44,249 nt of DNA from Sphingomonadales bacterium (GTDB lineage: Bacteria > Pseudomonadota > Alphaproteobacteria > Sphingomonadales > Sphingomonadaceae): NCBI GenBank assembly GCA_027485485.1, contig JAIXQY010000226.1:1-44249 (forward strand). The letters are read 5' to 3'. The notes under the pieces were generated by a model. That model saw nothing but the letters and a program-made list of their open reading frames with translations. It was not told the DNA's origin and made no database searches. Positions 1 through 44,249 of the stretch are shown here, piece after piece (position 1 is the stretch's first letter; each line of letters begins with the position of its first letter). The position numbers were made by a program, and so were the translations under genes.

Positions 1-819
1 CGGCTGCTGGCCTTTCAGGGCCAATCCGGGCTGGTGTCGATCGATCAGTTCAACCAGCGCATCGCCGCGCTCGACACGCTGCAGGATCGCGAGCGCACCG
101 CGCGCACCCTGCAACGCGAGCGTGACGCCGAAACCCGGCGGCTGGCCAACGCACTGGGCATCTCGCTCAGCGGCGCGCGCGCCGCCTTCCTGCTCAAGGC
201 CGATCCGCTGTTCCAGTCTTTGCTGTCGCGCTATGCCGCCAATGCCACCACGCGCACCGAACGCGGCGCCACCCTGGGTGACAGCCACGCCACCATGGCG
301 GAAAATGGCGCGGTTGATGCCAGCCTGCGCGCGGCGCTGATCGCGCGCGGCCGGGTGCTCACCGGCCTGTCGCCGGCCACCCTGCTGTCGTTCGCCGATC
401 TTTCGGTGGCCGAAGGCCGGGCGCGCATGTTCGAAGTGATGGTGAACGGCAGCAGCCAATCGGCCGGGGCCGATGCGGCGCTGGCCGAAATCCGGCGCCA
501 GATTGCCGAACAAAATGCCGGCACCGGCGCGCTGGTCGCCAAGGCCGCCACCCTGGCCGATCTGGTGCGCGATCTGCGCGTGGCCGAAGCGGTGTTCTCA
601 TCGGCGCTGGCGCGGGTTGACACCAACAAGGCCGATCCCTTCGCCTCGTATCCGCTGGTGCAGACGCTGGAAGAACCATCGCTGCCGCGCGGGAAGGCAT
701 CCCCCTCCACCACATTGGCGCTTGCTGGCGCGGTGGCAGCGACTATGCTGCTGGTGATCGGCTTCCTGTTGCTATGGCTGCGCCAACCCATCATCCACAA
801 ACTGCTGCCGAAAGGCTGA
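1..819 (+). CDS. Polysaccharide chain-length/co-polymerase-like protein (3' part)
   Basis: The reading frame is open from the first base, so the 5' end lies outside the window; an internal GTG at 34 is not needed as a start. What remains is a long Ala/Arg/Glu-rich helical stretch, probably coiled coil, and one hydrophobic membrane segment shortly before the C-terminus (ALAGAVAATMLLVIGFLLLW), ending in a short basic tail. A periplasmic coiled-coil domain closed by a C-terminal membrane helix is the architecture of the Wzz/GumC co-polymerases that set polymer length in surface polysaccharide synthesis. The next gene, a polymerase/ligase-like membrane protein, overlaps its 3' end. No C-terminal tyrosine-kinase domain is present. 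The family call rests on architecture and neighbours more than on a signature motif. Confidence 0.6.
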   Translation, partial: RLLAFQGQSGLVSIDQFNQRIAALDTLQDRERTARTLQRERDAETRRLANALGISLSGARAAFLLKADPLFQSLLSRYAANATTRTERGATLGDSHATMAENGAVDASLRAALIARGRVLTGLSPATLLSFADLSVAEGRARMFEVMVNGSSQSAGADAALAEIRRQIAEQNAGTGALVAKAATLADLVRDLRVAEAVFSSALARVDTNKADPFASYPLVQTLEEPSLPRGKASPSTTLALAGAVAATMLLVIGFLLLWLRQPIIHKLLPKG

Positions 820-2084
820 TCGTCACCACGATCACATCAACCTGGCTGCTGTGGCTGCTGGGCGCCCTGTATATCGTTGGCCCGGTGCTGGGTTGGACGC
901 TGGCCGCCATGGCAGCCAAGCGGCTCTATCTGGCACCGGGCCTGCCGCCTGAAGAACGGCCGCGGCCGCTGGGCAGCCTGGTGTGGGTGTGGTTGATCGG
1001 CATGTTGTGCATGCTGATCGCGCTGCTGGCCGGCCATGCCATCAACGAACTGGGCGCAGCCAAAACCGTGAAGTCCGCCGTCGGCTGGGCCAAGGGCTGG
1101 GCGCTGCTGGGGCTGTTTCCCTTTGCGGCGGCGGTGCTGAACATCCGGCCGGCGGTCATTTATCGCGCCGTGTGCCGGCTGGGCCTGCAAAGCCTGATCC
1201 TGTTGCCGCTGTTCATCGTGGCGCCCATCATCGGCTTGCCCGGCGAGCTATACACCTCGCCGCTCTCCATCCTCGGCGGTTCCGGCCCGGAATATTTCAC
1301 CGTCGTGCTCTACACCATCGAACCCGGCACCGGCGCGACCCGCTATCAGTTCTTTGCGCCCTGGTCGCCGGCGGCCGGCATGGTCGCGGTGATCCATGTG
1401 CTGTGCGCCATCGAGGAACGGGAACGGCGCTGGCAGATCATCGGCGTGCTGGCCGGGCTGGCCGTGGCGTTGCTGTCGCAATCGCGGCTGGCGCTGGTGG
1501 CGATCGCCGTGGTGTGGCCGATGGCGCAGGGCGTGGCGCGGCTGCGCCGGCCATCAACCTGGTGGCTGGCGGCCCCGGTGGTGCTGGGGATCGGGCTGTT
1601 TGCACCCACGGTGCTGGCGCTGGTCGACAAGCTGGCCAATGATTTCAAGGGCGCGCGCGCCGATTCCAGCCGGGTGCGCGCCACGCTGGGCCGCATCGCG
1701 GTGGAACGCTGGCAGAATGAAGCGCCGTGGTTCGGCCATGGTGTGGTGGAAAACGGCCCGCATCTGGTGGAATATATGCCGATCGGCAGCCATCACAGCT
1801 GGTATGGCCTGTTGTTCGTCAAGGGGCTGGCCGGCGCGGCTTCGCTGGCCGTGCCGATGGCGTGGAGCCTGTTTGCCTGTGGCCGCCTCGCCTTGCGCGA
1901 ACCCATCGGCCGGGTTGGCCTTTCGATGGTGCTGGTGCTGTTTCTCTACAGCTTTGGCGAGAATCTGGAGGTGCTGGCCTATCTGTTCTGGCCGGCGCTG
2001 GTGCTGCTTGGCGCGGCAGCCAGAGCCGCACAGGCCCCGCCCACCAACGATCAAGCCACCAAAGATCAGGCAACCGCCGGCTGA
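774..2084 (+). CDS. O-antigen ligase/polymerase-like membrane protein
   Basis: A polytopic inner-membrane protein of about 436 residues with roughly ten hydrophobic segments. Towards the C-terminus it carries GHGVVENGPH and IGSHHSWYGLLFVKG, the Gly/His-rich periplasmic-loop signature typical of the Wzy/WaaL (O-antigen ligase/polymerase) superfamily, where the loop His and Arg residues are thought to handle the lipid-linked glycan. The ATG at 774 lies inside the preceding gene, giving a 46-base overlap that suggests translational coupling; no later start leaves the first membrane helix intact. With the flippase and glycosyltransferases downstream it fits a Wzx/Wzy-type polysaccharide pathway. 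Polymerase versus ligase cannot be decided from sequence. Its stop overlaps the convergent glycosyltransferase by 19 bases. Confidence 0.72.
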   Translation: MAAPTHHPQTAAERLIVTTITSTWLLWLLGALYIVGPVLGWTLAAMAAKRLYLAPGLPPEERPRPLGSLVWVWLIGMLCMLIALLAGHAINELGAAKTVKSAVGWAKGWALLGLFPFAAAVLNIRPAVIYRAVCRLGLQSLILLPLFIVAPIIGLPGELYTSPLSILGGSGPEYFTVVLYTIEPGTGATRYQFFAPWSPAAGMVAVIHVLCAIEERERRWQIIGVLAGLAVALLSQSRLALVAIAVVWPMAQGVARLRRPSTWWLAAPVVLGIGLFAPTVLALVDKLANDFKGARADSSRVRATLGRIAVERWQNEAPWFGHGVVENGPHLVEYMPIGSHHSWYGLLFVKGLAGAASLAVPMAWSLFACGRLALREPIGRVGLSMVLVLFLYSFGENLEVLAYLFWPALVLLGAAARAAQAPPTNDQATKDQATAG

Positions 2085-3070
2085 TGCCGCCGGAATAGGG
2101 CCTGCCAGGCCCAGATCCGTTCGCGCTCGGCCGTCTGCATGGCGGCGCGGCCGGCCGCGCCCATCGCCGCCAACGGCTGCGACGGCAGCGATGCCAGCGC
2201 CGCCGCCAATGATTCGGCGGTGCTGCAATCTGCAATCACGCCAGCATCGCCCACCTGTTCGGGCATGCCATCCACATCGGCCACCAGCACAGCGCGGCCG
2301 GCCATCTTGGCTTCGGCCACCACCTGGCCAAAGGCTTCCCAGCGCGACGGCACCACGATCACGTCACAGCGCGACAGGAAATCCGGCACATCATCAACCC
2401 GGCCAACGAAGCTGACATGGGAAAGGCCAGCCGCCTGGGCGCGCAGGGCGGCATCATCGGCACCAAAGCCGCCCAGCAGCAGGCTGAACCGCGCCGGATC
2501 CAGCCGGCGCATCGCATTGATCAGCGTGTCAAAGCCCTTCTGCTCACTGAAGCGGCCAAAGGCCCCCAGCACCAGCGGGCGCTGGCCGGACGGGCGCGGC
2601 GGCGGAACCTGATCCAGGCCCTGGCTGCCGCTCCACGGGTGCAACACCTGTAGCTTGTCCCCCGTCAGCCCGGCGGCGGCGCGCAGCCAGCGCGCCTGCC
2701 CGTGGGAGACGGCCACAACCTCGTCAAACAGCGCAAACGCCAGCCGCAACATGGCGCGGAACCGCCAGGGATTGGTCAGCTTCGCCGCCGCCCACGCGCC
2801 GGTGTAACTGTGCTCGATATGGACCAGCCGGGCCGCCGGATTGCGCAGCCGCAGCGACACAAGAAACGGCAATGTGCGCCAGCTCGGCGGAAAATGCGTC
2901 ACGATGATATCCGCCGCCAGCCGCGGCGCCAGGCTGCGGCCGGGATCGGCCGGCAGCACCTGGCTGTCCACATCGGCAGCCAGATCGGGGTGGGCATAGA
3001 CACCCAAGCCCTTGGCCACGCCGCCCAGGGCAAAATCATCGCACAAATGCACGCAGCGCAGCCGGCTCAT
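2066..3070 (-). CDS. GT4-type glycosyltransferase
   Basis: A 334-residue GT-B glycosyltransferase. The N-terminal half has the usual opening (HLCDDFALGGVAKGL) and the C-terminal half is a Glycos_transf_1 domain: LGAFGRFSEQKGFDTL, then VVPSRWEAFGQVVAEA with the E-x7-E pair that contacts the nucleotide-sugar donor. There is no signal peptide or membrane helix, so it is presumably a cytosolic or peripheral enzyme adding a sugar to the undecaprenyl-linked repeat unit; donor and acceptor are unknown. Its ATG overlaps the stop of the upstream GT2 gene in an ATGA, so it is probably the last gene of a four-gene operon (flippase, GT2, GT2, GT4). It converges on and slightly overlaps the polymerase/ligase gene. 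Confidence 0.85.
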   Translation of the reverse strand: MSRLRCVHLCDDFALGGVAKGLGVYAHPDLAADVDSQVLPADPGRSLAPRLAADIIVTHFPPSWRTLPFLVSLRLRNPAARLVHIEHSYTGAWAAAKLTNPWRFRAMLRLAFALFDEVVAVSHGQARWLRAAAGLTGDKLQVLHPWSGSQGLDQVPPPRPSGQRPLVLGAFGRFSEQKGFDTLINAMRRLDPARFSLLLGGFGADDAALRAQAAGLSHVSFVGRVDDVPDFLSRCDVIVVPSRWEAFGQVVAEAKMAGRAVLVADVDGMPEQVGDAGVIADCSTAESLAAALASLPSQPLAAMGAAGRAAMQTAERERIWAWQALFRRHQPAVA

Positions 3071-4062
3071 GCCGGCGCGCCCTGGCCCAGATGGCGGGCG
3101 GCCAGCGCCTGGAACGCCGATGACGGCAAGATCCGGGCTGCCAGCGCGGCGGCCAGCGTGGTGAGCGTCTTGCGCGGTTCGGCCAACAGCATGGACGGGC
3201 CGGCCGCCACCGCCTGCAACGCCAGCGACCAGGCAAAGCTGCCATCGCCCAGCTGCACCGCGCGCCGCGCCAGATAGCGCAGCTGATAGGCCATCGCCTG
3301 CCGGCCATGGCGCGCGATCAACTGCGGCGCGGCCTGTTCGGTCTTGGCGATGGCGCGTTCCCAGCTTTCATATTGGCGGGCGATGTTGGCCGAAAGGCCG
3401 CCGGCAATGATGCGATAATCGGTCAATTCGCCGGCAATGCCTTCGAACCGGCAGCCATGCACGGCCGACAGGCGCAGCCACAATTCGATATCCTCGGACT
3501 GGCGGAAGCTTTCATCAAACCAGCAGGTGCGGCCCGGCTCATCGGGGTGGGCAAAGGCGGCGCGGTTGAGCGAGCGGCGGCGCATCACCGCGGCCGATCC
3601 GTTGCCCACCGGGTTGCGCTTCAGGATATCGGCCGGGGTGATGCCGGTGAGCTGCGGGCGCATGGCGGCTTTCAGCGGCCGGCCGGCGGCATCGATCATG
3701 CGCGACCCGGCATAGCTCACATCAACCGTGCCATCGGCTTCCAGATGGATCATGTGCAGCATCAGCTTGCTGGTGTGCCACAGATCATCGGAATCGAGCA
3801 GCGCAATATAGCGGCCGCGCGCCGCGGCAATGCCGGTGTTGCGCGCGCCGGCCAGGCCGCGATTGGCCTGGGAGATGATGCGGATGCGCGGATCGGTGAA
3901 GCGGCGGCAGATGGCCATGCTGCGATCGCTGCCGCCATCATCGATGATCAGCAATTCCCAACTGGCAAAGCTTTGATCGATCACCGACTGGATGGCCGCG
4001 CCAACAAAGGCTTCGACATTATAGACCGGCATGATGACCGAGATGAGCGGGGCAGTGTTCAT
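3067..4062 (-). CDS. GT2-family glycosyltransferase (first paralogue)
   Basis: A 331-residue GT-A glycosyltransferase. It opens with ISVIMPVYNVEAFVGAAIQS, has the nucleotide-binding LLIIDDGGSDRS, and the metal-binding acidic cluster ALLDSDDLWH. The frame stays open far upstream, but the ATG at 4062 is preferred: it sits 8-9 bases after AAGGAA and gives the standard GT2 N-terminus, whereas the upstream frame overlaps the next gene and reads as low-complexity Arg/Pro/Gly. It is closely similar in layout to the adjacent GT2 (4095-5024), including a shared C-terminal half with a YRLS-like or YRII-like segment and an SxN motif. The pair probably arose by tandem duplication. Likely role: adding one residue of the repeat unit. 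Confidence 0.85.
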   Translation of the reverse strand: MNTAPLISVIMPVYNVEAFVGAAIQSVIDQSFASWELLIIDDGGSDRSMAICRRFTDPRIRIISQANRGLAGARNTGIAAARGRYIALLDSDDLWHTSKLMLHMIHLEADGTVDVSYAGSRMIDAAGRPLKAAMRPQLTGITPADILKRNPVGNGSAAVMRRRSLNRAAFAHPDEPGRTCWFDESFRQSEDIELWLRLSAVHGCRFEGIAGELTDYRIIAGGLSANIARQYESWERAIAKTEQAAPQLIARHGRQAMAYQLRYLARRAVQLGDGSFAWSLALQAVAAGPSMLLAEPRKTLTTLAAALAARILPSSAFQALAARHLGQGAPA

Positions 4063-4094
4063 GAGACGGGTTCCTTGATTGGCAGGCAGGGGGT

Positions 4095-5024
4095 TCAGGC
4101 AAACAGGCGGGCGCGGGTGGTTGCCGGCAGCAGCATCCCGACCAGCGCACCGGCCAGGGTGAGGCCGCCGCGCCGGCGATCGGCCAGAAAGGCCGCCGCG
4201 TTGCAGCGCAGGCCGCGCAGGGCAAAGTTGAAGGCATCGGCCGCCGGGCTGCCGTTGCGCAGGGCGCGGCGGGCGAGATAGCGGCAATAAATGGCTTCGG
4301 CCGCAGCCAGATCGATGCTGGCGCGGTGCTGGTGGGCCAGCCGCCGCCAGCCGCGATACATGCGGCGCAGATTGGACGACAGACCGGCCGGCGACAGGCG
4401 ATATTCCACCAGCAGGCGATCGATGCCGCACACACCAAAGCCGGCAGCCGCCACACGGGCCAGCCATTCCTGATCCTCGGCATAGCCCATGCCGGGGCGG
4501 AACCCGCCCACCGCCGCGATGCAGTCGCGGGTGACAACGATGTTGGAAGTGGTGCACACCGGGTTCTCGCCAATCAGCTGGGTGATCGACAGCGGCCCGG
4601 CCGGCACGGTGGACAGGGTGCGGGCCGTGGTGCCGGCCGCGCGCCCGGCTTCCAGAAAGGCGATCTGGGCATAGCTCACCCCGGCTTCGGGATGGGCCTG
4701 GTGGAAGGCGCGGTGGCAGGCGAGCTTTTCTTCGTGCCACACATCATCGGCATCCAGAAAGGCCAGCAGCTGGCCGCGCGCCAGATCGACGCCCAGGTTG
4801 CGGGCGGCGGCCGGGCCGGCATTGGCCTGCGCCACCACGCGGATGCGATCATCACCGGCCGCCATGGCCAGCGCCACGGCAAGGCTGTTGTCGGCCGAGC
4901 CATCGTCAACAATGATCAGTTCGAAATCCTGATCGCTTTGATCGAGCACGCTGGCGATGGTGCCGGCCAGCGAGCCGACCGCGTTGAACATCGGGATGAT
5001 CACCGAGAAATGCGGGACAGTCAT
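4095..5024 (-). CDS. GT2-family glycosyltransferase (second paralogue)
   Basis: A 309-residue GT-A enzyme: FSVIIPMFNAVGSLAGTIAS at the N-terminus, FELIIVDDGSADNS for nucleotide binding, and FLDADDVWHEEKL as the metal/donor site. The later GYAEDQEWLARVAAAG segment provides the ED acid pair usual for the catalytic base region of the family. Its start overlaps the stop of the flippase gene (ATGA), and it is separated from the next GT2 by about 30 bases, so the genes are probably co-transcribed. It differs from its paralogue mainly in the middle acceptor-binding region, suggesting a different acceptor. The sugar it transfers cannot be inferred. Confidence 0.85.
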   Translation of the reverse strand: MTVPHFSVIIPMFNAVGSLAGTIASVLDQSDQDFELIIVDDGSADNSLAVALAMAAGDDRIRVVAQANAGPAAARNLGVDLARGQLLAFLDADDVWHEEKLACHRAFHQAHPEAGVSYAQIAFLEAGRAAGTTARTLSTVPAGPLSITQLIGENPVCTTSNIVVTRDCIAAVGGFRPGMGYAEDQEWLARVAAAGFGVCGIDRLLVEYRLSPAGLSSNLRRMYRGWRRLAHQHRASIDLAAAEAIYCRYLARRALRNGSPAADAFNFALRGLRCNAAAFLADRRRGGLTLAGALVGMLLPATTRARLFA

Positions 5025-6298
5025 GCGAAGGCTTCCTTGCGGATGGAGGCGTTGGAGCGGGTGAAGACCGCGATGGTGGCGGGGATGAGCACCAAGCCAA
5101 GGCCGGCGACATAGGCTGAGGCCGCGACGGGCAGGCCATAAGGCGCGGCCAGCGCCAGGGCAGCCAGGGCCGCCATGGTGGCCGCCGTGCTGATCGTGGC
5201 ATCAAGGCCGGTGGCGCCATCGGCGCGCAGCCAGGCGGTGGTGGCGGCAGAGGCCACCATCGGCAGCGCCGCCAGGCCCAGCAGCGCCACCAGCGGCGCG
5301 GCATCCAGCCAATGCTGACCAAAGAGCAGCGGCACATAGAGGGGAGCGAGCAGCACCTGCGCCAGCGTCATCGGCAGGAACACGCCCAGCCCGATCAACA
5401 GGCCATTGCGATAACGCGCGGCGCGGGCGCTGCGATCGGCGGCCTTGCACAGCCACGGGAACAACACGGTGCCAAAGGCGCTGACAAACGACGTGGTGAT
5501 GCCCAGGCCGGCGTTGAAGGCGAAATACCAGATGCCCAGCGCCTTGACGCCCAACAGCGCGCCGATGATCAGCTTGTCGATCTGGGCGCGGGCGGCGCCG
5601 GCGATCTCGGTGGCCAGCACGCCGGCACCAAAGCGCACGAACCCGGCCACCGGCACGAACCCGGCGGCGGCATTGCGCACCCACGGCCGCGCCCGGCGCA
5701 CACCGGCCAGCCAGATCGGCGTGGTGAGCAGCTTGGGCAGCACGATGGCAAAGGCGATGCTCGCCGGATCGGGCCAGGCCAGCACCAGCACCAGCGTGAG
5801 CACATGATCGGCCAGCGTCTGGGTGGCGCCGATGCGCGCCGTGGTGGTCAGGCGGCCTTCGCGCATCAGCAGGAACACCTGCACCAGCCCGGCCGGCATG
5901 GTGAGATAGACCAGGCTGAGCACAGCCAGCATGGCAGCGGCGGCCGGCTGGGTGAAGGCCAGCGCGCCGGCCAGCGCCAGTTGCAGCGCCGAAATGATTG
6001 GGCACCAGATCCAGAACAGGCGATGGGCGCTGTTGCAGGTTGCATCCAGCAGCGCATCGGGCGCGGCGATGATGCGCTGGCCAATGCCGGCGTTGGCCAG
6101 CACGCGCACCAGTTCAAACAAAGACAGCGCGAGGGCCGCCGCGCCCATCATTTCGGGCGCCAACCGGCGCGCAATCACGATCACGGTGAGGATGCGGGTG
6201 ACACGCACCACCAGCTCGGCCGAGCCATAGGCCGCCAGACCGCGCAGCAGAGCGCTGCCGTCTTCGGTCTTTCTGGCCAGGGAGAATGGCAATGGCAT
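5021..6298 (-). CDS. Wzx-like polysaccharide flippase
   Basis: A 425-residue polytopic membrane protein with about 12-14 hydrophobic segments, of the MATE/MOP-like polysaccharide transporter group (lipopolysaccharide biosynthesis translocase). The N-terminus (GLAAYGSAELVVRVTRILTV) and the central GAGVLATEIAGAARAQIDKL with nearby LLGVKALGIWYFA are typical of PST-type flippases, which move the undecaprenyl-linked repeat unit across the inner membrane. The ATG at 6298 is chosen over one 14 codons upstream because AAGGA stands at a suitable distance before it. It is the first gene of the leftward operon and is divergent from the fused transferase gene at 6551, with a 250-base intergenic region between them that should hold both promoters. 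Confidence 0.8.
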   Translation of the reverse strand: MPLPFSLARKTEDGSALLRGLAAYGSAELVVRVTRILTVIVIARRLAPEMMGAAALALSLFELVRVLANAGIGQRIIAAPDALLDATCNSAHRLFWIWCPIISALQLALAGALAFTQPAAAAMLAVLSLVYLTMPAGLVQVFLLMREGRLTTTARIGATQTLADHVLTLVLVLAWPDPASIAFAIVLPKLLTTPIWLAGVRRARPWVRNAAAGFVPVAGFVRFGAGVLATEIAGAARAQIDKLIIGALLGVKALGIWYFAFNAGLGITTSFVSAFGTVLFPWLCKAADRSARAARYRNGLLIGLGVFLPMTLAQVLLAPLYVPLLFGQHWLDAAPLVALLGLAALPMVASAATTAWLRADGATGLDATISTAATMAALAALALAAPYGLPVAASAYVAGLGLVLIPATIAVFTRSNASIRKEAFA

Positions 6299-6411
6299 GA
6301 GGCAATCCTTGTGACGGCCAGGATCGGCCGCTCTGGCCATTGCATTTCAAGAAACGTGCCAACCGGCCAATCAGACTGATCCGGGCCGCAGCAGTCGGCT
6401 TGACGCCGGGT

Positions 6412-6471
6412 TTGTTGCAGATTGCGATGCTATTTCGTGCCGGATTGACCGATTGTTGCAGAACGCGATGC
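6412..6471. repeat. Imperfect direct repeat in the divergent promoter region
   Basis: Two 19-base copies of TTGTTGCAGANNGCGATGC (6412-6430 and 6453-6471) match at 17 of 19 positions and start 41 bases apart. Each is preceded by a TTGAC (6400-6404 and 6445-6449), 12 and 8 bases upstream respectively. They lie in the 250-base gap between the flippase and the fused transferase genes. They could be paired regulator-binding sites or duplicated promoter elements for the rightward gene; I cannot assign a start of transcription. The rest of the gap shows no open reading frame of interest. Confidence 0.45.
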
Positions 6472-6550
6472 CCTGAGGGCGGGCTGGCGCTGGGCAGGAA
6501 GTTGGCACGGTTCGTGCTGGAAGAGTGGCAAGACAAACAGGGGACTCCAT

Positions 6551-7933
6551 ATGCGCCACACTCATGATTTCGATGCCAAGGCAGCGCTCGACACGCCGCT
6601 GTTCAACATGTCGCTGCTCGATGCCAGCCGCCAGGAAACCGCCGAGGCGCTGGTCAATCTGGCCGATCAGGGCGTTCCGATGGTGGTCAATTTCGTCAAT
6701 GCGCATTGTGTCAACATGGCCACCCGCCGCGATGATTATGCCGCCACCCTGCAGGACAGCGACGCGCTGTTGCCCGATGGCTCGGGCATTCGCCTTGCCG
6801 CGCGGCTGGCCGGCACCAACACCGGCGAGAATCTGAACGGCACTGATCTGTTCCCGCTGGTGTGCGAGCGCGCCGCCGCGCGCGGAACGCCGATCTTCCT
6901 GCTGGGCGGCAGCCCCGGCATCGCGGCGGCCGCTGCCGCCGCCATGCAAGAACGCTTTCCGGCGCTGCAGATTGCCGGCACCCAGCATGGCTATTTCAGC
7001 GACAGCGAGAATGATCAGATCGTCGACCTCATCAACGCCTCCGGCGCGGCGATCCTGTTTGTCGGCTTTGGCGTGCCCCGGCAGGAATTGTGGATTGCCC
7101 GTCACCGCGACCGGATCGATGCGCCGCTGCTGCTCGGCGTGGGCGGGCTGTTTGACTATTATTCCGGCCGCATTCCGCGCGCGCCGCTGCTGCTGCGCCG
7201 GATGGGCTGCGAATGGGTGTGGCGGCTGGCCCAGGAGCCCCGGCGGCTGGCCAACCGCTATCTGATCGGCAATCTGGTGTTTGTCGGCCACGCCGTGGCC
7301 CATGCCTATCGCGCCACCGGCGTGGCGGCCAGCATCGGCGCCGGCGTCAAGCGCACGGTGGATCTGCTGGCATCGGCGGGTCTGCTGGTCGCCCTGTCGC
7401 CCGTGTTGCTGGGGGTGGCGCTGGCCATCAAGCTGGAAGATCGCGGCCCGGCGCTGTTCCGCCAGACGCGCATCGGCGCCAACGGCCGGCCGTTCACCAT
7501 GCTGAAATTCCGGTCCATGCACATTGATGCCGAAGCCCGCCGCGCCGCCCTGCTGGCCCAGAGCGAGCGCGACAGCGTGTGTTTCAAGATGCGCAAGGAT
7601 CCGCGCATCACCCGGGTGGGCGCCTTCATCCGGCGCTTTTCGCTGGATGAGCTGCCGCAGATCATCAACGTGCTGTTGGGTGACATGTCGCTGGTCGGCC
7701 CGCGCCCGGCGCTGCCGGCCGAAGTTGCCACCTATCGGGGCCGCAGCTGGCAACGTCTGGGCGGCAAGCCCGGCATCACCTGCATCTGGCAGGTGTCGGG
7801 CCGGGCCGAGATCGAATTTGAACAGCAGGTGGAAATGGACATCGCCTATCTGGGCCTGCGCAGCCTGGCCACCGACATCGGCCTGCTGTTGCGCACCATC
7901 CCGGCGGTGATCAGCGGACGCGGCGCATACTGA
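6551..7933 (+). CDS. Fused WecG/TagA-type glycosyltransferase and polyprenyl-phosphate sugar-1-phosphate transferase
   Basis: A 460-residue two-domain protein. Residues about 15-240 are a WecG/TagA/CpsF (GT26) domain: [46 protein letters not shown] and the [17 protein letters not shown] end. Residues about 265-460 are a bacterial sugar transferase (WcaJ/PglC-type monotopic PGT): KRTVDLL with one hydrophobic re-entrant segment, FTMLKFRSM, the DE catalytic pair in [12 protein letters not shown] (D366, E367), [10 protein letters not shown] and [13 protein letters not shown]. The PGT half would start the repeat unit on undecaprenyl phosphate at the membrane, and the GT26 half would add the second sugar. 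AGGGGA precedes the ATG by about seven bases. It is transcribed away from the flippase operon of the same locus. Confidence 0.88.
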
Positions 7934-7958
7934 CGCTCCCTCCCCAACAGCTTTGATC

Positions 7959-8055
7959 AAACGCGCGCATGCCGCGCCTGTCGAAGCCCCGACCGATTGT
8001 GGTGCGGGGGGTTTGGCAGGCGCGGCATTGGCGCGTTTGCCGTGCAACCGCACGG
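7959..8055. terminator. Long palindrome and second hairpin between convergent genes
   Basis: The 12-base arm ATGCCGCGCCTG at 7969-7980 is repeated exactly in inverse at 8017-8028, and after a 2-base mismatch the pairing resumes for eight more bases (7959-7966 with 8031-8038). The loop can pair further (CCCCG with CGGGG). A second perfect 6-base hairpin (CCGTGC/GCACGG) sits at 8040-8055. It lies in the 250-base gap between the ends of the convergent transferase and usher genes, so a bidirectional terminator is the simplest reading. There is no long U-tract, so this could instead be a mobile palindromic element. Confidence 0.5.
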
Positions 8056-8183
8056 TTCAACCAACCGCTCCTGCCGGCCATGGCCGCCGCCTTCACAAGG
8101 CCGCGTTTGCCGGCCGTCCCTGACCGTCTGTGCCGCTGCGCATTTCGGCGCGGCTGGCGATCGCGCCGGCCCTCAGCCGCCGC

Positions 8184-10817
8184 TCAGCGCCCCACCACGA
8201 TGCGGGCGTCGCTCACCAGCAATGTTTCGCGGCTGAGCGTCACCGGCACCGGCGCAGCATGTTCCGCCTCCAGCCGCCATTGCCCCGGCGGCACGCCATC
8301 GAAATAGGCCAGCCCGTCAAAATCGCTCCGCGTCACCGCAAAGCGCTTGCCGGCGGGATCGACCAGCGCCACCTCGATGCCCGGCAAGGGCCGGCGCACA
8401 TCGCCATTCACGCTTTCCACCTGGGCTTCGATCTCGCCGGTCTGGCGCAGCGGCACCGCCACATCCAGCACCTGGCCGGGGCGCAGCACCGCCGTCACGC
8501 CCGGCTGCACCGGCCGCAACCGCAGATCGGGCAGCGAGGCCAATTGCACTTCCACATCAACACCGCTGTTGGGCATCAGCCCGCCGATGCGCACGCGGCC
8601 GTTGCTGCCAGTGGCTTCGCGGCGCACGCTGCTGTCAACGATGAAGCTGGCGCCGGCGATATCGGGCTCGCCCGGCCCTTGCGCGCCGTCGCCGTCCACA
8701 TCTTCAAACACATGCGGCTGCAAGGTGCCACTGCGGCCGATACCGGCGGCTGCCAGGTGATAGCCCCGCCGATCCGGAAACAGCGCCGCCTGCAGCGACA
8801 GGCCAACCCGCCAGCCATTGAGGCCATAACCGGCCCCGGCGCCCAGCGAAAAGGCGCCGAAATGGCGCTGCGCCGTGGCGGCGATGCTGGCGACACCGCG
8901 CTGGGCATCCCAGCCCAGATCAATCCCCAGGCTGCCGCGCGTCGTCGCCCGGCCGGCTGACAGGCCGATCTGGCGCAAGCGCAGGCCATCACTGGCGCTG
9001 ACATCGATGCCGCCGCGCAACCGCCAGCTGCCCACCGCCCGCGCCACGGCGAGATTGCCCAACAGGATCGGCGCGTCGCCACCGCGTTTCTCAAGGCTGG
9101 CACCCTGGCTGAGGCGCCATTCGCCCAGCGCCAGCGCCAGCCCGGCATCAACCCGGTCCAGCGTGTTGCCGCCGCGATCCACCATATGCCGCCAGCCGGT
9201 GATCAGTGGCAGGCTGCGGCGGCCCAGCGCGATGCGGGTTTCGGCCGAAATGCCGAACTCGCGCGCCAGATCGCTCACGGCGCTCGGCAGCGATGGCCCG
9301 CTCAGGTTGCCATAATCGGCAAGGTCGAACTTGATGTTGGTGCGGCCCCACTGCCGCACGCCGCGCAGCGCCAGCGCCGGGCGGCCGCTGCCATCGCCGG
9401 CCACCAGCAGGCTGCCAAAGCCGCCGAACAGCGCGGCATGCACACCCGCCGCCAGCGCCGGCGTGCCGCCATCCAGCGGGGCGCGCACATCCACCCGCAT
9501 CGACATGCCGCCCGGCAGGCCATGTTCAACGCTGGCAAACGCCACCTTGCCCAGCGCGGTCTGCGTCGGTGCCGGAGCGCCGAGCAAGGGCACGCCGCTG
9601 TCCACCACGCCCGCGCTGTAGTAGAACTCATTCTCCGGGTTGAGCTCGCTGCCGACATAGCGGCTGAATGGCCGCTCCTCGATCTCGCCATGCGGGCCAA
9701 GCAGGCGGACGACATAATTATTGGCCCCGGCGCGCAGCGGCACATTGGCAAACACATAATCGCCGGCGGCATCCGGCGTGTCGCACACCGCCACCAGCCG
9801 ATCATCACGGTGCAGCTCGGCATCCCAGCCGCGCGGCAGCGGCCCGCGCAGCTCGATCTGATCGAACAGATCGGCGCGCCAGGGCGGGCGGTTGGAAATG
9901 ACGATGCCGCGGCCGCTGCTGGCAACACCGATCAGCGGTTGGGCCGGCGCATTCACATCGCCGAAGGCGAAACTGCGGGCGTGGAGGAAACCGAGCTGAT
10001 CGGCCGCTTCGCTGTCGCGGCCAAGCGCGACGCGGATGCTGGTCTGGCCGGTGCTGTCACCGGCCAGCCGGGCACGCGCGGTCATGCCGGCCAGATCGCC
10101 GATCAGTTCGGCCTGGCCAGCGGCAAAGCCGCCACGGCTGCCTGCTTCACCGGTCAGCGCCAGATCGATGGTCGGCAGGCCGGCCAGGCTCCAGGGGTTG
10201 GCGATGCGGGGAAATTGGGGTCGCGCCGGTTCGGCACCGCGCAGGGCCTGCGCCCGGCGTTCCGCCCGGTCCAGCCGCGCGATCACCGGCAGCGGCTCGC
10301 TGGCCTCCATGCTGATGCGCAGATTGGCTTCGTCATGCCGCACCGTCATCGGCAGCAGCCGGGCAAAGGCGGTGATGGCCAGGCACGGGCCTTCGGGCGA
10401 TGGCGTCAGATCGGCCGCCGGCACCGGCACGCGGCGTTCGGGGGCGTGAAGTTCGATGACCGGCTGGCCTTCGGTTTCGGCATGGCCGATTTCCAGCGCA
10501 TCAAGCACCGGCAGCAGCGGCAGGCACAGCCCGGCTGGCGTCTGATAGGCGGGCAGCGATTCCAGCAGCTGGTAACGGCCGAGATGCAGGGCCACGATGC
10601 TGAGATCGTCGCGGCCGGCACGCGGGCTGCGGCTGCCGCTGACCCGCGCCGGCTCTTCGCCGAACAGGTCATCATAGACCTTGTCATTCTCGCGCGCCGG
10701 AGCGCGCTGGGGGTCATTCTCACGCGCCGGCGGGCGCGGAGCCTCGCCCGCCCGCTGTTGCGCGTGCGCCGGGGCGGCCAGCACCAGGGCGGCCAGCAAA
10801 GCGAAGAGCATCCGCAT
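8184..10817 (-). CDS. Outer-membrane usher-like protein of a DUF4402 pilus
   Basis: An 877-residue exported protein, the usual usher length, with a signal peptide (MRMLFALLAALVLAAPAHA). After a charged N-terminal segment containing a tandem PARENDPQR/PARENDK repeat, it shows usher-like features: FDQIELRGPLPRGWDAELHR, DYVFANVPLRAGANNYVVRL and GPHGEIEERPF, then a long Gly-rich amphipathic region compatible with a beta-barrel. Near residue 700 a DVDGDGAQGPGEPDIAG segment resembles the calcium-binding turn of SdrD/carboxypeptidase-regulatory-like domains, and the C-terminus is beta-rich. It would form the outer-membrane pore that assembles pilin delivered by the chaperone encoded 30 bases upstream. 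It is the last gene of the pilus locus. Start and family are clear; detailed domain borders are not. Confidence 0.78.
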   Translation of the reverse strand: MRMLFALLAALVLAAPAHAQQRAGEAPRPPARENDPQRAPARENDKVYDDLFGEEPARVSGSRSPRAGRDDLSIVALHLGRYQLLESLPAYQTPAGLCLPLLPVLDALEIGHAETEGQPVIELHAPERRVPVPAADLTPSPEGPCLAITAFARLLPMTVRHDEANLRISMEASEPLPVIARLDRAERRAQALRGAEPARPQFPRIANPWSLAGLPTIDLALTGEAGSRGGFAAGQAELIGDLAGMTARARLAGDSTGQTSIRVALGRDSEAADQLGFLHARSFAFGDVNAPAQPLIGVASSGRGIVISNRPPWRADLFDQIELRGPLPRGWDAELHRDDRLVAVCDTPDAAGDYVFANVPLRAGANNYVVRLLGPHGEIEERPFSRYVGSELNPENEFYYSAGVVDSGVPLLGAPAPTQTALGKVAFASVEHGLPGGMSMRVDVRAPLDGGTPALAAGVHAALFGGFGSLLVAGDGSGRPALALRGVRQWGRTNIKFDLADYGNLSGPSLPSAVSDLAREFGISAETRIALGRRSLPLITGWRHMVDRGGNTLDRVDAGLALALGEWRLSQGASLEKRGGDAPILLGNLAVARAVGSWRLRGGIDVSASDGLRLRQIGLSAGRATTRGSLGIDLGWDAQRGVASIAATAQRHFGAFSLGAGAGYGLNGWRVGLSLQAALFPDRRGYHLAAAGIGRSGTLQPHVFEDVDGDGAQGPGEPDIAGASFIVDSSVRREATGSNGRVRIGGLMPNSGVDVEVQLASLPDLRLRPVQPGVTAVLRPGQVLDVAVPLRQTGEIEAQVESVNGDVRRPLPGIEVALVDPAGKRFAVTRSDFDGLAYFDGVPPGQWRLEAEHAAPVPVTLSRETLLVSDARIVVGR

Positions 10818-10847
10818 GGCCCGGCACCGGCCGCCCCGTCGTTCGGA

Positions 10848-11678
10848 TCAAAGCTGGACGCGGCGGCTGGCGATCAGGCCCGGCGCCTTGGGATCGGACG
10901 AGACATAATCGATGCGCACCTCACGGCCCGCCAGCTTGGTCTTGATGTCAGCCGGCAGCGGCAGCATCACGTCGCGATCGGTGTTGGGGGTATAGATGGC
11001 AACGCCGCGCACGCTGTACACCGGGTTGGTTTCACCGGCGATGGTCAGGCGCAGATCGCCATAGGTGGATCGCGTGCCGAAGCGGGTCAGCTTGACGACC
11101 AGCATATTGTCGCCCTGGCGGGTGAGCGCCGCATTGTCGACAGTGGCCGTGGCATCGAGCGTGCCGACGCGGACGATGACCGGGATGGTGATCGAACGCA
11201 CCGCGATCAGCTGGATCGACAGCGAACCATCATTGGCGTCTTCGGTGGGGGCGGCGGTGGCGGTGCCGGCGTTGGTGGGGGCCGACATCAGGCGCAGGTG
11301 GCTGCGATATTCACCGGGGGCAAGGCCGGGCGGCGGCGTGACGGACACGCGCAGCGACTGGCGGGCACCGGGTTCCAGGATGACGCGGCGCGGCGAGAAG
11401 CGGATCATGTCGGCGGCGAACAGCTCGCCGGGACGGGTGTCGGTGGCGGTTTCCAGCGCGCCATCACGGCGCATGCGGCGGTTTTCGACATCAATGCGAT
11501 AGGCGGTCTGGGCATCGCCCTTGTTGACCAGGATCAGCTCGGTGCTGCGTTCGGCACCGGCCAGGACCACACGGGTCGGGGCGATCATCAGCTCGGCACT
11601 GGCGGGGGTGGGCAGCGCCGGGGCAGCGAGCGTGGCGAGCAAAAGCGCGAGGCGCGAAAGGCGGGTCGAAAAGCACAT
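10848..11678 (-). CDS. Periplasmic pilus chaperone (PapD-like)
   Basis: A 276-residue exported protein with a signal peptide ending near PTPASA. The mature N-terminus begins with a PapD-like first strand: IAPTRVVLAGAERSTELILV matches the PapD TRxVF strand, and its Arg corresponds to PapD Arg8, which anchors the subunit C-terminus. RFSPRRVILEPGARQSLRV is the usual end of domain 1, and TIPVIVRVG the G1-strand region. A Lys equivalent to PapD Lys112 cannot be placed. It would bind the DUF4402 subunit in the periplasm and deliver it to the usher. It lies between the pilin and usher genes on the same strand, 30 bases before the usher. Confidence 0.83.
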   Translation of the reverse strand: MCFSTRLSRLALLLATLAAPALPTPASAELMIAPTRVVLAGAERSTELILVNKGDAQTAYRIDVENRRMRRDGALETATDTRPGELFAADMIRFSPRRVILEPGARQSLRVSVTPPPGLAPGEYRSHLRLMSAPTNAGTATAAPTEDANDGSLSIQLIAVRSITIPVIVRVGTLDATATVDNAALTRQGDNMLVVKLTRFGTRSTYGDLRLTIAGETNPVYSVRGVAIYTPNTDRDVMLPLPADIKTKLAGREVRIDYVSSDPKAPGLIASRRVQL

Positions 11679-11726
11679 GGCAGGGGGCTTTCCTTCAAGG
11701 GGCAGGGGGGAGATCAGGACAGGGTC

Positions 11727-11761
11727 GGAGCCCGAAGCGCCTTGCGGGCGTTCCGGGCTCC
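11727..11761 (-). terminator. Stem-loop between pilin and chaperone genes
   Basis: An 8-base perfect stem (GGAGCCCG with CGGGCTCC) continues through three weaker pairs into CGCC/GGCG around a 5-base loop. It sits in the 101-base gap directly after the pilin stop, without a U-tract. Such a structure commonly gives partial termination or protects the 3' end of a highly expressed pilin message, leaving less chaperone and usher. That role is inferred. Confidence 0.5.
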
Positions 11762-11779
11762 TTCCCCTGCCAGAGTCGA

Positions 11780-12277
11780 TTACTGATATTCGACGGCGAC
11801 GACGAAGCGGCCGGTGTACTTGCCAGCAGCCTGACGGACGCCCACGTTCAGCGTGCCGCCGACGGTGAAGCTGTCTTCGCCCTTGACCAGACGGCCGTTG
11901 TCCTTGGAGCCCGTGAAGTCATAGACCTTCATGGCATCGCCCTTGTCGTTGGTGATTTCGATGCCGCCCGGCAGCGAGATCGTGTACACGGCGTCAGCTT
12001 CGCCCTTCACGTCGAAGGCGGCGGCGGTGTGATCGTTGGTCAGGCAGGTCAGCGCGGCGCCGCACTTCTTGTCGCCAGCCGGGGTCACGACCACGCTGTC
12101 ACCTTCGGTCAGCGACGGGGCGACGGTGCCGAAATACAGCGAAGCGGTGTTGGTGATTTCCAGCGGGGCGATGATCTTCGCGCCGGCGCCGGCTTCGGCG
12201 GTCACGGGAGCGGCGTTGGCAGCGCCAGCAGCGGCGAGCACGGTGGCGAGAGCGAGGGTCGAGATGAAGTTGCGCAT
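11780..12277 (-). CDS. DUF4402 pilin-like subunit
   Basis: A 165-residue exported protein with a signal peptide ending at ANA-APV. The mature protein starts with Ala/Gly then IIAPLEITN and contains FGTVAPS, the core of the DUF4402 family. Two nearby Cys (KKCGAALTC) could form a disulphide. The C-terminus is a classical chaperone-usher recognition strand: Gly exactly 14 residues from the end, alternating hydrophobics (F, V, V) and a penultimate Tyr (GRFVVAVEYQ). A strong GGAGAA ribosome site precedes the ATG. It is the first gene of the pilus set and the likely major subunit; no separate tip adhesin is seen here. Function is inferred from its chaperone and usher neighbours and this motif. Confidence 0.85.
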   Translation of the reverse strand: MRNFISTLALATVLAAAGAANAAPVTAEAGAGAKIIAPLEITNTASLYFGTVAPSLTEGDSVVVTPAGDKKCGAALTCLTNDHTAAAFDVKGEADAVYTISLPGGIEITNDKGDAMKVYDFTGSKDNGRLVKGEDSFTVGGTLNVGVRQAAGKYTGRFVVAVEYQ

Positions 12278-12348
12278 TTTGGTTCTCCGTTAAAATTGCC
12301 ATCTGGCAGACGTGAGCGTCGGAACTGCTCCGGCTCTGCCCCTCCCTT

Positions 12349-12364
12349 TTCAAGGAGCGTGCCA
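12349..12364 (-). promoter_or_regulatory. Candidate sigma-54 promoter for the pilin gene
   Basis: Read leftward, the sequence is TGGCACGCTCCTTGAA, which matches the sigma-54 consensus TGGCACG-N4-TTGCW except for A in place of C in the -12 element. It lies about 70 bases before the pilin ATG, giving a plausible leader of roughly 60 bases. The 232-base gap 12278-12509 also holds a small inverted repeat (ATTGCG/CGCAAT, 12458-12476) in an AT-rich patch that could be a regulator site. Single-motif matches of this kind are often chance. Confidence 0.3.
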
Positions 12365-12509
12365 AGTGGGTCGCCATGGGAGAAGGGCGGCAAACAACCA
12401 CCAAAATGGTCGAAACGGCCGCAATTTATTGCCAAATGGTAAAGATAATCGTTCCAAATTGCGAAAACTGCGCAATCTGCAAGGGGCGACGATTGGGCCG
12501 GAGAACGCT

Positions 12510-14177
12510 CTATGCGGCCGGATCGGCCAGCAGCAGGGCACGGCCCTGTGCGATTGCCTCTGCTACCAGCGCGCTGAGCCTGACGGCCGTGGCCGGATCG
12601 GGCCTTGCCTCGTCGCGGCTGGCCTCCAGCAGGGTGGTCAGGCCATCCACGCCGAAATTGCCGGCCACACCCACCAGGCTGTGCCGCGCCCGGCGCACCG
12701 CTTCGGCATCGCCCGCCGCCGTCCCCGCGCAAAACTCCTCACCAAGCTGGCCAAGATCGCGCGCCACCTGATCGAACAGGCCAGCGCGGCGGTTGGCCGG
12801 CAATGCGGCCATCGCGGCCAGAAAGCTTGTCGCATTGATCACTGGCGTGGGTGTCAGCGCGGCGCGCAACACCCGAAGCAGTTGCGGCACGGTGATGGGC
12901 TTGGCCAGGCATTCATTCATGCCCGCCTGTTTCAGCGCGTCGCGTTCCGACTGGATGGCCTGCGCCGTCACCCCGATGATCGGCACCGCCCCGGCCGCCC
13001 CACCCAGCTGGCGGATCTGCCGGGTCGCCTCGGCGCCGTCCATGATCGGCATCTGGATGTCCATCAATATGGCATCAATCCCGCCAAGCCGCGCCGCCGC
13101 CAGCGCCAGCGCGCCATTGCCCACCACCTGATGATCGCAACCGATGGAATCGAGCATGCTGGTCAACACGATCTGGTTGGTTTCAATATCCTCGGCCACC
13201 AATATGCGCGGCCGCCGCCCGGCCACCAGCAATGGCTGCTGGTCGCTCTCGCTGCTGGCAACCGGCGGCGCGGGCGCAGCGCCACTGCCGCCATCGGCAA
13301 TATCGATGATCTCATCGATCAGGGCGCGCAATTCATCGCCGGCGGCCCGCGCCAGCCGCAGCTGCTGGGCCTGCGCCGGATCAAGCTGGCTGTGCGCCAG
13401 CAGCTCCATCATGCCGAGCAGGCCATTCATCGGCGTGCGCACCTTGTGGCTCATCCGGGCCAGAAACTGGTTCTTGGCCTCATTGGCGGCCTGGGTGCGG
13501 GCATGGCTGGCGGCCAGCGCCGCGGCACTCTGCTCCAGTTCGACCACCCGCTCGGCCAACAGGGCATCGGCCCGCGCCAGCCGTTGCAACGCGCGCTGGC
13601 TCACCAGTTGCAGCGCCTTGCCGCGCCGCTGCGCCGCCCGCTGCGCGGTGATATCCTGCACCGTGCCCGAAATGATCGAGCGCCCATCCCCGCTCCATTC
13701 GCGGCGCGCGCTCCATCGCAGCCACCGCAGCGTCCGGTCTGGCCGCAGGATGCGACATTCATGCTGAAGCTCGCTGCCCGGGGCGCGATCGGCAAAAAAT
13801 GCCGCCTGCACGGCCACCGTGCGCTCACGATCCAGCGGGTGCAGCGCGGTGGCGACATCCGCCACGGTGACATCGCGGTCGCCGGCCAGGCCAAGAATAT
13901 CGGTCAGCGCTTCGGAGGCGCGAAACCGGTCGCCTTCCACGCCATAGAAACTGGCGATGCCGCCCAGCCGCTGGGCCTGCAACAGATTGCGGTTGCCGAT
14001 GTCCAGCTGCGCCACCAATTGCTCTTCGCGGCTGCGCAGGTCGCGATTGCTGCGGTCAAGCTCACGCGAGCGCCGTTCCAGCAGCTCTTCGGCCTCGGCG
14101 CGGGCGGCTTCCGCACGCTTCAGGCGGCGTTCCAGCAAGGCCATGGCGGCGGCCATTTCGGCCATAGCGTCCGTCAT
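12510..14177 (-). CDS. Hybrid sensor protein lacking the kinase ATPase domain (PAS-DHp-REC-HPt)
   Basis: A 555-residue cytosolic protein. In order: N-terminal coiled coil (about 10-60), a PAS/PAC domain (about 65-180), a second coiled coil, and a HisKA helical hairpin with MSHKVRTPMNGLLGM (His244, about 235-295). A Pro/Ala/Ser linker of some 30 residues follows, then a receiver (about 323-440; AED, Asp373 in LMDIQMP, Thr in VTAQA, Lys426 in AKP) and an HPt domain with His499 in HSLVGVAGNFG. The HATPase domain with N, G1 and G2 boxes is absent, and the acidic residue normally following the phospho-His is Lys (AAG). It cannot autophosphorylate by the usual route and may be a phosphorelay partner of the full kinase whose stop it overlaps (ATGA). 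Confidence 0.88.
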   Translation of the reverse strand: MTDAMAEMAAAMALLERRLKRAEAARAEAEELLERRSRELDRSNRDLRSREEQLVAQLDIGNRNLLQAQRLGGIASFYGVEGDRFRASEALTDILGLAGDRDVTVADVATALHPLDRERTVAVQAAFFADRAPGSELQHECRILRPDRTLRWLRWSARREWSGDGRSIISGTVQDITAQRAAQRRGKALQLVSQRALQRLARADALLAERVVELEQSAAALAASHARTQAANEAKNQFLARMSHKVRTPMNGLLGMMELLAHSQLDPAQAQQLRLARAAGDELRALIDEIIDIADGGSGAAPAPPVASSESDQQPLLVAGRRPRILVAEDIETNQIVLTSMLDSIGCDHQVVGNGALALAAARLGGIDAILMDIQMPIMDGAEATRQIRQLGGAAGAVPIIGVTAQAIQSERDALKQAGMNECLAKPITVPQLLRVLRAALTPTPVINATSFLAAMAALPANRRAGLFDQVARDLGQLGEEFCAGTAAGDAEAVRRARHSLVGVAGNFGVDGLTTLLEASRDEARPDPATAVRLSALVAEAIAQGRALLLADPAA

Positions 14178-17100
14178 GCCGATGCCCCCAGAGCCGTTCC
14201 CACCCGCCGCAACACCGCATCGGTTTCAACCTGCATCGCCGGCCCCAGCCATTGGCAATGGGCCGGATCGGCCACTTGCACCAGCGCCTCGCCAAAGCCG
14301 CAGCGCGCCGCCAGCGCCGCATCGCCCAGCGTGTGGGCCAGGCCGGCCAGCGCGTGCAGGGCGCGCCGGGCCGCGTCCGCATCCAGCTGCGCCAGCGCCG
14401 TGTCCAGCGCCTGACATTGGCCGGCCAGATCGGCCGCCACGCTGGCGGCCAGCCCGGCCCGCGCCGCGGCCGGCAGGGATGCCAGCAGGGCCTGCAACGC
14501 CGCCGCGGGATCAGGATCATCGGCCGCCGCTGGCCGCGCCAGCATCGCCGCCAAACAGCTTGTCAGGCCCTTGCGGTCAAAGGGCTTGGGCAACACAGCA
14601 TCCACCCCGGCATCCTGCATCGCCTGCGTTGCCCTGCTGCTGCTGGCGGTGAACGAAACGATCCGCACGCCGCCCGGCAACCGCCGGGCCAGCGCAATGG
14701 CCGCCGCCCCGTCCAACAGCGGCAGTTGATTGTCCATCAACACCACATCAAATCCGCCGGCAAACAATTGCGCCAGGGCTGCCATGCCATCACCCACCAG
14801 CACGGCCTGGCAGCCCAGCGCCTGCAAATGCGCCTCGGCCACCTGCCGGGTGGTGGCATTGTCCTCCACCACCAGCACGCGCGGCGGCCGCCCGGTGCGC
14901 GTCTGCAGCCGCTGCGGCACGGGCGCCGCTTCGGCAGGGCTGGCCACAAGCGGCAGCGTCAGTTCCACCCAGAAGCAGCTGCCCTCTCCTGCGGTGCTGG
15001 TGGCGCCGATCTGGCCGCCCATGGCTTCGGCCAGCCGCCGGCTGATCGCCAGCCCCAGCCCGGTGCCGCCATGGGTGCGGGCGATGCCGGGTTCGGCCTG
15101 CTGAAACGGCGCAAACAGCCGGGGCAATGCGTCGGCGGCGATGCCGATGCCGCTGTCCTGCACTTCGATCCGCACCTGGTTGTCGTCCAGCCGGGTGGCA
15201 GACACCCGCACGCCGCCCGTCGCGGTGAACTTCACGGCATTGCCCACCAGGTTTGACAAGATCTGCTGCAACCGCGACGGATCACCACGCACCTGGCCCA
15301 GCCCGCCGGCAGTCACGCTGATGCTGATGCCCTTGGATGCCGCCAGTGGCCGGAACAATTGCGCGGTTTGTTCCACCACATCGCCCAGATCGAAATCCAC
15401 CGCTTCCAGCCGCAGCGCGCCGCTTTCCATGCGCGAATGTTCCAGCACATCATCCAACACCACCATCAGGGTGCGGGCTGAACGCGCCATCCCGGCCAGC
15501 GACATGCTGTCAGGCAATTGCCCGCCCGTCTCGCTCATCAGATCCAGCAAGCCGATGATGCCGGTCATCGGGGTGCGGATCTCGTGGCTCATGGTGGTGA
15601 GCAGTTCGGCTCGGGCCTGGGCAGAGGCATCGGCGGCTTTGCGGGCTTCGGTCAGGCGGCGCTTGGCCTCGCTTTCCTCGGTGATATCGCGCATCACGCC
15701 AAACACCGAAACCAGATTGCCGGCCGCGTCATGCTCCGGCAGCGAAATCAGGGCAACGCGGCGGCGCACGCCATCAGCGCGGATGATCTCGGTTTTTGTC
15801 TGGCCGCCGCTGCCATCGCCGATCAGCGCCGCGATCATCGCGTCTGCATCCGGCCGCTGGGCCGGGGCATAAAATTCAGCCACCTGCGCCAGTGTGACCG
15901 CGCTGCCCGGTGGCACGCCATGGATATGATAGGTTCCGGCCGACCATTCCACCCGGTCCTGCCCGATGCGGTATCGCCAATGGCCGATGGCCGCCATGTC
16001 TTCGGCCAGGGTCAAGGTGCGCAGGCTTTCTTCCAACTTCAGGCGCTGTTGCCGCTCCTCGCTGATATCGCGCATGATCTCGGCAAAGCCGACCAGCGTC
16101 TGATCGTCATCCCGGATGGCTTCGATCACGATCGATGCCCAGAAGCGGCTGCCGTCGCGGCGGTGGCGCCAGCCTTCGGCCATGGCCCGGCCGCGCGCAC
16201 GCGCCGCCATCTGCAAGGCGGCGGGCGCGGCTTCGCCGTCGCCGTCGGCGCCGTCCACCGCCAGCACGGCAATCGGCTGGCCCAACATCTCGTTGGCGGC
16301 ATAGCCAGTCATGCTTTCGGCGCCGCGGTTCCAGTTGATGATCAACCCGGCATGATCCAGCATATAGATGGCGTGGTTTTCAACGGTTTGCGCCAACAGA
16401 TCGAAGGATCGCTGCAACCGCTCGCGCTCGGCTGCGATGGACTGTTCCATCACATCGAAACTGGCCCCCAGCCGCGCGATCTCTTCGGGCACATCGGTCT
16501 TGATCGGCACGGCCGGCATGGATTGACCCGACCTGGCAGCAATATCCTCGGCCCGCACCGCCAGCGCCAGCATCGGCAGGCCCACGGTGCGGCGCATCAG
16601 CTGCCAGATCAGCAGGATCAGCACGATCACCACGATCAGGCCGATCAGCAACAGCGCCTGCGCCGCCCGCAGCGATTGCGCCACCACATCGGCACGCGGG
16701 AACCAGGTGATGACATGCCAACCCGGCGTTGCCACCGGGTTCATCGCGACATAGGCATCCAGCCCCGGCACCAGGCTCGTGAAGTGCGGCTTGTTCTGCT
16801 GCGACTGGATGAACCGCCACAGCGCCCGCGAACGGGCATCGGGCGCATTGGCCAGATCCAGATGCTGGCCGGTGGCCTTGGCCGATTGCACGGTGAGCGC
16901 CGGATCAAAGATCAACCGGCCGGCCTTTGACACGATGATGGTGCGTGCGCCGGGTGGCCCGGCCGGAATGCGGCCGGCAAACAATTCGTGCAGCAACAGG
17001 CTCACCCCGAAACTGCCGACATGGCGGCCATCAATATCGATCGGCAGCATGCACCCCGTTGTCCAGGTGCGGCCGCTGGGATCATAGGTGGCCGGTTCCA

Positions 17101-17752
17101 GTTCGGTGCAGCGCAGGGTGCGATCCGGGTTGCTGGCCGGCGTCATGATCCGCGCCACGCTGGATTGCTGAAACTCCAGATCGGCCGGCGCGGTTTGACG
17201 ATAGAAGATCAGTCGGTCTTCCCGCGTCGGCGCATGGATGATGATGTCGTTGGACGGCGTGAAGAAATACAGGCTGGTCAATTCCGGGCCGATGCCGCCG
17301 GTGGTGGCGCGCAGGGCATCAAAGGCCGCCTGCAGGGTGCGCAGCCGCGCCGCCGGCATGTCAGCGCCGCGCGGGATATAGGCACCAACGCCGGTGACGA
17401 TGCTGCCATCGGGCCGCACCTCGCCATCAAACAGGCCCGGCCGGCTGCGCCGCGTGCCATCACTGGCCAACGGGAAATCGGCATTGAACGCGGCCTCCGC
17501 CGCCGGGCGCGGCGCGGCGAGCAGGCGGCGCATGTCGTCCACCGCCTTGCGTTCGACCACTGCAATCTTGTTGAACCGCCGCTGCTGATCCGCCGCCACG
17601 TTGCGCCCAAAGGCATCCAGCGCGGCCAGCGCATTTTCCTCCGAATTGCTGCGTTCAATCCAATAGACCACCGGGATGGCCGCCAGAAACAGCAGCACGA
17701 TCACCAGCGCGATGGCAGAGGTGGCTTTGCGGGTAAAGGAACGCGACTTCAC
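14174..17752 (-). CDS. Membrane hybrid sensor histidine kinase
   Basis: A 1192-residue multi-domain kinase. An N-terminal membrane helix (about 12-32), a periplasmic Cache-like sensor (about 35-355), a second helix (about 366-387), a HAMP-like linker and two PAS/PAC domains (about 450-570 and 575-700) precede the catalytic core. HisKA carries MSHEIRTPM with His723; the ATPase domain has SNLVGNAVKF, DSGIGI and GGTGLGLAIS. A receiver follows (VVEDN, Asp1007 in LMDNQLP, KPF) and then an HPt domain (His1133 in HALAGLAHTLG, lacking the usual Lys). The start is GTG because a stop lies just upstream in frame. It is translationally coupled to the ATPase-less partner and lies upstream of the pilus genes; no DNA-binding regulator is encoded nearby. 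Confidence 0.92.
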   Translation of the reverse strand: MKSRSFTRKATSAIALVIVLLFLAAIPVVYWIERSNSEENALAALDAFGRNVAADQQRRFNKIAVVERKAVDDMRRLLAAPRPAAEAAFNADFPLASDGTRRSRPGLFDGEVRPDGSIVTGVGAYIPRGADMPAARLRTLQAAFDALRATTGGIGPELTSLYFFTPSNDIIIHAPTREDRLIFYRQTAPADLEFQQSSVARIMTPASNPDRTLRCTELEPATYDPSGRTWTTGCMLPIDIDGRHVGSFGVSLLLHELFAGRIPAGPPGARTIIVSKAGRLIFDPALTVQSAKATGQHLDLANAPDARSRALWRFIQSQQNKPHFTSLVPGLDAYVAMNPVATPGWHVITWFPRADVVAQSLRAAQALLLIGLIVVIVLILLIWQLMRRTVGLPMLALAVRAEDIAARSGQSMPAVPIKTDVPEEIARLGASFDVMEQSIAAERERLQRSFDLLAQTVENHAIYMLDHAGLIINWNRGAESMTGYAANEMLGQPIAVLAVDGADGDGEAAPAALQMAARARGRAMAEGWRHRRDGSRFWASIVIEAIRDDDQTLVGFAEIMRDISEERQQRLKLEESLRTLTLAEDMAAIGHWRYRIGQDRVEWSAGTYHIHGVPPGSAVTLAQVAEFYAPAQRPDADAMIAALIGDGSGGQTKTEIIRADGVRRRVALISLPEHDAAGNLVSVFGVMRDITEESEAKRRLTEARKAADASAQARAELLTTMSHEIRTPMTGIIGLLDLMSETGGQLPDSMSLAGMARSARTLMVVLDDVLEHSRMESGALRLEAVDFDLGDVVEQTAQLFRPLAASKGISISVTAGGLGQVRGDPSRLQQILSNLVGNAVKFTATGGVRVSATRLDDNQVRIEVQDSGIGIAADALPRLFAPFQQAEPGIARTHGGTGLGLAISRRLAEAMGGQIGATSTAGEGSCFWVELTLPLVASPAEAAPVPQRLQTRTGRPPRVLVVEDNATTRQVAEAHLQALGCQAVLVGDGMAALAQLFAGGFDVVLMDNQLPLLDGAAAIALARRLPGGVRIVSFTASSSRATQAMQDAGVDAVLPKPFDRKGLTSCLAAMLARPAAADDPDPAAALQALLASLPAAARAGLAASVAADLAGQCQALDTALAQLDADAARRALHALAGLAHTLGDAALAARCGFGEALVQVADPAHCQWLGPAMQVETDAVLRRVGTALGASA

Positions 17753-17802
17753 ACTTCACCATAGCCCCGAACCAGCGCCACCGCCAGACAGGCGACTTGG
17801 AG

Positions 17803-17819
17803 AGGGGGCAAGGCCCCCT
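17803..17819. other. Small perfect hairpin between peptidase and kinase genes
   Basis: AGGGGGC and GCCCCCT form a perfect 7-base stem around a 3-base loop immediately after the M16 peptidase stop. There is no U-tract. It may end or stabilise the peptidase message before the kinase gene, which starts 68 bases beyond the peptidase stop. Confidence 0.4.
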
Positions 17820-17820
17820 T

Positions 17821-20613
17821 TCACTGCCCCTTGCGCACCTCCACCGGCAGACCCAGTTGCTTCAACTGCGGCTCCACCTTGGCGGCATCGCCCACCACCA
17901 CCCAAAGCAGTTGATCGGTGCCAAACATCTGCACCGCGCGGTTGAGATCGGCGGTGTTCAGCGCCGAAATCTTGCGCGCCGCCGTCACATAATATTCGTC
18001 GGGCCGGCCAAAGATATTGTTGCGCTCCATGGCCGACAGGAAGGCGGTGCCGCGTTCGAACTGGCCGGGCAGGGCCAGCACGCTGTTGGCCACGGCGCGG
18101 TCGCGCTCTTCCGCCGTGATCGGCTTGGCGGCCTTGATGGCGGCGATATCGTCGATCATCGCCTTGATGCTGTCGCCGGTGCGGTCGGTCTGCACCGGGG
18201 CATAGACCAGGCTGTAGAGCTGGCCCTTGCCATCCGACAGGCCGGCATAGGCGCCATAAGCCCAGTTTTTCGTCTCGCGGATATCGGTGTTGATGCGGCT
18301 GGTGGACAGCCCGCCCAATATGTCGGCGGCCGCACGTTCTGCATACAGCTCCTGCCCGCCCGTCAGCGGCAGCAGGCTGCCGGCCAGGATCAGGCTTTGC
18401 GGGCTGGCCGGCCGGTCCACCAATATGATGCGCGCGCCCTTGGCCGCGGGCGGGGCGGCCATCTTCACCTCGCCCGGCGCTGTTGCGGCATCGGCCTGCC
18501 AGGCCCCAAAGGCGGCGTCCAGCTGGACCTTCAGATCGGCGGTGTTGATATCGCCCACCACGAACAGGGTGCCGCGATCGGGCCGCACCCAGCGCTTGTG
18601 CCAGGCGACCAGATCATCGCGGCTGATGGCCTTCACGCTGTCGGGCGTGCCCAGCCCGCTGGGCGGCGCGCCATAGGGGTGATCGGGGCCATAGAGCGCC
18701 GGGGTCAGCACGCGCCGGGCAATGCCGGCGGGGTTGCTGGCTTCCTGGGCCAGTGCGGTCAATTGCTGGCCGCGCACCCGTTCGATCTCGGCGGCCGGGA
18801 AATCCGGGCGCTGCACGATATCGGCAAACAGCTTCAACGACGGCCCCAGGTTGGAGGCCAGCGCATCAAGGCTGAGCCGGGTGCGATCCTGCCCGGCCGA
18901 TGTGCCGATGCCGGCGCCCAGCCGCTCGCGCGCCTCGGCAATCTGTGGCCCGGTCATGCCGGCGGCGCCTTCGTCGAGCAGGTTCAGCGCCATGGCCTGG
19001 ATGCCCAGCTTGCTGCGATCATCCGCCGCCATGCCGCCGTTCAGGCTGAGCAACATGCGCACCAGCGGCACCGTGGTGCGGCGGGCGAATTCCACCTTCA
19101 GGCCATTGGCCAGGGTGAAACGCTCCACCGCCGGCCATTGCAGCAGCGGCGCCTGCCCCACGGCGGGTTCGGCCATGCGCTTGGGTCCGCGGGCGGGCTC
19201 GACACTCTTCGCCGGCTTGGGCGGCGGCGGCACCTCTTCGGCGGCGGGGCGTTCGCCGGGCAGCACGGTCTGCACATAGGCGCCCTGCGTCAGCCAGTTG
19301 CGCGCGGCGGCCTGCACATCGGCCGGGGTGGCATTGGCATACCAGCCCAGTTCCACGCGATATTGTTCGGTGTTGCCGGCATAAACCGCGCCTTCGGCCA
19401 GCGCGACCGCCTTGCCGCCAAAGCCGCCCACCGCCTCCAAGCCGCGGATGGTGCCCGCCACATTGCGGGTGGCCACCCGGCTCACTTCATCGGCGCTGGG
19501 GCCGGAGGCAACCATGTCGGCCAGCGCCTGCTTCACGATGGCTTCCACCTCTTCGGGCTTGGCCCCCGGCGCCAGGCGCACTTCCACTTCGGCCAGGCCC
19601 ACCTTTTCAAACGCCTGCACGCCGCCCGAAACCGCCACCGCCAGCTTCCGCTTGCGCACCAGTTCATTGTACAGCCGCGACGATTGCCCGCCGGCCAGCA
19701 GGGTGAGGCCGATATCGGTGAGCGCCGAGGCGCGATCCAGCCGGCCCGGCACCGGCCAGTGCAGGCTCACCCGCGGGGTTGGCACCTTGTCATAAAGCGT
19801 CTCGCGGCGTTCCTTGTCCCAGCGCATCACCGGCGCGGGCAGGCGCTTCACCTCAGGCCCCTTGGCAATCGGCCCGAAATAACGCTCCACCAGCGGGCGG
19901 GCGGTGGCGGCATCAATGTCGCCGGCCAGCACCAGCACGGCATTGTTGGGGCCATAATTGGCGCGGAACCAGGCCTGCACATCGGCCAGGCTGGCGCCAT
20001 TGAGATCGGTCATCGAACCGATGCTGTCGTGGGCATAAGGATGGGTGGGCGGAAACAGCGCCTTCAGCACCGAATAGCCGGTCAGGCCGAACGGTTCGTT
20101 GTCACCCTGGCGCTTTTCGTTCTGCACCACGCCGCGCTGCGCATCCAGCTTGGCCTGGGTCACCGCCCCCAGCAGCCAGCCCATGCGATCGGATTCAAGA
20201 TACAGCGCCAGGTCCAGCGCCTGGGTCGGCACATTCTCGAAATAATTGGTGCGATCAAACCAGGTGGTGCCGTTGGCATCGGTGGCGCCCACATCCTCCA
20301 GCTTCTTGAAGAACACCCCGTCGTTGTTCTCGCTGCCATAGAACATCAGATGTTCGAACAGATGGGCAAAGCCGGTCTTGCCCTTGGGCTCATCCTTGGA
20401 ACCGATGTGATACCACACGCTCACTGCCACGATGGGGGCCTTGCGATCGGTGTGGACGATCACCCGCAGGCCGTTGGGCAGGGTGAATTGTTCATAGGGC
20501 AGCTTCACCTGATCAACCAGGGCGGCGATGCTGGTGGCCGGCGCCTGCGCCCGTGCCGGCACTCCCAGCATCAACCCGGCCAACGCCGCGATCATCACCT
20601 GCTTCATCACCAT
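17821..20613 (-). CDS. Exported M16-family zinc peptidase, two-domain
   Basis: A 930-residue protein with a signal peptide (cleavage near ARA-QAPA), so probably periplasmic. The N-terminal half has the inverted zinc motif HLFEH (His84, Glu87, His88) and the downstream ligand Glu166 in VVQNEKRQ, plus the R/Y-type signature of the second M16 repeat. The C-terminal half repeats the fold (LPNGLRVIV mirrored by LANGLKVEF) but lacks HxxEH, which is normal for the inactive partner domain of M16 proteins. It resembles the PqqL/zinc-protease group that degrades peptides in the periplasm. The ATG at 20613 is taken; an ATG two codons later is equally possible. It is divergent from an M28 peptidase gene 55 bases away. 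Confidence 0.9.
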   Translation of the reverse strand: MVMKQVMIAALAGLMLGVPARAQAPATSIAALVDQVKLPYEQFTLPNGLRVIVHTDRKAPIVAVSVWYHIGSKDEPKGKTGFAHLFEHLMFYGSENNDGVFFKKLEDVGATDANGTTWFDRTNYFENVPTQALDLALYLESDRMGWLLGAVTQAKLDAQRGVVQNEKRQGDNEPFGLTGYSVLKALFPPTHPYAHDSIGSMTDLNGASLADVQAWFRANYGPNNAVLVLAGDIDAATARPLVERYFGPIAKGPEVKRLPAPVMRWDKERRETLYDKVPTPRVSLHWPVPGRLDRASALTDIGLTLLAGGQSSRLYNELVRKRKLAVAVSGGVQAFEKVGLAEVEVRLAPGAKPEEVEAIVKQALADMVASGPSADEVSRVATRNVAGTIRGLEAVGGFGGKAVALAEGAVYAGNTEQYRVELGWYANATPADVQAAARNWLTQGAYVQTVLPGERPAAEEVPPPPKPAKSVEPARGPKRMAEPAVGQAPLLQWPAVERFTLANGLKVEFARRTTVPLVRMLLSLNGGMAADDRSKLGIQAMALNLLDEGAAGMTGPQIAEARERLGAGIGTSAGQDRTRLSLDALASNLGPSLKLFADIVQRPDFPAAEIERVRGQQLTALAQEASNPAGIARRVLTPALYGPDHPYGAPPSGLGTPDSVKAISRDDLVAWHKRWVRPDRGTLFVVGDINTADLKVQLDAAFGAWQADAATAPGEVKMAAPPAAKGARIILVDRPASPQSLILAGSLLPLTGGQELYAERAAADILGGLSTSRINTDIRETKNWAYGAYAGLSDGKGQLYSLVYAPVQTDRTGDSIKAMIDDIAAIKAAKPITAEERDRAVANSVLALPGQFERGTAFLSAMERNNIFGRPDEYYVTAARKISALNTADLNRAVQMFGTDQLLWVVVGDAAKVEPQLKQLGLPVEVRKGQ

Positions 20614-20668
20614 ACCCCGTCAAAACAAGCCATTTACCACCACATAGCGCGGCTGATAGACCGCGCCA

Positions 20669-22303
20669 ATGATCAAGCCCCTGCTCCTCGCCGCCGCCGC
20701 CCTGCCGCTCATCGCCGCAGCCCCGGCACCAGTAACAACGCCGCTGGCCAACAGCTTCCGCAGCCATGTCGCCTTTCTGGCCGATGATCTGCTGGAAGGC
20801 CGCGGTATCGGCAGCCGCGGGCACGAGATCGCGGCCAATTATATCGCCCAGCATTTCGCCCGGCTGGGCCTGCAGCCGGCCGGCACCACGGGCTGGATGC
20901 AGCGCATCGGCTTTGCCGAAAGCCGCTTTGCCAGCGAGCGCGAATCGGCTGTGCTCGATCTGGGTGCCAGCAAACTCACGCTGGAAAACGGCGTCGGCCT
21001 GGTCGTCTCCCCCGGCAACACGGCGGGCGCGGAAGAGGTTTCGGGCGAGATGGTGTTCGTTGGCTATGGCCTGCAAGACAAGTCGCAGGGGATTGATGAT
21101 TTTGCCGGGCTGGACCTGAAGGGCAAATATGCCGTCGTGCTGTCGGGCGCGCCCGATGGCATGAACAGCGAGATTGCCGCCCATCTGGCCCGCATATCGA
21201 AGGCCGTGGGGGCCGATGCCGCCGGTGCCATCGGCGTGATCACCATCCGCACCCTGAAGGAGGCGGAACGCCTGCCGTGGGACAAATATGCCAGCCGCGC
21301 CCGCCTGCCGCGCCGGCAATTGCTTGGGCCCGATGGCCAGCCGCTGGGCGATGGCGCCGGTTTGAAGGTGCGCGCCGCCATCGATGATGCTGCCGCCACC
21401 GCGCTGTTTGCCGGCGCGGGACAAGATTTTGCCGCCGTGCGCGCGGCTGCCGCCAAGGGCATGGTGAAGGGCTTTGCGCTGCCGGGCCGCTTCACCGTGC
21501 GCCGTGCCACCAGTGTGGAACGGATCAGCAGCCCCAATGTGCTGGCCCTGCTGCCCGGCACCGACAAAGCGCTGGCCAATGAAATCGTGGTGATTTCCGC
21601 CCACAGCGACCATGTGGGGATGAAGGCCGGGGCCAAGCCGGGCGAAGACGCGATCTACAATGGCGCCATGGACAATGCCGCCGGCACCGCCACATTGCTG
21701 GAAGCTGCCACCGCGCTGGTCAAGGCGCCGCCGAAGCGCTCCGTGCTGTTCCTCGCCACCACTGCCGAAGAATCCGGCCTGTTGGGCGCGGATTATTTCT
21801 CGCGCTATCCCACCGTGGACGTGAAGCGCATCGTGGCCGATGTGAACATCGACATGCCGATCCTCACCTGCGATTTCGGCGATGTCGTGGCCTTTGGCGG
21901 CGAACGTTCGACCATCGGCACCGTGGTCGCCGCTGCCGCCAAGGCCGAAAAGCTTGGCCTGTCGCCCGATCCGCAGCCGGAAGAGGCGGTGTTCACAAGG
22001 TCAGACCATTATCCCTTCGTGCGCAAGGGCGTGCCATCGGTGTTCCTGAAAACCGGCTGGACCGACACCAGGGGCGGCCTGTCGTGCAAGGATGCGGAGC
22101 GCAAGTTCCGCCTCAACAATTATCACGAGGTTTCGGACCAATTGGACCTGCCGTTCGACTGGAACGCCGCGGCCAAATGGGCGCGGGTGAACATCGGGAT
22201 CATCCGCACCCTGGCCAACGCCAAGGCCGCGCCGCGCTGGTATGAGGGCGATTATTTCGGCACTGCCTTTGCCCCGAATGCGCCGAAAGCGCCGAAGCCC
22301 TGA
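20669..22303 (+). CDS. Exported M28-family aminopeptidase-like zinc peptidase
   Basis: A 544-residue protein with a short signal peptide ending near IAAA-PAP. A PA-domain-like insertion (about 130-280) precedes the M28 catalytic core: AHSDHVG (His312, Asp314), MDNAAGTATLLE supplying the bridging Asp, TAEESGLLGAD with the catalytic Glu pair, VNIDMP and RSDHYPF with the last His ligand. Such proteins remove N-terminal residues from peptides in the periplasm. The ATG at 20669 has only a weak ribosome site. The divergent M16 peptidase shares the 55-base promoter gap, so the two may be co-regulated for peptide use. The gene ends at a palindromic repeat cluster. Confidence 0.9.
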   Translation: MIKPLLLAAAALPLIAAAPAPVTTPLANSFRSHVAFLADDLLEGRGIGSRGHEIAANYIAQHFARLGLQPAGTTGWMQRIGFAESRFASERESAVLDLGASKLTLENGVGLVVSPGNTAGAEEVSGEMVFVGYGLQDKSQGIDDFAGLDLKGKYAVVLSGAPDGMNSEIAAHLARISKAVGADAAGAIGVITIRTLKEAERLPWDKYASRARLPRRQLLGPDGQPLGDGAGLKVRAAIDDAAATALFAGAGQDFAAVRAAAAKGMVKGFALPGRFTVRRATSVERISSPNVLALLPGTDKALANEIVVISAHSDHVGMKAGAKPGEDAIYNGAMDNAAGTATLLEAATALVKAPPKRSVLFLATTAEESGLLGADYFSRYPTVDVKRIVADVNIDMPILTCDFGDVVAFGGERSTIGTVVAAAAKAEKLGLSPDPQPEEAVFTRSDHYPFVRKGVPSVFLKTGWTDTRGGLSCKDAERKFRLNNYHEVSDQLDLPFDWNAAAKWARVNIGIIRTLANAKAAPRWYEGDYFGTAFAPNAPKAPKP

Positions 22304-22309
22304 ACCTCT

Positions 22310-22464
22310 CCCCTCCCGCAAGCGGGAGGGGCGCCGCTGTTCTTCTCCCCTCCTGCTTGCGGGAGGGGTCGGGGGTGGGCCTGGCCAAATGCACGAGCCC
22401 GGCCAAGCAAGCGCAGACCTGGCGGCAAGACCCACCCCCCAGCCCCTCCCGCAAGCGGGAGGGG
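22310..22464. repeat. Triple palindrome cluster (REP-like)
   Basis: The 22-base palindrome CCCCTCCCGC-AA-GCGGGAGGGG occurs at 22310-22331 and 22443-22464, and with one mismatch and TT centre at 22347-22368. The second and third copies are extended by G-rich and C-rich flanks (GGGGGTGGG and CCCACCCCCC) that are also mutually inverted. Roughly 22347-22386 and 22421-22464 can therefore fold into one long hairpin around a unique centre. It fills the gap between the convergent M28 and purK genes. Similar GC-rich palindromes are dispersed in sphingomonad genomes to my knowledge; it may also act as a terminator. Confidence 0.8.
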
Positions 22465-22467
22465 AGA

Positions 22468-23532
22468 TTATCGGCCAAGCCTCGTCACATGCCCCATCTT
22501 GCGTCCGGGCCGGGCATCGCCCTTGCCGTAAAGATGCACATGCGCGCCGCGTTCGGCCATCAGGCGCGGCCAGTCATCGGCCTGGTCGCCGATCAGGTTG
22601 AGCATCTCCACCCGGGGCAGCACCAGATCGGTGGGGCCCAGCGGCAGGCCGGCGACGGCGCGGATATGGTTCTCGAACTGGCTGGTGAGGCTGCCTTCGA
22701 TTGTCCAGTGCCCGCTGTTGTGCACGCGCGGCGCCATTTCGTTGAACCTGAGGCCATCCTTGCAGGCGAAAAATTCGCAGGCCAGCACGCCGACATGGCC
22801 CAGCTTTTCCGCCACACGGCGGGACAGCGCCACCGCCTCCGCCGCCTGTGCCCGCACCAGCGCCGGGGCGGGCAGCGTGGAGGTGGCCAGGATGCCGCCA
22901 ACATGCACATTCACCGGCACCGGCCAATCCACCATCTGGCCATCCTGGCCCCGGCAGATGATCACGCTATACTCGTTGGCGAACTCAACCATGCCTTCCA
23001 ATATGGCCGGCTGGCCGCCAATCGCCGCCCAGGCGGCATCGGCATCATCGGCGCTGTGCAGCCGGGCCTGGCCCTTGCCGTCATAGCCAAAGCGCCGGGT
23101 TTTCAGGATGGCGGGCAGGCCGATGCGGGCGATGGCATCGTCCAGCTCGGCACGGTTTGACACCGGTGCCCAGGGCGCGGTGCGGCCGCCCAGCCAATCG
23201 ACGAACTGTTTTTCGGCCATCCGGTCCTGCGCCACTTCCAGGCTGTGAACGCCGGGCCACACCGGCACCTGCCCCGCCACCTGGCGCACAGCGGCGGTGG
23301 GCACATTCTCCCATTCGAAGGTGACGGCATCGACCGCGCCGGCAAAGGCCGACAGCGCGGCGGCATCATCAAATTCAGCGCGGGTGACGGCCGCGCACAC
23401 ATCGGTGGCCGGCGGCGAGGCTTCTGGCGCAAAGACATGGCAGCGATAGCCCAGTTGCGCCGCCGCCACCGCCAGCATGCGGCCAAGCTGGCCGCCGCCC
23501 ATGATGCCAATCGTTGAACCGGGTGAGAGCAT
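22468..23532 (-). CDS. purK: N5-carboxyaminoimidazole ribonucleotide synthase
   Basis: A 354-residue ATP-grasp enzyme of purine synthesis that makes N5-CAIR from AIR, ATP and bicarbonate. The N-terminus has TIGIMGGGQLGRMLA, followed by TFEWENVP, the ATP-grasp RRFGYDGKGQ, FANEYSVI with EFF later, and the metal site RFNEMAPRVHNSGHWT. The frame remains open 20 codons upstream, but the ATG at 23532 puts the conserved nucleotide-fold strand at the usual distance from the start. It begins two bases after the purE stop, so the two are translated from one message. Product passes directly to PurE. Confidence 0.96.
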   Translation of the reverse strand: MLSPGSTIGIMGGGQLGRMLAVAAAQLGYRCHVFAPEASPPATDVCAAVTRAEFDDAAALSAFAGAVDAVTFEWENVPTAAVRQVAGQVPVWPGVHSLEVAQDRMAEKQFVDWLGGRTAPWAPVSNRAELDDAIARIGLPAILKTRRFGYDGKGQARLHSADDADAAWAAIGGQPAILEGMVEFANEYSVIICRGQDGQMVDWPVPVNVHVGGILATSTLPAPALVRAQAAEAVALSRRVAEKLGHVGVLACEFFACKDGLRFNEMAPRVHNSGHWTIEGSLTSQFENHIRAVAGLPLGPTDLVLPRVEMLNLIGDQADDWPRLMAERGAHVHLYGKGDARPGRKMGHVTRLGR

Positions 23533-23534
23533 GT

Positions 23535-24044
23535 TCAGGGTAGCGTATCCACCGGCACTTCGGCCACCGCATCGGTTTGCGCCTGCCGCCAAGCCGCCAG
23601 CCGGGCGGCCAGTGCCGCATCGGTCAGCGCCAGGATCGCCGCGGCCTGCAGGGCGGCGTTCACCGCGCCCGCCTTGCCGATGGCAAAAGTGCCCACCGGC
23701 ACCCCGGCGGGCATCTGCACGATCGACAGCAGGGAATCGATGCCCTTCAGCGTGCGCGATTCCACCGGCACGCCCAGCACCGGCAGGCTGGTCATGGCCG
23801 CCGCCATGCCGGGCAGATGCGCCGCGCCGCCAGCCCCGGCGATGATGATCTTCAGCCCGCGTGGCGCGGCGCCTTGCGCATAATCATGCAGGCGCAAGGG
23901 GGTGCGGTGGGCGGACACGATGCGCACTTCGTGCGGCACCGCCAGCGCGGCCAGGGTTTCGGCGGCATGCACCATGGTCTGCCAATCCGATTGGCTGCCC
24001 ATGATGATCCCCACCAGCGGGGCCGTTTCGCTTGCCATGGCCAT
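23535..24044 (-). CDS. purE: N5-CAIR mutase
   Basis: A 169-residue class I PurE that converts N5-CAIR to CAIR in purine synthesis. Diagnostic motifs are IIMGSQSDW (substrate phosphate site), VSAHRTP with the active-site His, and [12 protein letters not shown]. Next come [10 protein letters not shown] and MPAGVPVGT, where the consensus is usually the same. AAGG lies close before the first ATG (24044) and at standard spacing before the second, two codons later, so either may be used. It is the first gene of a purE-purK pair. The 85 bases before it, up to the TetR gene end at 24130, presumably contain its promoter; I see no purine riboswitch. Confidence 0.96.
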
Positions 24045-24129
24045 TCACCTTGCCCGGAAAGCGCCACCGTCTAGCGAGTGGACAGGCCGGGCGCAAGAAA
24101 TTCGGGAGGGGTGGGCCGGGGCCGGCCGA

Positions 24130-24708
24130 TCAGGCCTTTTCGGCCAGCAAGCGTTCCACGCCGGCGGTCATCACCTCGGCCGCGGCAAGATGGTCCAACG
24201 CCCCACGGGTGCGCAGGCTGGCATAGCAATCCAGGCTGAGCCACAGGTCCAGCTGTTGAAACCAGATGGCATCATCGCGCGCGGCCGCCGGCACCAGCGA
24301 TTCCAGCCGGGTGCGCAGCATGTCGTTGAACACGCCGGGCCCTATCGCCATCGTGGCGCTGCCGTCGCGGAACCGTTGCGCCATGCGGCTCAACATCAGG
24401 CCGCCTTCATACAGCTCGAGCCGGCGGGCCAGCGCCTCGCGCAACTGCCCGTGCCAATGGGCCGATTCATACGGCCGCATCAGGTGCAGATAGCGTTTGC
24501 CAACCCGTTCCAGCACCGCCGTGTACAACGATGCCATGTCCCCGAAATGCCGGTACACGCTGCGCAGGCCCACATTGGCGCGCGCGGCCACAACGTCGAC
24601 ACTGGGGATATCCAGGCCATCATCGATCATCGCCACGACCGCATCGATGATGCGCTCGCGGCTGGCCTGCGACCGCAGGCGCCGGCCATCGGTTTCCTGG
24701 AAGTTCAT
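24130..24708 (-). CDS. TetR-family transcriptional regulator
   Basis: A 192-residue repressor-type protein. The N-terminal helix-turn-helix covers about residues 10-60 (SRERIIDAVVAMIDDGLDIP, then ANVGLRSVYRHFGDMASLY), which is the standard TetR DNA-binding domain. The rest is helical ligand-binding domain with no assignable specificity. The ATG at 24708 is preferred over a GTG three codons earlier because the latter lies inside a palindromic operator candidate. That operator (24714-24736) begins five bases upstream, so autorepression is likely. The gene upstream on the same strand encodes a small membrane protein and may be co-regulated, although the operator sits between the two. Confidence 0.88.
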   Translation of the reverse strand: MNFQETDGRRLRSQASRERIIDAVVAMIDDGLDIPSVDVVAARANVGLRSVYRHFGDMASLYTAVLERVGKRYLHLMRPYESAHWHGQLREALARRLELYEGGLMLSRMAQRFRDGSATMAIGPGVFNDMLRTRLESLVPAAARDDAIWFQQLDLWLSLDCYASLRTRGALDHLAAAEVMTAGVERLLAEKA

Positions 24709-24713
24709 CGGTC

Positions 24714-24736
24714 TCACAATTGTGATACACTATCAC
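24714..24736 (-). promoter_or_regulatory. Overlapping palindromes, probable TetR operator
   Basis: TCACAATTGTGA (24714-24725) is a perfect 12-base palindrome, and GTGATA-CAC-TATCAC (24722-24736) a second one sharing the GTGA half-site. Together they give three alternating TCAC/GTGA half-sites immediately before the TetR start codon. Placement and symmetry fit an autoregulatory operator that would block the promoter or ribosome site. The promoter hexamers could not be assigned with confidence. Confidence 0.65.
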
Positions 24737-24765
24737 TGGAACTCGCAATTGCAAGGCGACGCGTT

Positions 24766-25140
24766 TCAGCGCGGCAGCCCGCCGCGATACAGCAGCAGCA
24801 GGCTGATCATCACCGCTTCCACCACCATCGGCTGGATGGCGGTGGGCGCCATGCCATCGGCGATCAGGCTGATGCAGCGGCCGATCAGGGCAATGCTGAT
24901 CAGCGCGACCGGCACCAGGGTGGCGGCGCGATCCCGGCGCAGCGACGCGATGAAGGCAAAGGCGCCGCCGGTGATGAAAAATCCGGGGAAATCGGCCCGC
25001 AAGGTCGCCAGCCCCTGGCTGCCCACCGGCGACAGGAAGAACGCCACCGCCAGCTGGGCCGGGCGGAACATGAAGCCAAGGCCGATGAGGATGTTGAACA
25101 GGCCCACCAGACCAACCAGAACGCGCAGGATATTGTGCAT
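24766..25140 (-). CDS. Small four-helix membrane protein (DUF4345-like)
   Basis: A 124-residue protein made of four hydrophobic helices (starting LRVLVGLVGLFNILIGLGFM) with a charged ADFPGFFITGGAF loop-helix that recalls the DUF4345 family; function is unknown. The ATG at 25140 is supported by AGGGG eight bases upstream; the longer open frame above it overlaps the promoter of the divergent hydrolase gene. It is followed 57 bases later on the same strand by the TetR gene, whose operator lies in that gap. Family assignment is from pattern memory and moderately sure; that it is a membrane protein is clear. Confidence 0.72.
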   Translation of the reverse strand: MHNILRVLVGLVGLFNILIGLGFMFRPAQLAVAFFLSPVGSQGLATLRADFPGFFITGGAFAFIASLRRDRAATLVPVALISIALIGRCISLIADGMAPTAIQPMVVEAVMISLLLLYRGGLPR

Positions 25141-25237
25141 GATAACCCCTGTATGATGCCCCACCATATCAGCGGCGCGCGGCTTGCCAATGCCCTGCAA
25201 AGGCGTAGGCTGGCCGGAAATCAGGGGATATCGAGCG

Positions 25238-26290
25238 ATGAAACGGCGGGCAGTGTTTGCAATGGTGCTGGCCGGTCTGGGCCTGGCGGCTTGGGCAGGC
25301 CGTGCGCCGCTGGGCAGCATGATGATGGAACGCGCCATCGCCAGCCGGGCCGGGCAGGATTTGACGGCCGGGCTGCCCGATGGCCTGCATGTCGTGCTGT
25401 GCGGCACCGGATCGCCGCTGCCCGATCCCACCCGCGCCGAAGCCTGCACCCTGATCATCGCCGGGCAAACCCTGCTGGTGTTTGATGCCGGCGATGGCGC
25501 GGCGCGCAATCTGGGGCGTTGGGGCGTGCCGCTGGGCCGGGTGCAGGCGGTGTTCCTCACCCATCTGCACAGCGATCATGTGGAGGGCCTGCCGCCGCTG
25601 GCGCTGCAACGCTGGGTGGGCGGGGCGGCCACCACGCCGCTGCCGCTGATCGGCCCGCCGGGGGTGGAACAGCTGGCCGCCGGTTACACCATGGCCTTCA
25701 CTGCGGACGCCGGCTGGCGCACCGCCCATCATGGCGCCGCCATCGCCCCGCCCTCCGGCGCCGGCATGAGCGGCCGCGCCGTGGCCCCCGGCCTGGTGTG
25801 GGATCAGGGCGGCGTGAAGGTGACCGCCATTGAAGTGAACCATGCGCCGGTGGTGCCGGCCTATGGCTATCGCATCGACTACAAGGGCCGATCCGTGGTG
25901 ATCAGCGGTGACACCGGCGCCTCGGCTGCGCTTGAACAGGCGGCGCGCGGCGCCGATGTGCTGGTGCACGAAGCCCTGCAGCCGCGCATGGTGGCGATGA
26001 TGACCGCCGCGCTGGAGGCCAGGGGCCGGGCCAACACCGCCAAGATCACCCGCGACATCATCGATTATCACCTCTCGCCCGAACAGGCGGCAGCAGCGGC
26101 GAGCCGCGCTGGCGTGAAGACCCTGGTGCTGTCCCACATCGTCCCGCCGATCCCCAATCCCTATTTCAACGCCGCCTTCCTGGGCGATGCGCCGAACAAA
26201 TATGATGGGCCGATCATTGTCGGGCGCGATGGCCTGATGCTCAGCCTGCCGGCTGATGGCGGGCCGCTGCGGGAGAAGATGATCAACTAG
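25238..26290 (+). CDS. MBL-fold hydrolase with N-terminal membrane anchor or signal
   Basis: A 350-residue metallo-beta-lactamase-fold protein of the RNase Z-like subgroup. After a hydrophobic N-terminal segment (AVFAMVLAGLGLAAWAG) comes LCGTGSPLPDP, then the metal motif THLHSDH (His109, His111, Asp113, His114), VNHAPVVPAYGYRI, ISGDTG and LVHEAL, and a late LSHIVPP His. The signal or anchor argues against tRNA processing and for an exported hydrolase of small ester or phosphodiester-type substrates. The ATG at 25238 is chosen because AGGGGA stands before it. Its TAG stop and the TAG stop of the opposing DsbA-like gene share the palindrome CTAG at 26287-26290. Confidence 0.85.
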   Translation: MKRRAVFAMVLAGLGLAAWAGRAPLGSMMMERAIASRAGQDLTAGLPDGLHVVLCGTGSPLPDPTRAEACTLIIAGQTLLVFDAGDGAARNLGRWGVPLGRVQAVFLTHLHSDHVEGLPPLALQRWVGGAATTPLPLIGPPGVEQLAAGYTMAFTADAGWRTAHHGAAIAPPSGAGMSGRAVAPGLVWDQGGVKVTAIEVNHAPVVPAYGYRIDYKGRSVVISGDTGASAALEQAARGADVLVHEALQPRMVAMMTAALEARGRANTAKITRDIIDYHLSPEQAAAAASRAGVKTLVLSHIVPPIPNPYFNAAFLGDAPNKYDGPIIVGRDGLMLSLPADGGPLREKMIN

Positions 26291-26940
26291 GCCCGCGCCG
26301 CCAGCCCCTTCTGCTTCAGCCGCCAGACCAGTTGGTCAAACCGGTCCTGGCCAAAGAAGGGCTCGCCAGCCAGCGCCATCAGCGGCACGCCATAATGGCC
26401 GGCGGCGCGCTGGGCCTCCTGATTGGCATCGATGGCGGCGCGATAATGATCGGGATCGGCGGCGATGGCGGCATCCAGCGCGGCCAGATCCAGCCCGGCG
26501 CGGGCGGCGGCCTCGGCCAGATGATCGCCCTCGTGCCAATCATCGACCGTGCCGCTCCAGATGGTGTGCGACACCTCGCGGATGAACTCCAACCCGCGCC
26601 CGGCTTCGGTCGCAGCGATGCCCAGATGCGACAGCCGGTGAATATGCGGCTGCTCGGCCGGATAGAGCCGGGTTGCCGGGTCCATGTAGACCGGGTCCGG
26701 TTTGGGCCAGCGATAGGGCAGGCCGAGATACTCTGCCTCGCGATATGTGTCTTTCATCAGGTAAAACACCCACAGCGGATCCACCTTCTGGAAGAAATCC
26801 GCCTGCCGCACCGCGATCGGATAGACGATGCGCACGTTGCACGCCACGTCGTGGCTGGCCACCAGCTCCACCACCCGCGGCAACAGCAGATAGGAATAGG
26901 GCGAGCGGAACGACCAGAACAGATCGAAGCTGAGGCTCAT
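26287..26940 (-). CDS. DsbA-family thioredoxin-fold protein, HCCA-isomerase-like
   Basis: A 217-residue cytosolic protein of the DsbA/kappa-GST/2-hydroxychromene-2-carboxylate isomerase group. The N-terminal strand FDLFWSFRSPYSYLLLPR carries S-P-Y-S (13-16) where oxidoreductases have CxxC, as expected for glutathione-dependent isomerases rather than disulphide enzymes. Near the C-terminus GVPLMALAGEPFFGQDR matches the usual cis-Pro and active-site closing region. The start overlaps the stop of the DUF1330 gene (ATGA). With the transporter it forms a three-gene operon that suggests uptake and modification of an aromatic or electrophilic compound; the substrate is unknown. Confidence 0.82.
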   Translation of the reverse strand: MSLSFDLFWSFRSPYSYLLLPRVVELVASHDVACNVRIVYPIAVRQADFFQKVDPLWVFYLMKDTYREAEYLGLPYRWPKPDPVYMDPATRLYPAEQPHIHRLSHLGIAATEAGRGLEFIREVSHTIWSGTVDDWHEGDHLAEAAARAGLDLAALDAAIAADPDHYRAAIDANQEAQRAAGHYGVPLMALAGEPFFGQDRFDQLVWRLKQKGLAARA

Positions 26941-27359
26941 GATTGCGCCCCAAGGCCAGGCCGCGTGCGGATGTTCAACTGCCCGGCCAGCCCGGCATAG
27001 CGGTGGATTTCAATGGCCTGATATTCCGGCAGCGCCACCATCTGCAGCATGGCCTGCGGGCTGGGATACCAGGCCAGCGCCACCGTGTCCCACAGCTCTT
27101 CCACATCGCCGAGCAATATGCCCGACACCGGCCCGGAACAGACCACCCGGCCACCCACTTTTTCCAGGCAGGCCACCACGCCGGCGCCATAGCGCTCATA
27201 GGCCTCGCGCCCCGTCAGTTCAGGGTCACGGCCATCGGGATAGGTCGCCTTGTCCTTGAACTTCAACAGATTGACCATGACCATCGGGCCATGATCGATA
27301 TCACTGAAAAAGGCCTGCGCCACATCGGGGCGCGGGCTTGTCTCGTTGGTCACCTGCAT
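26937..27359 (-). CDS. DUF1330-domain protein
   Basis: A 140-residue cytosolic protein with an alpha/beta barrel-dimer-type sequence: GPMVMVNLLKFKDKA, EAYERYGAGV and a later WDTVALAWYPSPQAMLQM, which is the DUF1330 pattern (ferredoxin-like fold, function unknown). AAGGAT lies before the ATG. It is the middle gene of an operon: 36 bases after the MFS transporter and overlapping the DsbA-like gene by four bases. Members often accompany catabolic genes, so a role in the same pathway is likely but unspecified. Confidence 0.85.
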   Translation of the reverse strand: MQVTNETSPRPDVAQAFFSDIDHGPMVMVNLLKFKDKATYPDGRDPELTGREAYERYGAGVVACLEKVGGRVVCSGPVSGILLGDVEELWDTVALAWYPSPQAMLQMVALPEYQAIEIHRYAGLAGQLNIRTRPGLGAQS

Positions 27360-27395
27360 GGCTTCATCCTTGTTCTGGCCGGTTCGGGCAGCCCC

Positions 27396-28703
27396 TCATC
27401 CGGCGTGCGCAACAGCTGCATCGGGAGCATCCTTTTCATTGGCCTCACGGCCCAGCGCCCGCGCGCCCAGCCAGAACAGCAAGGCCGGCAGCAGGCCCGC
27501 CCAGGCGGCGAAATAGAGCACGATGCGCACCGACTGCACGCCATATTCGGGCTTCAGCATGTCAGACAGCGCGCCGAACAACAGCGGCCCAAAGCCCAGA
27601 CCGATCAGATTCTGCGCAAACACCATCCACGCCGCTGCCATCGCCCGCGTGTCGGGCCGGGCCAAAACCTGCGCCGCGCCATAGGCCGGGCCGTAATAGG
27701 CCGAATTGGCAATGGTGGGCAGCACCAGCAGCGCAATCGCCAGCCGCCAATCATCCACCATGTAACCGGCAAACAACACGGGCGCGGCCAGCACCATCGC
27801 CCAGGCCGGCAGGGTGAGCATGTGGCGGCGATCCTTCGCGCCAAAGCGATCCGCCGCCCAGCCGCCCAGCCAGGTGCCGACGATGCCGGCAATGCCCAAT
27901 ATCACGCCCACCCACAGCGCCGTCTGCCCCACCGACAATTTGTGCGTGCGCTGGAAATAGACCAGCACCCACACGCCCTTGCCATAAGACAGGAACGCCA
28001 CCAGCGACGCGCCCGACAGCACCAGGCAATAGGCCGGCGAGGTGGCGAGCAGCTTCAGGCTGGCCCACATCGACAGCCGCGGCGGCGCATCGGCGGCAGC
28101 AGCGCGGCCCAGGCGCGGGTCTTTCAGGAAAAACCACACGAACACCGCCAGCAACAGGCCGGGCAGGCCCACCACGAAAAACGCCTCGCGCCAGCCCAGC
28201 ATCTCGGCCATGCCGCCGCCGATTAATGTGCCCATCAGGCCGCCGATGGGAATGCCCAGGCCGAAAAAGGCAATGCCGCCGGCGCGCTTTTCCGGCGGCA
28301 GACTGTCGGCAATCAGCGCGTGCGCCGTGGGCGTGCAGCCGGCTTCCCCCACACCAACGCCGATGCGGGCCAGCAGCAGCTGCCAGAAATTCTGCGCCAC
28401 GCCGCACAGCGCCGTCATGGCAGACCACACCGCCACGCACACCGCGATCAGCCGGCTGCGGTTGGTGCGGCCATTGTCGGCCACCCGCGCGATCGGCACA
28501 CCCAGCGTGGCATAGAACAAGGCGAAGGCCAGGCCCGTCAGCAGGCCCAACTGGCTGTCGGTCAGGCCCAGGTCGCGGGAAATCGGTTCGGCCAGGATGG
28601 CCACGATCTGGCGATCGATGAAGTTGAAGATGTAAACCAGCAACAAGGTCCACAGCAGCAGCCGGGGCTGCACTGTTGGTGATGGCGGCGTCGTGGCTCC
28701 CAT
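27396..28703 (-). CDS. MFS transporter, spinster-like
   Basis: A 435-residue major facilitator with twelve hydrophobic helices. The first helix contains VYIFNFIDRQIVAILAEPI, followed by LGLTDSQLGLLTGLAFALFY and VPIARVADNGRTNRSRLIA, the hallmark of the spinster-like proton-linked subfamily common in sphingomonad catabolic loci. VGEAGCTPTAHALIADSLPP is the helix-5 motif. The ATG at 28703 is chosen over one 14 codons upstream because GGAGGA precedes it ideally. It leads the operon with the DUF1330 and DsbA-like genes and diverges from an aldehyde dehydrogenase across 111 bases. Direction and substrate of transport are unknown. Confidence 0.92.
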   Translation of the reverse strand: MGATTPPSPTVQPRLLLWTLLLVYIFNFIDRQIVAILAEPISRDLGLTDSQLGLLTGLAFALFYATLGVPIARVADNGRTNRSRLIAVCVAVWSAMTALCGVAQNFWQLLLARIGVGVGEAGCTPTAHALIADSLPPEKRAGGIAFFGLGIPIGGLMGTLIGGGMAEMLGWREAFFVVGLPGLLLAVFVWFFLKDPRLGRAAAADAPPRLSMWASLKLLATSPAYCLVLSGASLVAFLSYGKGVWVLVYFQRTHKLSVGQTALWVGVILGIAGIVGTWLGGWAADRFGAKDRRHMLTLPAWAMVLAAPVLFAGYMVDDWRLAIALLVLPTIANSAYYGPAYGAAQVLARPDTRAMAAAWMVFAQNLIGLGFGPLLFGALSDMLKPEYGVQSVRIVLYFAAWAGLLPALLFWLGARALGREANEKDAPDAAVAHAG

Positions 28704-28814
28704 CCGTTCCTCCCAAGCCGCGGATCTGTCGCCGCGTTGGATCACAGCCTGCCCGCATGCCCCTTGGCTGGCAAGCTGCTTGGATTAGAGAGGAACAGGA
28801 AGGAGCATCCCGCC

Positions 28815-30248
28815 ATGACCGACTATACTGCCCGGCCCAGCCTGTTCATCGATGGCCAGTGGCTGCCGCGCGGCAACCGCGATGTGCATCAGGTCACCAA
28901 CCCCGCCGATGGCCGGGTGCTGGCCGAACTGCCGCTGGCCACGCCGGCCGATCTGGATGCGGCGCTGGATGCGGTGCAGCGCGGTTATCCGCTGTGGCGG
29001 GCAACCTCCATTGATCAAAAGGCGGCCGTGCTGGCCGGGGCGGCCCGGCTGATCCGCGAGCGCGCCGAGCTGATTGCCATCACCGCCACGCTGGAACAGG
29101 GCAAGCCGCTGGCCGAAGCCAGAGCGGAGGCCGGCTATGCGGCGGCGCTGACGGAGTTTTATGCCGGCGAAGTGCGTCGCAACCATGGCCGCGTGCTGGC
29201 CCGGCCCGTTGGGCAGCGCAGCCTGGTGCTGCACGAACCGGTTGGCCCCAGCCTGGCGCTGTGCCCATGGAACTTCCCCATCCTGAACCCGGTGCGCAAG
29301 CTGGCGCCGGCGCTGGCCGCCGGCTGCAGCATGATCATCAAGCCGCCCGAGGAAGCCCCGGGCAGCGCCGCCCTGGTGCTGCAATGCTTCATTGATGCCG
29401 GGCTGCCGGCACCGGTGGCCAGCATGGTGTTTGGCGTGCCCGATCAGGTTTCCCGCCATCTGATCGCCAGCCCGGTGATCCGCAAGATCAGCTTCACCGG
29501 ATCAGTGCCGGTGGGCAAGCAGCTGATGGCGCTGGCCGCTGCCGGTGCCAAGCGGACCACCATGGAACTGGGCGGCCATGCCCCGGTGATCGTGTGGGAT
29601 GATTGCGATTTCGATGCCACCGTTGCGATGGTGGCGGCGTTCAAGTGGCGCAACGCCGGGCAGGTGTGCGTGTCGCCCACGCGCATCCTGGTCCATGAAG
29701 CCCTGGCCGACCGTTTTGGTGCGGCATTGGCCGATCGGGCCAGGGCGCTGCAACTGGGGCCGGGGCTGGACCCGGCCAGCCAGATGGGCCCGTTGGCCAA
29801 CCCGCGCCGGCCCGCCGCCATGGCCACGCTGATCGATGATGCCACCGCGCGCGGTGGCCGCCTGCTGGCCGGGGGCAGTGCCCGCCCCGGCGCCGGGCAT
29901 TTCTGGGCCCCCAGCGTGCTGGCCGATGTGCCAACCGAGGCAAGGCTGATGCAGGAAGAGCCCTTTGGCCCGGTGGCGCTGGTGCAGCGGGTGGCCAGCA
30001 TCGAGGCGGCGATTGCCGAAGCCAACCGCCTGTCCTTTGGCCTGGCCGCCTATATCTGCACGCAAAATGGGCGCACCGCCAATCTGCTGGCCGATGCGGT
30101 GGAAGCCGGCATGGTGGGGATCAACACCATGGCGATGAGCGCGGTTGATGCGCCCTTTGGCGGCGTGAAGGAGAGCGGCCATGGCAGCGAGGACGGGCCG
30201 GAAGGCATGCGCGCCTTTCAGGTGGTGAAGGCCATTCACCAGCATTGA
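28815..30248 (+). CDS. NAD(P)-dependent aldehyde dehydrogenase
   Basis: A 477-residue aldehyde dehydrogenase. Key parts are CPWNFPILNPVRKLAPALAA, the Rossmann glycine motif FTGSVPVGK, the general-base Glu in MELGGHAP and the nucleophile Cys285 in NAGQVCVSPTR, followed by EEPFGPVA and the C-terminal PFGGVKESGHGSEDG. The last motif and overall length resemble the succinate-semialdehyde/GabD-like branch, but substrate cannot be set. AAGGAG stands about ten bases before the ATG, which removes a 26-codon upstream extension. It is divergent from the MFS operon and could oxidise an aldehyde produced by that pathway. Confidence 0.93.
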   Translation: MTDYTARPSLFIDGQWLPRGNRDVHQVTNPADGRVLAELPLATPADLDAALDAVQRGYPLWRATSIDQKAAVLAGAARLIRERAELIAITATLEQGKPLAEARAEAGYAAALTEFYAGEVRRNHGRVLARPVGQRSLVLHEPVGPSLALCPWNFPILNPVRKLAPALAAGCSMIIKPPEEAPGSAALVLQCFIDAGLPAPVASMVFGVPDQVSRHLIASPVIRKISFTGSVPVGKQLMALAAAGAKRTTMELGGHAPVIVWDDCDFDATVAMVAAFKWRNAGQVCVSPTRILVHEALADRFGAALADRARALQLGPGLDPASQMGPLANPRRPAAMATLIDDATARGGRLLAGGSARPGAGHFWAPSVLADVPTEARLMQEEPFGPVALVQRVASIEAAIAEANRLSFGLAAYICTQNGRTANLLADAVEAGMVGINTMAMSAVDAPFGGVKESGHGSEDGPEGMRAFQVVKAIHQH

Positions 30249-30290
30249 TGTGCTTGCGCCCGCTGGCCTTGCCTGCCAGTGGGTGCAGGC

Positions 30291-31037
30291 ATGACGATCG
30301 CTGCTCTCACCGATGCCGCCCTGGCCCGCCAGCTTGCCACCGAAGCCGGCAAGATCCTGCTGGCCCTGCGCCGCGATGGCCCATCCGATCCCAGGGCATT
30401 GGGCAAGGCCGGTGATGCCGCCGCCAACGCCTATCTGATGCAGGCGCTCAGCGCGGCGCGGCCGGATGATGCGATCCTGTCGGAAGAGGAAGCCCCCGAT
30501 CTGGCCCGGCTGGCTGCGCGGCGGGTGTGGCTGGTCGATCCGCTGGACGGCACCCGCGAATATGGCGAGCAGCGCCATGACTGGGCGGTGCATGTCGCGA
30601 TCAGCATCGATGGCCGCATTGGCGATGGCGCCGTGGCCCAGCCGGCGCTGGATCAATGTTTCTGCACCGCCAGCCCGGTGGCCCTGCCCACCCCGGCCAG
30701 CGCCCTGCGCTTTGCCGTCAGCCGCACGCGCCCGGCCCCGATTGCCGAAGCGCTGGCCGCGGCCATCGGCGGCACGCTGGTGCCGATGGGCAGCGCCGGC
30801 GTCAAAACCCTGGCCGTGCTGCGCGGGGAGGCGGATGTGTATCTGCACCAGGGCGACATGAACGAGTGGGACAGCGGTGCGCCGGCCGCCGTGGCGCAGG
30901 CCGCCGGCCTGTGGGTGTCGCGGCTGGATGGCAGCCCGCTGAAATTCAACCAGGAACGGCCGCTGACGCCTGACATTTTGATCTGCCATCCCGCCAACCG
31001 CGACCAGCTGCTGGCGCTGGTGGCGACCCTGGTCTGA
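30291..31037 (+). CDS. Inositol-monophosphatase-family phosphatase, CysQ-like
   Basis: A 248-residue metal-dependent phosphatase. Motifs in order are LGKAGDAAANAYL (first acidic site), LSEEEAP, the family signature VDPLDGTREY and EWDSGAPAAVAQAAG, with C-terminal PLKFNQ. The ExDPLDGT and WDxxA pairs mark the FIG superfamily; short length and PLKFN resemble 3'(2'),5'-bisphosphate nucleotidases (CysQ), which clear PAP from sulfate assimilation. An inositol-phosphate substrate is not excluded. The ATG at 30291 is used; a GTG four codons earlier has no better ribosome site. No sulfur genes are nearby. Confidence 0.85.
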   Translation: MTIAALTDAALARQLATEAGKILLALRRDGPSDPRALGKAGDAAANAYLMQALSAARPDDAILSEEEAPDLARLAARRVWLVDPLDGTREYGEQRHDWAVHVAISIDGRIGDGAVAQPALDQCFCTASPVALPTPASALRFAVSRTRPAPIAEALAAAIGGTLVPMGSAGVKTLAVLRGEADVYLHQGDMNEWDSGAPAAVAQAAGLWVSRLDGSPLKFNQERPLTPDILICHPANRDQLLALVATLV

Positions 31038-31095
31038 TGCACCGGGGCCGTTCAGGCCAGTGCGTCCGGCCGGGACGCCGGGGCGTAATATAGAT

Positions 31096-32130
31096 ATGAC
31101 CGATCTGCCCAAGCCGCCCGGCACCGGCCCGGAGGTCGCGAAATTGCCACATTGGGCCGATAGTTCAGGCCCAGTCACAGAGGATTTGGCGCCCGATATG
31201 GTTCACACTGATGCCGGCACCGCGCCTGCCAGCCTTGCCCCCGAAAGCGTTCCCGCCCTGCCCGCCCTGCCGCGCAGCGAACGCGGCTGGACGTGGTGGG
31301 TGGGTTCGGCCATCACCCTGGCGGTGCTGATCGCCGCGCTGGTGCAACTGGCACAGGTGGATCTGGCCCGCATGGCGGCGATCGTGCCCGTGTCCCCCGG
31401 CTTCTGGCTGGTGTTTGCCCTGTCCTATTTTGCCGGGCCGCTGGGCGATTTCATCATCTTCCGCCGGCTGTGGCAGATCCCGGCCTCGGGCTTTCTGGCG
31501 CTGCTGCGCAAGCTGATCGGCAATGAACTCATCACCGGCTATGTCGGCGATCTTTATTTCTACACCTGGGCCCGCCAGCGCACCGCCATGACCTCGGCGC
31601 CCTTTGGTGCGGTGAAGGATGTGGCGATCCTGTCGGCGATGGCGGCCAATGTCATCACTTTGGTGCTGATGGTGATGGCCTATCCGCTGCTCGGCACGCT
31701 GCATCTGGGCATTGATCCCGATGCCGTGCTGTGGTCCGTCGCGTTGATGCTGGTGATTTCCAGTGGGGTGCTGTTGTTCCGCAAGAAATTGTTCAGCCTG
31801 CCGGCGCGTGATCTGTGGCATGTCTCGGTCGTGCAGATGCTGCGCGTGGTGGCGACCCTGGTGCTCACCGGCTGGTGCTGGCATCTGGCGCTGCCGGCGG
31901 AAAGCTGGCAGCTGTGGGTGCTGCTGTCGGCCATGCGCATGCTGCTGTCCCGCCTGCCCTTCCTGCCCAACAAGGATGTGGTGTTCGCCGCGCTGGCGGT
32001 GTTCGTCATCGGCCAGGATGCCGAAGTGGGCACGTTGATGGCGATGATGGCCAGCCTGTTGCTGCTCACCCATCTCGGGCTGGGGCTGTTGCTGATGGGC
32101 GGCGAGGCCGCGGGATGGCGCAAGAAATGA
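31096..32130 (+). CDS. Uncharacterised polytopic membrane protein
   Basis: A 344-residue protein with a Pro/Ala/Glu-rich cytosolic N-terminus of about 60 residues and seven to eight hydrophobic helices from about residue 67 on. Conserved-looking polar spots include a GPLGDFIIFRRLW segment, LIGNELITGYVGDLYFYTWA and RMLLSRLPFLPNKD. The arrangement faintly recalls the transmembrane part of MprF-like proteins (flippase-type fold), but I do not recognise a family. The following DUF2141 gene overlaps its stop (ATGA) and a GT4 gene comes next, so an envelope or glycan role is plausible. The ATG at 31096 has only a weak GGGGC site. Confidence 0.7.
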   Translation: MTDLPKPPGTGPEVAKLPHWADSSGPVTEDLAPDMVHTDAGTAPASLAPESVPALPALPRSERGWTWWVGSAITLAVLIAALVQLAQVDLARMAAIVPVSPGFWLVFALSYFAGPLGDFIIFRRLWQIPASGFLALLRKLIGNELITGYVGDLYFYTWARQRTAMTSAPFGAVKDVAILSAMAANVITLVLMVMAYPLLGTLHLGIDPDAVLWSVALMLVISSGVLLFRKKLFSLPARDLWHVSVVQMLRVVATLVLTGWCWHLALPAESWQLWVLLSAMRMLLSRLPFLPNKDVVFAALAVFVIGQDAEVGTLMAMMASLLLLTHLGLGLLLMGGEAAGWRKK

Positions 32131-32669
32131 GGCGGGCCGTTCTGGCCGGTCTGGTGCTGGTGCTGCTGCCGTCGGCAGTGGCGGCCCAGGTCGAATCCAG
32201 CCCCAATCTGGGCAAGGCCGAAGGGCAATGCCGCCCGAACGAGGCCGGGCCGGCGCTGATCATCACCGTGGTTGGCCTGAAAGACCGCAAGGGCAATCTG
32301 CGCGCCGAGCTGTATCCGGACAATGACAAGGATTTTCTGGAGGACGACAATATATTGGTGAACGCCGGCAAGACCTTCCGCCGGGTGGAAATGCCGGTGC
32401 CGCAGGCCGGCGCGGTGCAATTGTGCATCCGCACGCCGGGGCCGGGCCATTACACGCTCAGCCTGCTGCATGATCGCGATGCCAACCGCAAGTTCGGCCT
32501 GTCGTCCGACGGGGTTGGTTTTCCGAACAATCCCAAGCTGGGCCTGAGCAAGCCCAAGGCGGCCAATGTGCGCTTTGCCACCGGGGCCGGCCTCACCGAT
32601 ATCAGCATCCGCATGAACTATCGCCGCGGCCTGTTCAGCTTTGGCCCGCTGGAACGTCCGGCGGGCTGA
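32127..32669 (+). CDS. Exported DUF2141 protein
   Basis: A 180-residue protein with a signal peptide (VLAGLVLVLLPSAVAAQ). The mature part is the beta-sandwich-like DUF2141 pattern: LIITVVGLKDRKGNLRAELY, LCIRTPGPGHYTLSLLHD, DANRKFGLSSDGVGFPNNP, the last being the diagnostic Asn/Gly-Phe-Pro stretch. Members are periplasmic or outer-surface proteins of unknown function. The ATG at 32127 overlaps the previous stop as ATGA, which fits coupled translation; an ATG four codons upstream (32115) is the alternative and would leave the signal peptide intact too. Confidence 0.85.
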   Translation: MRRAVLAGLVLVLLPSAVAAQVESSPNLGKAEGQCRPNEAGPALIITVVGLKDRKGNLRAELYPDNDKDFLEDDNILVNAGKTFRRVEMPVPQAGAVQLCIRTPGPGHYTLSLLHDRDANRKFGLSSDGVGFPNNPKLGLSKPKAANVRFATGAGLTDISIRMNYRRGLFSFGPLERPAG

Positions 32670-32752
32670 ACGGGTCAGCGCAGAACGGGCTTGACCGGCA
32701 CCGGGGTGGGCGGCCAAAGCGGGTTGATCAACGCGAAGGGCAAGCCGCCGAC

Positions 32753-33919
32753 GTGCACATCGTCGATATTTCCGCGCTCTATTCGCCCGATGGGGGCGGC
32801 ATCCGCACCTATACCCATCGCAAGCTGGAGGTGGCGGAGCGCCATGGCGTGCGGCTCACCGTGGTGGTGCCCGGTGCCGAAGATGGCGTGCGCCACGTGG
32901 GCAAGGCCAGGCTGATCAGCATCAAGAGCCCGCGTTTCCCGCTGGATCGCAACTATTTCTATTTTTCCAGCGACCGGGTGATCCACGCCGTGCTGGATGA
33001 GCATCAGCCGGATTTCATCGAATGTTCCTCGCCGTGGGGCAGCGCCGCGGCCGTGGCCGATTGGCCGGGGGCAGCGCCGCGCGCGCTGTTCATGCATGCC
33101 GAGCCGCTGTCGGCCTGGGTCTATCGCTATCTCGATGGCTTTCTGCCACGCACCGCCATCGATCGCGGCTTTGATTGGTTCTGGCGCTATCTGCGCCGGC
33201 TCGATGCGCGCTATGATCAGGTGATTTCGGCCGCGCCCAGCCTGTCGAAACGGCTGCGCGATGGCGGGCTCACCCATATTGTCGACAATGCGCTGGGGGT
33301 TGATCCGGGCGTGTTTTCGCCGGCCAACCGCGATGAGGATCTGCGCGCCCGGCTGCTGGCGCAATGTTCGCTGCCGCCCGATGCCACGCTGCTGGTGGGC
33401 GTGGGCCGGCACAGCCCGGAAAAACAATGGCCGATGGTGATCGCCGGGGTGACCGCGGCCAGCTATGGCCGGCCGCTGGGCCTGATCATCCTGGGCGATG
33501 GCCATGGCCGCGCCAGCGTGGTGCGCGCCGTGGGCGAAAATCCGCACATCCAGCTGATCGCCCCGGTGCGCGACCGCGCCGAATTCGCCCGCACGCTGGC
33601 CAGTGCCGACATGATGGTGCACGGCGCGCCGGCCGAGACCTTTGGCATCGCCTGCGCCGAAGCCCGCGCCTCCGGCCTGCCGCTGATCGTGCCGGATGAA
33701 GGCGCCGCCTTTGACCAGCTCGAGCCCGGCCTTGGCCTGGCCTTCACCTCGCTGGATGCCGCCAGCCTGGCCGGGGTGATCGCCCAGGCCATCCCGCAAC
33801 TGTCCGCCCTGCGCGCCCACGCCATCGCAGCGGCGCCATCGGCCCGCACCATCGATGAACATTTCGATGCGCTGTTCGCCGGCTATGCCAGCGTGCTGGC
33901 CAACCGCCGCGCGGCATAG
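32753..33919 (+). CDS. GT4-type glycosyltransferase
   Basis: A 388-residue GT-B glycosyltransferase. It starts HIVDISALYSPDGGGIRTYT, the acceptor-domain glycine-rich loop; has NALGVDPGVFSP, VGVGRHSPEKQW and LIILGDGHGR in the donor half; and ends the active site with APAETFGIACAEARASG, an E-x7-E pair. The start is GTG at 32753: the frame is open upstream but has no other start codon, and this one gives the standard N-terminus. It follows the DUF2141 gene by 83 bases on the same strand. It may glycosylate a lipid or envelope glycan outside the main polysaccharide locus; donor and acceptor are unknown. Confidence 0.87.
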   Translation: MHIVDISALYSPDGGGIRTYTHRKLEVAERHGVRLTVVVPGAEDGVRHVGKARLISIKSPRFPLDRNYFYFSSDRVIHAVLDEHQPDFIECSSPWGSAAAVADWPGAAPRALFMHAEPLSAWVYRYLDGFLPRTAIDRGFDWFWRYLRRLDARYDQVISAAPSLSKRLRDGGLTHIVDNALGVDPGVFSPANRDEDLRARLLAQCSLPPDATLLVGVGRHSPEKQWPMVIAGVTAASYGRPLGLIILGDGHGRASVVRAVGENPHIQLIAPVRDRAEFARTLASADMMVHGAPAETFGIACAEARASGLPLIVPDEGAAFDQLEPGLGLAFTSLDAASLAGVIAQAIPQLSALRAHAIAAAPSARTIDEHFDALFAGYASVLANRRAA

Positions 33920-34155
33920 CCCAGCCGCCGCCCACGCGCCGCCAGCCCCGGCCACCCCGCCGGCACAATCGGGACACCAAAGGGCATAATCCGGCAGCCG
34001 ATTCAGCCGCTTTTCAGGCCCATTGGGCCGGCGAATCCAACAAGATCACCGACCATTGAGTCGATGGACGAAAAATTATGCGCATTATCAGCAGTTTGGG
34101 CAGCGGCCTGTCCTACAACCCCGCCATTGCGCTATCATTCATCGTTCCTTGAAAA
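33920..34155. other. Non-coding gap between convergent genes, with a hairpin
   Basis: This gap lies between the ends of the GT4 and glutaryl-CoA dehydrogenase genes. GATTC (34000-34004) and GAATC (34033-34037) enclose GGCCC-ATT-GGGCC (34017-34029), a possible weak terminator. Beyond it, 34050-34110 is clearly AT-richer than the surroundings. A 24-codon open frame starts at 34078 (reading MRIISSLGSGLSYNPAIA), ends at 34152 and has no convincing ribosome site. Nothing else is recognisable. Confidence 0.5.
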
Positions 34156-35370
34156 TCAGAAAAACGCCTGCAACCCGGTTTGCGCCCGGCCCAGTATCAG
34201 GGCGTGCACATCGTGGGTGCCTTCATAGGTGTTGACCGCTTCCAGATTCATCACATGGCGGATCACGCCATATTCATCGGAAATGCCGTTGCCGCCGTGC
34301 ATGTCCCGCGCCTGCCGGGCGATATCCAGCGCCTTGCCGCAATTGTTGCGCTTCAACAGGCTGATCGCTTCGGGGGCCAACCGCTTCTGATCCATCAGCC
34401 GGCCGCCGGCCAGCGCCGCGCACAGGCCCAGGGTGATCTCGGTCTGCATATCGGCCAGCTTCTTCTGCACCAGCTGTGTCGCCGCCAGCGGCCGGCCGAA
34501 CTGCTTGCGGTCCAGCGTATATTGCCGTGCGGCGTGCCAGCAAAACTCCGCCGCGCCCATCGCGCCCCAGGCAATGCCATAGCGCGCATTGTTCAGGCAG
34601 CCGAACGGCCCGGCCAGGCCTTCCACGCCTTTCAGCATGCGGTCTTCGGGCAGATGCACATCGGCCAGCACGATCTCGCCGGTCACCCCGGCGCGAAGCG
34701 AGAATTTGCCTTCGATCTTGGGGGTGCTGAACCCGGCATCGCCGCGCTCCACCACAAAGCCTCGGATCTTGTCATCCTCGCACTTGGCCCACACCACCGC
34801 GACATCGGCCAGCGGCGAATTGGTGATCCACATCTTTGCACCGTTCAGCAGCCAGCCGCCCTGCACCGCCTTGGCCCGGGTTTTCATGCCGGCCGGGTCT
34901 GAGCCCGCATCCGGCTCGGTCAGGCCGAAACAGCCGATCAGCTCGCCACTGGCCAGGCCGGGCAGATAGCGTTCCCGTTGCGCCTCTGAACCATAAGCGT
35001 AGATCGGGTGCATCACCAACGACGACTGCACACTCATGGCCGAGCGATAGGCCGAATCGACCCGCTCCACCTCTCGCGCAATCAGGCCATAGCCAACATA
35101 GGACGCTCCGGCACAGCCATAGCCCTTGATGGTGGGGCCGAGCAGACCGGCCGCACCGAACTTCTTCATCAGCTCAGGGTCGAACGTCTCATGCCGGTTG
35201 GCCAGTTTCACCGCCGGCATCAGCTCGGCATCGCAAAAGGCGCGCGCCGCATCGCGGATCATCGCCTCTTCCTCGCCCAGCTGGGCGGCCAGCAGCAACG
35301 GGTCTTCCCAATCGAACTTCGGCCACTTCGGCGCGAAATGCTGGATATCGGTGGCGGCAGCGGTGGCCAT
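34156..35370 (-). CDS. gcdH: Glutaryl-CoA dehydrogenase
   Basis: A 404-residue FAD acyl-CoA dehydrogenase. It is nearly superimposable on known [24 protein letters not shown] with Arg109 at the glutarate-carboxylate position, [59 protein letters not shown], and [17 protein letters not shown] with catalytic Glu383. It oxidatively decarboxylates glutaryl-CoA to crotonyl-CoA in lysine, tryptophan or aromatic degradation, passing electrons to ETF. AAGGGAG precedes the ATG. It diverges from an FAH-family hydrolase gene across 87 bases; other enzymes of the pathway are not in the window. Confidence 0.96.
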
Positions 35371-35457
35371 GGCAAAACTCCCTTTTGTCCGTTCTAGGCC
35401 GTGAAAAGCGCCGCGCCAAGGCTTGCAAGCTGCGGCAAACGGGTTCAGCCTGTTGTC

Positions 35458-36468
35458 ATGAAGCTCGCATCATTGAAATCCGGCCGGGATGGCCGGCTCG
35501 TCGTTGTCTCTGAAGATCTGGCCTGGTGCGCCGCGCCGCCGCCCATGTATCCCACCTTGCAATCCGTGCTGGATGATTGGGATCGCGCGGCCCCGGTGCT
35601 GGAAGGGGTGGCGCTGTCCCTCTCACACGATGCCGTGCCACATTCGCGCTTTCACGAGCGGGAGGCCGCAGCGCCCCTGCCCCGCGCCTATCAATGGGCC
35701 GATGGCAGCGCCTATGTGAACCATGTCGAGCTGGTGCGCCGGGCGCGCGGCGCCGAGCTGCCGGCCAGTTTCTGGCATGATCCGCTGATGTATCAAGGCG
35801 GCAGCGACCAGTTCCTCTCCCCCCGCTGCGCCATCCCGTTCCACGATCCGGCCTGGGGCCTGGATCTGGAGGCCGAGGTGGTGGTGGTGACCGGCGATGT
35901 GCGCCAGGGCGCCAGCCGCGACGAAGCCCTGGCCGCCATCCGCCTCGTGGGCCTGGTCAACGATGTCTCTTTGCGCGGGCTGATCCCCGATGAACTGGCC
36001 AAGGGCTTTGGCTTTGTGCAGTCCAAGCCGGCCTCGGCCCTGTCGCCCGTGCTGGTCACCCCGCAGGCGCTGGGCGACCGCTGGCAGGATGGCAAGCTGA
36101 TCGGCACGCTTTCCATCGATCTGAATGGCCAGCCGTTCGGCCGGGTGGAAACCCATACCGACATGACATTCGATTTCGGGACGCTCATCGCGCATCTGGC
36201 CAAGACAAGGCACATCGGGGCGGGCAGCATCATCGGTTCGGGCACGGTCTCCAACCGCGATGCCGGCGGCGGCCCGGGCCAGCCGGTGGCGCAAGGCGGC
36301 CGCGGTTATGCCTGCATCGCCGAACAGCGCATGGTGGAAACCATCACATCGGGCGCCCCCACCACCCCCTGGCTCAGCCCCGGCGACGTGGTGCGCATCG
36401 AAATGCTGGACGAAAAACACCACAGCATGTTCGGCGCCATCGAACAGCTGGTCACCGCTGCCGGTTGA
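35458..36468 (+). CDS. Fumarylacetoacetase-family hydrolase
   Basis: A 336-residue FAH-superfamily enzyme. The metal site begins with [13 protein letters not shown] (Glu138 and Glu140), then [15 protein letters not shown] and [16 protein letters not shown], the usual Asp and Lys positions. It ends with [20 protein letters not shown] and [11 protein letters not shown]. Such enzymes hydrolyse or decarboxylate beta-diketo acids in aromatic catabolism; the two-domain length is close to the 2-keto-4-pentenoate hydratase/FAH-like group rather than full-length tyrosine-pathway FAH. The ATG at 35458 is chosen because it gives the typical MKLASL start; a ribosome site is not obvious. It is divergent from gcdH and followed by a tRNA gene. 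Confidence 0.9.
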
Positions 36469-36509
36469 CGGGAACCGGCCTTTGGTGGCACGGGGTGCGC
36501 CGCGCCACT

Positions 36510-36583
36510 GCGGGTATGATGTAATGGTAGCCTGTCAGCTTCCCAAGCTGAACGCGCGGGTTCGATTCCCGCTACCCGCTCCA
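36510..36583 (+). tRNA. tRNA-Gly (anticodon CCC)
   Basis: A 74-base tRNA with encoded CCA. The acceptor stem is GCGGGTA paired with TACCCGC; D arm with AATGGTAG; anticodon stem TCAGC/GCTGA around loop TTCCCAA, so the anticodon is CCC reading GGG. The T arm has GGTTCGATTCC. All stems pair without mismatch. It stands alone between the FAH-family hydrolase and an M15 peptidase gene. No promoter or U-rich terminator is obvious. Confidence 0.95.
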
Positions 36584-36655
36584 GCTCTGCACTTTCCTAC
36601 GCGCCGGTTTTCGCGCTAAGCTTCGCCGGTCATCTGGAAATGAGGCGAGACGGAC

Positions 36656-37135
36656 ATGCAGCTTTCCCCCAATTTCACCCTGGCCGAACTCACCCGCAGC
36701 GATACGGCCACGCGGCTGGGCATCGACAACACGCCGCCGCCAGCGGTGATCAGCGCTTTGCGCCATCTGTGTGAACGGGTGCTGGAACCAACCCGCCGCC
36801 AGTTCGGCCGGCCGGTGCGGGTGAATTCCGGCTATCGCTCGCCCCGGGCAAACAGTGCTGTGGGCGGGTCTGACACCAGCCAGCATGTGTTTGGTGAAGC
36901 CGCTGATCTCGAGATCCCCGGCATCGCAAATGGCGACATTGCGATCTGGATCAGGGACACGCTGGTGTTCGACCAGCTGATCCTGGAAGCCTATACCCCC
37001 GGCCAGCCGTCCAGCGGCTGGGTGCATGTCAGCCTCACCACCCGGCGGGTGCCGCGCAAATCGGTGCTCACGGCAACGCCGCGCGGCGGCGGCCAGCGCG
37101 GGATGGATTACCGCCCCGGCCTGATCATCGGGTGA
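36656..37135 (+). CDS. M15-family peptidase (VanY/endolysin-like)
   Basis: A 159-residue protein of the M15A type, short and without a signal peptide. It begins LSPNFTLAELTRSDTATR, as many phage-type M15 endolysins do, and has SGYRSPRAN, the zinc motif SQHVFGEAADLE (His77, Asp84) and WVHVS with His124. These are the three ligands of zinc D,D- or L,D-carboxypeptidases that cut peptidoglycan stem peptides. Absence of an export signal and position 72 bases after a tRNA hint at phage origin, but no other phage gene is near. Its end overlaps the convergent small membrane protein gene by 11 bases. Confidence 0.86.
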   Translation: MQLSPNFTLAELTRSDTATRLGIDNTPPPAVISALRHLCERVLEPTRRQFGRPVRVNSGYRSPRANSAVGGSDTSQHVFGEAADLEIPGIANGDIAIWIRDTLVFDQLILEAYTPGQPSSGWVHVSLTTRRVPRKSVLTATPRGGGQRGMDYRPGLIIG

Positions 37136-37292
37136 CGGCGAAATAGATCACATAGAACCAGCCGAACAGGCCGTGGATGATGGCCCACAGCAGTGATTTG
37201 TGCAGGCTCCAGCTGATGGCGATGGCCAGGGCCGAACCGAAACCGATGCCGGTTCGGACCACTTCACCGCTGCGCAATCGTTGTTCGGCCAT
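37125..37292 (-). CDS. 55-residue membrane protein
   Basis: A short protein, basic and polar at the N-terminus (MAEQRLRSGEVVRTG), then two hydrophobic stretches covering about residues 16-52 with an aromatic end (LFGWFYVIYFA). An AAGGA ribosome site at good spacing before the ATG at 37292, the patterned Trp/His/Tyr residues and lack of an alternative frame support a real gene. Proteins of this size with a WAIIHGxFGWxYVIYxA ending are widespread and uncharacterised, as I recall. It follows the aminotransferase gene by 28 bases on the same strand, so it may be part of that operon. Confidence 0.7.
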   Translation of the reverse strand: MAEQRLRSGEVVRTGIGFGSALAIAISWSLHKSLLWAIIHGLFGWFYVIYFAVTR

Positions 37293-37320
37293 GTCGTGAT
37301 CCTTTACTGTATTATTTTCA

Positions 37321-38475
37321 TCATACAGAAATGCCAGTTCCAAGCAACCGCTGCCGGGCCGCATTGAGGCGGCGGGCGCCTTCATCCAGCACCGCATCGG
37401 ACTTGGCGAAGCACAGGCGGATGAACGGGGTTTCGCACCCATCGGGCTGAAAGGCCGAAAGCGGGATGGCCGCCACGCCATCATCGGTGCGGGCCACGGC
37501 GGCTTCGCAGAAGCTGCGGTCGCCCATGGCGATGCCCGAAGCCGCCAGATCGGCCATCAGGAAATAGCTGCCGTGCGTGGGCAGCAGCGCCCAGCCACCG
37601 GCGGTGAGTGCGGCGGCGAGCCGGTCCCGCGCCGTGGTGAAGCGCGCGCGGGCGGCGGCATACCAGGCATCGGGCAGGGCAAGGCCAGTGGCCACGGCCA
37701 CCTGCAACGGCGGCGCTGTGGTGAAGGTGAGGAACTGGTGCACCTGCGCCACCCGCTCGGCCAGCACAGCCTCCGCCACCACCCAGCCGACCTTCCAGCC
37801 GGTGAGCGCCAGCAATTTGCCGGCTGATCCGATCTTGATGGTGCGTTCGGGCGCGAGGGTGAACGGCGACAGGTGCGGGGCGTCGCTGGTCAGCACCGCT
37901 TCCCACACTTCGTCGCTGATGATGGTGAGGTCATGCCGGCGGGCGAGATCGGCAATCGCCGCCAGCATCGCCGGCCCGGCCACGGCCCCGGTGGGATTGT
38001 GCGGCGTGTTCAACAGGATGGCGCGGGTGGCCGGCGTGATGGCGGCGGCAATGGCCTCGGCACTGGCCTGCCAGTCGGGTGGTTGCAGCGCCACCCACAC
38101 CGGCCGCGCGCCCGCCCGTCGCACCAGCGGCGCATAGGCATCATAGGCCGGCGCGAACAAGATCACCTCGTCGCTTGCACCAGCGACCGCCATGATGCTG
38201 GCCGCCAATGCCTCGGTCGCGCCGGAGGTGATGATCACCTGATCGGGCGTCAGCGCCAGGCCGCTCCGGGCATAGAATCCCGCCACGGCCGCCCGCAGTT
38301 CGGGCAGGCCGCGCATCGGTGGATATTGGTTGTAACCGTGGGTGATCGCTTCGGCCCCGGCCGCCAGCACCGCATCGGGCCAGCCGAAATCGGGAAAGCC
38401 CTGGCCCAGATTGATGGCATCATGCTGCCGGGCCAGGCCCGACATATGTTCGAAGATGGTGGTGCCGGCCTGCAT
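37321..38475 (-). CDS. PLP-dependent aminotransferase, class I/II
   Basis: A 384-residue fold-type I aminotransferase. It begins TTIFEHMSGLARQHDAINLG and QGFPDF, the N-terminus of the YbdL/kynurenine-aminotransferase-like (methionine/aromatic) group. PLP residues are NTPHNPTGAV, ISDEVWE and the Schiff-base Lys in IGSAGKLLALTGWKVG, with C-terminal FIRLCFAK for the substrate-carboxylate Arg. The frame extends upstream into the S41 gene, but the ATG at 38475 is the only start giving the family N-terminus; it lies inside a strong hairpin (38464-38502). Probable substrates are methionine, glutamine or aromatic amino acids; not determined. Confidence 0.9.
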   Translation of the reverse strand: MQAGTTIFEHMSGLARQHDAINLGQGFPDFGWPDAVLAAGAEAITHGYNQYPPMRGLPELRAAVAGFYARSGLALTPDQVIITSGATEALAASIMAVAGASDEVILFAPAYDAYAPLVRRAGARPVWVALQPPDWQASAEAIAAAITPATRAILLNTPHNPTGAVAGPAMLAAIADLARRHDLTIISDEVWEAVLTSDAPHLSPFTLAPERTIKIGSAGKLLALTGWKVGWVVAEAVLAERVAQVHQFLTFTTAPPLQVAVATGLALPDAWYAAARARFTTARDRLAAALTAGGWALLPTHGSYFLMADLAASGIAMGDRSFCEAAVARTDDGVAAIPLSAFQPDGCETPFIRLCFAKSDAVLDEGARRLNAARQRLLGTGISV

Positions 38476-38502
38476 GCTGCGCTTTCTGGCATGCAGGCCG
38501 GC
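38464..38502 (-). promoter_or_regulatory. 12-base-pair hairpin containing the aminotransferase start codon
   Basis: ATGCAGGCCGGC (38491-38502) and its exact inverse GCCGGCCTGCAT (38464-38475) are separated by 15 bases. On the transcribed minus strand the AUG of the aminotransferase lies at the first bases of the 3' arm. It could mask initiation, or end transcription from the S41 gene located 15 bases upstream. Which role applies is inference. Confidence 0.55.
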
Positions 38503-38516
38503 AGGAGGCCAGCCCC

Positions 38517-40445
38517 TCAGGCCGCGGGGCGCAGCTGGTAGCTGTGGCGCATGATGAACGGCTGGCCGGCCGTGCGGCTCTGCCGCGTGATGCGCAGGAC
38601 CGGGCCATCGCGGGTGAGGATTTCGCGCACCATCACCTTCCGGCCATTCTCCTCGCCGCTGCCATCGGCCACGATGGTGAGCGCCCCGGCGCTGCTGCGG
38701 CGCAGTTCCGCCACGGCCAGCACCTCCCGGCTGTTGTCGCCGCTGATGATCAGCTGCTTGCCATCGGGTGTGAATGACCAGCTCTGGCGGCTGCGCACCG
38801 TCTTGCCGGGGCCGTCGTCGAAGGTCCAAGCCAGGCTGAGGCCGCTGGCCTGCATCAGGGTTGGCAGGCTGCTGCGCGTGTCGTCCTGATAGTCGCGATA
38901 ATCCAGCGTGCCAGTCCAGTTGCCGGCCAGCGCGGTGGTGAGCGCAGCAGCGGCATCGACGGGAGCGGTTGGTGTACCCAGAGCGCGTGCCACTTCCAGC
39001 GCGCGGTCGCGCCCGGCTTGGAAATCGGCCAGTGTCGGCACCACCAGCACATCGGCCGCCACTCCGCGGCGCGGTGTGAAGCTCTTGATATTCGTGCGGT
39101 TCCAGGCATTTGGCACCCGCACCTTGATGCCGCTGGCCGGCAACTTGAGGTTGAAGATCTGCCCTGCCGTCGGCCCTTCGGCGCTGCCCGACCCTTCCTC
39201 CCCCACCAGCGTGGCGCCGCGCCGTTCCTTGAACCAGGCAATGGTGCGGGTGGCGCCGGAGCCGTTCTGCGGGCTGGTCAACACCGTCAACCGGCCGGTG
39301 AAGCGCTGGGCTGCCGGCAGCGGCAGATGCTCGATGGTGCCGGCGTCGTCATCGGTTTCATTGGGATCGGCCGGGATGCGATCATACCAACCGTCGGGCG
39401 TGCGGATGAACCCGGCTTCCGGCGCGTTGAACAGCGCCTCGCGATCGCCCCAGCTGTCGATATACTGGGGCAGATCGCCATAACGGATCGCCTTGGATCG
39501 CACCGGCTTGCCCCAGGTGAACGGCGCATCGAACAGATAACGCGCCAGCGCAATCGACGGGCCTTCCGAGCCGCCGCCATTGTTCCTGAGATCAAGGATC
39601 AGATGCTCGGTACCGGCCTCCTTCATCGCCTTGAAGAAGCCGCCCAGGAAGGGCGTGGTCGCCACCGGGTTGCGATAATTGACGAAGGTGTCGATCTTCA
39701 GCCGGGCCGTCTTGCCGGCCATACGCCACGTTATCCCGTTATAGAATTCGTTGCGATAGGGGCCGTCGGGCGCGTCGAGTCGGGTCCATTGATCAAAGCT
39801 GATCGGGGCCAACTGGCTGGCCTGGCTGGCGGCCGCGCCCGGCATTTTCCAATTGATATCCCAACGGTTTGGCGCGCCGAACAGGCCGAGCCAATATTCC
39901 TCCAGATCGCTTCCGCCCAGATCGCTGTCGTCGGCGATCTTCACCGCGATGGCCTGATCGGTGTCGCCGTCATAGGCGACCAGCGGGGCAACGGCAGTGA
40001 GGATCTGCGGCACCTGGCGGCCATTGATGGCGGTGATTTCCGCGCCCTTGGGCAGCGCGCCCGAAATCACGATCATGCGCCCTTCGATCAGCTTGAAGCG
40101 CAGCGGCAAGTGGCTGGCGTTGGTCTTGCGCCAGCTCTCGATGGCGTCGGGCAGTTCGGGCTTGCTGTGATCGCAATGGATGCTGGCCACCAGCCGGGCG
40201 ATCTCCCGGTGCAGGGCGAGCGTGCTGATCGGCGCGCGCGTCTGCGCCTCCAGCCGGGAAAAGGCGCCATCAACCTCGGCCTTGGGCACATAGCGATACA
40301 GGCCGGGGTGAATGGTCTCCATCGCCCGGCGCAGCAGGGCAACGTCGCTGGCGGCTTGAGCCGGCGAGAGCAGCGGGTTGGGCATGTCGGCGGGGCTGGC
40401 CGGCGCAGACGCCAGCAGCGCGGCAAGGAGAATGGTACGGATCAT
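38517..40445 (-). CDS. Exported S41-family serine protease with C-terminal beta domain
   Basis: A 642-residue protein with a short signal peptide (ILLAALLASAPASPA). An N-terminal helical region (LRRAMETIHPGLYRY) and a mid region lead to the tail-specific protease core: HLILDLRNNGGGSEGPS, and the nucleophile in TSPQNGSGATRTIAWF (Ser396), then LVGEEGSGSAEGP. After about residue 500 comes a lipocalin-like beta domain (AGNWTGTLDYRDYQDD). AAAGGTC precedes the ATG at 40445. It lies 89 bases after the AraC-type regulator gene and may be under its control. Substrate unknown, presumably periplasmic peptides or proteins. Confidence 0.85.
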   Translation of the reverse strand: MIRTILLAALLASAPASPADMPNPLLSPAQAASDVALLRRAMETIHPGLYRYVPKAEVDGAFSRLEAQTRAPISTLALHREIARLVASIHCDHSKPELPDAIESWRKTNASHLPLRFKLIEGRMIVISGALPKGAEITAINGRQVPQILTAVAPLVAYDGDTDQAIAVKIADDSDLGGSDLEEYWLGLFGAPNRWDINWKMPGAAASQASQLAPISFDQWTRLDAPDGPYRNEFYNGITWRMAGKTARLKIDTFVNYRNPVATTPFLGGFFKAMKEAGTEHLILDLRNNGGGSEGPSIALARYLFDAPFTWGKPVRSKAIRYGDLPQYIDSWGDREALFNAPEAGFIRTPDGWYDRIPADPNETDDDAGTIEHLPLPAAQRFTGRLTVLTSPQNGSGATRTIAWFKERRGATLVGEEGSGSAEGPTAGQIFNLKLPASGIKVRVPNAWNRTNIKSFTPRRGVAADVLVVPTLADFQAGRDRALEVARALGTPTAPVDAAAALTTALAGNWTGTLDYRDYQDDTRSSLPTLMQASGLSLAWTFDDGPGKTVRSRQSWSFTPDGKQLIISGDNSREVLAVAELRRSSAGALTIVADGSGEENGRKVMVREILTRDGPVLRITRQSRTAGQPFIMRHSYQLRPAA

Positions 40446-40534
40446 GGCGGGACCTTTCGGGTTGCAGTTGGCGGCCCGGCAACTGGCGGATTCGGGCATT
40501 CGCATCGCCCGAAACGCTGAATTTTGCGCGATTT

Positions 40535-41629
40535 TCAGGATTTGAGACGTGCTTGTGACGGCGTCATCCCGGCAAATTCGGCAAAGGCCCGGTTGAAACT
40601 GGCCTTGGACCGAAAGCCGGCGTCCATCGCCATGGTGAGGATGGCGCGCGTCTCGGCCGGATCGGCCAGCCAGGCCTGCACTTGGCGCACCCGCCGCCGG
40701 TTGATCACCGCGTTGAAATTGGCCCCCAGCCCTTCGTTGAAGGCGCGCGCCAGATAATTGCCGTTGGTGCCGAGCGCGCGGGCCAGGCTGGCGGCGGTCA
40801 GGTCAGGGTCCTGCCACAGGCGCCTGGCCTCGATCTCGGCCTCGAACCGCGCGCCCAGCGCCGCCCAATCGCGGCCGGCCGGCAGCGCCGGCGCTTCGTC
40901 GGTGACATCGCCCGGCACCGGATAGCGCATGCCGGCATGGCGCCATCCTTCCACCCCCAGATAGATCACCAGCCCGGAGAAGATCACATACAGCCAGAAC
41001 TGGTCGAAATAGTTTCGGCTGGGATCGCGCAGATTGGCGATGAAAAAACCCAACCACACCAGCACCACCAGCCCCAGCGCGATCAGGAAATTGCGGATCC
41101 AATCAGGATCAAAATCGACCGCGTCCGTCACATTCTCGCGCAGCCAGCGGCGATAATCGGCCCAGCTCTGCCAGGCCAGCCGGCCATAGACAGCCAGCGA
41201 CACGAAGGTCGCCACCCGGAAAATCGGCGCGATGATCGGCGCGTGGGCCACCGTGTCCCACCAATTCTTGGTTTCAAGCGGGAAGGGAAACACCAGAGCA
41301 TCGGCAGCGAACTGCACCGCAACGGGCAGGAAATGCGGCCACAGCCGCACCGGCTGCCGGCCACACAGGCTGGTGGCATAGAGCCAAAGCAACGGCCCAA
41401 AGGCCAGCGTGTAACTGAACGGCGTGAAGCTGAGCCAGCGCCAGCGATCATAAAAGCCGGCAAAACCGATGATATAGGGCGTGATCAGCGCCGCGACGGC
41501 CAGAATGAGCAGCGCCAGCCAGCGATTGGCCGTGCGGTTGCTGGGCACGCGCCACAGCATCGCCGCCAGCACCAGGCCCTGCGCCGTGCCGACCAGCAGC
41601 GATATGCTCAGTACGCCGAATTCAATCAC
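40535..41629 (-). CDS. AraC-type regulator with N-terminal membrane domain
   Basis: A 364-residue protein with about seven hydrophobic helices in residues 1-220 and an AraC helix-turn-helix domain at the C-terminus (LTAASLARALGTNGNYLARA, then RRVRQVQAWLADP and MDAGFRSKASFNRAFAEF). This is the 7TM-like membrane-AraC architecture, sensing an unknown envelope or periplasmic signal and binding DNA from the membrane. The GTG at 41629 is preferred since GGGAGG precedes it; an ATG nine codons upstream (41656) is the alternative. It is first in line with the S41, aminotransferase and small membrane protein genes. It is divergent from the nitronate monooxygenase gene. Confidence 0.85.
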   Translation of the reverse strand: MIEFGVLSISLLVGTAQGLVLAAMLWRVPSNRTANRWLALLILAVAALITPYIIGFAGFYDRWRWLSFTPFSYTLAFGPLLWLYATSLCGRQPVRLWPHFLPVAVQFAADALVFPFPLETKNWWDTVAHAPIIAPIFRVATFVSLAVYGRLAWQSWADYRRWLRENVTDAVDFDPDWIRNFLIALGLVVLVWLGFFIANLRDPSRNYFDQFWLYVIFSGLVIYLGVEGWRHAGMRYPVPGDVTDEAPALPAGRDWAALGARFEAEIEARRLWQDPDLTAASLARALGTNGNYLARAFNEGLGANFNAVINRRRVRQVQAWLADPAETRAILTMAMDAGFRSKASFNRAFAEFAGMTPSQARLKS

Positions 41630-41712
41630 GCCCTGACCCTCCCACAATCGCGGCATTGCTGCCAGCCGGAGGGCGGGTTAGCTTTTGGCCATAATCACTT
41701 GGGGAACAGGCC

Positions 41713-42687
41713 ATGAAAACGCGCATCACCGAATTGTTCGGCATTGAACACCCGGTCATCCAGGGCGGCATGCACTATGTCGGCTTTGCCGAAATGGCCG
41801 CCGCTGTCTCCAACGCCGGTGGCTTGGGGCTGATCACTGGCCTCACCCAGGGCTCGGCCGAAAAGCTTGCCGCCGAGATCGCCCGCTGCCGCGAGATGAC
41901 CGACAAGCCGTTCGGCGTGAACCTCACCTTCCTGCCCAGCGTGACGCCGCCGGATTATCCCGGCCTGATCAAGGCGATCATCGAAGGCGGCGTGAAGGTG
42001 GTGGAAACCGCCGGCAACAACCCGGCCAAATATCTGCCCGCCCTGAAGGAGCATGGCATCAAGGTCATCCACAAATGCACCAGCGTCCGCCACAGCCTGA
42101 AGGCCGAGGCCATTGGCTGCGACGCGGTGTCGGTGGACGGCTTTGAATGCGGCGGCCACCCCGGCGAGGATGATGTGGGCAACTGGGTGCTGCTGCCGCG
42201 CGCCGCCGAGGAGCTGAAAATCCCGTTTGTGGCCAGCGGCGGCGTCGCCAACGGCAAGCAGCTGGCCGCCGCGCTGTGCATGGGCGCTGATGGCGTCAAC
42301 ATGGGCACGCGCTTCATCGCCACGGTGGAAGCGCCGGTGCACCAGAATGTGAAGGATGCGCTGGTCGCCGCCACCGAGCTGGACACCCGCCTGATCATGC
42401 GCCCGCTGCGCAACACCGAGCGGGTACTGAACAACGCCGCGGTGGAACGCCTGCTGGAAAAGGAACGCGCCAAGGGCTCCGATCTGAAGTTCGAGGACAT
42501 CATCGCCGAAGTCGCCGGCGTTTACCCCAAGATCATGAAGGATGGCGACATGGATGCCGGCGGCTGGAGCTGCGGCCAGGTGGTGGGCCTGATCCACGAT
42601 ATCCCCACCTGCAAGGACCTGATCGAAGGCATGGTGCGCGAGGCCGAAGCCATCATCCAGGGCCGCCTGCAACGGTTCGTGGCATGA
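41713..42687 (+). CDS. Nitronate monooxygenase/2-nitropropane dioxygenase-like flavoenzyme
   Basis: A 324-residue TIM-barrel FMN enzyme of the NMO family. It opens ITELFGIEHPVIQGGMHYVG, then SNAGGLGLITGLTQG, KPFGVNLTFLP, VDGFECGGHPGEDDVG with the FMN-region His, and VASGGVANGKQLAAALCMGA and MGTRFIAT for phosphate binding. It oxidises alkyl nitronates or a related CH-acid; many NMO-like proteins have other, unknown substrates. Its stop overlaps the ATG of the crotonase gene, so the two probably act together, possibly on a nitro- or enoyl-type substrate. It is divergent from the AraC-type gene. Confidence 0.9.
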   Translation: MKTRITELFGIEHPVIQGGMHYVGFAEMAAAVSNAGGLGLITGLTQGSAEKLAAEIARCREMTDKPFGVNLTFLPSVTPPDYPGLIKAIIEGGVKVVETAGNNPAKYLPALKEHGIKVIHKCTSVRHSLKAEAIGCDAVSVDGFECGGHPGEDDVGNWVLLPRAAEELKIPFVASGGVANGKQLAAALCMGADGVNMGTRFIATVEAPVHQNVKDALVAATELDTRLIMRPLRNTERVLNNAAVERLLEKERAKGSDLKFEDIIAEVAGVYPKIMKDGDMDAGGWSCGQVVGLIHDIPTCKDLIEGMVREAEAIIQGRLQRFVA

Positions 42688-43505
42688 GCGAAATCCTCTA
42701 TGACCTGGCCGACGGGGTGGCGACCATCACCCTCAACCGGCCCGACAAGCTAAACGCGCTCACCCCGCAGATGCTGAGCGATTTCTTCGCAGCCGTCGCC
42801 AAGGCCGGTGCAGACCCTGATGCCAAGGTGATCGTGGTGACCGGCGCCGGTCGTGGCTTTTCGGCCGGGCTTGATCTGGCCATCATCGGCGGCGGCGGCA
42901 GCGGCGGCGTGGAAACCCACCCCGAAGCCAGCCCGCAATGGGGCGATGATATCGGCCCGGCGCTGGCGCCTTATTACAGCGGTGGCTGGCCCACGTTGAT
43001 CACCTGCCGCAAACCCACGATCGCTGCCATCAACGGCGCCGCCTTTGGCTGGGGCTTCATCCTGGCGCTGCATTGCGACATCCGCTTTGCCAGCACGTCG
43101 GCGCTGTTCAACGCCACCTTCGCCCGCATCGGCGTGCCCGGCGAGAAAGGCTCAGCCTGGCTGCTGACCCGCCATATCGGCCAGGCCAAGGCCATGGACC
43201 TGCTCTACACCGCCCGCCGCTTTGATGGGGCGGAGGCCAAGGCGCTGGGGTTGGTGAACGACGTTTTCACCGACGATGCGCTGCTGCCACAGGTGCTGGA
43301 CTATGCCCGCACCATCGCCACCTACAGCGCCCCGCGCAGCCTGGCCGCCATGAAGGCCCAGGTGTGGACCGCGCTGGACGAGGATTACACAACGGCCTTC
43401 GCCGCCGCCGATCTGGAGCAGCACAAGGCGACCAATACCGAAGATTTCCGCGAGGCCTTCACCAGCTATCGCGAGAAGCGCGCGCCTGTGTACAAGGGGC
43501 GGTGA
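42684..43505 (+). CDS. Crotonase-family enoyl-CoA hydratase/isomerase
   Basis: A 273-residue crotonase. It starts DGVATITLNRPDKLNALTPQ, has VTGAGRGFSAGLDL for the first oxyanion-hole loop and INGAAFGWGFILALHCDIRF for the second. At the position of rat hydratase Glu144 (usually GGGCELA) it has Ile, and Glu164 is also not in place; an acidic residue instead lies in GVPGEKGSAWLL, the site used by enoyl-CoA isomerase-type members. So simple hydration is unlikely, and an isomerase or other crotonase reaction is more probable. It is translationally coupled to the monooxygenase gene (ATGA). A short 12-base gap separates it from the convergent racemase gene. Confidence 0.9.
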   Translation: MSEILYDLADGVATITLNRPDKLNALTPQMLSDFFAAVAKAGADPDAKVIVVTGAGRGFSAGLDLAIIGGGGSGGVETHPEASPQWGDDIGPALAPYYSGGWPTLITCRKPTIAAINGAAFGWGFILALHCDIRFASTSALFNATFARIGVPGEKGSAWLLTRHIGQAKAMDLLYTARRFDGAEAKALGLVNDVFTDDALLPQVLDYARTIATYSAPRSLAAMKAQVWTALDEDYTTAFAAADLEQHKATNTEDFREAFTSYREKRAPVYKGR

Positions 43506-43517
43506 CAGGGCGGCCGG

Positions 43518-44249
43518 CTACGCCTGCACCGGTCCTTTCAGCACGCGCGGCAGCCCGGCGCCCAGCATGCCGAGCAGTTCCGGGCCATAGCCATTGCCGG
43601 CGGCTTCAAACTCCGCCTGGGTGATGCGATCACCGCCTTGCGCGCCGAACAGCACGACTTCATCGCCCAGCGCAACCCGGTCCTGGTGGCCGGTCACGTC
43701 CACCATCAGCGTGTTCATCGTCACCCGGCCGACAATCGGGAAACGCTGGCCGCCGATCAGCACCTGGGGATTGCGGCCGAGATCGGCGGGGAATTCGGGG
43801 CGGTTGGCGTGGCTGAAGCTGCGGCGGATACCGTCGGAATAGCCAAGCGGGATATTGGCCAGCCAGCTTTCGCGGGCAAGGCGGAAGGTGCGATCATAAT
43901 TCACCGTCTGCCCGGCGGGATAATGGTTCACCGCCGCCACCCGCGACTTGATCGCCATGGTGGGCCGAAAATCGCTGGTCTTCACCGAACCGGGATCGCC
44001 ATAGAGCAGCCCGCCGACGCGCACCATGTCCAGCCGCGTTTCGGGATGTTGCAGTGTCGCGAAGCTGTTGGCGGTGTGGCGCTCAACAGCGCCCAGCCCG
44101 ACCCCACGCAGCCACGCCAGATCTTCGTTGTAGCGCGCCAGCTGCGCCAGGATATCCGGCCCCTCTTCGCTGGGATAATGAGTCATCGCGCCGACGATCC
44201 GCAGCCCCGGTAGCGCCAGGATGGCGCGGGCATCGGCCTTGCCATAATC
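43518..44249 (-). CDS. Alanine-racemase-family protein (C-terminal part)
   Basis: The gene continues beyond the right edge; only its last 243 codons are present, starting DYGKADARA. An ATG at 44186 is internal. It shows the TIM-barrel to beta-domain part of an alanine racemase: ATLQHPETRLDMVRVGGLLY, SWLANIPLGYSDGIRR with the catalytic Tyr, and GRVTMNTLMVDVTG, GDEVVLFG in the C-terminal domain. PLP enzymes of this family make D-alanine for peptidoglycan. Standard Alr usually reads MDQ where this has MNT, a variant I associate with broad-specificity racemases (Lys/Arg); the missing N-terminus would help decide. Confidence 0.85.
   Translation of the reverse strand, partial: DYGKADARAILALPGLRIVGAMTHYPSEEGPDILAQLARYNEDLAWLRGVGLGAVERHTANSFATLQHPETRLDMVRVGGLLYGDPGSVKTSDFRPTMAIKSRVAAVNHYPAGQTVNYDRTFRLARESWLANIPLGYSDGIRRSFSHANRPEFPADLGRNPQVLIGGQRFPIVGRVTMNTLMVDVTGHQDRVALGDEVVLFGAQGGDRITQAEFEAAGNGYGPELLGMLGAGLPRVLKGPVQA

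Follow-up and report, generated by a model that had tools for sequence, protein, structure and literature searches.

Introduction

Among described systems, the RscS/HahK-SypF-SypG pathway of Vibrio fischeri, in which SypG is a sigma-54 activator, comes closest to the scheme that we propose here for X, a hybrid-kinase-like protein without an ATPase (CA) domain. H-NOX proteins are nitric oxide sensors. As described in excerpts of PMC11841056 and PMC12369376, the HPt of SypF receives phosphate from several hybrid kinases, among them one that H-NOX controls, and SypF hands it on to a response regulator that switches on a polysaccharide locus; we liken X to SypF in both respects. The same excerpts state that a strain with the SypF HPt alone still forms biofilm, and that SypF is not strictly needed when HahK is overproduced, with LuxU as a substitute. 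The likeness is drawn from descriptions of the pathway, and these excerpts treat SypF as a sensor kinase, whereas X has no CA domain. By analogy, a SypF-like hub taken to its evolutionary end point would look like X.

RcsD contains a pseudo-histidine-kinase domain but lacks a receiver (REC), RocA has neither REC nor HPt, and ChpT, Spo0B and DivL are kinase-derived proteins that are reused without normal kinase activity and keep a CA-like domain, unlike X. An excerpt of PMC3762810 describes RcsD (RcsC-RcsD-RcsB) as a kinase-like protein whose HPt relays to a regulator the phosphate that a partner hybrid kinase supplies, as X may do, and also claims that RcsD can autophosphorylate. Compared by literature function only, X differs from RcsD in having kept its His and REC and in the complete absence of CA. 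RocA of group A Streptococcus, which we also liken to X, is a pseudokinase partner of a real kinase, and a mutant is said to be complemented when RocA lacking CA is overexpressed (excerpt of PMC7028121); RocA can do without its His, whereas X retains the relay residues. In Caulobacter, H-NOX is encoded beside the histidine kinase HnoK (excerpt of PMC10746521), which recalls the H-NOX linkage of X. Unlike HnoK, the system described here comprises a pair of kinases, one of which lacks CA, plus an NtrC-type regulator and polysaccharide genes.

According to an excerpt of PMC3510030, four HisKA kinases need the acid that follows the phospho-accepting His (H+1) for kinase but not for phosphatase activity, and Thr or Asn at H+4 for phosphatase but not for kinase activity; for phosphatase activity, CrdS hardly needs the His, while PleC needs it. 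HK853 without CA was phosphatase-active at pH 8, but not at pH 5, according to earlier authors cited in an excerpt of PMC7005713, which disputes their structural model. Pseudokinase partners, REC-HPt relays and H-NOX signalling are already known kinds of component. In the open-licence literature that we searched, we found neither a HisKA-REC-HPt protein without CA whose descent from a complete kinase can be traced, nor H-NOX/sigma-54 control of polysaccharide (perhaps pilus) genes in this group.

Results

X has the layout coiled coil-PAS-HisKA-REC-HPt and is encoded by an intact frame in the window (the whole stretch of DNA analysed, 44,249 nucleotides; Table 1). The first-pass annotation had described a DHp hairpin followed, after a 30-residue linker, by a receiver and an HPt. 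This order stood, and the linker proved slightly shorter, at about 26 residues by Pfam borders. Its claim that X has no ATPase domain was borne out: no HATPase family matched X in Pfam at E<=1, the linker included, and a family CA profile gave no match. X thus fails on both counts expected of a HisKA kinase, having neither a CA domain (N, G1 and G2 boxes) nor an acid at H+1, where Lys245 was confirmed from its codon. Since both are missing, a kinase role for the DHp of X is unlikely. X does carry the H+4 Thr of HisKA phosphatases (Thr248), and its receiver has the phosphorylatable Asp373 and the conserved Lys426, the latter present in 17/17 CA-less proteins of the family. By sequence, then, X carries a phosphatase-only residue set, and retention of His244 and Thr248 despite loss of the kinase acid makes its DHp a probable phosphatase.

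Lys at H+3 is usual in HPt domains. The HPt of X has His499 and Gly503, with Val502 in place of that Lys, which is present in 6/17 CA-less proteins. The earlier statement that receiver and HPt residues are conserved is therefore right for Asp373, His499 and Gly503 and wrong for H+3, and the missing Lys counts against reading X as a relay hub.

Table 1. Features of X and of its surroundings in the window
Feature	Position	Strand	Remarks
X, CA-less hybrid-kinase-like protein	12510..14177	-	555 aa, ATG start, frame intact
PAS_3 domain of X	13665..13922	-	residues 86-171, Pfam
HisKA (DHp) hairpin of X	13284..13478	-	residues 234-298, PF00512, 1.2e-12
Short linker of X, site of CA domain in complete relatives	13206..13283	-	Pfam borders and alignment
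Receiver of X (Response_reg)	12867..13205	-	residues 325-437, Pfam 2e-19
HPt of X (Hpt)	12567..12779	-	residues 467-537, Pfam 1.8e-5, 25.4 bits against a cut-off of 24.6
His244 of X (CAC)	13446..13448	-	phospho-accepting His of DHp; kept in 40/41 family members
Lys245 of X (AAG), where the H+1 acid is expected	13443..13445	-	codon read
Thr248 of X (ACG), H+4, phosphatase position	13434..13436	-	41/41 in family; role from excerpt of PMC3510030
Asp373 of X (GAC), receiver	13059-13061	-	codon read
His499 of X (CAC), HPt	12681-12683	-	codon read
Partner hybrid kinase, 1192 aa	14174..17752	-	PAS, HisKA 713-778, HATPase_c 823-933 (9.7e-31), REC 959-1065, sub-threshold HPt
Sigma-54-type site TGGCACGCTCCTTGAA	12349..12364	-	87 nt before DUF4402 gene
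DUF4402 protein, putative pilin	11780..12277	-	"pilin" is a guess
Putative pilus chaperone, 276 aa	10848..11678	-	name by eye
Putative usher-like protein, 877 aa	8184..10817	-	sub-threshold Pfam matches only; name by eye
WecG and bacterial sugar transferase fusion (polysaccharide synthesis)	6551..7933	+	
Sigma-54-type site TGGCACGGTTCGTGCT	6503..6518	+	48 nt before WecG gene
Sigma-54-type site TGGCACGTTTCTTGAA	6346..6361	-	21 nt before Wzx-type gene
Wzx-type polysaccharide biosynthesis protein (Polysacc_synt_3)	5021..6340	-	
Family 2 glycosyltransferase	4095..5024	-	

Other searches with X were less informative. NCBIfam returned 73 families, and the 25 displayed all fell far under their own cut-offs; plasmids gave no match at 1e-30. 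A scan of genome contigs found hybrid kinases that resemble parts of X, with a best E of 2e-26 among the 80 loci retained of 579. An AlphaFold2 model of X alone had a mean pLDDT of 52; its helical hairpin at 166-295 is compatible with a DHp, and we do not count it as evidence.

Matches to X occurred in 7/24 genomes of the genus, its own genome counted (E<=1e-40), and in 25/397 genomes of the family (E<=1e-45). Of 30 relatives aligned to X (the starts of L124 and L133 shortened to fit), 16, from 15 other genomes, are without the CA region, and the other 14 contain a stretch of CA size. The first-pass annotation had noted that a local deletion would be the explanation if all relatives kept the ATPase domain; since 16 share the layout of X, the deletion is not local, and chance or an assembly artefact is unlikely. 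Pfam (E<=0.001) recognised HisKA and REC in all 31 X-family proteins, Hpt in 21/31 and HATPase_c in 3/31. HATPase_c E-values were 8e-27 in L141, 4e-26 in L142, 5e-9 in L138 and 0.024 in L139, and single scans of L136, L137, L140, L145, L146 and L149 (the long relatives L143, L144, L147 and L148 were left out) gave no HATPase_c at E<=1. As scores among long relatives thus run from strong to none, the CA domain forms a graded series: intact, degenerate and deleted.

To this set we added proteins from H-NOX-containing genomes. A family profile run on the 34 genomes with H-NOX and no X at 1e-45 matched 28 at 1e-30; regions fetched from 12 of these 28 yielded 10 further proteins and hence a 41-row table, which omits L224 and L233. 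One source, the genome of L095 and L122 (G014), is a bin 78% complete with 6% contamination. Scored against a CA profile derived from the partner kinases described below, 11 of the 41 rows are intact (119-150 bits; all others <=43); of the rest, 13 are degenerate and 17 deleted. L224 (6050-8329) is an X relative with a single in-frame TAG after about 127 residues, and L233 (3334-7371) is a cluster in several frames in which H-NOX, X and partner kinase all seem incomplete.

The acid at H+1, always Asp, is present in 11/11 intact, 4/13 degenerate and 0/17 deleted proteins, in agreement with the earlier proposal that loss of the catalytic domain goes together with loss of the catalytic acid. Because four degenerate proteins still have it, CA decay probably came before acid loss. 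In the 17 CA-less proteins H+1 is Lys in three, Asn in two, Gln in three, Arg in four and Ala in five; their common feature is loss of the acid, not a conserved Lys, and we rejected a special role for Lys245. The other key residues are nearly invariant: Asp373 and Thr248 are kept in 41/41, His244 in 40/41 and His499 in the 39/39 that have an HPt, and the CA-less proteins retain all four (17/17 each). L149 (7229-9253) is the sole case of DHp His loss; it has Asp instead, and retains the H+4 Thr, the REC Asp and the HPt His. L234 and L235, the two without HPt, are the most distant rows; L234 (764-8749) is CA-intact and shares its gene row with H-NOX, NtrC and another complete hybrid kinase.

A tree built without the CA columns and the H-box placed the CA-less proteins in two clades, one of 7 rows including the window's protein and one of 10 rows (L126-L135). 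A single CA-less clade was rejected (p-AU 7e-6 with 41 rows; 8.6e-6 with a 31-row set). In the best tree all proteins without an intact CA lie on one side, with weak support (40/89). The simplest history suggested by this tree would be one inactivation together with acquisition of a partner kinase, followed by two deletions; the direction of change depends on the root, which we chose to place on L234/L235. Partner gain and CA inactivation map to the same weakly supported branch, so that their association amounts to one event, and the only independent events are the two later CA deletions. With just 2 pairs available, an independent-pairs comparison of deletion with acid loss had no power.

Among nine CA-less pairs, which partly overlap, DHp dN/dS was 0.04-0.15 in eight and 0.52 in the window-L121 pair; it was no higher than that of REC in 5/9. 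REC ranged over 0.05-0.23 and HPt over 0.09-0.35, and the linker reached 0.17-1.25 in the eight pairs where it was defined. The reading frame is open in all 17 CA-less proteins, one of which (L125) ends at a contig end, and their appearance differs from that of the truly broken cluster L233.

The gene directly upstream of X encodes a hybrid kinase whose stop overlaps the start of X (ATGA), and many partner/X pairs in relatives overlap or abut. A kinase-like gene lies within 400 bp upstream in 27/28 checkable proteins with a dead or deleted CA (of 30 rows, L095 and L228, at contig edges, could not be checked), the exception being L130, where it lies 4.1 kb upstream; none of the 11 CA-intact relatives has one. 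In 10 of these 11 the fetched region holds no other kinase-like ORF; the eleventh, L234, has the complete hybrid kinase noted above, next to NtrC and some 2 kb downstream. The corresponding 2x2 tables look strong, but Fisher tests ignore relatedness, and we do not rely on them.

In the 28 partner kinases, Pfam (E<=0.001) found HATPase_c in 28, HisKA in 26, REC in 14 and Hpt in 12, and judged by eye 25/28 have canonical H, N, G1 and G2 boxes (deviants L143, L146 and L147). In the 14/28 pairs whose partner gave no REC match, X is the one member with a receiver. Single scans of the partners of L127, L131, L135, L140 and L149 gave HisKA and HATPase_c with neither REC nor Hpt. In such pairs only X can provide the receiver and HPt steps, and these partners are the best evidence that X may serve as a relay. 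The window's own partner has a REC and a sub-threshold HPt that retains its His, so the relay there might manage without X. In L146 (7489-8718) and L147 (7520-8569) the partner's phospho-His is lost (Gln or Glu) and its G boxes seem degenerate; both members of these pairs look kinase-dead.

Downstream of X, relatives carry H-NOX (PF07700) together with an NtrC-type regulator, a polysaccharide block (WecG/sugar transferase, Wzx and glycosyltransferases), or both sets, and at several loci NtrC, H-NOX and X lie in one cluster. H-NOX was present in 30/30 examined genomes that have X. In the family sample it occurred in 25/25 genomes that match X at 1e-45 and in 34/372 that do not; no fewer than 9 of those 34 turned out to hold an X relative. 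In the window's genome, H-NOX (79% identical to the relatives' orthologues) and NtrC (74%) are adjacent on a separate 4.9-kb contig, C227, unlinked to the window in the assembly; rpoN is present. On that contig (L161) an epimerase gene, identified by Pfam, lies beside H-NOX/NtrC, and a neighbouring ORF is chain-length-like by eye only, with no Pfam match.

We scored sigma-54-like sites as consensus with <=1 mismatch within 250 bp before a gene. They precede wzx at 19/28 and wecG at 20/26 loci, versus 5/361 other genes, a comparison mildly biased because starts were homology-adjusted for reference-matched genes and not for the "other" genes; in most loci surveyed, a single intergenic region lies upstream of both wzx and wecG. 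Elsewhere such sites precede X at 1/39, kinases at 0/26, H-NOX at 3/14 and NtrC at 0/14. The window by itself has four against 2.9 expected, which is not above chance, and the weight of the sites comes only from their position and conservation.

Discussion

We propose that X descends from a complete hybrid kinase (PAS-DHp-CA-REC-HPt) and has become a non-catalytic phosphorelay hub with a DHp that is a probable phosphatase, a reading to which we assign a probability of about two in three. Phosphate would come from the kinase encoded directly upstream and pass to a receiver, either the partner's own or, where the partner has none, Asp373 of X. From the receiver it would move to His499 in the HPt of X and on to the receiver of the NtrC-type regulator, which would activate sigma-54 promoters, those of polysaccharide genes and, in the present genome, that of a putative pilus operon as well; H-NOX is a likely input. 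With a partner kinase present, the CA of X would have lost its function and been deleted at least twice, while the DHp hairpin would have been retained as a dimer platform and a probable phosphatase that drains phosphate from the receiver. This agrees with the first-pass suggestion of a relay or phosphatase partner formed by remodelling, not of a gene in simple decay. The scheme does not fit every genome, because L149 has no His244 and the partners of L146 and L147 have no His of their own. Nor does a phosphatase alone explain why His244 is retained, given that the CrdS phosphatase hardly needs its His.

The conserved His also bears on what else the DHp could be. It might be a dimerisation platform only, with His and Thr non-catalytic and X a plain REC-HPt relay. 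SypF is able to function with its HPt alone (excerpt of PMC11841056), and L149 did lose the His; against this, His244 and Thr248 are retained in 40/41 and 41/41 proteins, including all 17 without CA, and DHp dN/dS is low (0.04-0.15 in 8/9 pairs), in 5/9 at or below the level of REC, so we hold this reading to be doubtful, if possible. Retention of His244 and the many overlapping or abutting genes would suit a split kinase, in which the partner's CA, found in 28/28 partners examined, phosphorylates His244 in trans in a mixed dimer before phosphate passes within X to Asp373 and His499. Here the acid needed for His phosphorylation is missing from 17/17 CA-less proteins, and an excerpt of PMC3510030 reports that changing the CrdS Glu to Asp or Gln already abolished kinase activity; with the His itself lost in L149, we regard a split kinase as unlikely. 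The fast linker, the window-L121 DHp dN/dS of 0.52 and the truly broken L233 are what a decaying gene would show, one that lost CA by chance and is now disappearing. Such decay is already largely refuted, and is highly improbable, given two CA-less clades with open frames (up to the contig end in L125), Asp373 and His499 in 17/17 and low dN/dS in 8/9 pairs.

A further question is which regulator X serves. The window's NtrC gene is on a separate contig, and X could serve some regulator other than the H-NOX-linked NtrC, the sigma-54 link to polysaccharide genes then being one of neighbourhood only. H-NOX in 25/25 family genomes with X at 1e-45, the clustering of NtrC, H-NOX and X at several loci, and sigma-54-like sites ahead of the linked polysaccharide genes make this quite improbable. 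More speculatively, H-NOX could gate the DHp of X, making X a HisKA protein without CA that is devoted to phosphatase and relay work; nitric oxide would switch it between passing phosphate via REC-HPt to the sigma-54 regulator and draining it. We offer this only tentatively; if true, a kinase family would have given its ATP step to a neighbouring gene and kept only the off-switch, twice.

Under our preferred reading, X as a relay hub with a probable DHp phosphatase, X would be a natural example of a kinase becoming a relay and possibly a phosphatase partner. Conversion of a kinase into a pseudokinase partner is usually visible only at its end point, whereas the X family has intact, degenerate and deleted CA domains side by side, and the change tracks the presence of a neighbouring kinase. 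X is also a small natural DHp-REC-HPt protein in which to ask if a CA-less DHp works as a phosphatase, and its family points to H-NOX/sigma-54 control of polysaccharide, perhaps pilus, genes.

The genes that follow X in the window (8184-12277, minus strand) resemble a chaperone-usher pilus operon that is hardly recognised by Pfam, NCBIfam or PDB sequences; for the putative chaperone, searches of Pfam (0.001), NCBIfam (0.01) and PDB sequences (0.1) gave no match. A similar pilus-like block adjoins H-NOX/NtrC in L124, where X, the DUF4402-chaperone-usher genes, H-NOX and NtrC are consecutive.
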